Shown here piece by piece: positions 1 through 48,496 of a stretch of DNA of 48,496 nt (within the stretch, counting starts at the first letter, position 1; every line of letters begins with the position of its first letter). The stretch covers positions 1 through 48,496 of the forward strand of contig VGNX01000008.1 of NCBI GenBank assembly GCA_016865855.1. Direction: 5' to 3'. The stretch is from Chloroflexota bacterium (lineage in GTDB: Bacteria; Chloroflexota; Dehalococcoidia; GIF9; UBA5629). A program made the position numbers and the translations under genes. The notes below the pieces were generated by a model, which saw only the letters and a program-made list of their open reading frames with translations, ran no database searches and was not told the DNA's origin.

Positions 1-2
1 CG

Positions 3-56
3 TTGGAGCAAGAACCAATCAGATTGGAATTCTTAGAGGAAGCTCTGGTTGCTTAA
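3..56 (+). CDS. Possible C-terminal end of a gene entering from the left
   Basis: The third forward frame is open from the window edge to a TAA at 54-56 and reads like an ordinary soluble protein tail (LEQEPIRLEFLEEALVA). It is only 17 residues, so no family can be named. The other two forward frames are less protein-like. This is a guess based on composition and on the repeat-rich non-coding DNA that begins straight after. Confidence 0.3.
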   Translation: MEQEPIRLEFLEEALVA

Positions 57-176
57 AGGTTGACTGAAATGACAGAAGGGTATAGGATATGGCTAGATCG
101 AATTTCCACCAGTTACGTGACGCTGCCTCGCTTCGCTCAGAATGACACAGGGGAAAAGACTCAGAATGACAAGGCA

Positions 177-241
177 TGTAGTTGCGACCTTTTAAGGTCG
201 CCAGTGTGGTGCTTGGGCGAGGCTAAAGCTTCGCGACTACA
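177..241. repeat. MITE-like short element, copy 1
   Basis: A 65-bp element bounded by TGTAGTTGCGA at 177-187 and its near-complement TCGCGACTACA at 231-241 (one mismatch over 11 bp). It contains an internal hairpin GCGACCT-TTTA-AGGTCGC at 184-201. A related element lies at 27984-28064, where the same stem is GCGACCC/GGGTCGC, a paired base change that keeps the helix. No transposase is present, so any mobility would depend on other genes. Confidence 0.55.
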
Positions 242-265
242 GGTTATCTATCCCCCTCCCTCTAA

Positions 266-288
266 CTCCCTCCCGCCAGGGGAGGGAG
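266..288. repeat. GC-rich perfect hairpin
   Basis: CTCCCTCCC at 266-274 is followed by a 5-nt loop and its exact complement GGGAGGGAG at 280-288. There is no T-run on the plus-strand side, so it is not a classical terminator in that direction. It sits among other repeats and is most simply read as a REP-type palindromic unit. Confidence 0.5.
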
Positions 289-509
289 GATGCGGACGTT
301 CAAATTTTAAATCCTAAGCACCAAATTCTAAACAAATTCAAAGCTCAAATATCTAAACTCAAAATCTAAATTTTAGATTGCCACGCTTCGCTCGCAATGA
401 CAGGAAAAAGGCCGCGATGACAAGATTTGGAGAGTTTGAATTTTGAGCTTGTTTCGGATTTTGGAAATTCGAATTTGAGATTTGGGGCACCTTTTTGGGG
501 TTGCAGGAT

Positions 510-1283
510 CTATAGGGTGATTTTCATGCCTTCGTAGCCAATATCGATGCTGATCCCCAGTTCTCGAGCTACTTCTTTAACTTCCTGCTCGACTCCCCTC
601 TGAAATTGGGGAGGGATATGGATAACTACAACACGAGGCAAATACCGTTTCGCCTGGCGGAACTGGACAAGTTCCTCTTTGAGAAGCTGAGCTGACAGAT
701 GCCCAACGCTTTTTAAAAAGTCTTGAACCTTGTTGATGCCGGAAACCTCAATTATGAGCAACTGAGGTGATATGTGCTGCCAGCAAGCTGCCAGCCCCGG
801 GCCAGTATCGCCGGTATAAAATAAGCTCTTGCCATCTTTAGACGTGACCTGGTAGCCGACAGAAGGCACTGTATGCTGTACCGGTACAGGCAACACATCA
901 TAGCCCTGAATATTCTGCCTCTGGAATGGCTCAATAACTTTTAGCTGTAGAAAAGGCTTCTCCTTGGATGGCCATTTAGAGAAGTCGGCATACATCTTGC
1001 CGTCGAGCAGGCAGGAGTTAACAACGTCGAGAGTCTGGCTCAAGGCATAGACATCTACCGGGGCTGAGAACGCAGCACCGTTAGCTCCCAGAGTGACCAA
1101 ATCCCGTGTATGGTCGAAATGGTGATGCGTCAAGAGAATTGCCCTCACCTGCTGCTGCTCAGACAGCGAGAGGCTCGAGGTAAGTCCGCCAGCATCTAAA
1201 GCCAGAACACTGTCAATGAAAAAGGATGCCAGCCGCAGCCCTTCAGCCTCGGTACTGTGAGCACCCAGAATGCGTACCTCCAT
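510..1283 (-). CDS. MBL-fold metallo-hydrolase, resembling class II cyclic-nucleotide phosphodiesterase / RNase Z-type enzymes
   Basis: A 257-residue metallo-beta-lactamase-fold enzyme. The zinc-binding signature THHHFDH is at residues 52-58, a further histidine lies in QHT (136-138), the metal-bridging aspartate in YTGDTG (156-161), and a C-terminal histidine in VIH (220-222). The arrangement, with a short strand-rich N-terminus and a long helical segment after the HxHxDH motif, is like class II cAMP phosphodiesterases and tRNase Z-like hydrolases. The substrate cannot be settled from sequence. It starts at an ATG and is divergent from the htrA-like gene, with about 180 bp between them. It stands alone on its strand, so the context gives no pathway. 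Confidence 0.8.
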   Translation of the reverse strand: MEVRILGAHSTEAEGLRLASFFIDSVLALDAGGLTSSLSLSEQQQVRAILLTHHHFDHTRDLVTLGANGAAFSAPVDVYALSQTLDVVNSCLLDGKMYADFSKWPSKEKPFLQLKVIEPFQRQNIQGYDVLPVPVQHTVPSVGYQVTSKDGKSLFYTGDTGPGLAACWQHISPQLLIIEVSGINKVQDFLKSVGHLSAQLLKEELVQFRQAKRYLPRVVVIHIPPQFQRGVEQEVKEVARELGISIDIGYEGMKITL

Positions 1284-1461
1284 TTTTCGTGCCTCCGACT
1301 TACAGATTTACCTTGAGCCTAATCACTTGTTGCACTGGTCTATTACCTTGTTAGCCAATCACACATTATGACCCAGCTGACCATAGGAATCAAGCCTACT
1401 TTTGCCCCCAAACAAAGCTCTGTGCTAAAATTTAACACGCTTTTAGTGGAGGAAGGAGTAA

Positions 1462-2589
1462 ATGAAACCCTTAATTATTACCCTATTACTGTTGAGTTTG
1501 GTAGTAGGCATGACTGGCTGCTTAGTGCCTCTGCCCATCACACCAGCACCATCACCCCCAGAGAATGAAACGCCAGCCGCTAATACACCCGGGCCACCAA
1601 TAGACACAAGCTGGTCACCGCCTCACCTAAAGACCGAAGCTCCAACACTACCCAGTATTGCCGATGTGGTAGAGAAAGTTTACCCATCAGTAGTAGCTAT
1701 AAGTACCGAAGTAGTGGCTTTGGACATCTTTCGCACGCCACGAACACAAAAAGGTGCTGGCTCAGGCTGGATTATAGACAAAGACGGCATCATCGTGACC
1801 AACAATCATGTGGTTGAGGGGGCCAAGAAGGTAACAGTAGAACTGAGTGACGGCAGAATCTTTGAGGCAGACCCAAAAAATATACACACAGACCCATTAA
1901 CAGACCTGGCAGTCATTAAAATCTATGCCACCAATTTGCCTGCTGCCAGCGTGGGCGATTCAACACAACTCAGAGTTGGAGACTGGGTAGTAGCCATCGG
2001 CAATCCGTTAGGCCAGGGAATAAGGGCTAAAGAAGGTACTGTCAGTGGTCTGAAGGTATCCTTAGATGTAGACCAAGGTCAGACTTTGGATGACCTTATT
2101 GAAACCTCGGCAGCCATTAATCCAGGCAACAGCGGTGGGCCCTTGGTGAATATGAAGGGAGAAGTCATCGGCATCACCAGCGCTAAAGTCGCTGGCGTTG
2201 GCGTGGAAGGTATGGGCTATGCCATAAGCACCAAAACCGCCATACCAATCATAGAGCAGCTCATTAAACAAGGCTATGTGACCCGTCCCTGGCTGGGAGT
2301 CACCCTCTCTACTGTTGACCAATATGTCGCCATGGTAAACCGTCTCTCTGTTAGCAAAGGCGTAGTTGTTGCCTATGTGAAGCCAGGCAGCCCAGCAGCA
2401 GAGGCAGGCTTACAGCAGTTTGATGTAATTATTCACTTTAAAGACAAAGAGGTAGCTACGGCTGATGAACTAATAGACACTATACACGACTCCAAAGTTG
2501 GAGAGGAAGTCAAGATAACCTTCGTCCGAGGCAACGAGACAAAGACGACTTCTGCCCGCTTGATACAAAGTCCACCCCCAGATAGATAG
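1462..2589 (+). CDS. HtrA/DegP-type trypsin-like serine protease with PDZ domain, lipoprotein
   Basis: A 375-residue surface-anchored quality-control protease. Residues 1-20 form a lipoprotein signal peptide ending in the lipobox GMTGC (Cys20), followed by a Pro/Thr-rich linker (21-65). The protease domain carries the full triad: His116 in TNNHVVEG, Asp148 in TDLAVIK and Ser224 in NPGNSGGPL. One PDZ domain covers about 278-365. Members of this family degrade or hold misfolded exported proteins. The start at 1462 follows a strong ribosome site (GGAGGAAGGAG). A terminator lies just beyond the stop, so it is probably a single-gene unit. A TAAAAT box at 1426-1431 is a candidate -10 but has no good -35. 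Confidence 0.93.
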   Translation: MKPLIITLLLLSLVVGMTGCLVPLPITPAPSPPENETPAANTPGPPIDTSWSPPHLKTEAPTLPSIADVVEKVYPSVVAISTEVVALDIFRTPRTQKGAGSGWIIDKDGIIVTNNHVVEGAKKVTVELSDGRIFEADPKNIHTDPLTDLAVIKIYATNLPAASVGDSTQLRVGDWVVAIGNPLGQGIRAKEGTVSGLKVSLDVDQGQTLDDLIETSAAINPGNSGGPLVNMKGEVIGITSAKVAGVGVEGMGYAISTKTAIPIIEQLIKQGYVTRPWLGVTLSTVDQYVAMVNRLSVSKGVVVAYVKPGSPAAEAGLQQFDVIIHFKDKEVATADELIDTIHDSKVGEEVKITFVRGNETKTTSARLIQSPPPDR

Positions 2590-2605
2590 GCCAGCTAACT
2601 TCGGC

Positions 2606-2629
2606 AGTAGCTTCTCAAGCTGCTTTTTT
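2606..2629 (+). terminator. Rho-independent terminator of the htrA-like gene
   Basis: AGTAGCTT (2606-2613), a 3-nt loop and AAGCTGCT (2617-2624) form an 8-bp stem with one G-T pair, followed by six T residues. It acts on the plus strand. The complementary stop of ileS (2615-2617) lies inside the hairpin. The reverse strand has no T-run, so it should not terminate ileS. Confidence 0.75.
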
Positions 2630-5600
2630 AATGCCGAGCGAAACTTCGTGACCGGAAATGCGAAACTTCTCGGTATGGCTTCCACCGGGAGATGCCGCTG
2701 AAATCAGCTCCCGAGACAACGTTTCCTGCTTAATATAGTCGGCAAAGTCGGTCATTACCTGCTGAATCGAATCCCCACCTTGGTAATAAGTAACGATATG
2801 GTCAGCGATGTCCAGACCCGCTGAGCGGCGCATGGTCTGTAAACGCCGCACCACCTCACGGGCGATCCCTTCAGCCTCCAACTCTGGCGACAATTCGGTA
2901 GCTACTGCCACCCAGTAGTCCCCTTCTACAGCAGAAGCATAACCAGGTTTATCGCTAACCTCTTCCCCCCCATAAAATTCCACTTCTTTGACATTAAGTT
3001 CGTCTAATATCTGATAGGTTAGCTTTTGCAAAGCCTTCTTTTCGCCGGCTGACCTTACTTTGACCAATGCCTTGGACAGAGGTTGGCGCACTTTTATGCC
3101 GGCTTTAGCTCTAGCGGCACGCCCGAGACTGCACACCGTCATAGCCAGGCGGGTGGCTTCAACTAGTTCCTCGTCTATTTGAGTTCGATCCGGAACAGGA
3201 AAATCAGCCAGATGCACGCTTTCCACAGCTTTGGAATCAACAGAGCACACCAGATTCCGGTACATCTCTTCGGCAACAAAGGGCGTAAAAGGAGCTAGAA
3301 GCTTGGACAAGGTAACAAGACAACCATACAGCGTGGTATAAGCTGCCAGTTTGTCAGCATCGCTCTGGCTTTTCCAGAAACGGCGACGGCTCCGCCTGAC
3401 ATACCAGTTAGAAAGCTCATCTACAAAAGTCTCGACCTTCCGTCCTGCTGATGTAGGGTCATAATTGCCCAGAGCTTCATCTACATCAGCTATAAGCTGG
3501 TTCAGCCTGGAGATAATCCATTTGTCCAAGTCAGAAAGCGATGGTGTCCCTGCTGATTTGGGGTCAAAACCATCGATGTTAGCATAGACGACAAAAAAGG
3601 AATAGGTATTCCACAAAGTAAGCAGAAAATTACGCAACACTTCGGCCACTACATCGCTTGAAAAGCGGCGGATATTGCCCGCCGGGGCAGCCGTAAATAG
3701 ATACCAGCGTAGAGCATCAGCCCCATAGTTATCAAGCACCGACCACGGGTCAACCACATTGCCCTTGGCCTTGCTCATCTTCTCACCTTCGGCATCCAAG
3801 ATATGCCCCAGGCAAATGACGTTCTTGAAGCAAGGGCGGTCAAAAAGCAGGGTGGATATGGCATGCAAGCTGTAAAACCACCCGCGGGTCTGGTCAACTG
3901 CCTCAGAAATGTAGTCTGCAGGGAAGCTCTGATTAAAAGCGTCCTGGTTCTCAAACGGATAATGCCACTGGGCAAAGGGCATAGCCCCTGAGTCAAACCA
4001 GCAATCAATCACTTCAGTCTGCCGCTTCATCTTACCGCCACACTTGAGGCAGGAGAAAGCAATGTCATCAACAAAAGGACGATGCAGGTCTAATGGCTCA
4101 ACCAGGCCTTCGAGGTTCGGCTTCGCTTTCAATTCCTCGAGGCTACCAATACACTCGTAACTGGCGCATTTGGAACAACCCCAGATGTTCAATGGTGTAC
4201 CCCAATATCGCTCTCGGGAGAAAGCCCAGTCGACATTGTTCTCCAACCAATCACCGAAGCGACCATATTTGATATGCTCGGGATACCAGTTGATTTTGTT
4301 ATTACCTGAAAGAAGTGCCTCTTTCTTAAGTGATGTCCTGATGTACCAAGTTCTTTTGGCATAGTAGAGAAGTGGCGCTTCACAACGCCAGCAAAACGGG
4401 TAAGTGTGTGTTATCTGCTCGGTTCGATAGAGCAACCCCCTTGATTTGAGGTCTTCGAGAATAAGAGGGTCGGCATCCTTGACAAACTTACCGGCAAAAT
4501 GACGATAAGTGCCGATCATCTTGCCATCTAAATCCACAGGTTGGACAAAGTCGAGATCGTTATCTTCTCCCGCTTCAAAGTCAAGTTCACCGAAGGCTGG
4601 AGCAATATGAACAATGCCAGTACCTTCCTCCATAGACACAAAGTCAGCAGCAATTACGCGATACGTCAACTCACCGAATTTCATGCCATCAGCATCAATC
4701 ACTTTGGGCGGCTCCTGTAAAATAAGTGGGTGTATAACAACCTGCGGTTCGCCAACATAGGACGTCTGAAAACGCTTTCTTTCCACCCCAAACTCGTGCG
4801 GATTAAACAATGGTTCATATTCAACCCGAACAAGGTCTTCACCAGCAACAGTAGCCACTTCCTTATAACCTTCAAGCTTAGCTTTCTCCACTAGTGCCGA
4901 GGCTAAAATGAGATAGTCACTCCCTCCCTCCATTATGCTGTATTTAGCCTCTGGAGCTACTGCTAGAGCCGTATTGCCCGGTAATGTCCACGGCGTCGTC
5001 GTCCAAGCTAGGAGAAAGGCTGGTTTACTGAAGTTACGAGAGGGCCAGAGAAAAGAATAGAGGTCTGTTCCTTGACGTAGTGAACTTAGGCCCATTTTGA
5101 ACTTTATGTAAACTGAGGGGTCTTCGGCATCATCTCTATAGCCCAGAGCCACCTCATGGGAGCTGAGAGAGGTGCTGCACCGTGGGCAATGGGGGGTAAC
5201 CTTATAACCCTGGTAAATCAAGCCTTTATCCCACAATTGCTTCAGCGCCCACCAACAAGACTCGATATAGTTGTTTTCCAGTGTTCTATAAGCGTGCTTT
5301 AAATCCAGCCAGAAGCCGATGCGCTCAGTCATAGCTTCCCATTCCTTAAGATAACTGAACACGCTCTCCCGACAATGTGCATTAAATTTAGCCACCCCAT
5401 ACTCCTCAATCTGAGCTTTGCTACTAAAGCCGAGCATCTTCTCTATCTCTAGCTCCACCGGAAGCCCATGAGTGTCCCATCCACCCTTGCGCGGAGCATG
5501 GTATCCTTTCATCGTCTTGTATCGGGGGATAACGTCCTTAAACACGCGGGACAGCACATGATGAATCCCTGGGCTACCGTTGGCTGTTGGCGGTCCCTCA

Positions 5601-5731
5601 TACAAGGTGAACTGCGTTGCGCCACGCCGAGTCTCGAGGCTCTTTTCGAAGATCTGGTGCTCTTTCCAGAAACTGAGGATGTTGTTTTCTAACTGGGGAA
5701 AATTGACTTTGCTGCTTACCGGTCGGAACAT
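2615..5731 (-). CDS. ileS: Isoleucyl-tRNA synthetase, type 2 (eukaryotic-like)
   Basis: A 1038-residue class I synthetase that charges tRNA-Ile with isoleucine. The N-terminal signature reads EGPPTANGSPGIHH (45-58), so the usual HxGH is GIHH. The CP1 editing domain follows (TWTTPWTLPGNTA-type region around 245-260), then DxVDQTRGW and KMSKAKGN (from about 651). The anticodon-binding helical domain and a long C-terminal extension follow. Overall form and length match the type 2 enzymes found in eukaryotes and scattered bacteria. It is the last gene of the rpsF-to-ileS operon, 2 bp after jag. No T-box leader is visible. The swapped signature is described among the findings. Confidence 0.97.
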   Translation of the reverse strand: MFRPVSSKVNFPQLENNILSFWKEHQIFEKSLETRRGATQFTLYEGPPTANGSPGIHHVLSRVFKDVIPRYKTMKGYHAPRKGGWDTHGLPVELEIEKMLGFSSKAQIEEYGVAKFNAHCRESVFSYLKEWEAMTERIGFWLDLKHAYRTLENNYIESCWWALKQLWDKGLIYQGYKVTPHCPRCSTSLSSHEVALGYRDDAEDPSVYIKFKMGLSSLRQGTDLYSFLWPSRNFSKPAFLLAWTTTPWTLPGNTALAVAPEAKYSIMEGGSDYLILASALVEKAKLEGYKEVATVAGEDLVRVEYEPLFNPHEFGVERKRFQTSYVGEPQVVIHPLILQEPPKVIDADGMKFGELTYRVIAADFVSMEEGTGIVHIAPAFGELDFEAGEDNDLDFVQPVDLDGKMIGTYRHFAGKFVKDADPLILEDLKSRGLLYRTEQITHTYPFCWRCEAPLLYYAKRTWYIRTSLKKEALLSGNNKINWYPEHIKYGRFGDWLENNVDWAFSRERYWGTPLNIWGCSKCASYECIGSLEELKAKPNLEGLVEPLDLHRPFVDDIAFSCLKCGGKMKRQTEVIDCWFDSGAMPFAQWHYPFENQDAFNQSFPADYISEAVDQTRGWFYSLHAISTLLFDRPCFKNVICLGHILDAEGEKMSKAKGNVVDPWSVLDNYGADALRWYLFTAAPAGNIRRFSSDVVAEVLRNFLLTLWNTYSFFVVYANIDGFDPKSAGTPSLSDLDKWIISRLNQLIADVDEALGNYDPTSAGRKVETFVDELSNWYVRRSRRRFWKSQSDADKLAAYTTLYGCLVTLSKLLAPFTPFVAEEMYRNLVCSVDSKAVESVHLADFPVPDRTQIDEELVEATRLAMTVCSLGRAARAKAGIKVRQPLSKALVKVRSAGEKKALQKLTYQILDELNVKEVEFYGGEEVSDKPGYASAVEGDYWVAVATELSPELEAEGIAREVVRRLQTMRRSAGLDIADHIVTYYQGGDSIQQVMTDFADYIKQETLSRELISAASPGGSHTEKFRISGHEVSLGIKKAA

Positions 5732-5733
5732 GC

Positions 5734-6381
5734 CTAATGCTTCTTCAACAGAATAGCCACCTTCCGCATCTCGCCTTCACCCATACTTTGGGTGGTGACA
5801 TCCGGATGGTCAGCCAAAGCTAAATGAATAATCCGACGCTCATCAGCTGGCATAGGCTCAAGGGTTATTAAGCGTCGGTTCCTTTTCACCTGCTCTGCCA
5901 AACGCAAAGCCAAGTTCTGCAGCGACTCGTAGCGACGCTTCTTATAGCCAGCGACATCAACATTTATCGGCACCCACACCTTCATCTTTTCAGCGACTAT
6001 CAGCCTGACAATATACTGCAGAGAAGCCAGGGCCTGACCACGGCGACCGATCAAAACACCAAGGTCATCACCCTCAATATTCAGGGTCACCGGCAATTCA
6101 CCGGTGGCTGATTGGGTTGCAGAGATATTGGCGGCTATTCTCATGAATTTAATAAGCGCCTCCATGACCTCATTGGCCACCTTAACTACATCGGCCTTCT
6201 CACCAGGCAGAGGCAAAGGTTTCACCTTAATTTTGGCTTCCTCAGCCCCCATCCCCAAGACCCCAGACCTACCTTTCTTTAAGACAATCACTTCAACCTG
6301 GTCTTCGCTTACGCCCAATTGCTCCAGTGCTATATGAATGGCTTCATCAACCGTCTTAGCACTTACTTCTAATTCTTTCAT
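5734..6381 (-). CDS. jag: Jag/SpoIIIJ-associated RNA-binding protein (KhpB-type)
   Basis: A 215-residue protein with the three expected modules. A Jag_N domain (1-50, ending in KKGRSGVLGMGAEEAKIKV) precedes a KH-like domain with the RNA-binding loop IGRRGQAL (about 111-118). An R3H domain lies near the C-terminus, with the motif EPMPADERRIIHLAL. Homologues pair with KhpA or associate with YidC and influence cell division and cell-wall synthesis. Its ATG overlaps the yidC stop by 4 bp, which implies translational coupling. The partner yidC is immediately upstream, as in most Gram-positive-type operons. Confidence 0.93.
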   Translation of the reverse strand: MKELEVSAKTVDEAIHIALEQLGVSEDQVEVIVLKKGRSGVLGMGAEEAKIKVKPLPLPGEKADVVKVANEVMEALIKFMRIAANISATQSATGELPVTLNIEGDDLGVLIGRRGQALASLQYIVRLIVAEKMKVWVPINVDVAGYKKRRYESLQNLALRLAEQVKRNRRLITLEPMPADERRIIHLALADHPDVTTQSMGEGEMRKVAILLKKH

Positions 6382-7247
6382 CTTCTAAAAAGATCTCTCT
6401 TCTTCTCTTCAGACGCCTTCTTTATCGCCTTAGACTCTTCAGTCGCTTTTTGCACCATCTTAGACGGTCGTTCAGCTGGCAGTGCTTTTTGGACTGGTAC
6501 AGGTTTTTGCGCCGGAGCTGGAGCCGAAGGAGCCCTCAAATAGCCCCAGCCACCACTAACGAAATACTGGATTATGATGCCAAGTATGTTTGAAACCACC
6601 CAGTACAGAGCCAGGCCACTGGGAAAAGACAGAGTGAAAAATCCGAACATCAAAGGCATCATTAATGTCATCATGCTGGTCATAGACTGCTGTCTTGGGT
6701 CAGCTGTAGGTGGCGTCACCATCTTTTGCATCACCCACATGGTGCCACCCACCAGTATAGCCAATATGAGATTGGGATCTGGCCGCGACAATCGAAGCCA
6801 GAGGAAATGCTCATTCAGCGGCACTGCCTGACCAACTGCCGCCCAAGAGTAAAGATGTTGCGACAAGCTCAATAAGTTCTCCGGTGTAGCCGCCAAGGCC
6901 TGCATAATAGCCTGGTACAGAGCAATCCAGATAGGCAACTGGATAAGCATAGGCCAGAGACAGCCAAGGGGGTTTATCCCGGCTTCCTTGTAAAGCTTCA
7001 TCATCTCCTGCTGCAGCTTCTGCTGGTTCTTGGCATATTTCTTCTGCAGCTCTTGCATTTTCGGCTGCAGCGACTGCATGGCTTTAGTGGATTGAGTCTG
7101 TCTTACGGTAAGCGGGAACATTATCAGGCGGACAATAACCGTAAGCGCGATGATGGCTAATCCAAAGCTGCCACCCAACACAGTACACATAGCAATCAAG
7201 CTATTGAGTACCGGCTCAAGGATAATAGTATTCCACAGTTCAGCCAT
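6378..7247 (-). CDS. yidC: YidC/Oxa1 family membrane protein insertase
   Basis: A 289-residue insertase that places Sec-dependent and Sec-independent proteins into the cytoplasmic membrane. It has the compact Gram-positive form: no large periplasmic P1 domain and five predicted membrane segments. The groove arginine is Arg40 in TVIVRLIMFPL. A long charged cytoplasmic hairpin covers about 50-92. The tail (about 240-289) is Ala/Pro/Lys-rich and basic, suitable for ribosome contact. The first segment has no lipobox cysteine in the usual place. It lies between a beta-propeller lipoprotein gene and jag in the rnpA-yidD-yidC-jag series. Confidence 0.96.
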   Translation of the reverse strand: MAELWNTIILEPVLNSLIAMCTVLGGSFGLAIIALTVIVRLIMFPLTVRQTQSTKAMQSLQPKMQELQKKYAKNQQKLQQEMMKLYKEAGINPLGCLWPMLIQLPIWIALYQAIMQALAATPENLLSLSQHLYSWAAVGQAVPLNEHFLWLRLSRPDPNLILAILVGGTMWVMQKMVTPPTADPRQQSMTSMMTLMMPLMFGFFTLSFPSGLALYWVVSNILGIIIQYFVSGGWGYLRAPSAPAPAQKPVPVQKALPAERPSKMVQKATEESKAIKKASEEKKRDLFRR

Positions 7248-7255
7248 AACTAGCT

Positions 7256-8467
7256 CTACTTAATATCAGAATAACAAAACTCCCAGACCTTCTTTCCACT
7301 TTGAACATCTATACCATAGACACAGCGATTTCTAGCATGAACATAAACCATGTTTTCTTCGGCGTAGAGCGGGGCCATTACTGAGTACCCAATATCCACA
7401 GTCCGCACTAACTCCCCGCTATCAGATTCAAGTACGTACATTTTCCCTGATTTTGAAACCGTTACGAGTAGATTATCCACCAGAACTGGATTGGACACAA
7501 TCGGGCCATCAGCAGTAAATTGCCATAGCTGTCCACCCGTACTGGCCTTGAAAGCGTAGACCTTATGGTCGAGGCAACCAGCATAAACCACATCACCCTT
7601 AACTACTGGTGTTGACCAGAACCAGTTACTTCCCTCAAACGTCCACTTCACATTACCATTGGTACCATCAACAGCGTAAAGCTGATTGTCGAAAGTGCCG
7701 AAAAAGACATCATTTCCAGCAACTGCCGGGGACGAGGCAACGGCTGCTGGTAATTCAATCTCCCATATAAGGCTACCATCCATACTGGACACAGCAAAAA
7801 ACTTGTGCTCATAGTTAGTAACATAGACAACGTTGTCTTCAACTGCTGGCGATGTCCATATCTTTCCCCCGGTGTCAAATTCCCACCTTTCGTTCCCCTT
7901 AACCGCGTCTAATGCATAGACTTTACCGTCAGAGCTGCCGACATAAAGAGTGTCTTTAACCACTATCAAGCCACCAACAACAGCCCCAATAAACTTACTT
8001 TCCTTTCGTGGATAAAACCATTCTCCCTCATTCCATGACGGGATGCCTTCTTCATCATAACCAGGAGCCAACCTATTTATAGCCATCACTTTGCCACTAT
8101 CACCGGCATAGGTGGCAACATAAACTAGATTGCCAGCAACTACCGGCGTGCTGTAAATGGTCGCCGGCTTTGCTGACGGAACACAACCCAAAGGACCACA
8201 CATTCCGCCTGGAGCAGCCGGTGCTTTGACAGGAAGAACCCACTCCCCTTCACTGGGGAAAGGCAACTCTTGACTCCGAGCCGAAGGGTTTATTGCCAAC
8301 ACTTTGCCATCCATCGCACCAAAGTAAAGAATGCCATCATAAGCAGTAAATCCCGACCACCCTTGCCATGTTGGTCCAGCACAGCCAAGAGTGATTAGAC
8401 CCAGAATAATAACGGAGAGTATTAGGCTTAATTTATTCTTTGATTTGATTGTAAAGAAACCGGCCAT
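7256..8467 (-). CDS. PQQ-type beta-propeller lipoprotein (BamB-like fold)
   Basis: A 403-residue exported protein built from repeated four-strand blades of the quinoprotein type, with units such as VYVGSSDGKVYALDA, VYVTNYEHKFFAVS, VFFGTFDNQLYAVDG and VYAGCLDHKVYAF. I chose the ATG at 8467 because it gives a clean lipoprotein signal peptide (basic KSKNK, hydrophobic core, lipobox LITLGC). The frame is open to a GTG at 8524 inside yidD, but that start would add a second hydrophobic stretch before the signal. Such propellers usually act as scaffolds rather than enzymes. Its place between yidD and yidC, 8 bp before yidC, suggests a role in membrane insertion. That is inference from position only. 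Confidence 0.82.
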   Translation of the reverse strand: MAGFFTIKSKNKLSLILSVIILGLITLGCAGPTWQGWSGFTAYDGILYFGAMDGKVLAINPSARSQELPFPSEGEWVLPVKAPAAPGGMCGPLGCVPSAKPATIYSTPVVAGNLVYVATYAGDSGKVMAINRLAPGYDEEGIPSWNEGEWFYPRKESKFIGAVVGGLIVVKDTLYVGSSDGKVYALDAVKGNERWEFDTGGKIWTSPAVEDNVVYVTNYEHKFFAVSSMDGSLIWEIELPAAVASSPAVAGNDVFFGTFDNQLYAVDGTNGNVKWTFEGSNWFWSTPVVKGDVVYAGCLDHKVYAFKASTGGQLWQFTADGPIVSNPVLVDNLLVTVSKSGKMYVLESDSGELVRTVDIGYSVMAPLYAEENMVYVHARNRCVYGIDVQSGKKVWEFCYSDIK

Positions 8468-8501
8468 CTTATTCACCATTAGCAGCAAAAAGCCAAGGAA
8501 T

Positions 8502-8711
8502 TTATGGTACTGGGTCATAGCCACCGATGGACCATGGGTAGCAACGCGCTAAACGTCTAGCTGCTAGCCAGCTCCCTTTAAGAAATCCGTATCTCTCAAT
8601 TGCCTCGTAAGCATAATGAGAACACGTGGGAGCAAATCGACAAGCAGGTGGAGTAACTTGTGATACCGTAGATTGATACAGCTTAATTAACTTCAACACG
8701 AAGCGTTTCAT
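8502..8711 (-). CDS. yidD: Membrane protein insertion efficiency factor YidD
   Basis: A 69-residue protein with the family core [15 protein letters not shown] and the end [12 protein letters not shown]. YidD is a small amphipathic membrane-associated protein thought to assist YidC-dependent insertion. It overlaps the 3' end of rnpA by 29 bp, the standard arrangement for these two genes. The length is normal for the family, and the start is an ATG. Confidence 0.95.
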
Positions 8712-9042
8712 CTTTATCTATTAAATGAGCTCGGAGTAGCAGCTTTTCCATTGACTTTTTGAGCTGATGATAGTCAGCAGCCGCTGCAGTTGGCCGAGCA
8801 ATAAACACTATATCCCATCCTGGTTTTACGTTTGTTACGCGAGCAATCTCTTTGAGCAAACGCCGCACTCGATTACGAACCACTGCCTTGCCGATCTCCT
8901 TAGCTGCCGAAAATCCATACCGGCTAAACTCAAGCTTGTTAGGTAATGTCTTTATAACTATGAGACCATCTACCCAAGCTTTACCTGATTTATAAACGGT
9001 CAAATACTGGGCTCTTTTTGTTAAAGACCATCTTTTTGCCAT
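8683..9042 (-). CDS. rnpA: Ribonuclease P protein component
   Basis: A 119-residue basic protein that assists the RNase P RNA in trimming the 5' ends of pre-tRNAs. The family signature [13 protein letters not shown] is at about 67-79, preceded by [11 protein letters not shown]. The start ATG is 4 bp after the rpmH stop, the usual pairing, so the two are surely co-transcribed. The 3' end overlaps yidD. Confidence 0.95.
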
Positions 9043-9046
9043 GCTG

Positions 9047-9187
9047 CTAAACTGGCGTCAATTGCCACCGCCCCTTGAGCCGCCTTGACTTCAATACCTT
9101 CCGCCCTCCTCGGGTTGCCATCCTGGCCCGGAAGCCATGCTTACGTTTTCGTGAGATTTTCTTAGGTTGGTATGTTCTCTTAGGCAC
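9047..9187 (-). CDS. rpmH: 50S ribosomal protein L34
   Basis: A 46-residue protein reading (M)[19 protein letters not shown], then [15 protein letters not shown] and ending WQLTPV, which is L34 along its full length. The start codon is GTG at 9187, preceded by a ribosome site GGAAGAG. The stop is 4 bp before rnpA. The gene is short and uses a GTG, so automatic callers may miss it. Confidence 0.96.
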
Positions 9188-9205
9188 TTTACTCTTCCTT
9201 AGAAG

Positions 9206-9499
9206 CTATGCTTTATTTTCAGAGACTCCCTTAGGACTGGTATGATCCGGAGTATAAGGCAATAAAGCTAGGTAGCGAGCCCTCTTTATGGCTAATGCTA
9301 ATCGTCGCTGGTGCTTGGCACAAATGCCTGTCCGACGGCGTGGCTCAATTCTAGCCCGGTCAGAAACATAGCGCCGCAATCTGGAGATGTCCTTATAGTC
9401 TATCTCAGCCTTGTCAGTGCAAAAGGGGCAAACTTTGGGCTTGAAAACAAAACGACGCCCCTTTTCTCTTGTCTCTTTAATCCCCTCACCTTCCACCAT
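9206..9499 (-). CDS. rpsR: 30S ribosomal protein S18
   Basis: A 97-residue S18. The core reads [43 protein letters not shown], given here in pieces: the RNA-binding helix begins at IDYKD, and [12 protein letters not shown] is the classical signature. The N-terminus has a CPFC pair and the core a further Cys-x2-His, so a zinc-binding (C+) form is likely. It follows ssb in the rpsF-ssb-rpsR order shared by most bacteria. The 18 bp to rpmH suggest one transcript. Confidence 0.96.
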
Positions 9500-9542
9500 A
9501 CTCTAATCTATGCCTCCTTCTTAATTCTTAAAAGATGCACCT

Positions 9543-9953
9543 CTAAAAGGGTAGATCTTCAGGCCCTACCTCCTCCTCACCAGCCTCCACAGGAGCTTCT
9601 TCACCAGGGAGCGGGGCTACTGCCTGCCTATCAAGGAACAATACCCTATCGGCATTTACTTCAAGTGTAGTGCGCCTTTGACCATCCCTGTCTTCCCAGG
9701 TTCTGGTACGTAAACTACCTTCAACGTAAACTCGCTGTCCCTTAGTCAAAAACTGGTTACAGCTCTCAGCCTGCTTTCTCCAGGCAGTTACTCTGAACCA
9801 TTCAGTTTCCTGTTTGCGCTCCCCGTCTGGTGCAGTATAAACACGATTAGTGGCAATACTGAATGAAGTTACCGGAGTCCCACTAGGTGTAAAATGCATC
9901 TCCGGGTCACTACCGAGATTTCCAATAAGCATAATTTTGGTCAAACTCACCAT
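9543..9953 (-). CDS. ssb: Single-stranded DNA-binding protein
   Basis: A 136-residue SSB with one OB fold (MVSLTKIMLIGNLGSDPEM at the start, TEWFRVTAWRKQAE in the middle). A short acidic linker leads to the C-terminal tip EDLPF, which in SSBs recruits replication and repair enzymes. It lies between rpsF and rpsR, the conserved order. The tip indicates a full-length, functional protein. Confidence 0.96.
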   Translation of the reverse strand: MVSLTKIMLIGNLGSDPEMHFTPSGTPVTSFSIATNRVYTAPDGERKQETEWFRVTAWRKQAESCNQFLTKGQRVYVEGSLRTRTWEDRDGQRRTTLEVNADRVLFLDRQAVAPLPGEEAPVEAGEEEVGPEDLPF

Positions 9954-9971
9954 AGCTAACCTCCTTACAAC

Positions 9972-10259
9972 TTAATCCGCCAATCTTATCAAGAGATGAC
10001 GCAGAATCTTCCCGGAAAGCCGAAGATTCGCTTCTAGCTCCTTAGTCAAAGCTGGCTTCATTTTAACCTTAGTCAACACATAATTCCCTTCCATAGACCG
10101 CTTTATAGGATAAGCCAGCTTTCTTCTACCCCACTGATTTACCTCATCTACACTCCCACCGACCTTATTAACTAGCTCGCTCAGCTTGGTCATAAAGTCA
10201 GGCATTTCTTTGTCATCCACTTCAGGACTAATTATAAGCACCAGTTCATAACTAGGCAT
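9972..10259 (-). CDS. rpsF: 30S ribosomal protein S6
   Basis: A 95-residue S6 with the typical opening YELVLIISPEVDD and the segment WGRRKLAYPIKRSMEGNYVL. It binds S18 on the small-subunit platform, and S18 is encoded two genes downstream. It is the first gene of the long minus-strand operon that ends with ileS. A candidate extended -10 promoter lies 33 bp upstream of its ATG. Confidence 0.96.
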   Translation of the reverse strand: MPSYELVLIISPEVDDKEMPDFMTKLSELVNKVGGSVDEVNQWGRRKLAYPIKRSMEGNYVLTKVKMKPALTKELEANLRLSGKILRHLLIRLAD

Positions 10260-10291
10260 TCGTATTACCCTCGAAGTTCAAAAGTGGACAC

Positions 10292-10321
10292 ATTATAGCA
10301 TATCAAAGAAAATAGCAACAA
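10292..10321 (-). promoter_or_regulatory. Candidate sigma-70 promoter of the rpsF-ileS operon
   Basis: On the minus strand TTGTTG (10316-10321) is followed after 18 bp by TATAAT (10292-10297), with TGC just before the -10, an extended -10 element. It lies directly upstream of rpsF and back to back with the ychF promoter. Confidence 0.55.
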
Positions 10322-10346
10322 GCCTACGAACAAAGCTAGCCGTCCC

Positions 10347-10375
10347 TTGCATTTTATTCGCTTCTGGCTTATATT
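10347..10375 (+). promoter_or_regulatory. Candidate sigma-70 promoter of ychF
   Basis: TTGCAT (10347-10352), a 17-bp spacer and TATATT (10370-10375). Transcription would begin near 10382, which excludes the upstream TTG at 10347 as the ychF start and supports the TTG at 10398. Confidence 0.5.
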
Positions 10376-10397
10376 TCTGTTAAACAAGGGGACATTC

Positions 10398-11498
10398 TTG
10401 GAAATCTGCATTATCGGGCTGCCCAAGAGCGGCAAGACAACGATTTTCAATGCCTTGACCAAGGGAAAGGCTGACACTAGAACTTACGTCACAACTGCCG
10501 TGACTCCTAACTTTGGAGTTTCTAAGGTACCAGAACCTAGATTACAAGTTCTGGATAGAATATTTCATCCGAAGAAGATAATGCCGGCCGAGGTCAAGTA
10601 TGCTGATATTGCCGGTGCAGCCAAAGGCTTAGGCAAAGGAGAGGGAATAGGTGGCCAGTTCCTGAACTATCTAAGTAACGCTGATGCATTGCTCCAAGTA
10701 GTCCGAGCCTTTGAGGATGAAAACGTGCCACACGTAGACAGTAGTATCGACCCAAAACGCGATATAACTACCATGGACTTGGAGCTTGTCTTCTCCGATT
10801 TGACTATAATTGATAGAAGACTGAAGCGACTTGAAGATTCTTTGAAGGGCGCTAAGCCATCCGAACGCGACCTGCTCCTGAAAGAGCAAGCTCTACTTCA
10901 AAAGATTAAATCAGAATTAGAAAAGGATGTACCGATCTGGCAGCAAGGTTTAACTGCTGAGGAATTTAGAAGCCTGGCCAACTATCAGTTTCTCACTGCC
11001 AAACCTATGCTATTGGTCATCAACATTGGAGAGAACCAGTTAACACAGGCTTCTTCCCTCGAAGCTGAGATACGCTCAGCCTATTCCCACTCTCAATTCG
11101 AAGTAGTTGCCTTATGTGGTAAGTTAGAAATGGAATTAACCCAACTCAGCGATGATGAAGCTGTAGAATTTCGCAATGCTCTGGGCCTCGCTGAGCCGGC
11201 AGTTGACCGCATCATCAGAATTTCCTATCAACTCCTGGGGCTGATCTCTTTCTTCACCACCGTCTCCGAGGAATTAAAAGCCTGGACAATCACCAAAGGA
11301 ACAGCCGCCTTAAAAGCCGCTGGCAAAATCCATTCCGACATCGAAAAGGGATTTATACGGGCGGAAGTTGTGGGTTTTCATGATTTAGATAGATGCGGCA
11401 GTCTGGCTGAAGCCCGAAAACATGGCCTGCTCAGACTCGAAGGCAAAAACTACATCGTGCAAGACGGCGATATAATAACCTTCCTGTTTAACATTTAG
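10398..11498 (+). CDS. ychF: Redox-regulated ATPase YchF (Obg-like)
   Basis: A 366-residue Obg-family nucleotidase. The P-loop GLPKSGKTT is at residues 7-15, the G3 motif in YADIAGAAKG. The usual G4 is replaced by an NIGE-type motif (LLVINIGENQ), consistent with the family's preference for ATP over GTP. A helical coiled segment follows, then a C-terminal TGS domain ending VQDGDIITFLFNI. I chose TTG at 10398 because AAGGGGAC lies just before it and the family begins at this point. YchF binds ribosomes and is linked to stress and oxidative responses. Confidence 0.93.
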   Translation: MEICIIGLPKSGKTTIFNALTKGKADTRTYVTTAVTPNFGVSKVPEPRLQVLDRIFHPKKIMPAEVKYADIAGAAKGLGKGEGIGGQFLNYLSNADALLQVVRAFEDENVPHVDSSIDPKRDITTMDLELVFSDLTIIDRRLKRLEDSLKGAKPSERDLLLKEQALLQKIKSELEKDVPIWQQGLTAEEFRSLANYQFLTAKPMLLVINIGENQLTQASSLEAEIRSAYSHSQFEVVALCGKLEMELTQLSDDEAVEFRNALGLAEPAVDRIIRISYQLLGLISFFTTVSEELKAWTITKGTAALKAAGKIHSDIEKGFIRAEVVGFHDLDRCGSLAEARKHGLLRLEGKNYIVQDGDIITFLFNI

Positions 11499-11559
11499 AG
11501 GAAATCGCCCTCACTCAAAACTATGTCACTCAAAGAGAGCTATAAGTGGTGTCACTGCC

Positions 11560-11588
11560 TTCAACATCCTTATTTTAGATGGTATAAT
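11560..11588 (+). promoter_or_regulatory. Possible promoter of ppsA
   Basis: A perfect TATAAT at 11583-11588 lies 38 bp before the ppsA ATG. The matching -35 (TTCAAC at 11560-11565, 17-bp spacing) is poor. Confidence 0.4.
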
Positions 11589-11625
11589 ACTCCCACAGAG
11601 GGCAATTCGAACAACAAGGAGAGAT

Positions 11626-13893
11626 ATGAAACAAGGGACAAAGGTTATTGTTTGGTTTGACGAAGTAACCAAGGATGACATTCCTCTAGTAGGTGGTAAG
11701 GGGGCAAACTTAGGTGAGATGGTTCATGCTCGGATACCGGTGCCACCAGGTTTCATCGTCACCGCAGACACCTATTTCAAATTCCTGAAAACCAGCAAGC
11801 TTACAGACGAAATCCGCCGATACCTTGAAGATTTGAATGTTAACGATAGCAGAAAACTTCAAGAGGTATCCAACCTCATTAAGGATAGAATTTCCAGCGT
11901 ACCTATGCCGCCTGACATAGTTAAGGAGATTAAAGACGCTTATCGCAAACTAGGCCAAGGACTGGTAGCAGTCCGTTCCTCAGCCACAGCCGAAGACTTG
12001 CCCGAGGCTTCTTTCGCCGGGCAACAACGCACCTTTCTCAACATTCAAGGAGAAGATGCGGTAGTGGCAGCAGTACAAGGCTGCTGGAGTTCCTTGTTTG
12101 AATCCAGGGCTATATTCTACAGACAGCAGCACGGTTTTGACCACTTCAAGGTGGGTATTGCCGTACCAGTGCAAATAATGGTGCAATCGGAGGCGGCAGG
12201 TGTTCTCTTTACTGTAGAACCTCTGAGCAACGATACAACGAAGATTCTCATCGAAGCAATTTTTGGATTAGGCGAAGCCATTGTTTCCGGCGAAGTCACT
12301 CCTGACCAGTATTTGCTGGATAAGGGGAAAATTAGGATTCTTGACAAGAAAATTCACAAACAGGAATGGCAACTGGTGAAGAACACGAAAGCACCGGTAG
12401 GCGAACTAGACCCTAACGTTAAGATCCATGTCCCACCATCAAAGCAAACTCTGCAAAAGATAACCGACAAAGACATAATTGCTTTAGCTAAACTGAGCAA
12501 GACGATTGAGGATTTATACAAAAGTCCACAGGATATCGAGTGGGCAAAACAAGGAACACAGCTATTTATCCTTCAAACCCGGCCTGTGACCACTTTGAAA
12601 CCGAAAGAAAAGATTAAGACACTTCCTAAAATAGAAGCTCAAGCAATTTTAACCGGCGTTGCAGCTAGCCCGGGGATAGCCGTTGGCACAGTTAAAATTG
12701 TGCCTGAATCCTCACAGATAGATAAAGTGCAAAATGGTGATGTTCTGGTAGCCGAAATGACAACTCCAGATTTTGTGCCAGCGATGAAGCGGGCTGTGGC
12801 TATAGTCACTGACCGTGGCGGTAGAACTGCTCACGCTGCCATCGTCAGCCGCGAGCTAGGTGTCCCTTGCATTGTGGGCACAGAGGTGGCAACTAAAGTT
12901 CTAAGTGATGGCCAAGAAATCACTGTGGATGGCTCCCGGGGAGAAGTCTACGCTGGTAGAGTAGCAGAGCCAACAAGAACAGCTCCCGTAGTTGTTACTC
13001 AGAAACGAATTAAGACAAGAACCAGAGTCTATGTAAATCTAGCTGAGCCAGAATTAGCTGAGGTCGTGGCGAAGAGAAATGTGGATGGAGTTGGTCTGCT
13101 TAGAGCTGAGTTTATGATTGCACAGATTGGTGGACACCCACGATACATGCTGCACGAGGGGAAGGGAGAGCAATTCATGGAAATGCTAGCCCGGGGCATT
13201 ACTACCTTTACCAAAGCTTTCCACCCTCGCCCGGTTGTTTTCCGTACTACCGATTTCAAAACCAACGAGTACAGAAACCTGCGTGGTGGGGACAAATACG
13301 AGGAATTTGAGGAGAACCCCATGATTGGGTACCGCGGCTGCTCCAGATACATGCGGGAAACCGAGGTTTTCAGACTCGAGATAGAGGCTATCAAAAAGGT
13401 ATGCCAGTACTATAACAATCTCTATGTCATGATTCCCTTCGTCCGTTTCGTAGATGAAATGGCCAGGATAAAGAGGTTCCTCGTAGCTGAGGGACTATAT
13501 CAGTTCCCCAATTTCAAATTGTGGATGATGGTTGAAGTGCCATCAAACGTCTTTCTCATAGACAAATTTATAGACGTTGGCATTGATGGTGTCTCTATCG
13601 GTTCTAACGACTTAACCCAATTGATTTTAGGGATAGACAGAGACAACCCCAAGCTAGCCCCACAATTTGATGAGAGAAACGAGGCAGTGCTCATGGCTAT
13701 AGAAAAAGTCATTAAGGTTTCGGTCAGCAAGGGCATCACCTCTTCCATCTGCGGACAAGCACCTTCAGTCTACCCAGAACTTACCGAGAATCTGGTGAAA
13801 TGGGGGATCACCTCAGTTTCAGTAAGTCCTGACATGATTGACGAAACAAGGCGTATTATTGCTGCTGCTGAAGCGAAACTTAGCCAGTCATAG
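11626..13893 (+). CDS. ppsA: Phosphoenolpyruvate synthase (pyruvate, water dikinase)
   Basis: A 755-residue enzyme converting pyruvate and ATP to phosphoenolpyruvate, AMP and phosphate. The N-terminal ATP-binding domain opens with GGKGANLGEM and contains VRSSATAEDLPEASFAGQQ. The swivelling phosphohistidine domain carries His403 in GGRTAHAAI. The C-terminal PEP-binding barrel carries Cys709 in SICGQAPS. Length and domain order are normal. The ATG follows a ribosome site AAGGAGAGA. Together with the ferredoxin-dependent 2-oxoacid oxidoreductase of this window it would supply gluconeogenesis from acetyl-CoA-level carbon; that link is inferred. Confidence 0.95.
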   Translation: MKQGTKVIVWFDEVTKDDIPLVGGKGANLGEMVHARIPVPPGFIVTADTYFKFLKTSKLTDEIRRYLEDLNVNDSRKLQEVSNLIKDRISSVPMPPDIVKEIKDAYRKLGQGLVAVRSSATAEDLPEASFAGQQRTFLNIQGEDAVVAAVQGCWSSLFESRAIFYRQQHGFDHFKVGIAVPVQIMVQSEAAGVLFTVEPLSNDTTKILIEAIFGLGEAIVSGEVTPDQYLLDKGKIRILDKKIHKQEWQLVKNTKAPVGELDPNVKIHVPPSKQTLQKITDKDIIALAKLSKTIEDLYKSPQDIEWAKQGTQLFILQTRPVTTLKPKEKIKTLPKIEAQAILTGVAASPGIAVGTVKIVPESSQIDKVQNGDVLVAEMTTPDFVPAMKRAVAIVTDRGGRTAHAAIVSRELGVPCIVGTEVATKVLSDGQEITVDGSRGEVYAGRVAEPTRTAPVVVTQKRIKTRTRVYVNLAEPELAEVVAKRNVDGVGLLRAEFMIAQIGGHPRYMLHEGKGEQFMEMLARGITTFTKAFHPRPVVFRTTDFKTNEYRNLRGGDKYEEFEENPMIGYRGCSRYMRETEVFRLEIEAIKKVCQYYNNLYVMIPFVRFVDEMARIKRFLVAEGLYQFPNFKLWMMVEVPSNVFLIDKFIDVGIDGVSIGSNDLTQLILGIDRDNPKLAPQFDERNEAVLMAIEKVIKVSVSKGITSSICGQAPSVYPELTENLVKWGITSVSVSPDMIDETRRIIAAAEAKLSQS

Positions 13894-13930
13894 GATTGTA
13901 GCGAAGCAGGGAAGTAAAGCTTAAGTTTTG

Positions 13931-14965
13931 ATGGTCAATCTGAATATTCGGCAGCGGATAGAGGAATCTGAAAACAGCCTTTCCCCATACGCAGCAAAAA
14001 GCAGGTTTAGCCGAGGCAAACTCAAATGGGAGGAACCTTGCCCAATACGAACAGATTTTCAGCGGGACCGCGACCGCATCATTCACTCCAAGGCTTTCCG
14101 CCGTCTCAAGCACAAGACCCAGGTCTTTATTGCCCCTTTGGGTGACCATTATGTAACACGGCTGACGCATACTTTAGAGGTTTCCCAGATTGCCCGAACT
14201 ATATCCAGAGCGCTGAACCTTAACGAGGATTTAACAGAGGCTATTGCTTTGGGACATGACTTAGGTCACACCCCATTTGGCCATGTCGGTGAGCAAGTTC
14301 TAAATGAGCTTTGCCCCGGTGGATTCAAGCATAACGAGCAGAGTTTAAGGGTAGTCGATTTACTGGAAAAAGATGGACATGGACTGAACCTAACCTGGGA
14401 AGTGAGGGATGGCATCTTGAATCATTCCAAGAGCGGGATTGAGATACTTGGGGAAGGGTGGACAGATGTTGGTACTATCGAGGGCCAGGTAGTAAAGATG
14501 GCTGACATTGTTGCTTATGTCAACCACGATACTGCCGATGCTATAAGAGCCAGCGTTATAGCTGAAAACGAGCTACCTGTCTCCGCAGTCAAGCTTCTCG
14601 GTCACACTTCTTCTCAGCGGATTAACACGCTGGTCTCCGACATCGTCAGCTATTCTTTAGCATCTATGGGCAATGCCAATCTGACAAAGCCGATCATTGG
14701 AATGAATACAGAAATCCTAGAAGCGACCAAGAGCTTGCGTGAGTTTCTCTTTGACAAGGTGTATAATCCCAGCTTAGCTAATAAAGATACAGCAAAGGCA
14801 CGAAAAGTAATACGTCTGCTGTATTCATATTTCCTGAAACACGAGGAAACGTTGCCAAGAGAATATGCTCTGCGCGATGACACTGTAGAACAGAAGATTA
14901 CTGACTATATCGCTGGCATGACAGACCAGTATGCGCTAAGGATGGCCAAAGAAATCTCACGCTGA
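13931..14965 (+). CDS. dgt: dGTP triphosphohydrolase-like HD-domain protein
   Basis: A 344-residue HD-domain protein (dNTPase family) expected to hydrolyse deoxynucleoside triphosphates to nucleosides and triphosphate. The N-terminal signature FQRDRDRIIHSKAFRRLKHK and the metal-binding motifs TLEVSQIART and GHDLGHTPFGH are all present. I used ATG 13931 because the TTG just before it lacks a better ribosome site. It lies 37 bp after ppsA and 53 bp before dnaG. The dgt-dnaG-rpoD order is common in Gram-positive-type genomes. Confidence 0.92.
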   Translation: MVNLNIRQRIEESENSLSPYAAKSRFSRGKLKWEEPCPIRTDFQRDRDRIIHSKAFRRLKHKTQVFIAPLGDHYVTRLTHTLEVSQIARTISRALNLNEDLTEAIALGHDLGHTPFGHVGEQVLNELCPGGFKHNEQSLRVVDLLEKDGHGLNLTWEVRDGILNHSKSGIEILGEGWTDVGTIEGQVVKMADIVAYVNHDTADAIRASVIAENELPVSAVKLLGHTSSQRINTLVSDIVSYSLASMGNANLTKPIIGMNTEILEATKSLREFLFDKVYNPSLANKDTAKARKVIRLLYSYFLKHEETLPREYALRDDTVEQKITDYIAGMTDQYALRMAKEISR

Positions 14966-15018
14966 AAGGGAAAGTTGCCTTTAGTCAGGAGTTTGAAACA
15001 GGTGATTGAGTTTTTGAA

Positions 15019-16881
15019 ATGAGTGTGATCGATGATGTAAAACAGAGGCTGGATATTGTGCAAGTGGTCTCTGAATATGCCAAACTACAAAAATCAGGGC
15101 GAAATTACAAAGCTTTATGTCCGTTTCATTCTGAAAAGAACCCTTCGTTTTTTGTATTCCCCGAGCGGCAGAGCTGGCACTGTTTCGGAGCTTGCGGCAC
15201 TGGTGGAGATATCTTCTCCTTCATCATGAAGAAAGAAGGAGTTGATTTCGCACAAGCGCTGCATATTTTAGCTAATAAGGCAGGTGTTTCCTTGGTTGCT
15301 CTGACAACCCCAGAAAAGCAGACTCAAAATAAAGAGAGGGAAAGATTATTTGAGATCAATGAAGCGGCCGCTGAATATTACCACCACCTGTTGTTGAACA
15401 GTTCAGTGGGCGAGACAGCAAGGAATTATGTAGCTCGGCGAGGGCTATCGCCCGAGACAATCAATAACTTCCAATTAGGTTTCAGTCCAGAAGGGTGGGA
15501 TACCCTAAAGCAGTATTTGAAGGGCAAGGGATACGGGGAAGCAGAGCTGCTAGCTGCTGGTCTGCTGGTAGAGCGGGATGACAAAAACAGCTACGACCGA
15601 TTTCGCAATCGGCTAATATTTCCTATTCGGAACATTCAAGGAAAGGCTCCAGGCTTTGGTGGCAGGGCATTAGACGATTCTTTACCTAAATATCTTAACT
15701 CTCCCCAGACACTAGTGTTCGATAAGAGCAGCAACCTTTATGGGATTGACCGGGCTAAGACAGCTATCCGTCAGAAAGACCAGGCGGTAATTGTTGAAGG
15801 ATACATGGACGTTATCACAGCCCACCAGCATGGGTACGATAACGTCGTTGCCTCCATGGGTACATCTATGACTGACAAACAGCTGGCTATTCTTAAAAAC
15901 TTGACCAGGAATTTAATACTGGCTCTTGATGCTGACACTGCAGGAGAAGAGGCCATCTCAAGAAGCGGCGAGATTGTCGATAAGATGCTACCAGTACCAC
16001 CATCGTTTTATGGGTGGGTAAAATATGAGGATGCTCACAATGCAGAGGTAAAGATTCTAGTCTTACCTCGAGACAAAGACCCGGACGACGTAATCAAAGA
16101 AGATGATTCACAGTGGCAAAAGCTGATAATAGATGCTAAACCTATGATTGACTTCATTCTCGAAACGGTAATTGCTAAAGTTGATATAGCAAGTGCCAGG
16201 GATAAGTCTTTGGCTGCAGAGAAACTTCTGCCGCTACTTTTCGAGATGAAGGACCCGCTGCGGCAAGCTCATTACGTGGAAAGGCTTGCCCGGTTATTGA
16301 AGATTGATGAGCACGTTCTAGGCGACGCATTGAGAAGGTTTAGAGCCGTCGAACGAAAACGAAAAGCTAACAAAAGCCTTCCGGCTTTCACTCCTGTAGC
16401 ACCTTCCTTGACTTCATCCAATCCCCTTGAGCAATATTGCTTAGCTTTATTGCTTCAGTATCCGGAGCTTAAGGCAGAAAGCACAGGACTATCGCCCGAC
16501 CATTTTGAGCATACCGAAAACCGAGAGCTGTTTGTAAAATGGCAACAAAGTGATGACCTTGCATCGCTTAAGAACAGCCTCGATAGCGCTCTTCAAGAGT
16601 ATTTGGAAAGTCTTCTGGCTAAGGCATTACTTACTGTTATCAAGGAGAATGAGACAACACGGCGTGAGACGTTTAATGACTGTGTCAATCTATTACAGAA
16701 GAATATGCTTAAAAACCTAGAAGTCAAAAAACAAGAACTCTTTATAGAAGCTCAGATGGGTGGGACAGCAGCACATTTGGCTAAGCTAGAAGAGCAAGGC
16801 ATAGAAGTCAGTAAGCAACTTAAAGAGGTCTTCACCAAGCTAGACCACCGCCGCCGACTAGCAAGGAGGGACGGGCAATGA
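15019..16881 (+). CDS. dnaG: DNA primase
   Basis: A 620-residue primase that lays RNA primers for DNA replication. The N-terminal CHC2 zinc-binding domain has CPFH (about 36-39) and [10 protein letters not shown]. The TOPRIM domain follows with [12 protein letters not shown] and LALDADTAG. The C-terminal third is helicase-interaction type and variable. Its stop overlaps the rpoD start by 4 bp. Length is typical. Confidence 0.97.
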
Positions 16882-18446
16882 CTTCAAATAGAGATGAAAA
16901 GCTTCTGTCCTATTTCCCTAGGAAAGGCAAAAGCCGATTGGACTCCGAGGATATTCTTGGCATTGATGATGAATCACTCATACACCCGGATAATAATTGG
17001 GATAGTTTCGACAAATACGAGGCGGAGGAAGATACCGGTCATATCGCTCTCCCATGGGAAAGCGAAGAGGCTGCTGAACTCGAAGACGAATTGGCAGGTA
17101 AGGAAGAGAAAGAGGATAAGTCCCCGCTTGGCCTTGAACTAGAGCATGTTGAGCACGAAGTAATTGATGACCCAGTTCGTATGTATCTCCACGAGATTGG
17201 CAAAGTCTCACTGCTCACTGCGAACGATGAGAAGGCGTTGGCTAGCAAAATTGAGGAGGCTAAATATCTGGAAAAGATTGAAGAGCTTTACTTTCAGCGC
17301 CACGGTGAATATCCGTCAACAGTTGATACAGTAATCTATTTGCTCCGTCATTTGCTTGCATCACAGCCCTTGATCCCCATTCTTACCAAACGACTTAAGC
17401 TCGCTACTACAGACAGCTTCATCAAGAAAATTCGCGATCCAAAGCTGCGGTCGGCCATTGATCGCACGATTAACCAAGAACTAGTGGAAGCTATTGCTAA
17501 GGGCACTGATAAAAGCGCTCCTGAAGTTGAACAAAATTTTGTAGACCTTTCTACAGACAGTCGACTCCTACCTGCAGAATTACTCATGCTCATAGGAGAA
17601 AAAACTACCTGGAGACAGTTAGAATCTCTGGTTGCCGAGCCCGTCAATCCCGAATTCCTCTCTCAGCTTCACGCACATACTCAGCAATTTAAAGCCCATC
17701 TCACTAAAGTGAAAAAGGCAGCAAGGAAATCGGAAAGGCACCTTACTGAAGCAAATCTACGCCTAGTGGTCAGCGTCGCCAAGAAATATGTAGGCCACGG
17801 GATGCCACTCCTTGACCTTATCCAGGAAGGGAATATCGGGCTAGTCCGCGCTGTGGAGAAATTTGAATATAGAAAAGGGTATAAATTCAGCACTTATGCT
17901 ACTTGGTGGATTAGACAAGCTATTACCCGGGCTATAGCTGACCAAGCCCGTACCATTCGTATCCCGGTGCATATGGTAGAAACTATCAACAGACTGCTAA
18001 AAGTCAACCGCCGCTTATCTCAAGAATATGGGCGTGAACCAAGTTACGAGGAAATTGGCAAGGGCATGGAAATATCTTCAGACAGAGTAAGAGAAATCCT
18101 GAAGTTATCTCAGATGCCGATATCTTTAGAGATGCCCATAGGCGAAGAGGAAGACAGTCACCTCGGCGATTTCATTGAAGACCGCGCTACCTTGCCACCA
18201 GCCGATGTCGCTTCGCAAGAATTGCTTAAGGCACAATTAAACAAAATACTCTCTGAACTCACTGACAGAGAGAGAAGGGTCATACTACTCAGATTCGGTT
18301 TGGAGGACGGACGAGCCCGAACCTTAGAGGAGGTAGGCAAGGAGTTTAATGTAACCCGAGAGCGAATCCGCCAAATCGAGGCTAAAGCACTCCGCAAACT
18401 ACGTCATCCCAGCCGAAGCCGAAAGCTTAAAGACTATCTGGAATAA
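16878..18446 (+). CDS. rpoD: RNA polymerase primary sigma factor (sigma-70/SigA)
   Basis: A 522-residue housekeeping sigma factor. An acidic N-terminal stretch precedes region 1.2 ([16 protein letters not shown]). A ~120-residue non-conserved insert follows. Regions 2.1-2.4 include [12 protein letters not shown] and [19 protein letters not shown], region 3 includes [14 protein letters not shown], and region 4.2 the helix-turn-helix [20 protein letters not shown]. It is translationally coupled to dnaG (4-bp overlap), the classical macromolecular-synthesis arrangement. The presence of all core regions marks it as the main sigma factor. Candidate promoters in the window resemble TTGACA-17-TATAAT, in line with this. 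Confidence 0.97.
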
Positions 18447-18481
18447 GCCAGCATAACATCCTGGCTGCTAGGAGGAACTAG

Positions 18482-19087
18482 ATGAGACTGATTAAAGGAT
18501 TAATTATGGCCATTGGCGTAATCGGGGTTATGGTCATCATTGCCCTGATTATAGGCTACTACCTTTACTCGCTTTCGCCTCCAATCCAAGCGAAGGTAAT
18601 ACCGGTGGCAGTAAGTGCCGATGCATCTCAAAGTTTTGACCAGAAGCTAGATGCGCTCAAAGGCCAAATCAAAGCCGCGGTTGACGCTGGGGAAAAGAAA
18701 CAAGTAAGCTTGGTAATCACCGAAAAGGAAATCAATTCCAAGTTGGTTCAAATGCTGGCCGAGGGCGAACTGCCATCATTGAAACGTGTATTGATTAACT
18801 TCGGTGACGGCTATTTCTTAACCTATGCTGTGGTGGATACTCCCGGAATCGATGCTAAAACGGGCTCAATGGGACGAGTGGAGATTATAGAAGGTGAACC
18901 CAAAGTAGTAATAGATGAGTTTAATTTGGGCAAACTACCCTTGCCCAAATCTGTAAACAGAAGAGTTGAACAACTGCTGAATATCATGGTAAACCTGCAA
19001 TTACCTGACGTGTCTCTGGATATAACCGGTGTTGAAATCAAAAATCACCAGCTGACTGTTACTGGAACTACCAAAACTGCGAAGTAA
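18482..19087 (+). CDS. Conserved-looking membrane-anchored protein of unknown function
   Basis: A 201-residue protein with one N-terminal membrane segment (about 4-30) and an exported domain of roughly 170 residues. I recognise no family. The exported part has alternating hydrophobic strands (KQVSLVITEKEINSKL, LQLPDVSLDIT) and looks like a lipid-binding or LmeA/DUF2993-like beta fold, but that is only an impression. The ATG follows a strong ribosome site (AGGAGGAAC). It lies 35 bp after rpoD and may share its transcript. The convergent ffh ends 9 bp away. Confidence 0.7.
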   Translation: MRLIKGLIMAIGVIGVMVIIALIIGYYLYSLSPPIQAKVIPVAVSADASQSFDQKLDALKGQIKAAVDAGEKKQVSLVITEKEINSKLVQMLAEGELPSLKRVLINFGDGYFLTYAVVDTPGIDAKTGSMGRVEIIEGEPKVVIDEFNLGKLPLPKSVNRRVEQLLNIMVNLQLPDVSLDITGVEIKNHQLTVTGTTKTAK

Positions 19088-19095
19088 AAAATTCC

Positions 19096-20427
19096 TCACC
19101 GCCCTAGCGTGCCCATCAAGTTTTTAGGCAGTCTTCCTTGTGCCGCCATTTTAGCTAGTTTTTGCATCTGGTAGAATTGATTGAGCAATTGATTGATGTC
19201 CCTGGTTGTTGTTCCACTACCCTGCGCAATACGCCGCCTTCGGCTCCCATTAACAATAGCTGGGTTACGTCTCTCTTCTGGAGTCATGGATAGGATAATA
19301 GCCTCAATTTTTCGCATCTGGCTTTCCTCACCCCCTTGAGGAATACTGGAAGCAAGTTTCGAAAAACCAGGTAGCAATTCAACTAATTGAGTTAGCGACC
19401 CCATTTTCTTAAGCTGACGCAACTGCCATAAAAAGCCTTCGAAATTGAACTCCGCGGTGTGCATCTTTTTCTCTAGCTGCTTGGCATGCTGCTCATCAAA
19501 AGCCTTTTCTGCCTTCTCAATAAGAGTAAGCACATCCCCCATACCTAAAATCCGAGATGCCAAGCGATCCGGGTAAAAAGGCTCAAGAGCATTAACCTTT
19601 TCGCCCGTGCCGATGAACTTTACCGACACTCCAGTGACAAACTTGATTGAAAGAGCGGCGCCCCCACGAGCATCTCCATCCATTTTAGCCAAAATAAGCC
19701 CCGTCAACCCAACATTCTTGTTAAACTCCTCAGCCGTGTTCACCGCATCTTGGCCAGTCATAGCATCAATTACCAGTAACACCTCCGAAGGGCGAATTTC
19801 AGCTTTCAATTGAGCCAGTTCTTTCATCATTGCCTCATCAATATGAAGACGTCCTTGAGTATCAATAATCACCCAAGTAGCCGCCATCTCTTGGGCCCGC
19901 TTTAGAGATTGGCGGCAGATGGCTAACGGTGCCTCCTTAGCATCCTCACTTGAGACCGGTATGTCCAACTGTTTGCCCAGCATCACCAACTGGTCAATGG
20001 CAGCCGGTCGGCGAGTATCAGCAGCCACTAGCAAAGGACGTTGTCCAGTGCTTTTGAGATGTAGAGCCAGCTTAGCTGCTGTAGTAGTCTTTCCCGAGCC
20101 CTGTAAACCGACAAGCATGGCAATTGAAGGTGGTCGACTAGCTACTATAAGGTGATTGCGCTCCTTACCTAAAATGTTTACGAGCTCTTCGTTGACAATT
20201 TTTATGATTTGCTGAGCCGGAGTAAGGCTTTCCAACACTTTGGCAGTTAAAGCCCGCTCTTTTACGCTGGCCAGAAAACTCTTCACCACCCTAAAATTAA
20301 CATCGGCTTCCAGCAGAGCTAAGCGTATCTGCCGCAAAGCCTCATCAATATCTTTTTCACCGAGCTTCTCTTTACTACCAAGGCTGCGCAGTACTTGGCT
20401 CAATTTTTCAGTGAGAATCTCAAACAT
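19096..20427 (-). CDS. ffh: Signal recognition particle protein Ffh
   Basis: A 443-residue SRP GTPase that binds signal sequences on ribosomes and delivers them to FtsY. The N domain, a G domain with GLQGSGKTTTAAKLA and DTRRPAAIDQL, and a methionine-rich M domain with SRRRRIAQGSG are all present. The G3 motif reads DTQGR, where DTAGR is usual. The ATG at 20427 follows no operon gene. It is convergent with the preceding membrane-protein gene. It completes, with yidC and yidD, a set of membrane-targeting genes in the window, but is not linked to them. Confidence 0.96.
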   Translation of the reverse strand: MFEILTEKLSQVLRSLGSKEKLGEKDIDEALRQIRLALLEADVNFRVVKSFLASVKERALTAKVLESLTPAQQIIKIVNEELVNILGKERNHLIVASRPPSIAMLVGLQGSGKTTTAAKLALHLKSTGQRPLLVAADTRRPAAIDQLVMLGKQLDIPVSSEDAKEAPLAICRQSLKRAQEMAATWVIIDTQGRLHIDEAMMKELAQLKAEIRPSEVLLVIDAMTGQDAVNTAEEFNKNVGLTGLILAKMDGDARGGAALSIKFVTGVSVKFIGTGEKVNALEPFYPDRLASRILGMGDVLTLIEKAEKAFDEQHAKQLEKKMHTAEFNFEGFLWQLRQLKKMGSLTQLVELLPGFSKLASSIPQGGEESQMRKIEAIILSMTPEERRNPAIVNGSRRRRIAQGSGTTTRDINQLLNQFYQMQKLAKMAAQGRLPKNLMGTLGR

Positions 20428-20538
20428 AGGCTTCCCTAGACAGTAGTATTCTACTTGGGACTACCTTTACAGTCAATTGTGGTAAAATGTAAACAAGAAT
20501 ATAAAAATGATGAAGACCCACTTGGAGACATTTTAAGC

Positions 20539-21303
20539 ATGTTTAGAGCTTCACCATTTAGCCTGAATATGTTTCAGCAGTGCCCGAGACAGTATAAGTT
20601 TCAGTATATTGATGGTCTCAAAGATATTTACAGAAAACCACGGCCTTACTTCACCATGGGTAACCATGTCCATGCCACACTCAAAGATTTCCTCTCCGTA
20701 GTCCCGGTTGATGAGCGAAATCTATCGAAACTTGAGAATTTGCTGCGAGAGAAATGGCGGCGTTATCGTAAAGGGTTCAATGACAGAGAGGATGAGAAAA
20801 GATGGGGTGGAAAAGCTCTCAACCAGCTACGCCGGTTTGCTCAGAATCAGGACATATCAGGTACCCCATTTCTGGTAGAGGATTATCACAGCGTTGAACT
20901 TACAGATACCATATTATTAAAAGGCAGAATAGACCGGGTGGATAAGGAAGCCGATGGCAGTCTGCATATCATCGATTATAAGACTGGTAAAGTGCCAGAA
21001 GAAATAAACCAAACTCAGCTCCATATTTATGCCCTTATCCTTTCTAAAAAACAAAACTTGCCGGTTAGGAAGGCCTCTTATCTTTTTTTGGAAGCAGGTG
21101 AATTCCGAACCCTTGAACCAACTGCTGCAGATTTAGAGCGAGCTGCTTCCTATGTAATTGACCTAGTCAATAGAATATGCATGGAAAGAGAGTATCCAGC
21201 TACCCCAAATAATTACTGTGGAACCTGCGATTTCCTTGAAATTTGTCCGAGGAAGGAAGAGGCTGTCAAATTGACCATTAATGAAGATGAACTGGATTTC
21301 TAG
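20539..21303 (+). CDS. RecB/Cas4-family PD-(D/E)XK nuclease
   Basis: A 254-residue nuclease. The catalytic core is visible as GRIDRVDK followed by IIDYKTGK, the D...(D/E)xK arrangement. One cysteine near the N-terminus (QQCPRQYKF, Cys15) and a C-terminal cluster (CGTCDFLEIC) are the pattern that binds a 4Fe-4S cluster in AddB, Cas4 and related enzymes. I chose ATG 20539: it has GGAGA 10 bp upstream, and the family begins here with a short S-x-x-x-x-C-P motif. The open frame extends to a TTG at 20455 but with no ribosome site. It probably acts on DNA ends with the Rad50-like ATPase 1.7 kb downstream. No cas genes are present. Confidence 0.85.
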   Translation: MFRASPFSLNMFQQCPRQYKFQYIDGLKDIYRKPRPYFTMGNHVHATLKDFLSVVPVDERNLSKLENLLREKWRRYRKGFNDREDEKRWGGKALNQLRRFAQNQDISGTPFLVEDYHSVELTDTILLKGRIDRVDKEADGSLHIIDYKTGKVPEEINQTQLHIYALILSKKQNLPVRKASYLFLEAGEFRTLEPTAADLERAASYVIDLVNRICMEREYPATPNNYCGTCDFLEICPRKEEAVKLTINEDELDF

Positions 21304-21344
21304 ATTGTGATGCATATTTACAAGTATGTTGGAGAAGAAGAACC

Positions 21345-22937
21345 ATGGCATCTTTGACTTTCTATGGTGGAGTGGGTGAGATTGGAGGCAACAAAATTCT
21401 GGTGCAAGATAATGATACTAGAATTTTTCTGGACTTTGGTATGGGTTTTGACAGAAAAGGAGATTTCTACGAAGAATTTTTGCAACCCAGGACAAATAAT
21501 GGGCTCAAAGATTTAATGGAGTTGGGAATAGTGCCAAAACTTGATGGCATTTATAGAGAGGACTTCCTAGAAATCGGCGGAATCGAGGATGTTATCAATG
21601 AGATCGCTGGCAGCGATAGTTCTCTTTGGATGAGTGATGTTAAGAGCTATGATGAGGCGGATAAACGAGGTGGCAATCCCTTTGTTCAAGGAATACTCAT
21701 TTCTCATGGGCACCTAGACCATTTTCAATTTATTTCACTTTTAGATGAAAGAATACCTGTTTATTGCTCAAGTATCTCTAAAGCTATAATCGAGGCAACC
21801 GAAGATATAGGTAAAGGTGGTTTTGAAAGCGAATTCTTATCAGCAGGGAAAAGGAAAATAGGTAAGCTGGGAGCTACGGCATTTTTCCCAGGTGCATATA
21901 AAATTGATACTGAAGATGTGATCAGGGAATATAGGATACTTCAGCAATATCAGAAGATAAGGAATATTGAGGTTCGAACATTTCCTGTAGACCACTCTGT
22001 TCCAGGCGCTGTAGCGTTTTTGATAAGGACTTCTGATGCAAAGACTATAGTTTATACAGGCGATATGCGATTTCATGGGACTAGGGGCGACTTGACAAGG
22101 AAATTCCAAGATTCTCTTAAAGGTTCAAAGCCAGATGCTCTAATTACTGAGGGTACTAGAATAGACGAGGATACACTTGATAGCGAAGCTGATGTTAAAC
22201 AAGACTGCGTTAAATTAATATCTGATGCGAAGGGTCTTGCTATGGTGGGGTTCGCTTGGAAAGATATAACTAGATATCAGACTATGAAAGAAGTTGCCAA
22301 GGAAACAGGGCGAATATTGGTGATATCTCCAAAACTTGCATACATTATCAGTAAGTTGAAAGGATTTGCTGATTTAGGCTTAAAGGATGTTTCGGCAGAA
22401 GATAATGTGAAGGTTTATCTTAAGAGGAAAGGCAGCATGTTATATAGTAAAGCTGATTATGTTAAATCTAAGTATGATGCTGGCTATAGTGTGATTTGAG
22501 ATAAGAATTACCCATCAACGATTGACCTGGAGCACTTTAATAATGGCGTTAGAGCCTATGAAATTAAAAGACAGCCATCTAAATATCTTGTGCACCTGGA
22601 TTTCTACGATTTTAATGAGTTAATTGATTTAAGTCCTCCCGAAGACAGCATTTATATACGTGCTTTTAGTGAGCCGTTTAATTTAGAGATGGAACTAGAT
22701 GAAGAGAGAATAAAGCACTGGCTGCAACATTTTAAAATTAATAAGCCAACAAATGAGCCTATTTATGTCCATGCTTCTGGGCATGCGTCTGGACCCGAAA
22801 TTAAGCAGTTAATAGAAGATATCAGTCCAAAAGTAGTTTATCCGATTCACACAAAACACCCTGAACTCTTTGCAGAGATTATTCCAAAAGGGACAGAAGT
22901 AAGGATTCCTGAAGAGGGAAGAAAATATCCAGTTTAA
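21345..22937 (+). pseudogene. RNase J-like MBL/beta-CASP ribonuclease, interrupted by one in-frame TGA
   Basis: Two open parts (21345-22499 and about 22590-22937) lie in the same frame, separated by a single TGA at 22497-22499 (codon 385). Read through, they form one 530-residue protein. The first part has the opening GGVGEIGGN, the metal site SHGHLDH, VDHSVPGAVAF and YTGDMRFHG. The part after the stop has the C-terminal motif VHASGHASGPE and IHTKHPE, needed for the active site in RNase J-type enzymes. The residues between stop and second start (DKNYPSTIDLEHF...) are protein-like, so the stop looks recent. The DNA looks AT-richer than the neighbours. It may be inactive, or read through; sequence alone cannot tell. 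Confidence 0.78.
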
Positions 22938-23028
22938 GGCAGGTAAAGCTGCCGCCGCGGATGAAGTAGCAAGATAGCTCTTTAGTTTCAAGGGCAGGTT
23001 CTTAATTAAGGAAGTGTCTTGACTTGAA

Positions 23029-25596
23029 ATGATACCGGGCAAACTTTCACTCAAGAATTTCATGTGTTATCGGGATAACGTGCCACCGTTGTCTTTCGAT
23101 GGCATACATGTAGCCTGTCTTTGCGGTGATAACGGTAATGGTAAATCAGCAATTTTCGATGCCATAACCTGGGCACTGTGGGGAAAATCCCGGGCTAAGA
23201 ACGATGATGACTTGATTCACTTAGGACAATCCGAAATGGAGATAGAGCTAGAGTTCATTTCTGGGGAGCAGCGATACCGTGTACTTCGGAAACACGCTAA
23301 AAAACCCAGCAAGGCACGTGCCGGGCAGACTATCCTGGAACTTCAAATAGCTAGCAATGGAGTTTTTAGGCCTATTTCCGGTAATTCGTTGCTGGAAACC
23401 CAACAAAAGGTAATTGAGCTCTTAAATCTGGATTACGAGACATTCAAGAATAGCGCCTTCCTTCGCCAAGGACATGCTGACGAGTTCAGCATCAAGCGTC
23501 CTGGGGAGCGCAAAGAAATACTGGCTAACATTCTTGGCTTATCTCACTACGATGAGCTTGAGAGAAGAGCCAAAGAGCTAGCTGGCGATAGAAGAACCGA
23601 AGCGGATAAATTTGAGAATGCTATTAATGAAATCGAACTTCAGCTTGCAACCAAACCTAAGTATGAAGATGAGATTAGAAAGATACAGAACGAAATCAGC
23701 CAACTTGAAGAAAGAAGGAAAACTGAAGAGGCGACTATCTCCAGCTTGCGTAGGCAGAAAGAGTCTCTAGAAGTTAAGAGGGAACAATTGTCAAACACCG
23801 AGGTTCACCTCAGTGAAACTAAAAGGGAACTGGAACGCCGGCAGGCAAAAAACAAAGAACAGCAAGCTAGAATGGCAGAATATGAACGGGTTTTAGCAGA
23901 AAGAGCAGCAATAGAAAAAGGTTACTCTGATTTCATGGAAATAAGGAGTCTCAATGACCAGATTAACCAGAAGTTAACTCAGTTACTGGTTTTGAGGGAA
24001 CGCATAGGCAAACTAGACAAAGTCATCAGGCAAGCTGCTGAAGCACTTACCATCGAGCACAAGCTAATCCAAGCTAAGCTTGCGGATAAAGAAGCCAAGT
24101 TTGCCAGAGCACACCAGCTTGAAGAAACACTGACGCAAGCGCGTAAGCGTTTGCTTGAGTTGACAGAGCAGGAAGAAACAGTAGTCAAAAAGAGAAAACA
24201 AGCTCAACGGATTGCGTCTCGAATCAGTTATCTAGAGTCCACTGGCGCACGGCTGGACGAAGAGATTGCAGATTTGAATGAAAAGCTCAAGTTGCTAGCC
24301 CGAGGCGATGTCCGTTGCCCTTTGTGTGAGACCGAACTTGGAGTAGATAGAAGACAACTAATAGAGGTAAAGCTCACCTCTGAAGCCGAGGAGAAAATCA
24401 AAACCCTTCAGAATAACAGCAATGAGCTCAGCAAAAACAAGGCAGAACTTCAGGCTCTGGAGAACGACTTGGCTGAAAGAGAACCAGCTCTAAACAAAGA
24501 GCGAACTGCCAGGCAGAGCCAGCTAAGCATTACCGAAAAAGAGCTGGCTGAAACCAGACAAGCCGGTAATGAGCTGGCTCAAGAGAGGTCCAAGCTAGAA
24601 GAACTTGAGCAACATCTAGCAAAGAGAGATTACGCTGTTTACGAGCAACAAGCAGTTGCGCAATTGGAAGATGAGGAAAGGAAGCTTGGATACAGTAAAG
24701 AAAGACACGAGCAAGTACAGCAGCAACTGGCAGGGCTTCAAAGGTATGAAAGTCTAAAGCAGGAGCTAGATGAAGCCACTAAGACTATTGACAAGGAAAA
24801 GGCTGCCTTGGCTGAGGCTGAGGAAACCGTCTCTAATCTAGGCACAATAATAGAAGCAGACTTGAAGAGGCGAGACAGTCTGAGGGCTGAACTTCTGGCG
24901 CTACCCGACATAGCTGATAAGCTAGCCAAAGCTGAGGAAGCTTACCAGACCTCGCTTGACAATGAGCGGCAAGTACGCGACAAATTGGCTGCTCTCCAAG
25001 AGCGGCTGCGGCACTTAGCTGAATTAGAAGTGACTAAGCAAGAGAAAACGAGGCTTTTACACCATGTTTTAAATGAGGAGAACATCTACAAAGAATTAGC
25101 CGAGGCTTTCAGCAAAAAAGGTATTCAGGCACTACTTATCGAGCAAGCGCTCCCCGAGATTGGACTAGAAGCCAATCGACTGCTCGCCAAGATGACCGAC
25201 AATCGAATGTCGCTTAGACTGGAGACCCAGCGAGAAACCAAGAAAGGCGACACTATTGAGACTCTAGATATTAAAATCGCCGATGAGCTGGGTACTCGTA
25301 ATTATGAGATGTACAGCGGCGGAGAAGCTTTCCGTATCGACCTCGCCTTGCGTATAGCTCTTTCCAAGTTACTGGTCAGGCGAGCTGGAGCCTCCTTGCC
25401 CATACTGATTATCGACGAAGGCTTCGGTACACAGGATAGCTCGGGAAGAGAAAGACTAGTGGAAGCCATAAGCTCCATCCAGGATGATTTCGACAAAATA
25501 ATTGTTATTACCCACCTCGAAGAGCTGAAGGACAAGTTTCCTGTGCTCATTAATGTTACCAAGACAGCCGACGGCTCAATGATATCAATAAGCTGA
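23029..25596 (+). CDS. Rad50/SbcC-like SMC-family ATPase
   Basis: An 855-residue double-strand-break repair ATPase. Walker A GDNGNGKSA (33-41) and the Q-loop region at the N-terminus, two long coiled-coil arms, and a zinc hook CPLC at about 431-434 are present. The C-terminal half has the ABC signature YSGGEAFRIDLALRIA and Walker B ILIIDEGFGTQD. In this family it tethers DNA ends and controls a nuclease. The usual Mre11/SbcD partner is not beside it. A RecB/Cas4-type nuclease lies upstream, separated by the broken RNase J-like gene. The start ATG lies in a 90-bp gap and has only a weak ribosome site. Confidence 0.92.
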   Translation: MIPGKLSLKNFMCYRDNVPPLSFDGIHVACLCGDNGNGKSAIFDAITWALWGKSRAKNDDDLIHLGQSEMEIELEFISGEQRYRVLRKHAKKPSKARAGQTILELQIASNGVFRPISGNSLLETQQKVIELLNLDYETFKNSAFLRQGHADEFSIKRPGERKEILANILGLSHYDELERRAKELAGDRRTEADKFENAINEIELQLATKPKYEDEIRKIQNEISQLEERRKTEEATISSLRRQKESLEVKREQLSNTEVHLSETKRELERRQAKNKEQQARMAEYERVLAERAAIEKGYSDFMEIRSLNDQINQKLTQLLVLRERIGKLDKVIRQAAEALTIEHKLIQAKLADKEAKFARAHQLEETLTQARKRLLELTEQEETVVKKRKQAQRIASRISYLESTGARLDEEIADLNEKLKLLARGDVRCPLCETELGVDRRQLIEVKLTSEAEEKIKTLQNNSNELSKNKAELQALENDLAEREPALNKERTARQSQLSITEKELAETRQAGNELAQERSKLEELEQHLAKRDYAVYEQQAVAQLEDEERKLGYSKERHEQVQQQLAGLQRYESLKQELDEATKTIDKEKAALAEAEETVSNLGTIIEADLKRRDSLRAELLALPDIADKLAKAEEAYQTSLDNERQVRDKLAALQERLRHLAELEVTKQEKTRLLHHVLNEENIYKELAEAFSKKGIQALLIEQALPEIGLEANRLLAKMTDNRMSLRLETQRETKKGDTIETLDIKIADELGTRNYEMYSGGEAFRIDLALRIALSKLLVRRAGASLPILIIDEGFGTQDSSGRERLVEAISSIQDDFDKIIVITHLEELKDKFPVLINVTKTADGSMISIS

Positions 25597-25606
25597 CGTC
25601 TGCCCC

Positions 25607-25635
25607 TTGATTTCTCCTCTGTCAAGAAAGATAAT
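25607..25635 (+). promoter_or_regulatory. Candidate promoter of acetoacetyl-CoA synthetase gene
   Basis: TTGATT (25607-25612), 17 bp, GATAAT (25630-25635), some 45 bp before the ribosome site AAAGGAGG of the next gene. Confidence 0.5.
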
Positions 25636-25681
25636 GTATTGATTTAAGCCACAGGTGTAATTACTAAAAAAGGAGGACATA

Positions 25682-27640
25682 ATGGCAAAGCTGCTTTGGA
25701 AACCATCAGAGGCGCGGAAAAAGAAAAGCAATATAACCAAATTCATAGATTATGTCAACAAGCAGTATAACCGAAAAATCAGCAACTATAGCGAACTATA
25801 TGACTGGTCAATAACCGATATCCCCGATTTCTGGGCGGCAGTATGGGACTTTGCTGGCATTAAAGCCTCCAGGCGCTATGACACTGTAATTGATGACCCT
25901 AACAAAATGCCCGGCACCAAATGGTTCCCTGGAGCAAAAATGAACTTTGCCGAAAATCTACTGAGATATAAGGATGACCACACAGCCTTCGTCTTTAGAG
26001 GGGAAACTCAAAAAACGGCCAAAATGAGCTATGCGGAGCTTTATGACACAGTAGCGCGTCTGGCAAAATCCCTTCGACAGATGGGAGTTCGCCCCGGTGA
26101 CCGGGTGGCAGGATATATGCCAAACATGATGGAGACGGCAATTGCCATGCTCGCCGCTACCAGCGTTGGGGCTACATGGGCTTCTTGTGCCACTGACATC
26201 GGCCCAGAAGCAGCTAAAGACCGCCTCGGTCAAATTGAACCAAAAGTTCTGTTCACCGTCGATGGCTATTTTTACAAAGGCAAGTCATTTAATTCCCTTC
26301 CCAACGCCGCTGAGATTGTAAAAGGAATACCTTCAATTGAAAAGGTTATAGTAGTTTCCTATACCGGGCAGAAATCTGACATCAGTGATGTCCCTAACGC
26401 GATACATTATGTCGACTTTCTAGCCAAGGAAAAAGGACTTGAAATCCAATTTGAACAGCTACCTTTCGACCATCCCGTATATATTATGTTCTCCTCCGGA
26501 ACCACCGGTAAGCCGAAGTGCATGGTTCAGGGCGCTGGTGGGATTCTCATCAATCATTTAAAGGAGCTTATACTGCATACCGACCTGAAACGAGAAGACA
26601 TTCTCTTTTACATTACGACCTGTAGCTGGATGATGTGGAACTGGATGATAAGCTCTTTGGCAGCGGGGAATACCCTGGTTTTATTCGATGGCAACCCCAA
26701 TTACCCTGATCCAGGCGCCATGTGGAAGCTAATTCAGGATGAAAAAGTAACCGTATTCGGTTGTAGCGCCAGTTATATTAATTACCTCAGAAGTGAAGGG
26801 GTTAAACCTGGAAAGGACTATGACTTGTCATCATTACAGGAGATATCTCAAACCGGCTCAGCCCTTTCAGCCGACGGTTTCGAGTATGTTTATCAGTGGG
26901 TCAAGAAAGATTTGTGGTTCAACTCCATTTCCGGCGGCACGGACATCAATGGGTGCTTCTGCGCCGGAAATCCCATCAGCCCGGTATATGCCGGCCAGCT
27001 ACAGGGGGCCGCTTTAGCCATGAAAGTAAACGTCTACGGTGAAACAGGTAAGCCGGTGCTTGACCGCGAGGGAGAACTTGTCTGTGAAGCCCCTGCCCCC
27101 TCCATGCCCCTTTACTTCTGGAACGACCCCGATGGTAAGAAATACCGGGAGGCTTATTTTGAAGTTTATCCCGGCATATGGCGTCATGGCGATTATGTCA
27201 TGCGTGATAGCAATACCGGCGGGTTCACCTTCTACGGGCGTTCTGATTCGGTGCTAAAGCCTTCCGGAGTCCGCATCGGTACAGCGGAGATATATAATCA
27301 GGTTGAAAAACTGGAAGAGGTTGCTGATAGTCTGGCCATAGGCCAGAACTGGGAAGGAGACCAGCGTATTATTCTATTTGTTAAACTTGCCGAAGGACAC
27401 AGCTTGACAGAGGATTTGAAAAACAAGATTAGAAAGACGCTGCGCGAAAACGCTTCCCCTCGGCATATACCAGCTAAAATCCTCCAGGTGTCTGATATCC
27501 CTTACACCCTGAACATGAAAAAAGTTGAAAGCGCCGTCACCAATATAATACATGGTAGACCAGTCTTAAACAGAGACGCTTTGGGCAATCCCCAATGCCT
27601 GGACTACTACGAGAGCCTTCTTGAAGAGCTTAAAACATGA
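25682..27640 (+). CDS. Acetoacetate-CoA ligase (acetoacetyl-CoA synthetase)
   Basis: A 652-residue acyl-CoA synthetase of the AMP-forming ANL class. It activates acetoacetate with ATP and CoA. The phosphate-binding loop FSSGTTGKPK lies at about 273-282. The family-specific stretch TTCSWMMWNWMIS and the long N-terminal cap (WKPSEAR, DWSITDIPDFW) distinguish it from acetyl-CoA synthetase. The substrate-determining region around SGGTDINGCF and the C-terminal lysine loop (NMKKVESAV) are present. The ribosome site AAAGGAGG is ideal. It stands alone with its own promoter. A close alternative is another beta-keto or short-chain acid ligase. Confidence 0.88.
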   Translation: MAKLLWKPSEARKKKSNITKFIDYVNKQYNRKISNYSELYDWSITDIPDFWAAVWDFAGIKASRRYDTVIDDPNKMPGTKWFPGAKMNFAENLLRYKDDHTAFVFRGETQKTAKMSYAELYDTVARLAKSLRQMGVRPGDRVAGYMPNMMETAIAMLAATSVGATWASCATDIGPEAAKDRLGQIEPKVLFTVDGYFYKGKSFNSLPNAAEIVKGIPSIEKVIVVSYTGQKSDISDVPNAIHYVDFLAKEKGLEIQFEQLPFDHPVYIMFSSGTTGKPKCMVQGAGGILINHLKELILHTDLKREDILFYITTCSWMMWNWMISSLAAGNTLVLFDGNPNYPDPGAMWKLIQDEKVTVFGCSASYINYLRSEGVKPGKDYDLSSLQEISQTGSALSADGFEYVYQWVKKDLWFNSISGGTDINGCFCAGNPISPVYAGQLQGAALAMKVNVYGETGKPVLDREGELVCEAPAPSMPLYFWNDPDGKKYREAYFEVYPGIWRHGDYVMRDSNTGGFTFYGRSDSVLKPSGVRIGTAEIYNQVEKLEEVADSLAIGQNWEGDQRIILFVKLAEGHSLTEDLKNKIRKTLRENASPRHIPAKILQVSDIPYTLNMKKVESAVTNIIHGRPVLNRDALGNPQCLDYYESLLEELKT

Positions 27641-27669
27641 TGCGCTAGACCCATTACAGTGGGGGCTCA

Positions 27670-27888
27670 ATGGAATATACTGTTTTTATTTATGAGGCCG
27701 AAGAAGGAGGATACTGGGCTAAGGTTCCGGCTCTCCCTGGATGCTACTCTCAGGGTGAAACTCTGGAAGAGACTCTAGAAAACGTTACAGAGGCAATAGA
27801 GAACTACAGCCTCGCCCTTCGTAGCGATGGGCAAGAAATCCCGGTTGAGAAGGCCCCTCAATTTAGAAAGATAAATGTAGCCGTCTAA
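27670..27888 (+). CDS. HicB-family protein, orphan
   Basis: A 72-residue partial HicB fold: MEYTVFIYEAEEGGYWAKVPALPGCYSQGETLEET (read in short pieces) contains the usual ALPGCYSQGET signature and a following helix ENVTEAIENY. In complete systems HicB is the antitoxin of the mRNA-interfering HicA. No HicA-type gene lies on either side, and there is no C-terminal DNA-binding domain. Such lone HicB-like proteins are common and of unclear role. Confidence 0.85.
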   Translation: MEYTVFIYEAEEGGYWAKVPALPGCYSQGETLEETLENVTEAIENYSLALRSDGQEIPVEKAPQFRKINVAV

Positions 27889-27983
27889 TATCTGCCTTCT
27901 CTTTCTCGCGCCACTAAGCACCGCATTAGGAGCTATGCAAGAGGTAGGTTAGGAGAGAGTTCTTATTAACAGTCGATTTTCAA

Positions 27984-28064
27984 TGTAGTTGCGACCCTTT
28001 AGGGTCGCTTTTTTGTAGCGAGGCTGATCCTTCGCTATTGCTCAGGACAGGGCCTCGCCCTACA
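27984..28064. repeat. MITE-like short element, copy 2
   Basis: An 81-bp element bounded by TGTAG (27984-27988) and CTACA (28060-28064), with the stem GCGACCC/GGGTCGC at 27991-28008 directly after the TGTAGTT end. It is related to the element at 177-241. The downstream half has a GGCCTCGCCC stretch instead of the GGCGAGGC stretch of copy 1. Confidence 0.55.
27991..28014 (+). terminator. Rho-independent terminator formed inside the MITE-like element
   Basis: GCGACCC, a TTTA loop and GGGTCGC (27991-28008) followed by six T residues (28009-28014). It is an ideal terminator shape for the upstream hicB-like gene on the plus strand and lies within the repeat element, so the element may have been retained for this function. 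Confidence 0.7.
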
Positions 28065-28092
28065 TTAGTAAACAATCCCTCCGGTCCTGTAT

Positions 28093-28122
28093 TTGACATA
28101 CCCAACTCATGAGAGCTACCAT
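28093..28122 (+). promoter_or_regulatory. Possible promoter of the 2-oxoacid oxidoreductase cluster
   Basis: A perfect TTGACA at 28093-28098 with TACCAT 18 bp later (28117-28122). Transcription would start near 28128, just after the ATG at 28125, which would favour the TTG at 28182 as the translation start of the first gene. Confidence 0.4.
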
Positions 28123-28124
28123 AT

Positions 28125-28760
28125 ATGCTTGTTCACTTAAAATATCGAGGATTAAATAGGAAAGGTCAAAGAAATCCTCTTTTGAGCACAAAGCTGTATG
28201 AGATTAGATGGCACGGGCGGGGTGGGCAGGGAGCCGTAACAGCCGCCAAGATAATAGCCCAGGCAGCCTACTTTAAAGGATACCAAGGGGTAACTGCAGC
28301 ACCATCGTTCGGCGCTGAAAGAAGGGGCGTTCCGGTAAGTGCACTGACCAGGATCTCCACAGAAGCGATAGCTGTAGTGTCGCAAGTAGAAAAACCAAAT
28401 GCTGTTGTGGTTCTAGATCAGTCGCTGCTTAAATATCAAGAGGTAATCAGCGGCTTAAGCAGCGGGGGATGGCTGGTGGTTAACTCATGGCTCCATCCTA
28501 AAGAGCTTAACGTCAAAGGCGGTTTTAACATCGCCACTGCCGATGCCACTAAAGTCTGCCGAGAACTGGGGCTGATGGTCGGCGGACTTCCAATGGTGAA
28601 CACTGCTATGTTAGGCGCTTTTGCCCGTGCTACCCAAATAGTGGATATAAGTAGTATAGAAAAAGTAATAAGGGAAAGATTTTCCAATAACGCTATAGAC
28701 ATTAACCTCGCCGCCATTGAGAAGACTTACGAGATAACCAAACTAGAGAGAATAAGATAA
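28125..28760 (+). CDS. 2-oxoacid:ferredoxin oxidoreductase, gamma subunit
   Basis: A 211-residue gamma subunit (PorC/VorC type) of the family that oxidatively decarboxylates pyruvate or branched-chain 2-oxoacids to acyl-CoA, reducing ferredoxin. The signature HGRGGQGAVTAAKIIAQAA is intact, followed by FGAERRGVPVSA. The ATG at 28125 has no ribosome site. Family members begin at about KLYEIRWHG, and a TTG at 28182 would fit that. The order gamma-delta-alpha-beta is the classical four-subunit arrangement. The exact substrate cannot be read from sequence. Confidence 0.9.
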   Translation: MLVHLKYRGLNRKGQRNPLLSTKLYEIRWHGRGGQGAVTAAKIIAQAAYFKGYQGVTAAPSFGAERRGVPVSALTRISTEAIAVVSQVEKPNAVVVLDQSLLKYQEVISGLSSGGWLVVNSWLHPKELNVKGGFNIATADATKVCRELGLMVGGLPMVNTAMLGAFARATQIVDISSIEKVIRERFSNNAIDINLAAIEKTYEITKLERIR

Positions 28761-28769
28761 CACAAGACC

Positions 28770-29045
28770 ATGGGAACCAGAGATTGCAAGCATATCTGCG
28801 ATGAGTCATCACCAGCTATTGGCGAAGCTGGCAAGACAGGTGAGTGGCGCAGCCTGATGCCAGTGATACATCATAACAAGTGTATCCCAGCTAAGCAAAA
28901 AAAGCCATCATGTTTTCTGTGCTGGCTGTATTGCCCCGATGCCGTCATCAGGAAAACCATACCCATCAAGATAAACCTGGAATACTGTAAAGGATGCGGA
29001 ATATGCATGCAGGTATGCCCGGCAAAAGCTATAACCATGGTGTAA
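28770..29045 (+). CDS. 2-oxoacid:ferredoxin oxidoreductase, delta subunit (4Fe-4S)
   Basis: A 91-residue ferredoxin-like subunit. Two cluster motifs are visible: one with CFLCWLYCPD and an earlier Cys at HNKCIPAK, and one with CKGCGICMQVCPAKAI. They would pass electrons from the alpha/beta core to ferredoxin. It lies 9 bp after the gamma gene. The next subunit, alpha, is separated by 150 bp containing a palindromic repeat. Confidence 0.9.
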   Translation: MGTRDCKHICDESSPAIGEAGKTGEWRSLMPVIHHNKCIPAKQKKPSCFLCWLYCPDAVIRKTIPIKINLEYCKGCGICMQVCPAKAITMV

Positions 29046-29097
29046 CGAACAAAGGGGTTCCGTGCCAAATAAACAGAGTGGAAAGTGCTTATTAATC

Positions 29098-29158
29098 TGT
29101 CACTCTGAGTGAAGCGAAGAGTCTACGAGATTCTTCGCCCATAGGGCTCAGAATGACA
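29098..29158. repeat. Long palindromic repeat element inside the oxidoreductase cluster
   Basis: TGTCACTCTGAG (29098-29109) pairs with CTCAGAATGACA (29147-29158), 11 of 12 positions. Within it GCGAAGAGTCT (29114-29124) pairs with AGATTCTTCGC (29128-29138), with one G-T pair and a 3-nt loop. The result is a two-stage hairpin. Pieces of the same unit (CTTCGCTCAGAATGACA) occur at 132-173 in the leading intergenic region. Confidence 0.7.
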
Positions 29159-29195
29159 AAAAGCGTTGTTAAACAGTCTACGGAGTTAGCAGGTT

Positions 29196-30419
29196 GTGAC
29201 GAAGAGAAATAACAAAGCCAATATCCGATTGCTGGATGGCAATCAAGCTGCAGCCGAGGGAGCCAAACTCAGCCGTGTCCAGGTCATTGCTGCCTACCCA
29301 ATCACTCCACAGACACCAGTTACCGAAGCACTTTCTGAATTTGTAGAGAGAGGCGACCTCAAGGCTGAATACGTCGCCGTCGAGAGTGAACACAGTGCGA
29401 TGGCCGTATGTACTTCAGCCTCTATGGTGGGAGCCAGAACCTTCACCGCGACAAGCGCCCATGGTTTAGCCTACATGCATGAGATGCTGCATTGGGCGGC
29501 TGGGGCACGCCTCCCGGTAGTGCTCGCCTGTGTTAACCGCGCCATCGGAGCACCCTGGAATATACTCAACGACCAACAGGACTCCATATCCCAGCGTGAT
29601 ACCGGTTGGATACAGATATATGCTCGAAACAACCAAGAAATTCTGGATTCGATTATCCAAGCTTATAAGATCGCGGAAACAGTGTACGTGCCCGTTATGG
29701 TTTGTTTCGATGGTTATGTCCTATCGCACACTGAAATGCCTGTTGAAGTGCCGTCACAAGAGGATGTGGATAGATTTTTGCCTCCATATAAACCGCATAC
29801 CATACTGGACCCAGCCAATCCCAAGAATTACAACCTTGTAACCCTTGCTGATCCCAGAGTCAACGCCGAGGGCATGCTCTGCCATGGATATATGGAACTG
29901 AGATATCTCCTCCAAGAAGCCTTGGAAAACTCAGCAGAAACGATAGTCAAGGTGGGACAGGAATTCGGCGAATTGTTTGGCAGGAACTACGCCAAAATAT
30001 TCTGGGAAGATAACATGGATGATACCGAGATAGTTATTGTGGCCATGGGTAGCCTGGCCATGGAAGCAAGGGTGGCTGCGGACATGCTTCGAGAAGAAGG
30101 CCATAAGGTTGGTGTCCTGGGCTTGAGAGTGTTCAGACCATTTCCTAAAGCCGGCTTGGCGAAAGCACTGGAGAAAGCTCGCCTGATCGTGGTTTTTGAT
30201 AAGAACATCAGCTATGGCTCTGAAGGAGCCACCTGCTCAGAAGTCAAGTCAGCCCTCTGCGGAACTAAGGCAAATGCAGTAATACGAAACTTTATCGTCG
30301 GACTGGGCGGACGAGATGTCAAAGCCAGAGAACTAGCAGATGCAGTAAGAAAATCGCTACCTTCAATGGAAACGGGCCCCTTGAACATCGAATATCCTGA
30401 ATGGATATGTTACATTTGA
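29196..30419 (+). CDS. 2-oxoacid:ferredoxin oxidoreductase, alpha subunit
   Basis: A 407-residue alpha subunit. It carries the TPP-enzyme pyrimidine-domain motif AAYPITPQTPVTEAL and the substrate-loop region FTATSAHGLAYMHEML. A C-terminal transketolase-like domain (LGLRVFRPFPKAGLAKAL) follows. The start is GTG 29196, preceded by GGAG; the opening residues fit the family start. It pairs with the beta gene 13 bp downstream. Alpha and beta form the catalytic core. Confidence 0.93.
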   Translation: MTKRNNKANIRLLDGNQAAAEGAKLSRVQVIAAYPITPQTPVTEALSEFVERGDLKAEYVAVESEHSAMAVCTSASMVGARTFTATSAHGLAYMHEMLHWAAGARLPVVLACVNRAIGAPWNILNDQQDSISQRDTGWIQIYARNNQEILDSIIQAYKIAETVYVPVMVCFDGYVLSHTEMPVEVPSQEDVDRFLPPYKPHTILDPANPKNYNLVTLADPRVNAEGMLCHGYMELRYLLQEALENSAETIVKVGQEFGELFGRNYAKIFWEDNMDDTEIVIVAMGSLAMEARVAADMLREEGHKVGVLGLRVFRPFPKAGLAKALEKARLIVVFDKNISYGSEGATCSEVKSALCGTKANAVIRNFIVGLGGRDVKARELADAVRKSLPSMETGPLNIEYPEWICYI

Positions 30420-30432
30420 AAGGTATTTCATT

Positions 30433-31368
30433 TTGAAAGTTAATGCAGTCAACCTAACTGAAACAGAATATGCACTGCCAGGCAATAGGACATGCCCAGG
30501 TTGTGCCTTATCTCTTGCCTATCGTCACATTCTAAAGGCATTAGATGGACAAGTCATTGTAACGGTGCCAGCCAGTTGTCTCACCGTATTGCACGGCATG
30601 TATCCAATAACATCGGTTAATGTCCCTTGCGTGAATACACCATTTGCCTCCACCGGGGCATCAGCAACTGGACTGGTTGCCGGACTCAGAGCTACGGGCA
30701 GAAAGGGATTGACCGTATTGGCAATGGCCGGCGATGGAGGCACACACGATATAGGAATTCAGTCATTGAGCGGGGCTGCGGAAAGGCAGGAGGATTTCAT
30801 CTACATCTGCTATGACAACGAAGGCTATATGAACACCGGCAATCAACGCTCAGGCTCCACACCTCTGGGTGCTGTCACAGGCACCACACCTGTCCTGGGC
30901 AAACGCCAGAACCCAAAGGACATAGCTGCCATAATGGAAGCCCACTGCCTGCCGTATATCGCCACTGCCAATGCCTCTTACCCCTTAGACCTGTACGAAA
31001 AAGTCAGAAAAGCAAAGGAGATAAAGGGCACCAGGTTCATTCATGTATTCACACCCTGCGCTCCCGGATGGCAATTCCCCTACAGCGACACCATCAAAAT
31101 CGGCCAGCTAGCAGCAGAAACCGGACTGGTTGTGCTCTACGAGGTTGAAGATGGCATTTTTCGCCTCACTTCTGCCAGCGAGTCACTCGCCCGGAAGGGT
31201 AAACTTAAGCCAGTAAGAGAATACTTAACTGAACAAGGAAGGTTTAAAAACGTTACCGAAGAGCAGATCAATCAATTGCAGGACTGGTTAAATGCCCGAT
31301 GGAAGTGCTACCTCGAGCGGTCAACTAACTTACAGTCTCCGACGATGCAAGAAAAATCAGCATCCTAG
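30433..31368 (+). CDS. 2-oxoacid:ferredoxin oxidoreductase, beta subunit
   Basis: A 311-residue TPP-binding beta subunit. It has the cluster-binding CPGCALSLAYRHI, the Mg/TPP motif AGDGGTHDIG with a following asparagine in YDNEGYMNTGNQRSGSTP, and cysteines near CLPYIATA and CAPGWQFP as in pyruvate-type members. The start is a TTG at 30433 with AAAGG about 9 bp upstream. It is the last gene of the cluster. Confidence 0.93.
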   Translation: MKVNAVNLTETEYALPGNRTCPGCALSLAYRHILKALDGQVIVTVPASCLTVLHGMYPITSVNVPCVNTPFASTGASATGLVAGLRATGRKGLTVLAMAGDGGTHDIGIQSLSGAAERQEDFIYICYDNEGYMNTGNQRSGSTPLGAVTGTTPVLGKRQNPKDIAAIMEAHCLPYIATANASYPLDLYEKVRKAKEIKGTRFIHVFTPCAPGWQFPYSDTIKIGQLAAETGLVVLYEVEDGIFRLTSASESLARKGKLKPVREYLTEQGRFKNVTEEQINQLQDWLNARWKCYLERSTNLQSPTMQEKSAS

Positions 31369-31748
31369 AACATTTCTGAAAGCACCAAAACATACAAGAT
31401 ATAAAGACATGCTTAAGCTTAACAGAGGTTCATGTACTCCAAAGCACTTCCTACTGTGCTACATGTTCCAGAAAATCGGGCTTAAGGTGTTATATACAGT
31501 TCACCCCTTCCGATGAAGTGGTTTTGAAGCCGTCTATCCCCCGGAGCTGCAGGAGCCAACCTAGGCCATTCCACTAAACTATCACCTTGCGTGTAAGGTA
31601 GATTACGAGGGCATTTGGCCACAATTTCACCAACTTCAAATGATTGAGATATGAACCTGCTTCCTTTATGCCAGAATAACAGGCTAGCGATGAGGATAAT
31701 ATAAATAGTATAATAACTCCATCTGTTGATATCTATGATATTGCTCCG
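31369..31748. other. 380-bp intergenic region, no gene recognised
   Basis: Between the beta subunit and lysA I can support no gene. A hairpin-like pair AGCAC/GTGCT occurs near 31443-31460. TATAAT at 31709-31714 is a plausible -10 for lysA but has no good -35. A minus-strand segment around 31520-31600 contains GGCTTCAAAACC, which recalls a selenocysteine tRNA anticodon arm, but no tRNA fold can be completed. Confidence 0.5.
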
Positions 31749-33074
31749 ATGCACCAAAGCGATTTATCGAAGCTTTCCCTGTTTCCGTTAACAAATGAGG
31801 CTGACAGTCGCGGTCACCTTTATATTGGTGGCTGCGACTGCATCGAGCTAGCTAAAAAATTCGGCACTCCCCTCTATGTTTTCGACGAGGTTACCCTTCG
31901 TTCCAAGTGCCAAGAATTTCAGACTGAGTTCACCAAGCGCTATTCAAATACACTGATTATATATGCATCTAAGGCTTTCCTGAACCGGGCTCTAGCTATT
32001 ATTTTCAAAGAGGAAGGTCTCGGCCTGGATGTTGTCTCCGGCGGAGAGTTGAGCGTGGCACAATCAGTAGATTTCCCCCCTGAAAACGTATATTTCCACG
32101 GCAATAACAAGACTGCCGATGAGCTAAAGCAGGCTTTAGATTGGGAAATCGGGCGAATTGTAGTTGATAACTTCGATGAGATGGAACTACTCAATTCATT
32201 AGCTCGTGAGATGGGAGTTAGACAGAGCATTTTACTTCGTCTTACTCCTGGAGTGGATCCACATACCCATCGCCATACCACCACCGGTATACTGGATAGC
32301 AAATTTGGCTTTCCGCTAGCCACCGGGCAGGCTGAGACGGCAGTGGCCAAAGCTATGTCAGCTCCCAACCTCAATCTTGTGGGCCTTCACTTTCACCTTG
32401 GCTCACCCATCCCCGACACCTCTTCTTATCAGATAGCCATAAGCCTTGTCCTTAATTTTGCCAGGGAGATGAAAACTAAGCATGATTTTCACTTTGCTGA
32501 ATTCAGCCCCGGTGGTGGCTTAGCTGTCAAATACACAGTAGGTTCTCAGACACCAAGCATAGCTGATTATGCTGAAGCTATAACTACCAAGGTTACAAGT
32601 CTAGCCACTGAACTTGACTTGACATGTCCAAAGCTAATTATTGAACCTGGAAGAGCTATCGTGGCACAGGCAGGTGTGGCTTTATATACTGTTGGTTCGA
32701 TAAAAGAGATTCCCGGAGTGCGAAAATATATATGTGTAGACGGCGGTATGGGGGATAATATCCGCCCGGCTCTTTACGAAGCACGGTATGAAGTTTTAGT
32801 AGCAAACAAGGTTAGCGATGACGAATCAACCAATGTTACTATTGCTGGCAAATATTGTGAGTCAGGTGACATTCTGGCCAGAGACGTGAGCTTGGCTCCC
32901 GTCTCAGTAGGAGATATTATAGCTATACCAGTCAGCGGCGCTTATTCTATCCCCATGTCAAGCAATTATAATATGGTTCCCAGACCAGCAATTGTGATGG
33001 TTAAAGACGGCAAAGCCCGCCTGATCCGAAGGCGCGAAAGCTATAAGGACTTGATAAAGCTAGACCGAATTTAG
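31749..33074 (+). CDS. lysA: Diaminopimelate decarboxylase
   Basis: A 441-residue PLP enzyme of the alanine-racemase fold that makes lysine from meso-diaminopimelate. The PLP lysine lies in IYASKAFLNRAL, the phosphate-binding segment in HFHLGSPI, EPGRAIVAQAG is the glycine-rich loop and the catalytic cysteine is in GKYCESGDILA. Length is typical. The start is ATG 31749. It precedes holB by 7 bp, so the three genes lysA-holB-ricT may be co-transcribed. Confidence 0.94.
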   Translation: MHQSDLSKLSLFPLTNEADSRGHLYIGGCDCIELAKKFGTPLYVFDEVTLRSKCQEFQTEFTKRYSNTLIIYASKAFLNRALAIIFKEEGLGLDVVSGGELSVAQSVDFPPENVYFHGNNKTADELKQALDWEIGRIVVDNFDEMELLNSLAREMGVRQSILLRLTPGVDPHTHRHTTTGILDSKFGFPLATGQAETAVAKAMSAPNLNLVGLHFHLGSPIPDTSSYQIAISLVLNFAREMKTKHDFHFAEFSPGGGLAVKYTVGSQTPSIADYAEAITTKVTSLATELDLTCPKLIIEPGRAIVAQAGVALYTVGSIKEIPGVRKYICVDGGMGDNIRPALYEARYEVLVANKVSDDESTNVTIAGKYCESGDILARDVSLAPVSVGDIIAIPVSGAYSIPMSSNYNMVPRPAIVMVKDGKARLIRRRESYKDLIKLDRI

Positions 33075-33081
33075 AAAAGAT

Positions 33082-34125
33082 ATGTGGCAAACAATTGGTC
33101 AACCCAAAGCTTTAGCCTTACTTGAACATGGCCTTCAAACCGACGAATTGGCTCATGCCTACCTTCTTGTAGGAGCACCACACATAGGTAAAATGACCTT
33201 AGCATTCGATTTGGCCCAAGCAGTGAACTGCCAAGGGAACGAGCCACCCTGTGGTGAGTGCCAGTCCTGTCGCAGAATCGCCAACGGTAAGCACGCTGAT
33301 ATTGCAATCATAGGTCTGAACTCAGCCAAAGATTCGGTAGAGGTAAGGACGCGTGTTGAAATTAGCATTGATGATATTAGAGAACTTCAACACAGTGCCA
33401 GCTTGCCGCCGTATGAGGGGAAGTGCAAGGTCTTCATTATCGATGGTGCTGAATATCTATCTACCGAAGCGGCCAACTGCTTGCTCAAGACTATAGAAGA
33501 GCCGCCACCTCACATAATGATACTTCTATTGACTGCCGAAGAGCTACGGCTCTTGCCCACTGTAGTCTCTCGCTGCCAGCGGATAGAATTAAAGCCAATT
33601 TCAAGCGAGGAAACAGAAAAGATACTTATCGAGTCCCATGGCGTTGATAGTGATAGGGCAAGACTCTTAGCCCGATTGTCTCAGGGTTGCCTCGGTTGGG
33701 CACTAAGAGTTTCAGTTGACGACAGTTACCTCGCACAGCGCACTCAAAGGTTGACCGAAATGTTTTCTTTGCTAGGTGCTGGCTGGGAAGAACGTTTCAG
33801 CTACGCTGCTAAACTCGGGAATGAGCGTAAGTCAGCCGAAGAGACAATAAAACTTTGGCTTGTCTGGTGGAGAGATGTGATGCTGACTAAATGCGGCTGC
33901 AAACACACCACCACCAATGTTGACTACATCTCAAAGCTTGAGAAATGGGCACAGGTACTAAGTTTATTGGAGATCAGGAATTTCATCGATAGCTTGCGAC
34001 AATCGTTAAACCAGATCGCCGTAAATGCCAACCTGCGCTTGGTGTTCGAGATATTAATGCTTAACATGCCTAAGAAGGAGGGGGCACTGGGTAATACAAC
34101 ATTACCCACGCCCGTAAGCTTATAA
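33082..34125 (+). CDS. holB: DNA polymerase III delta-prime subunit
   Basis: A 347-residue clamp-loader subunit. A P-loop-like GAPHIGKMT, a zinc module CGECQSCRRI, a Walker-B-like VFIIDGAEYLS and the arginine-finger SRC motif (VVSRCQRIEL) are present. Without a fully conserved Walker B glutamate it is a delta'-type stator rather than a tau/gamma motor. Its stop overlaps the start of the next gene by one base, as in the common holB-ricT pair. Confidence 0.9.
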   Translation: MWQTIGQPKALALLEHGLQTDELAHAYLLVGAPHIGKMTLAFDLAQAVNCQGNEPPCGECQSCRRIANGKHADIAIIGLNSAKDSVEVRTRVEISIDDIRELQHSASLPPYEGKCKVFIIDGAEYLSTEAANCLLKTIEEPPPHIMILLLTAEELRLLPTVVSRCQRIELKPISSEETEKILIESHGVDSDRARLLARLSQGCLGWALRVSVDDSYLAQRTQRLTEMFSLLGAGWEERFSYAAKLGNERKSAEETIKLWLVWWRDVMLTKCGCKHTTTNVDYISKLEKWAQVLSLLEIRNFIDSLRQSLNQIAVNANLRLVFEILMLNMPKKEGALGNTTLPTPVSL

Positions 34126-34958
34126 TGCCAGAAATAGCTGGAGTTCGTTTTCATCAAGCCGGTAAGGTCTACTATTTTGACGCTGCAGGTATCCCCTTGG
34201 AAGTAAATAACGATGTGGTGGTTGAGACCAGCCGTGGCCAAGAATTGGGCAAAGTGGTTATCTCCCCAAAACAAGTTATTTTTAGTGAAATAACCGAACC
34301 ACTGAAACCAATAATCCGCAAGGCACAGGCTGAAGACATAGAAAAAGCTCAACAGCAACAAGAAAAGGCAACAAATGCCATAGCCAAATGCCGAGAGCTA
34401 GTAGAAAAATTCAACCTGCCAATGAAACCGATCTCAGCTCAGTATAATTTAGATGGAAGCCATCTCACCATCTTCTTCAGCGCCGAAAAAAGGGTTGATT
34501 TTCGTGAGCTTGTTCGAGAGTTAAGCCGTAACCTGAAGACCCACGTTGAATTAAGGCAAGTTGGAGCTAGAGACGAGGCAAAGTTAATTGGTGGCTTAGG
34601 TAAATGTGGTTTCCCCTTATGCTGTACCACCTTCCTCAGCGAGTTTGAGCCAGTTTCCATTAAGATGGCCAAGGAACAAGATATCGCACTCAACCCGATG
34701 AAAACATCTGGTATCTGCGGCCGACTCCTTTGTTGCTTGGGCTATGAATATGAGCAATATCGGGCTATGAAAGAAAAAATGCCACCATTGCGTCAGGAAG
34801 TGTCCACAGCTTTGGGAAATGCTAAAGTAGTCAGTTGTAATCCACTTAAAGAGACCGTAACAGTAGAATTAGAAACAGGTGTTACTGTAGAATTACCGCT
34901 CAGCCAGATAGGCTGGCGCGAAAAACCAGCAGACGATAAGCAGCAGACAAAAACTTAG
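34125..34958 (+). CDS. ricT: PSP1/RicT-family protein
   Basis: A 277-residue PSP1-domain protein. The cysteine-rich core, KCGFPLCC at about 163-170 followed by GICGRLLCCLGYE, matches the Fe-S-binding PSP1/RicT family, which in Bacillus forms a complex with YlbF/YmcA that directs RNase Y-dependent mRNA processing. Neither partner is in the window. The link to holB is widespread in Gram-positive bacteria. It ends 2 bp from the convergent HNH gene. Confidence 0.87.
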   Translation: MPEIAGVRFHQAGKVYYFDAAGIPLEVNNDVVVETSRGQELGKVVISPKQVIFSEITEPLKPIIRKAQAEDIEKAQQQQEKATNAIAKCRELVEKFNLPMKPISAQYNLDGSHLTIFFSAEKRVDFRELVRELSRNLKTHVELRQVGARDEAKLIGGLGKCGFPLCCTTFLSEFEPVSIKMAKEQDIALNPMKTSGICGRLLCCLGYEYEQYRAMKEKMPPLRQEVSTALGNAKVVSCNPLKETVTVELETGVTVELPLSQIGWREKPADDKQQTKT

Positions 34959-34960
34959 AT

Positions 34961-35464
34961 TTATTGAGGAAGGTATTTTTGCCACTCAGTATGCACACGG
35001 AGGTACTGGAAGGGCACATAGAAGCCATCGTTGTGTGGCAGTCTGGGTTGACGAAGGAGTGGCATTCCGGCCTCAATTGGGGTCCTTCCAGCCTTCCGAC
35101 GATTACAAGGTATGCAGGCACTTACCATATTTTCCCAGCTATGCTCCCCACCACGCCGCCTCGGTGTAACATGGTCTAGAGTGAGTTCTTTACTTTCTCG
35201 GCCGCAATATTGACAGACATACTGGTCACGATTGAAAACCTCAAGCTTGGTCAACTTCCGCTGCTGCCGCGGTCGCCTGATAAAATAAACAAGGCGAATC
35301 ACCGATGGGATGTCGAAGACACCATCAACAGAATGAAGATTACCCCGCCCATTCTCTAAAACCTCAGCCTTGCCGCGAAACAACAAAATTATAGCTCTGC
35401 GTACTCTGCAGATATTGAGCGGTTCGTAATTCTGATTCAGTACTAGGACTGGTGAGTTTACCAC
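34961..35464 (-). CDS. HNH endonuclease-domain protein
   Basis: A 167-residue HNH protein. The zinc-stabilised core has CQYCG, the catalytic LTLDHVTPRRRGG and CIPCNRRKAG. The N-terminal half (VLNQNYEPLNICRVRRAI) is the form common in a widely conserved bacterial and cyanobacterial family of stand-alone HNH proteins of unknown task, not the mobile homing type. The start is GTG 35464 with AGGAAAG upstream. It may form the end of the rplI-dnaB operon, 58 bp after the loader gene. Confidence 0.87.
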   Translation of the reverse strand: MVNSPVLVLNQNYEPLNICRVRRAIILLFRGKAEVLENGRGNLHSVDGVFDIPSVIRLVYFIRRPRQQRKLTKLEVFNRDQYVCQYCGRESKELTLDHVTPRRRGGEHSWENMVSACIPCNRRKAGRTPIEAGMPLLRQPRLPHNDGFYVPFQYLRVHTEWQKYLPQ

Positions 35465-35522
35465 GGCTCTTTCCTAGCCAATTTGAGTTATTTTAGCAAG
35501 AAAATCTTCGGCCTACAACAGC

Positions 35523-36953
35523 CTAAGACAAGCGACCTCGCCGCGTATATCGCTGCTGGGATTTAGCTTCACGAGCCCGCGGGGCTTTAATATCACCCCG
35601 ATAATCTGGAGCATTGATATTTAAGAATAGACTGAGGCTAGGATCAACCATCCGGGAGCTGATGCGTCTTTCGACCTCATCTAGAGAAAGGCAGGTTGTT
35701 ATCACTGTAGCTAACCTGGCATTATAGCGATAGTTGATCAGCTGATAGAGCTTTTCTTGAGCCCAAGGCGTGGCTGATTGCTCACCGAAATCATCAAGAA
35801 TAAGCACCGGAGCCTTCTTGATTTTCTCAAAGAGCTCATCGTAGGAAACTCTGCTCTCTGGATTAAAAGTAGAGCGCAAATAATCGAGAAGGTCAGTGAC
35901 CACGATGAACAAGACTGGTTTACCTTCTCGGCGCAGATGATTGGCAATGGCGGCTGCCAGGTGAGTCTTGCCACATCCATTAACCCCCTGCAAAACCAGC
36001 CAGCCTTCAGGAGATTTAGCAAAATTGACGGCATTGCGGTAGGCTTGCTCCAAGCTTTGGCGCTCTTCTTGCGAGAGATTTAGCGATTTGTAATCAAAAT
36101 TGTTGAAGGCCTTTTCGCGCAATGCCTCTAACTCTATGCTGCCAAGATGCTCCAAGGTTAGCGCGGATTTCCCCTGAATTACACATATATTGCATAGCTC
36201 AGGGTCAGTCAGATGGCCTCGTAAACCATCGTCAAACTCCTCAATCGGCACATCGGTAGTGATAACCGTAGGTAAGCGGAGATTGAAACGGTGATCAAGC
36301 AACTGCTCCAATTTTCCTTTAGCCCAGGGAGTGGTAGCCGTCATAGCTAAATCTTCCAAGATTAAGAGAGGTGCGTTTTTCACGCGCTCAAACAGCTCAT
36401 CATGAGCAATTTCACTGCTGGGACTGAAGGCACTCCGAAGATGGTCCAGCAGGTCAGCAGCGCCTATGTAAAGGACCGACTGACCCAAGCTCAGCCGATA
36501 ATTGGCGATGGCGCAGGCCAGATGGGTTTTACCACAGCCGCTCGGGCCGACTAAGATTAACCATCCCCTCGGCTCGCTGGCAAAAGCTTTGGCAGCTTCA
36601 TAGGCCCGTGTGAAATTCTGCTGTAATGCGTCTTCATCGTATCTACCGGTGGGCAGAAGGTTATCGAAGGTTAGCCGAGACAAGGCACCAAGATTACTGT
36701 ACTGTTGAAGCTGAGCCAGCTTCTCCTTTTTCAACCCCTGACGGCTGCATTGGCATGGCACAACTCGACTGAAATCAGGATTTCCCAAAGCCGATAAAGG
36801 ATGTATGAAACCAGCTCCTTTACATATTGGGCAAGCTGAGCCAGGCGAGCTTTCTTCCACTGATTCAGCGTTTGACCATGTGCCCGTATATCTGCCTGGT
36901 GTATTTGTCCCGGTCATCCGCTTTTTTAAAATCTCTTCCAGACTTTCCATCAT
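35523..36953 (-). CDS. Tandem DnaC/DnaI-type AAA+ ATPase, candidate helicase loader
   Basis: A 476-residue protein with two complete loader-type ATPase modules. An N-terminal zinc-binding region has CPIC (41-44) and CQC (67-69). Module 1 has Walker A GPSGCGKTH (136-144) and Walker B LLILED (196-201). Module 2 has GVNGCGKTH (323-331) and VLILDD (383-388) and ends with SSRMVDP (432-438), the arginine-finger position. In module 1 the same position reads RGHLTDP, so the arginine is missing. The modules resemble each other along about 150 residues, so they probably arose by duplication. ATG 36953 follows GAAGG and lies 89 bp inside the DnaD-like gene. It is probably the loader of the DnaB helicase encoded just upstream. 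Confidence 0.85.
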   Translation of the reverse strand: MMESLEEILKKRMTGTNTPGRYTGTWSNAESVEESSPGSACPICKGAGFIHPLSALGNPDFSRVVPCQCSRQGLKKEKLAQLQQYSNLGALSRLTFDNLLPTGRYDEDALQQNFTRAYEAAKAFASEPRGWLILVGPSGCGKTHLACAIANYRLSLGQSVLYIGAADLLDHLRSAFSPSSEIAHDELFERVKNAPLLILEDLAMTATTPWAKGKLEQLLDHRFNLRLPTVITTDVPIEEFDDGLRGHLTDPELCNICVIQGKSALTLEHLGSIELEALREKAFNNFDYKSLNLSQEERQSLEQAYRNAVNFAKSPEGWLVLQGVNGCGKTHLAAAIANHLRREGKPVLFIVVTDLLDYLRSTFNPESRVSYDELFEKIKKAPVLILDDFGEQSATPWAQEKLYQLINYRYNARLATVITTCLSLDEVERRISSRMVDPSLSLFLNINAPDYRGDIKAPRAREAKSQQRYTRRGRLS

Positions 36954-37587
36954 CTTTGCCTTCGACAGCCCATCGTTCTAATATACGCGTAATATATTTC
37001 CAGCTACGCTTATTTAAGGCGACAGCCTCCTTAAAAGCACTCTCAATCCACTCCACCGGGTAAAGTTTCTCCGCCTCCTGGAGTTCCTCGGCAATCATAG
37101 GCGTAAGCATGCCTATGTTTTGTTCATAAAGGCTGAAAATGTCCGACGGCGGCACAGGTTCCACTCCCTCACCTTTCCTGGGTGCCAAAACCAGCTGTGG
37201 AAACTCGCCTTGCTGAATTTTATTAATCGCCTCCTTCGCAGTTTCGCTGCTAATGAAATAAGCATCTTCAGGCTGCCCATCTCTGTCAAGCCTCAGGTGG
37301 AGCATAGTACCATGCTGCACAGCCTGTTCTAGCGCCAGACGAAGTACTTCGTCTTTGGGCTTGGCTCCTCCCCCTATGCCGCTCATAAGGATGGGGTCAG
37401 ACAAGAGCTCGTTATACGTTACAAACTGGGGATAACCACGACGACGGCTGAGCAGCCAGAAAACGTGCAATATAGTTTTGAGCTCGGCAACGCCATCGAT
37501 CTTCGGCATCACCGCGGTGAAGAATAAGTTAGGTATTGGAGTAACCTCAGCTCTTGCTGGAAATCCCGAGAATGGTTTCTTATTCAT
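36865..37587 (-). CDS. DnaD-like replication protein
   Basis: A 240-residue protein. The C-terminal DnaD/DnaB helical domain is clear, with DIFSLYEQNIGMLTPMIAEEL and a WKYITRILERW segment. It ends YTRQIYGHMVKR, a common ending in this family. The N-terminal half is a winged-helix-like region. In Gram-positive bacteria DnaD helps load the replicative helicase at origins and restart sites. It lies between dnaB (9 bp upstream) and the loader gene, with which it overlaps by 89 bp. Confidence 0.85.
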   Translation of the reverse strand: MNKKPFSGFPARAEVTPIPNLFFTAVMPKIDGVAELKTILHVFWLLSRRRGYPQFVTYNELLSDPILMSGIGGGAKPKDEVLRLALEQAVQHGTMLHLRLDRDGQPEDAYFISSETAKEAINKIQQGEFPQLVLAPRKGEGVEPVPPSDIFSLYEQNIGMLTPMIAEELQEAEKLYPVEWIESAFKEAVALNKRSWKYITRILERWAVEGKDDGKSGRDFKKADDRDKYTRQIYGHMVKR

Positions 37588-37596
37588 GTTTCCTCA

Positions 37597-38973
37597 TCAA
37601 GCTGCGCTCAACTCAGTCTCTAAATCCACGAATTTAGCTGTCCAAGGGACAAAACGTAACTTGACTTCACCTATGGGACCATTACGATGCTTGGCTATAA
37701 TGATATCGGCAATTCCCCTGGGGTACGGCTCAGTCTCAATATCATGAGCTTTCTTCCATTCATCTTCACTGATATATAATTCATCTCGATAAATAAAAAT
37801 AACTACATCAGCATCTTGTTCAATACTACCACTCTCTCTAAGGTCGGAGAGCTGAGGTCTATGAGATGATCGAAATTCTACAGCCCGGCTAAGTTGCGAA
37901 ATAGCCAGCACCGGTGCATTTATCTCACGAGCCAGCGCTTTCAGCGAGCGTGTTATTTCGCTAACCTCCTGCACTCGACTGTCGCTCCTAGACTCCCCCT
38001 GTATCAGCTGGAGATAATCAACGACAATCAGGTCAACGTTACGTTCGAAATAAAGCCGTCGTGCCTTGCTTCGCATCTCCACCACCCGCAATTGTGGTGA
38101 ATCATCAATATATACGAGCGCTTCTGAAAGGATGCCGCTGGCTTCCATAATTCTTCTCTCTTCTTTTTCCTTTTCCTTATAAGACCCCGAACGGACACTT
38201 CTAGAATCCACGTTGGCTTCATTAGCTAGAAGGCGTTGGACGACCGCTTGCCGGGACATCTCCAGGCTGAATAGAGCCACACAGGCTTTCTGGTTGACAG
38301 CCGTATTTCTGGCAATATTAAGAGCCAAACTGGTTTTGCCCGCACTTGGCCGGGCAGCCAGAACAATTAAATCGGAGCGTTGCAGCCCACCCAAGAAGTT
38401 ATCCAAAGCGGTGAAGTAGGTGAGAACGTGTGGAATCTCTTCTCCACTAGGTTGGGCTGGCCCTGCCTCTTCAAAATACTGACTGAGAACCTGACGAATA
38501 GGCACAAAATCCTGACGGCTCTGCCGCTGCCTTACCTTAAACAAAACGTCTTCTGCCCTACTAAGCGTAGCATCAACCTCGGTATCAGCTTCATAGCCAA
38601 GAGCAGTAATCTGGCTACCGGCGCTGATAAGTCGCCGCATTACAGCCGAACTCGACACAATCTTCGCAAAATGCTCAACATGTAGAGATGTAGGTACCAT
38701 AGACACCAGATGACTTAAATAAGCAGCCCCACCAGCCTCTTCCAGCCTGCCTTTCTGAGCTAATTCATGAGCTACAGTTATCTGATTTATGCCCTCATTA
38801 CGCTGGTAAAGGCTGAAACAGGCATCGTAAACCCACTGATTTTCCGGCGTAAAGAAGTCCTCCGGCCTAAGGAAAGTAGCAACCTTGAATATGCCCTCAC
38901 TATCAATAAGCAGAGAGCCAAGCACCGCTTTTTCAGCTTCCACATCATGTGGTGGCAAGTTTTCGCTAATCAT
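37597..38973 (-). CDS. dnaB: Replicative DNA helicase DnaB
   Basis: A 458-residue hexameric helicase. The N-terminal domain begins [18 protein letters not shown]. The RecA-like motor has Walker [14 protein letters not shown], Walker [12 protein letters not shown], and the conserved RDLREQGSIE-type segment, here [15 protein letters not shown]. No intein is present. I chose ATG 38973 because it has GGAAGAGA upstream; the track frame extends to a TTG at 38994. It overlaps the rplI stop by 8 bp. Confidence 0.96.
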
Positions 38974-39424
38974 CTTGAGTCGTCTCTTCCTCAATGACTA
39001 CTTTGATTTTAGCCTCAGTACCTGTACCCAAGTTAATCATTACGTCATAGCTGCCGACATGATGCAAAGGCCCCTCTAGCTCGACTTTTTTCTTATCGAA
39101 CTCAAAGCCTGTGAGCCGAGAGAGTTCATCAGCTATACTAGCGGTGGTAATAGCACCATGAAGACGACCTTTGGCGCCTGCTTTAGCCTTGAAATGTAGC
39201 TCTTTCCCCTCCAGCTCCTGAGCTATCCTGCCTAGTTCCTCACGCTGGCGAGCCTGACTCTCTGCCTTCTCATCAGACAGGACTTTAGCTGCCTTTATTG
39301 CCGAAGGTGTTGCCGGCAAAGCCAGGCCTTTAGGTAAAAGGAAGTTCCTGGCATAGCCGTCAGCAACCTCTTTTATCTCCCCTCTCTTCCCCTTAGGTGC
39401 ATCCTTGAGAAAAATAACCTTCAT
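38966..39424 (-). CDS. rplI: 50S ribosomal protein L9
   Basis: A 152-residue L9. The N-terminal domain [17 protein letters not shown] and the signature [17 protein letters not shown] are followed by the long connecting helix and the C-terminal RNA-binding domain. It is the first gene of the rplI-dnaB-dnaD-like-loader unit. An inverted repeat lies 16 bp upstream of its ATG. Confidence 0.95.
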
Positions 39425-39439
39425 TCTTAAACTCCCTTT

Positions 39440-39467
39440 GATACCAGTCAGCTTAACAACTGGTATC
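39440..39467. promoter_or_regulatory. Inverted repeat in the leader of rplI
   Basis: GATACCAGT (39440-39448) and its exact complement ACTGGTATC (39459-39467), separated by 10 nt. It lies 16-43 nt upstream of the L9 start on the minus strand. It could be an operator for a dimeric repressor or a leader RNA hairpin. No T-run follows in either direction, so it is not a terminator. Confidence 0.5.
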
Positions 39468-39631
39468 CAGCCAGAATTTTACTCCCAGGGGCGTTTCCGT
39501 GGCTCTATTTTATAATTTCTGGGCTTTGATTTCTATACCCGATAAAGCTGTTTGAGCACCCGACTCCAAAAAGATTTTGCCACAGGGCCAATTCTTACCG
39601 ACTGCAGAGCAAAACTCTGAAAATATTTGCT

Positions 39632-40822
39632 CTATGACGTCTGACCAGAGAACTCATCCTTAACCCTGGCTAGAGCTTGAGGTTCACTTAGAAGGTCAAC
39701 AACCGTCATAGCTAGAGCTTTAGCCGCATCTAACAGCCCCTTATGACCTGACTCAGAGGCGGCAGCTACGGCAAAATCTGCCGAATGCAGTAGCACGTCG
39801 GGGGAAACAATAGCAACCGAGGGATGAATGGCAGGTATAACCTGGCTAACATTACCCATGTCAGTGCTACCGAAATCGAAGTGAGGTTCAAAAGGTTCCA
39901 CCCTTCGGCCCAAAGATTCCAGGTTCTGGGCAAATAGCTGCGCCAAGACTAAGTTATTTTTCATTGGAGCATAGATTATCTCACTCCACCTATAGTCCAA
40001 TCTGGCACCTGTAGCTAGAGCCGCCCCTTCGAAGCAATTTAGAACCTTCTGCTTCAACTCATCAAGGTAAGCATTATCCGTAGCACGAACAAGGAATGTA
40101 GCTGCTGAATATGCTGGTACTACATTAGCCGCCTCACCACCATGGGTAATTATGCCATGAATCCTAGCCCTATCTTTGATATGCTGGCGCAGTGAATTGA
40201 CAGCATTAAACGCCAAAATCATGGCTTCGAGAGCATTTACCCCCTGCTCAGGATAGGCGGCAGCATGAACTGCTTTACCAAAGAATTCAATCTCCAGGCC
40301 AATACAGGCCAGCGCTTCAGTAGTCGCTGCATTACGCACCCCGGGGTGAATTATCATAGCTGTATCCACTCCATCAAAAACACCTTCTCTCAACATGAAC
40401 ACCTTGCCACCAAAAAGCTCCTCTGCAGGTGTACCGAAAACGACAACCGTCCCACCACAATTGTCAACAACACATTTACTGGCCACACCAGCTCCCACCG
40501 CCGAGGCAGCTATTATATTGTGTCCACAGGCATGTCCAATCTCAGGCAAGGCATCATATTCGCCAAGCAGAGCAATTACCGGTTTACTGATGCCATAAGC
40601 TGCCTTAAAAGCGGTAGTTAAACCCCCAATCCCGTTTTCTACCTGAAAGCCGTTTCTTGCCAGGTAACCAGTAAGCCAGTCTGATGCCTTCTCCTCTTTG
40701 AAACCCAGCTCAGGGTTGGCATGAATCTTGAGGCTTAATTCAATGAGTTCCTGGCACTGTTGCTCTACCTGCCTGCTTACCTCGGCCTTCAGTTCCGCCT
40801 TTGTCAAAGTCTTATTCGCCAC
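39632..40822 (-). CDS. M20-family metallo-amidohydrolase (peptidase M20D type)
   Basis: A 396-residue zinc or manganese-dependent amidohydrolase. The opening ELIELSLKIHANPELGFKE is typical of the M20D group (N-acyl amino acid or p-aminobenzoyl-glutamate hydrolases). Metal-binding residues are visible in IGHACGHNI, TPAEELFGGK and MIIHPG. The start codon is a GTG at 40822, with AGGA directly before it, so a later start is possible. It stands alone between rplI and the yceD promoter. The substrate is not clear. Confidence 0.87.
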   Translation of the reverse strand: MANKTLTKAELKAEVSRQVEQQCQELIELSLKIHANPELGFKEEKASDWLTGYLARNGFQVENGIGGLTTAFKAAYGISKPVIALLGEYDALPEIGHACGHNIIAASAVGAGVASKCVVDNCGGTVVVFGTPAEELFGGKVFMLREGVFDGVDTAMIIHPGVRNAATTEALACIGLEIEFFGKAVHAAAYPEQGVNALEAMILAFNAVNSLRQHIKDRARIHGIITHGGEAANVVPAYSAATFLVRATDNAYLDELKQKVLNCFEGAALATGARLDYRWSEIIYAPMKNNLVLAQLFAQNLESLGRRVEPFEPHFDFGSTDMGNVSQVIPAIHPSVAIVSPDVLLHSADFAVAAASESGHKGLLDAAKALAMTVVDLLSEPQALARVKDEFSGQTS

Positions 40823-40926
40823 TCCTGGACTTGCCCCCGCAAGTAGCCATTATACTCCAAGAGCCAGGCACATTCTACCTACGTTCAATCAGATACAAGT
40901 CATTCTCTGCCGATAATTACATTAGC

Positions 40927-40955
40927 TTGACTTTAAAAATATCGCAACTTATAAT
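40927..40955 (+). promoter_or_regulatory. Strong sigma-70 promoter of the yceD-rpmF-acp operon
   Basis: TTGACT (40927-40932), exactly 17 bp, and TATAAT (40950-40955). It is the best promoter in the window. It would place the transcription start near 40962, only about 9 nt before the first ATG of the operon. Confidence 0.75.
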
Positions 40956-40970
40956 GAGCCAAGTTCGTAA

Positions 40971-41495
40971 ATGTTAATAGACAAAATGTACATTAATGTT
41001 GCCCAGCTACTCAAAGAGCCAGTAGGCTCAAGCCGTAGATACCAAATAGACGAGAGCCTTGGTACGGACGACATAAATTCTGTTAAGGGTGAGGTAACCC
41101 TAATTCGCACCAATCGCGGCATTATGGTTAAAGGTGAAATGACAGCCGGCGTGACAGTAATTTGCAGTCGGTGTCTCAAACTGATTGATTATAAAGTGAA
41201 CTATGACTTTGAAGAGGAATGTCTTCCTAGCGTAAGCACATCCGAAGCTTTATCTTTACCTGACCAGACTGATAATATTACTATTGACGAGAGCCACATG
41301 CTGGACTTAAGCGAAACGATACGCCAATACACCTTATTAACCATACCTGCCAAGCCGCTTTGCCGTCCAGATTGTGCTGGAATCTGCCCATCTTGCGGGC
41401 ATGACCTTAATCAAGGTCCCTGCCAATGTCCGTCTCATACCTATGACCGACGCTGGTCAAAACTAGTCCGCTTGGGGAAGGAGAATAAAACCTAA
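40971..41495 (+). CDS. yceD: YceD/DUF177-family protein
   Basis: A 174-residue protein of the YceD (DUF177) family, linked to 23S rRNA processing and 50S assembly in other bacteria. The zinc-like motif CSRCLKLIDY and a C-terminal cluster CRPDCAGICPSCG with CQCPSH are visible. It abuts rpmF with no gap, as in most bacteria. ATG 40971 has no ribosome site; the ATG at 40986 is an alternative. Confidence 0.88.
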   Translation: MLIDKMYINVAQLLKEPVGSSRRYQIDESLGTDDINSVKGEVTLIRTNRGIMVKGEMTAGVTVICSRCLKLIDYKVNYDFEEECLPSVSTSEALSLPDQTDNITIDESHMLDLSETIRQYTLLTIPAKPLCRPDCAGICPSCGHDLNQGPCQCPSHTYDRRWSKLVRLGKENKT

Positions 41496-41696
41496 ATGGC
41501 GTTACCAAAGAGAAAATATGCCAAATCACGGCAAGGGAAAAGGCGCAGTCACCTAGCTCTGAGCATCCCTAAATTGATTGATTGCCCTCAATGCCATACT
41601 CCCAAATTACCTCATCATGTCTGTCCCACCTGTGGTACCTATGCAGGAAGGGAAGTGGTTGAGATTAAGACCCCGAAGAAAACACCCGGCAAGTGA
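41496..41696 (+). CDS. rpmF: 50S ribosomal protein L32
   Basis: A 66-residue L32: it opens ALPKRKYAKSRQGKRRSH and contains the zinc pairs CPQCHTPKLPHHVCPTCG (two CxxC). It directly follows yceD (start 1 bp after that stop). The usual partner plsX is missing; a fabD homologue follows 100 bp later. Confidence 0.96.
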   Translation: MALPKRKYAKSRQGKRRSHLALSIPKLIDCPQCHTPKLPHHVCPTCGTYAGREVVEIKTPKKTPGK

Positions 41697-41796
41697 TGAC
41701 TAGCCTTGGAGACATAATCATCGCGGAAAACCGTTGGACAAGTGAGACTAAGAAAATGATTGCCCCCTCAGTGAACTTGAATTACAAGGAGGAGAT

Positions 41797-42741
41797 ATGG
41801 TAGAAGCAATAAAAGTCGCTTATATTTTCCCCGGACAGGAATCTCATTCTGTAGGCATGGGATTAGACCTTTACGTCCACTACTCTTCAGCCCGGGAAGT
41901 TTTCGATGAAGTTGACAAAACCCTGGGTTTCTCTCTGTCGCGTTTATGCTTTGAAGGCCCTCAAGACGACCTCAAGCAGACCGTCAATGTCCAGCCAGCA
42001 GTATTGGCCACAAGCGTTGCCTGCCTGAGAGCAGCTCAGGAGGTTAGCAACAACGGCATACCAGAGCCCACCTTCGTCGCTGGACATGACGTGGGCACCT
42101 ACACAGCTCTGGTAGCTGCCGGCGCTCTCAGCTTGTCTGATGCCGTGCGTTTGATTCGTGAGAGAGGACGATTAATGAACGAAGCCGGGCAAAGAACAGC
42201 CGGCGGCATGGTATCTATGACCGGCCTGGACATAGAAGTCTTCAAGAACATCTGCTTCTCCACAGGTGTTGAGATTGCCTATATTGACGCTCCAGACCAG
42301 GTCGCCGTCAGCGGCAACCAGGAAAGCCTGACCAAAGCCAAGAGGCTAGCACAGATAAAGGGGGCTCGTCGCATTATCCCACTGAGGGTAAGTGGACCTT
42401 TCAATTCTATATTAATGGAGCCGGCCATAGAAAGACTAAGAAATACCATCTCGGAGTTTACCTTTAATAAACCATCAGTCTCAGTTGTAGCTAATGTTAC
42501 TGCCCAACCGCTTACCGACCTGGAAGCGATAAAGGAGGAGCTGGTTAGCCAGATTGTCCGCCCGGTTCAATGGCAGCAATCTGTTGAAACTATGATCGCC
42601 CGAGGAGTAACCACCTTCTTTGAGATGGGGCCTGGTGAGGCACTGACCAAGTTGATTAAGCGAATCAGCCCCGGAGCACAGACCTTTAACATCAGCAGCG
42701 CTCAAACCATCAGTGAAATAGCAAGATGGCGCAGAGGCTAA
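41797..42741 (+). CDS. FabD (malonyl-CoA:ACP transacylase) homologue lacking the catalytic Ser and His
   Basis: A 314-residue protein with the overall FabD fold: FPGQESHSVGMG at the N-terminus, VQPAVLATSVA, a GHxxGxY segment, RERGRLMNEA, VSGPFxSxLM and the late FEMGPGEAL. The nucleophile elbow, usually GHSLGEY, reads GHDVGTY (Asp98 for Ser). The catalytic His, usually PFHS, is Asn203 in PFNS. The Arg of the RGRLM stretch (Arg123), which binds malonate, is kept. It is therefore not expected to form the acyl-enzyme. The frame and codon use are normal and the ribosome site AAGGAGGAG is strong, so it is expressed. Neighbours are rpmF and a radical SAM gene; there is no fabH or fabG. Confidence 0.88.
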   Translation: MVEAIKVAYIFPGQESHSVGMGLDLYVHYSSAREVFDEVDKTLGFSLSRLCFEGPQDDLKQTVNVQPAVLATSVACLRAAQEVSNNGIPEPTFVAGHDVGTYTALVAAGALSLSDAVRLIRERGRLMNEAGQRTAGGMVSMTGLDIEVFKNICFSTGVEIAYIDAPDQVAVSGNQESLTKAKRLAQIKGARRIIPLRVSGPFNSILMEPAIERLRNTISEFTFNKPSVSVVANVTAQPLTDLEAIKEELVSQIVRPVQWQQSVETMIARGVTTFFEMGPGEALTKLIKRISPGAQTFNISSAQTISEIARWRRG

Positions 42742-42814
42742 TCACTCACACGCCAGACCATAGACGTAGCGGCTGCGCTTAATCAGACTGGTTAAATCTC
42801 GGGTTAGAGCCAAA

Positions 42815-43966
42815 ATGCTAAAGCGTAGCTTGCCCCCCAAAACTGCTGCCATCTGTAACCACTGCGGCAAGAAATCCACCCTCATCTCCAAGTCCCTCGG
42901 CCTATGTACTGATTGTATCCTCCATGACTTCCAAAAGGTCAAGCCCACAATCCAGGAAGCACATCAGAAATCAAGGCAGTCCTTCAACCTACCGCTGCAA
43001 CCGCCGAAGACAAATAATGGCGTTGCTTGCCATCTATGTCTTAATGAATGTCAACTTTCGGAAGGGCAAAGGAGCTACTGCGGCATGCGCCTAGCCACAG
43101 CAAGCAAGCTCACCGGTGCCACGGCAGAAAAAGGTAATTTAAGCTGGTACTACGACCCGCTACCTACAAACTGCGTTGCCGACTGGATTTGTGCCGGCGG
43201 TATAGGCTCAGGCTATCCTGATTTTACTTATTGCCCAGGGCCTGAGCGCGGTTATAAGAACCTCGCCGTTTTCTATCAAGCTTGCTCTTTCGATTGCCTC
43301 TTCTGCCAGAATTGGCACTACCGACTGGCAGCAACAAAGCAAAACTGGGTTAGCCCTATGGAACTAGTCGATGCTGTTGACGACCGCACCTCTTGCATCT
43401 GCTACTTCGGTGGCGACCCAACACCTCAATTACCCCACGCCTTGCGTGCCTCACGTCTCGCCTTAGATAAAAATAAAGGGCGTATCCTCCGCATTTGCTG
43501 GGAAACCAACGGCTCGATGCACCCAGCTTCACTCAAGCAAGCGGCTAAGCTGTCGCTTGACTCCGGCGGCTGCATCAAGTTTGACCTCAAAGCCTGGAAC
43601 GAGAAGCTGCATATCGCCCTCTGTGGCATTAGCAACAAAAGAACCCTGGAGAATTTCAGCCTTCTCGCCGACTATGCAAAGAGAAGACCTGTGCCACCTT
43701 TCCTTATAGCCAGCACCTTGCTCGTTCCCGGTTATATAGATGAGCAGGAAGTCTCCAACATCGCCAGATTTATCGCCTCTTTAGACCAGAATATACCTTA
43801 CGCACTTCTCGCCTTCCATCCTGATTTCCTGATGACAGACTTGCCAACTACATCGCTTCAACATGCTGAGCGGTGCTTAACAGCAGCTAAAGAGGCCGGC
43901 TTATGCCGGGTGCGGCTGGGAAACATTCATTTGTTGAGGAATGAATATCAGGATGACTGGATTTAG
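42815..43966 (+). CDS. Radical SAM protein, glycyl-radical-activase-like
   Basis: A 383-residue radical SAM enzyme. The cluster motif is CSFDCLFC (Cys157, Cys161, Cys164), the CX3CX2C type. Two N-terminal cysteine modules, CNHC with CTDC and CHLCLNEC with CG, probably bind zinc. An approach segment contains WYYDPLPTNCVADWICAGG. The fold resembles pyruvate-formate-lyase activases and the AmmeMemoRadiSam-type enzymes; the substrate is unknown. It lies between the FabD homologue and nusB, and its stop overlaps nusB. Confidence 0.85.
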   Translation: MLKRSLPPKTAAICNHCGKKSTLISKSLGLCTDCILHDFQKVKPTIQEAHQKSRQSFNLPLQPPKTNNGVACHLCLNECQLSEGQRSYCGMRLATASKLTGATAEKGNLSWYYDPLPTNCVADWICAGGIGSGYPDFTYCPGPERGYKNLAVFYQACSFDCLFCQNWHYRLAATKQNWVSPMELVDAVDDRTSCICYFGGDPTPQLPHALRASRLALDKNKGRILRICWETNGSMHPASLKQAAKLSLDSGGCIKFDLKAWNEKLHIALCGISNKRTLENFSLLADYAKRRPVPPFLIASTLLVPGYIDEQEVSNIARFIASLDQNIPYALLAFHPDFLMTDLPTTSLQHAERCLTAAKEAGLCRVRLGNIHLLRNEYQDDWI

Positions 43967-44405
43967 ACGGAAGGCCAGAACTATTGCTCTACAGACGCTT
44001 TACGAGCTTGACTGTTCCGCTCACAAGCCGAAGGAGATTCTGGCTCGCTTGCTGAAGGAGAGAGCCCTGCCTGATGAAGCAGCCGATTTTGCTCAGAGCT
44101 TAGTCAAAGGAGTTCTTCAGAATAAGAAGGACATCGATGATGTAATTCGAAGGTTCGCTCCCGCTTTCCCTGTCGAGCAAATAGCCACCATAGATAGAAA
44201 CATTCTTCGCCTTGCCATTTTTGAGGTTTTATTCGATAATAGAGTTCCAGTTAAAGCAGCTATTAATGAAGCTGTTGAGTTAGCTAAGAGCTTTGGTGGT
44301 GATACTTCCCAGAAATTTGTCAACGGGGTTTTGGGCTCTGTAGTCAATGCAGGTATGCAGCAAAAGAAACGACAGGAAGCGATTAAAGAAACTGAACAAA
44401 CCTGA
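43953..44405 (+). CDS. nusB: Transcription antitermination factor NusB
   Basis: A 150-residue NusB counted from ATG 43953. The family opening RRKARTIALQTLYELD fits this start; an ATG at 43941 is also in frame. The core ILRLAIFEVLFDNRVPVKAAINEAVELAKSFG is diagnostic. NusB helps RNA polymerase read through rRNA operons with NusE (S10). It overlaps the end of the radical SAM gene by about 14 bp and ends 14 bp before the ACP homologue. Confidence 0.93.
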   Translation: MTGFRRKARTIALQTLYELDCSAHKPKEILARLLKERALPDEAADFAQSLVKGVLQNKKDIDDVIRRFAPAFPVEQIATIDRNILRLAIFEVLFDNRVPVKAAINEAVELAKSFGGDTSQKFVNGVLGSVVNAGMQQKKRQEAIKETEQT

Positions 44406-44419
44406 ATGCCCAGAGGAAA

Positions 44420-44680
44420 ATGATGGCACTAATTTCGGAAAAGCTTAAGAAGGTGATTGCGGAGCAACTCGGTGTTGACGAAGAATCAATAGAGCCTTCG
44501 GCATCCTTTGTTGACGACCTCAATATTGCCCCCCCCGATTTGGCAGAGCTTATCACGGCAATAGAACAGGAATTCAGCACGCCAAGACGCAGGCTGGAAA
44601 TATCAGACGAAGATACCGATAAAATCGTTACCGTTCAGGACCTCATTGACTGCCTTCACGACTACGGCATAGAAGACTAA
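44420..44680 (+). CDS. Acyl carrier protein homologue lacking the phosphopantetheine serine
   Basis: An 86-residue protein that aligns without gaps to ACP around the modification site: SFVDDLNIAPPDLAELITAIEQEF against [23 protein letters not shown] (quoted in part). The DSL motif reads APP, so the serine that carries 4'-phosphopantetheine is a proline, and the flanking Asp and Leu are changed too. Helix 1, helix 3 (DEDTDKIVTVQDLIDCL) and the acidic surface are conserved. It cannot carry an acyl chain. The codon series is GCC CCC CCC GAT, eight Cs; the frame is preserved on both sides. A second ATG at 44423 is possible. Confidence 0.87.
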   Translation: MMALISEKLKKVIAEQLGVDEESIEPSASFVDDLNIAPPDLAELITAIEQEFSTPRRRLEISDEDTDKIVTVQDLIDCLHDYGIED

Positions 44681-44841
44681 GTCCACCAACACCCCCGCCT
44701 AGCGTTATAAGCAAAAATGGTTTTTGGCTTTCCCTGGAAATCCCCTCTTTCCGAACCTGTGTATCAGCACTTTCTGAACTTACCCACCAAGTTTAGATAC
44801 CTTACTACAGAAACGTCCAAGTCCAGCATGGTAGCGCACAT

Positions 44842-44881
44842 TGGAAGGATACCGGACTTTTGTTTGAGAAGAAGCACCTGA
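44842..44881. repeat. Direct repeat, left copy, flanking the accessory island
   Basis: An imperfect 40-bp repeat matching 48324-48363, with a perfect 21-bp core ACTTTTGTTTGAGAAGAAGC plus A (44856-44876). It lies between the ACP homologue and the toxin-antitoxin operon. Confidence 0.6.
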
Positions 44882-44937
44882 TTCCTGCTTACTGGAAATG
44901 GTATACCACTTGTATTTATCGTTTGGCGCTTTCGCCC

Positions 44938-44966
44938 TTGACAAGTGTATACAATATGTATACACT
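44938..44966 (+). promoter_or_regulatory. Promoter of the toxin-antitoxin operon
   Basis: TTGACA (44938-44943), exactly 17 bp, and TACACT (44961-44966). Transcription would start near 44973, some 20 nt before the TTG start of the toxin. Confidence 0.65.
44944..44966. promoter_or_regulatory. Perfect palindromic operator within the promoter
   Basis: AGTGTATAC, five bases, GTATACACT: a perfect 9-bp inverted repeat filling the spacer and -10 of the promoter. A ribbon-helix-helix antitoxin dimer binding here would block RNA polymerase, the usual autoregulation of such pairs. Confidence 0.7.
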
Positions 44967-44991
44967 ATAGGATAAGAAAAGGAGATAGCTG

Positions 44992-45276
44992 TTGCTCTAC
45001 ATCGAATCTCTAGAGATCGATGACCACATACTGGACAAGATTGAGAGCAAGCACAGCATCATCTTTAGCAAAGTGGAGGAGGCCTGTCTATCGGATAAGA
45101 GACATGTCAGGAAAAGCAAAGAAGGACTATACAAACTCTTCAGCCAAACTGATGCAGGGAGATATATACTGGTTGTGCTGATAAAACTTGGAAATGGCAG
45201 TTGGAAGGTTGTCACTGCCAGGGAGATGACCGATAGTGAGAGACAGCTTTATAGGAAGACAACTGGAGGCAAATAA
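44992..45276 (+). CDS. BrnT-like toxin of a type II toxin-antitoxin pair
   Basis: A 94-residue protein of the BrnT/RelE-like RNase class. The C-terminal TAREMTDSERQLYRKT is the BrnT-type signature, and the middle has GRYILVVLIKL as expected. Toxins of this class cleave mRNA when not bound by their antitoxin. The start is TTG 44992 with AAGGAG upstream. Toxin first, antitoxin second, is the BrnTA order. The antitoxin start follows its stop by one base. Confidence 0.78.
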   Translation: MLYIESLEIDDHILDKIESKHSIIFSKVEEACLSDKRHVRKSKEGLYKLFSQTDAGRYILVVLIKLGNGSWKVVTAREMTDSERQLYRKTTGGK

Positions 45277-45277
45277 A

Positions 45278-45511
45278 ATGACTGATTTAGGTAAAGCAAT
45301 AAAGGAAATTGAGCAGGGCAACGCCTGGGACGAGAGCGATGAGGTTGTTCAGGTAGAAGTTAAGAAACCACTGGACAAGGTTATTCCGGTGCGTCTCTCG
45401 GCGGACAAGTGGGAAGAAATCAGGAGAGAGGCGGAGGAGCTTGGAGTTGGCCCCACCACCCTGGCCCGCATGTGGATTCTGGAGCGCCTGCGCCAGCGAG
45501 TGAAGGCTTAA
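45278..45511 (+). CDS. BrnA/CopG-like antitoxin
   Basis: A 77-residue antitoxin starting at ATG 45278 (GGAGG 8 bp upstream, inside the toxin end). The C-terminal VIPVRLSADKWEEIRREAEE and TTLARMWILERLRQ form a ribbon-helix-helix DNA-binding domain. The N-terminal part (KAIKEIEQGNAWDES) would wrap the toxin. It most likely binds the palindrome at 44944-44966. An in-frame GTG/ATG at 45236 overlaps the toxin and lacks a ribosome site. Confidence 0.78.
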   Translation: MTDLGKAIKEIEQGNAWDESDEVVQVEVKKPLDKVIPVRLSADKWEEIRREAEELGVGPTTLARMWILERLRQRVKA

Positions 45512-45719
45512 CAGATATTAGCTGCTAGCTTTCGTCTTGCGCCGGCTTTTCGCCGAAGTTTTTCTTGCATTTTGATGGCAGCTGTAACATAGAAAGTGGT
45601 ACAATAACCGGGGGCAGGTCAATGTCTATGAAAGTATGTCAGGTGTAGCTTATGCTGCAACGTGTAGTTTTGTTGATGGATGGTTGTTCTGGAAAGCGTC
45701 TGATAAGGAGTAAATAACA
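45512..45719. other. Non-coding gap between toxin-antitoxin and restriction genes
   Basis: About 210 bp without a supported gene. A short stem CGGC/GCCG with a following TTTTT near 45542-45563 could be a weak terminator. TACAAT at 45600-45605 is a candidate -10 without a good -35. Confidence 0.5.
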
Positions 45720-46748
45720 GTGCTCTTAAAACTATTTGATGATGAACTTTTATTAAAAAAAGAACCTAATGCTAGTAGTAATCATAAAGAGGAGATTTGC
45801 CGTCTTGACCTTGATAGCGAACTAAGAGGAAAAATCCTACCGTTTTGCAGGTTAAAATATGGCGAAGTGTGGGAAGACAAGGAAAAGGGTCATAGGATTG
45901 GTGTCTTAGATGCTACAAAATTAGATGACGTAAAAAAAATAGTTGATAGTGGGGTGAAGCTAGTCATAAATGACCCACCATACAACATTGTAGTTGGAAA
46001 TGCCAATACAAACAATTTATCCAAGATAGAACTACATAAGTATCTCGAATTTTCAAGGGAATGGATTTGTAATGCAATTGCCATGACTGATAGTGATGCT
46101 ACTTTTTATATATGGATAGGTGCAGATTATAGGAATGATTTTCAGCCGCTTGCCGACCTCATAATTCTACTAAGACAATTTAAGCAACTTAAGCCTAAAA
46201 ACCTAATTACTGTTAGAAATCAGCGGGGGTACGGTACACAAAAAAATTGGATGTGGGTTAGACAAGAGCTTTTACATTACACAAAGGGTAATCCAGTATT
46301 CAATGTTGAAGCAGAATATACGGACATTCCTAAGATTTTGCGTGGTTATTATAAGACAGTTAACGGGCAACTAACTGAGAATTTAGAAAGGAGTAAGTCT
46401 GAATACATCAGAGCTGGTAATGTGTGGGTGGATATACAACAGGTTTTCTATAGAATGGAAGAAAATGTACCTGGATGCTATGCACAAAAACCTCTAAAAG
46501 CCATTGAAAGATTGATTTTAGCTGGTAGCACGGAAGGTGAACTTGTAGCAGATTTCTTTTCACACGCTGGAACCACACTTATTGCCGGAGAAAAGTTAAA
46601 CAGGAAGGTATATACATTCGATATAGACCCTATATTTGCAGAAATTACAATACGGAGATTGGAACATTATAGGAGAACTGGTAAGACTGGTTGGCAATGG
46701 AATAATCCTTTCCCAGAATTGGGTGTGTTGACAGAAATAAACGCATGA
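45720..46748 (+). CDS. Type II DNA methyltransferase (beta-class N4/N6)
   Basis: A 342-residue DNA methyltransferase. The catalytic motif DPPYNI is at residues 85-90 and the SAM-binding motif DFFSHAGTT at about 278-286, so the motif order IV before I gives the beta class that methylates adenine N6 or cytosine N4. The recognition region between them is unlike any I can name. The start is GTG 45720 with AAGGAG upstream. It overlaps the downstream endonuclease gene by 4 bp. AT-rich DNA and a location beside a toxin-antitoxin pair suggest horizontal transfer. Confidence 0.87.
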   Translation: MLLKLFDDELLLKKEPNASSNHKEEICRLDLDSELRGKILPFCRLKYGEVWEDKEKGHRIGVLDATKLDDVKKIVDSGVKLVINDPPYNIVVGNANTNNLSKIELHKYLEFSREWICNAIAMTDSDATFYIWIGADYRNDFQPLADLIILLRQFKQLKPKNLITVRNQRGYGTQKNWMWVRQELLHYTKGNPVFNVEAEYTDIPKILRGYYKTVNGQLTENLERSKSEYIRAGNVWVDIQQVFYRMEENVPGCYAQKPLKAIERLILAGSTEGELVADFFSHAGTTLIAGEKLNRKVYTFDIDPIFAEITIRRLEHYRRTGKTGWQWNNPFPELGVLTEINA

Positions 46749-47482
46749 ACATAGACCAACTCAAGACATATCTAGATACGCTCATTAAAACGCTGGCGAC
46801 GGAAGATAAAGAACGATTGATGGCACGTATGAGTGAATTGATATCACGATTCCCATTTAATGAGTATGAGTATATCCTTATGTTTCTGTTGAATAAGAAA
46901 ACCATTGGGTTTAATGATTATGAGAAACTAAGAGATAAATATGTCTCCGCCAACAAGTATCGTGACCTTTTTGATATTGCACCACGTGTATTTGGAGGAA
47001 CGTGGGCAGAAAATCACGTGATAGAACTAGATAACCGCTTCGTAAAAGCAAAAAGGGACTCAGACCCAGCATTTAGCGGAGATTATGACTTGCGGATAGA
47101 TAGTGTGAAAGTTGAGGTTAAGGCTTGTAGGGCATATGACAAGAATAAATCAGGAAGCATGGGAGAGAAGGCTATTCCTCATGATTCACCAGCTCGCTTT
47201 TGGATGAATTTCCAACAATTAAAGCCTGATTTGTGTGATGCCTTTATCTTTATTGGCGTATGGACTAATCAAATAATCTATTGGGCATTGTCTGCCGATG
47301 AAGTTAGAAATAATCCGTATGTTAGCCATCAGCACAGAGGAGGAATTGAATACCAAATTGGCGTTACGGATAGAAATATTAGGGAGTTCGATAAATACCA
47401 AGTAGAACCATCTCGGTTAGGAAGCGAGACCATGAAAAAAGGGAGAACGAAGAAAAATAATCCTTCCATTCCTTGTCTCTAA
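46745..47482 (+). CDS. Type II restriction endonuclease (PD-(D/E)XK)
   Basis: A 245-residue protein translationally coupled to the methyltransferase (ATGA overlap). A PD-(D/E)XK core is visible: GDYD (Asp115), then VEVK with Glu124 and Lys126. The N-terminal part is helical and the C-terminus basic. The gene order methyltransferase then endonuclease and the overlap make a restriction enzyme likely. I cannot assign a recognition sequence. The gene looks complete. Confidence 0.78.
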   Translation: MNIDQLKTYLDTLIKTLATEDKERLMARMSELISRFPFNEYEYILMFLLNKKTIGFNDYEKLRDKYVSANKYRDLFDIAPRVFGGTWAENHVIELDNRFVKAKRDSDPAFSGDYDLRIDSVKVEVKACRAYDKNKSGSMGEKAIPHDSPARFWMNFQQLKPDLCDAFIFIGVWTNQIIYWALSADEVRNNPYVSHQHRGGIEYQIGVTDRNIREFDKYQVEPSRLGSETMKKGRTKKNNPSIPCL

Positions 47483-47532
47483 GGGATAATCGCCTAGTAT
47501 TTTATCACGCGGCCACAAGAGTGTCGAAAGAT

Positions 47533-47561
47533 CTCGATTACAAATTTATACTTGTATCGAG
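47533..47561. repeat. Inverted repeat after the endonuclease gene
   Basis: CTCGATTACAA (47533-47543) pairs with TTGTATCGAG (47552-47561) with one bulged base. It lies between two convergent genes. No long T-run follows, so its role as a terminator is uncertain. Confidence 0.4.
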
Positions 47562-47601
47562 TATGTCAGACATTATTGGGGTAAGTCAAAACGGTATAAT
47601 T

Positions 47602-48126
47602 TTATTGAGAAATTAACCACAACACGACATATATAATAACAGCACCCACCAAGAGAAATAAGGCAACTGCTATCAGTTCTTTCTTATAATTAGCTCGTTC
47701 CTCCCGTGAGGTTAGAATACTGTCAATAATCCCACCGCGTTTCTCACAACTGGAATTACCTTGAGGTTCAAAGCAAGGCATGTGATACATATCACTCCAG
47801 AAAGCTTCATAACGCGCTTCTTTACCTCCCTGCCCCAATTGACACTCCCAAATGCTCGGCCCATATTTACAAGCAGCGCAAAGTTTAATTTCAATTGACT
47901 GCTGTTTAGAAACCATTGAGGTAACAGCATTATGCATTTCACTACAAGGTTGGAAGCAAGGCATCTGATTTGGATTATGAAGGTAATATCTAGTGGGTGA
48001 TACTTTGAACGGATCAAACTCAAAATTTGAAGAGTCTGAAGGCTTTGGTTTACCGGTCTTGCCCATTTGGCAGGAAATAAAATTAGGGCCATATTTGCAT
48101 TGCTCACAAGACCTGATTCCATCCAT
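47602..48126 (-). CDS. Cysteine-rich protein with two repeat units and a C-terminal membrane anchor
   Basis: A 174-residue protein of no recognised family. It contains two copies of a unit: CEQCKYGPNFISCQMG...MPCFQP and CAACKYGPSIWECQLG...MPCFEP, each with four cysteines that could bind zinc or form disulfides. A single hydrophobic segment close to the C-terminus (IAVALFLLVGAVIIYVV) anchors it in the membrane. I chose ATG 48126 because AGGGGA lies 9 bp upstream; the frame extends to a TTG at 48147. It is the last gene inside the direct-repeat boundary and convergent with the endonuclease. Confidence 0.72.
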   Translation of the reverse strand: MDGIRSCEQCKYGPNFISCQMGKTGKPKPSDSSNFEFDPFKVSPTRYYLHNPNQMPCFQPCSEMHNAVTSMVSKQQSIEIKLCAACKYGPSIWECQLGQGGKEARYEAFWSDMYHMPCFEPQGNSSCEKRGGIIDSILTSREERANYKKELIAVALFLLVGAVIIYVVLWLISQ

Positions 48127-48320
48127 GCCCAATAATCCCCTAAACAAATATTATCTTACCAAGTCTAGAAGAACAAGTTATCAGATGCTAATTTATTTTA
48201 ATCCACATTGTTCATAGTAATAACATCATCACTTTTACGAAGGAAAAACAGGGACATTAAAACTTCTTGGCATAAATCGAAGCTAATTTGCGGTAATGAT
48301 ATTACCTAACTGGTGGGCCA

Positions 48321-48434
48321 ATGCGGACAGTTCCCGAACTTTTGTTTGAGAAGAAGCAGCTTATAAAGTGCTAGTGTCCCGAATGTGGTGGAAAAAGGAA
48401 TCGGCATATCCTACCCTATAGGAAAGCCAAATAA
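48321..48434 (+). pseudogene. Broken short reading frame with a zinc-ribbon-like motif
   Basis: One frame from ATG 48321 reads RTVPELLFEKKQLIKC, a TAG at 48372-48374, then CPECGGKRNRHILPYRKAK and a TAA. Across the stop it would give KCxCPECGG, reminiscent of the zinc-ribbon start of some transposases. It may be a relic of a mobile gene. The evidence is thin. Confidence 0.3.
48324..48363. repeat. Direct repeat, right copy, flanking the accessory island
   Basis: The right copy of the ~40-bp repeat, with the perfect 21-bp core at 48338-48358. It lies 3.5 kb from the left copy in the same orientation. Confidence 0.6.
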
Positions 48435-48454
48435 AAACAAAGGAGGATATACCG

Positions 48455-48496
48455 ATGGAGAAAGGATACCATAAGGGACAAGAATTGACCATGTCA
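48455..48496 (+). CDS. Start of a gene cut by the window edge
   Basis: ATG 48455 follows an ideal ribosome site AAAGGAGG. The first 14 residues are MEKGYHKGQELTMS. No family can be named from so little. The strong ribosome site supports a real gene. Confidence 0.6.
   Translation, partial: MEKGYHKGQELTMS

Follow-up and report, generated by a model that had tools for sequence, protein, structure and literature searches.

FabD and the acyl carrier protein (ACP) are textbook components of fatty-acid synthesis (FAS), an essential pathway, and relatives of both serve elsewhere. Bacterial structural-subunit ACPs, such as that of MukBEF (9gm6), sit inside a non-lipid complex, keep their serine and also serve FAS. 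Human MCAT, which has the FabD fold and is also known as a transacylase, plays a role in ribosome assembly that is separate from fatty-acid synthesis, acting as an assembly factor for the small subunit of the mitoribosome and holding rRNA elements apart (PMC9892005). Plasmodium falciparum has lost mitochondrial FAS II together with its phosphopantetheinyl transferase and has kept an essential ACP, whose serine is replaced by Phe and which binds Isd11 (PMC8547962); according to the searches of that study, Ser-less ACPs of this kind occur only in Apicomplexa and one chromerid (PMC8547962). We found no report of FAS loss in Dehalococcoidia, or of FabD pseudoenzymes, in the openly accessible literature.

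In the window, the whole stretch of 48,496 nucleotides analysed here from a Dehalococcoidia genome, an intact frame of 314 aa with an ATG start (41797..42741, + strand) encodes a FabD/MCAT homologue, assigned by family search, alignment and structural model, that lacks the catalytic Ser-His dyad. Asp98, within GHDVGTY (codon GAC, 42088..42090, +), stands in place of the catalytic serine of GHSxG, and Asn203, within SGPFNS (codon AAT, 42403..42405, +), in place of the catalytic histidine of the PFHS/PSH motif. Both replacements had been proposed in the original prediction and are confirmed by reading of the codons and by HMMER alignments with solved FabDs. The accompanying claims, that frame, ribosome-binding site, malonate-binding arginine and fold are all retained, were likewise borne out. 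The gene is preceded by the ribosome-binding site AAGGAGGAG (41786..41794, +, direct reading), Arg123 (codon AGA, 42163..42165, +; by alignment the counterpart of E. coli Arg117) is invariant in 39 of 39 aligned FabD copies, and the predicted structure (model m32b1209afef4; pLDDT 93.8, pTM 0.92) matches bacterial FabD (about 0.92 for E. coli 1mla) and chain A of 6u0j at TM 0.90-0.93. With 289.3 bits against the NCBIfam equivalog TIGR00128 (cut-off 260.9), the protein would be called an active enzyme by automatic annotation. Compared with described FabDs (TIGR00128, PF00698; 1mla, 6u0j), it thus shares the fold, the equivalog-level score, Gln14, Arg123, Gln252 and an ACP-facing KGARR segment, but it has neither the nucleophile serine nor the histidine, its active-site loop is altered (GQES), and its host has no detected FAS II. 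Its likeness to human MCAT (8csp chain 8, a mitoribosomal assembly intermediate; TM 0.86) is, as far as the model goes, one of fold only.

The second disarmed protein is encoded in the same locus, which is opened by yceD (40971..41495, +; DUF177, profile match of 96 bits), a gene linked to 23S rRNA accumulation (PMC5049393). It is followed by rpmF for ribosomal protein L32 (41496..41696, +; profile match of 80 bits), fabD, a radical SAM protein gene (42815..43966, +; profile match) that is found in some relatives and is absent or shortened in others, nusB (43941..44405, +; profile matches) and, starting 15 bases downstream of the nusB end, an acp gene (44420..44680, +). The product of the latter was recognized as an ACP homologue by profile (PF00550, 30.6 bits against a cut-off of 20.8), alignment and model (m82f18870abd6; pLDDT 85.3), the model reaching a TM of about 0.8 against E. 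coli ACP when normalized by query length and aligning with other ACPs, including chain B of the crosslinked FabD-AcpP structure 6u0j and the MukBEF ACP of 9gm6. It reads NIAPPDL where intact ACPs have NADSLDL, with Pro in the Ser column, and the comparison of DDLNIAPPDLAEL with DDLNADSLDLVEL in intact ACPs shows that the phosphopantetheine serine has been lost. As in Plasmodium, the ACP fold is kept, its serine is replaced, and FAS II and the phosphopantetheinyl transferase appear lost, here on the evidence of draft MAGs. Unlike the Plasmodium protein, which pairs with Isd11, an LYR protein of Fe-S assembly, the ACP described here is bacterial and has a dead FabD in its own locus, and this FabD is more likely to be its partner than is a LYR-motif protein such as Isd11.

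The order yceD-rpmF-fabD-nusB-acp is common to the relatives, in which the locus usually ends with a convergent gene of about 1120 aa that is Mfd-like by eye, and it also occurs in outgroups with intact FabD and ACP. By this comparison the order is ancestral, so that the ribosomal neighbours yceD, rpmF and nusB lend little support to a role with the ribosome. In the window, the spot held by the Mfd-like gene in most relatives is occupied by other ORFs (44992-47482, +): one for a BrnT-like toxin that scores below the Pfam cut-off, a 91-aa ORF after it and, further on, two more, one DNA methyltransferase-like and one of 245 aa. Elsewhere in the window, a 476-aa protein encoded beside dnaB (35523-36953, - strand) carries a tandem pair of DnaC/IstB-like ATPase segments (GPSGCGKTHLA and GVNGCGKTHLA); most related loci likewise have one ORF of about 480 aa, and the product is possibly a fused helicase loader.

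Relatives of the window FabD (P0001) were found in 57 of the 60 related genomes. Extraction of the active-site columns identified 22 full-length copies at the rpmF locus whose Ser position is occupied by D or G, to which one copy from another family of the order (G032) adds to give a dead set of 23; a partial copy in G008 is extra. Position 98 is D or G in all 23 copies, and 19 of them have Y, N or S instead of the histidine at 203. The four dead FabDs with Gly98 and the histidine still present suggest that Ser was lost before His. The FPGQGSQ active-site loop has become FPGQ[ED]S, with E or D at position 15, in 22 of 22 main-clade copies. The D/N pair of the window recurs in G003, G001, G002 and G012 (94, 92, 87 and 82% identity, respectively), and the remaining members of the dead clade carry other non-catalytic pairs, D/Y, D/S, G/Y or G/H. 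The 22 dead FabDs form one clade (support 98/91) inside the rpmF-locus group of the FabD tree, which rules out a sequencing error or one-off change. Nearest to them are intact GHSLGEY/AFHS copies (G007, G010, G021 and G030), and the FabDs of a separate fab operon form a clade of their own in which GHS/AFHS is kept in 11 of 11 copies. Both kinds coexist in G002, a genome assembled as one contig, where the rpmF locus has a D/N copy and a fab operon encodes an intact FabD.

The loss of the ACP serine, which is one change on the tree, covers the same clade as the dead FabDs and extends to G007, where FabD is still intact; because of this genome, it was probably the ACP that changed before FabD. 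The locus in question (L066) has a FabK-AcpS-FabF-ACP block and an intact FabD at the rpmF locus, whereas its nusB-linked ACP reads NVGPSDL, with the serine gone, and it likely represents an intermediate state. The other exception to the pairing is G032, in which a Ser-less FabD (GHGLGEY/AFYS; L080, 7022-7966) lies at the same locus as an ACP with DSS. This is possibly an independent loss, but a tree with all dead FabDs as one clade is not rejected (p-AU 0.29), so that a single loss that includes G032 is compatible with the data.

The host genome (2.0 Mb, 91% complete) contains no second FabD, no detected AcpS, no other ACP, no FabK homologue above about 50% identity and no ketoacyl synthase, the best match to the last (4.3e-4) being within the thiolase-like range. 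The same markers are absent from G003 (96% complete, 20 contigs), G014 (98%), G018 (93%), G022 (92%), G025 (96%) and G029 (93%), as well as from the less complete G005, G008, G009, G020, G024, G026 and G028. G001 is without FAS too, save for AcpS and an ACP-like gene outside any FAS context. In total, 15 of the 30 genomes of this family of uncultivated Dehalococcoidia, including the host, are FAS-less, with ketoacyl synthase, FAS-type AcpS, operon FabK, intact FabD and FAS-type ACP undetected in them; seven of these have a completeness of at least 91%. Since all genomes but G002 are draft MAGs in several contigs, every such absence applies to an assembly. The AcpS of G001 and its divergent ACP-like neighbour (KAKSVNF; L082, 5676-8660) apparently do not belong to FAS and lie beside genes that by eye are kinase-, phosphotransacetylase- and acyl-CoA-dehydrogenase-like.

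All FAS-less genomes but one (14 of 15) have the dead FabD, and the pair is kept wherever the locus is assembled, the contig ending inside acp in G028 and beside fabD in G029. Another nine genomes with the dead FabD have FAS genes and an intact second FabD in a separate fab operon; in one FAS-positive member, G013, AcpS itself was not found. The state of FAS changes at least six times on the FabD tree, and the FabD of the rpmF locus is kept each time. This distribution shows, at the level of the assemblies, that retention of the FabD and the ACP does not depend on FAS.

How such bacteria could make their membranes is suggested by the genes that remain. Thirteen of the 15 FAS-less genomes lack PlsX, which normally uses acyl-ACP. 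One homologue is kept in each of the host (G000:C23:19736-20695) and G003 (G003:C3:121189-122145), near DegV-family genes and with no acyl-ACP carrier detectable in these genomes. PlsY occurs in 60 of 60 genomes. Most of the family has multiple copies of PlsY and of DegV/FakB-type proteins, a gene content that suggests membrane assembly from scavenged fatty acids; the FAS-less members probably live on these via FakB-type proteins and PlsY. FabH was uninformative as a FAS marker, since most of its matches were partial and lay in much longer frames of about 480 aa, or else were short and resembled thiolases, and since FAS-positive genomes lacked it too. Archaeal-type lipids in place of fatty acids were considered and set aside, as GGGP synthase (PF01884) gave only sub-threshold partial matches in the family.

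Both proteins nonetheless evolve as genes that matter. Pairwise dN/dS (Nei-Gojobori) of the FabD is 0.03-0.16, with dS high or saturated in some pairs, and it is as low between FAS-less genomes (0.051 for G014-G022, 0.043 for G009-G020 and 0.029 for G018-G025); the values are mostly equal to or below those of NusB, YceD and L9 of the same region. The corresponding range for the ACP is 0.05-0.17, apart from one uninformative, near-unchanged pair. Mean site entropy is lower among dead FabD copies than among intact ones. All frames are intact in the clade members examined except the acp of G019, a FAS-positive member, in which one TAG interrupts the gene (L072, 7499-7765), the only broken copy seen. 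These measures indicate strong purifying selection on both proteins. It is extremely unlikely, then, that the two genes are decaying relics held in place by their operon position: loss of catalytic residues is typical of early decay, but nearly all frames are open, dN/dS is low, and the dead copies vary less than the intact ones.

The coexistence of a dead FabD with a fab operon and an intact second FabD in nine genomes would suit dead paralogs that regulate or buffer real FAS, for example a FabD that sequesters ACP or malonyl-CoA alongside the active operon. However, a regulator of FAS should decay after FAS is lost, whereas all but one of the 15 genomes that are FAS-less by several markers retain the dead FabD, with equally low dN/dS, and we regard this explanation as quite improbable. 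One might object that the loss of FAS is itself a binning artefact, every member having a fab operon beside which the two proteins diverged as paralogs. The missing markers lie mostly in one operon, so that one lost contig removes several of them, and the MAGs are fragmented. Against this, the markers are missing in seven genomes of at least 91% completeness (91, 96, 98, 93, 92, 96 and 93%), two of which have only about 20-30 contigs; both sequenced members agree in each of the genera g7 and g12; and 13 of 15 lack PlsX, a gene that also occurs at loci of its own. We therefore consider such an artefact unlikely, and the enzyme-dead clade and the selection on it are independent of the question. 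Finally, new chemistry could be imagined, in which Asp98 acts as the elbow nucleophile in the way known from haloalkane dehalogenases and epoxide hydrolases. The sequence G-H-D-x-G is similar to the nucleophile elbow that carries Asp in some alpha/beta hydrolases, and Arg123 and Gln252 are kept. Such chemistry is very unlikely, as the general-base His is lost in 7 of 7 GHD copies and sister copies at the locus have Gly98, which shows that no residue is required at position 98 across the clade.

The explanation that we favor, and hold to be fairly probable, is that the FabD and the ACP are a matched pair of non-catalytic pseudo-proteins that descend from an ancestral FAS locus and were recruited to a function independent of FAS. 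Catalytic groups are gone on both sides of the malonyl-transfer reaction, as judged from the two sequences. The FabD would be unable to load malonate and would carry out no transacylation. Its docking to the ACP, in contrast, may have been retained, with K188, R191 and R192 of the FabD and the clade-specific K285 facing the acidic helix II of the ACP. The basic KGARR patch (K188, R191 or K, R192) is kept in dead copies and corresponds to the GAKR segment of enterobacterial FabD, which we take to face ACP in 6u0j; in addition, K or R at 285 has been gained and is fixed in the dead clade. Together these features make ACP docking likely. R118, R133, K180, R183 and R269 are newly invariant basic residues as well, though this list carries little weight, given that the dead copies span a narrower phylogenetic range than the intact ones. 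The original prediction had envisaged a binder of malonyl-CoA or an ACP that does not transfer the acyl group. That the disabled fold could still bind a partner is supported by what it keeps (Arg123, Gln14, Gln252 and the KGARR patch), but the idea presupposed a working pathway: with a Ser-less ACP, and no AcpS, ketoacyl synthase or other FabD detected in the host, there is nothing to transfer malonate to.

Because the residues have been lost and the proteins are conserved even without the pathway, the pair probably has an unrelated structural job, in which the complex, or each part by itself, might scaffold or regulate another process. As a speculation, ribosome biogenesis is the first candidate by analogy, since the genes adjoin those for L32, YceD and NusB and since human mitochondrial MCAT is an assembly factor for the small subunit. 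With a pI of about 6, the FabD is an acidic protein overall and not a typical RNA-binding one; net charge was uninformative as a sign of RNA binding, the dead copies being barely less acidic than the intact ones (mean -3.8 vs -5.8). That the complex now works fully outside lipid metabolism, as a ribosome-assembly or other structural factor, is possible but doubtful.

If this proved true, bacteria would have their own equivalent of two mitochondrial cases, MCAT as a mitoribosome assembly factor and the Ser-less ACP of Plasmodium, and the moonlighting of FabD and ACP would then seem to be old in bacteria and not a mitochondrial invention. For the present, the protein is best filed as a FabD-derived pseudoenzyme that is paired with a Ser-less ACP and appears to have been kept after FAS II was lost, although annotation pipelines will label both genes as functional FAS genes. 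The family points to bacteria that apparently depend on outside fatty acids. In it the pathway has been repeatedly discarded while two disarmed parts were kept, a natural separation-of-function experiment that implies a chemistry-free second function of the FabD-ACP pair and reveals the surfaces that are still under selection.
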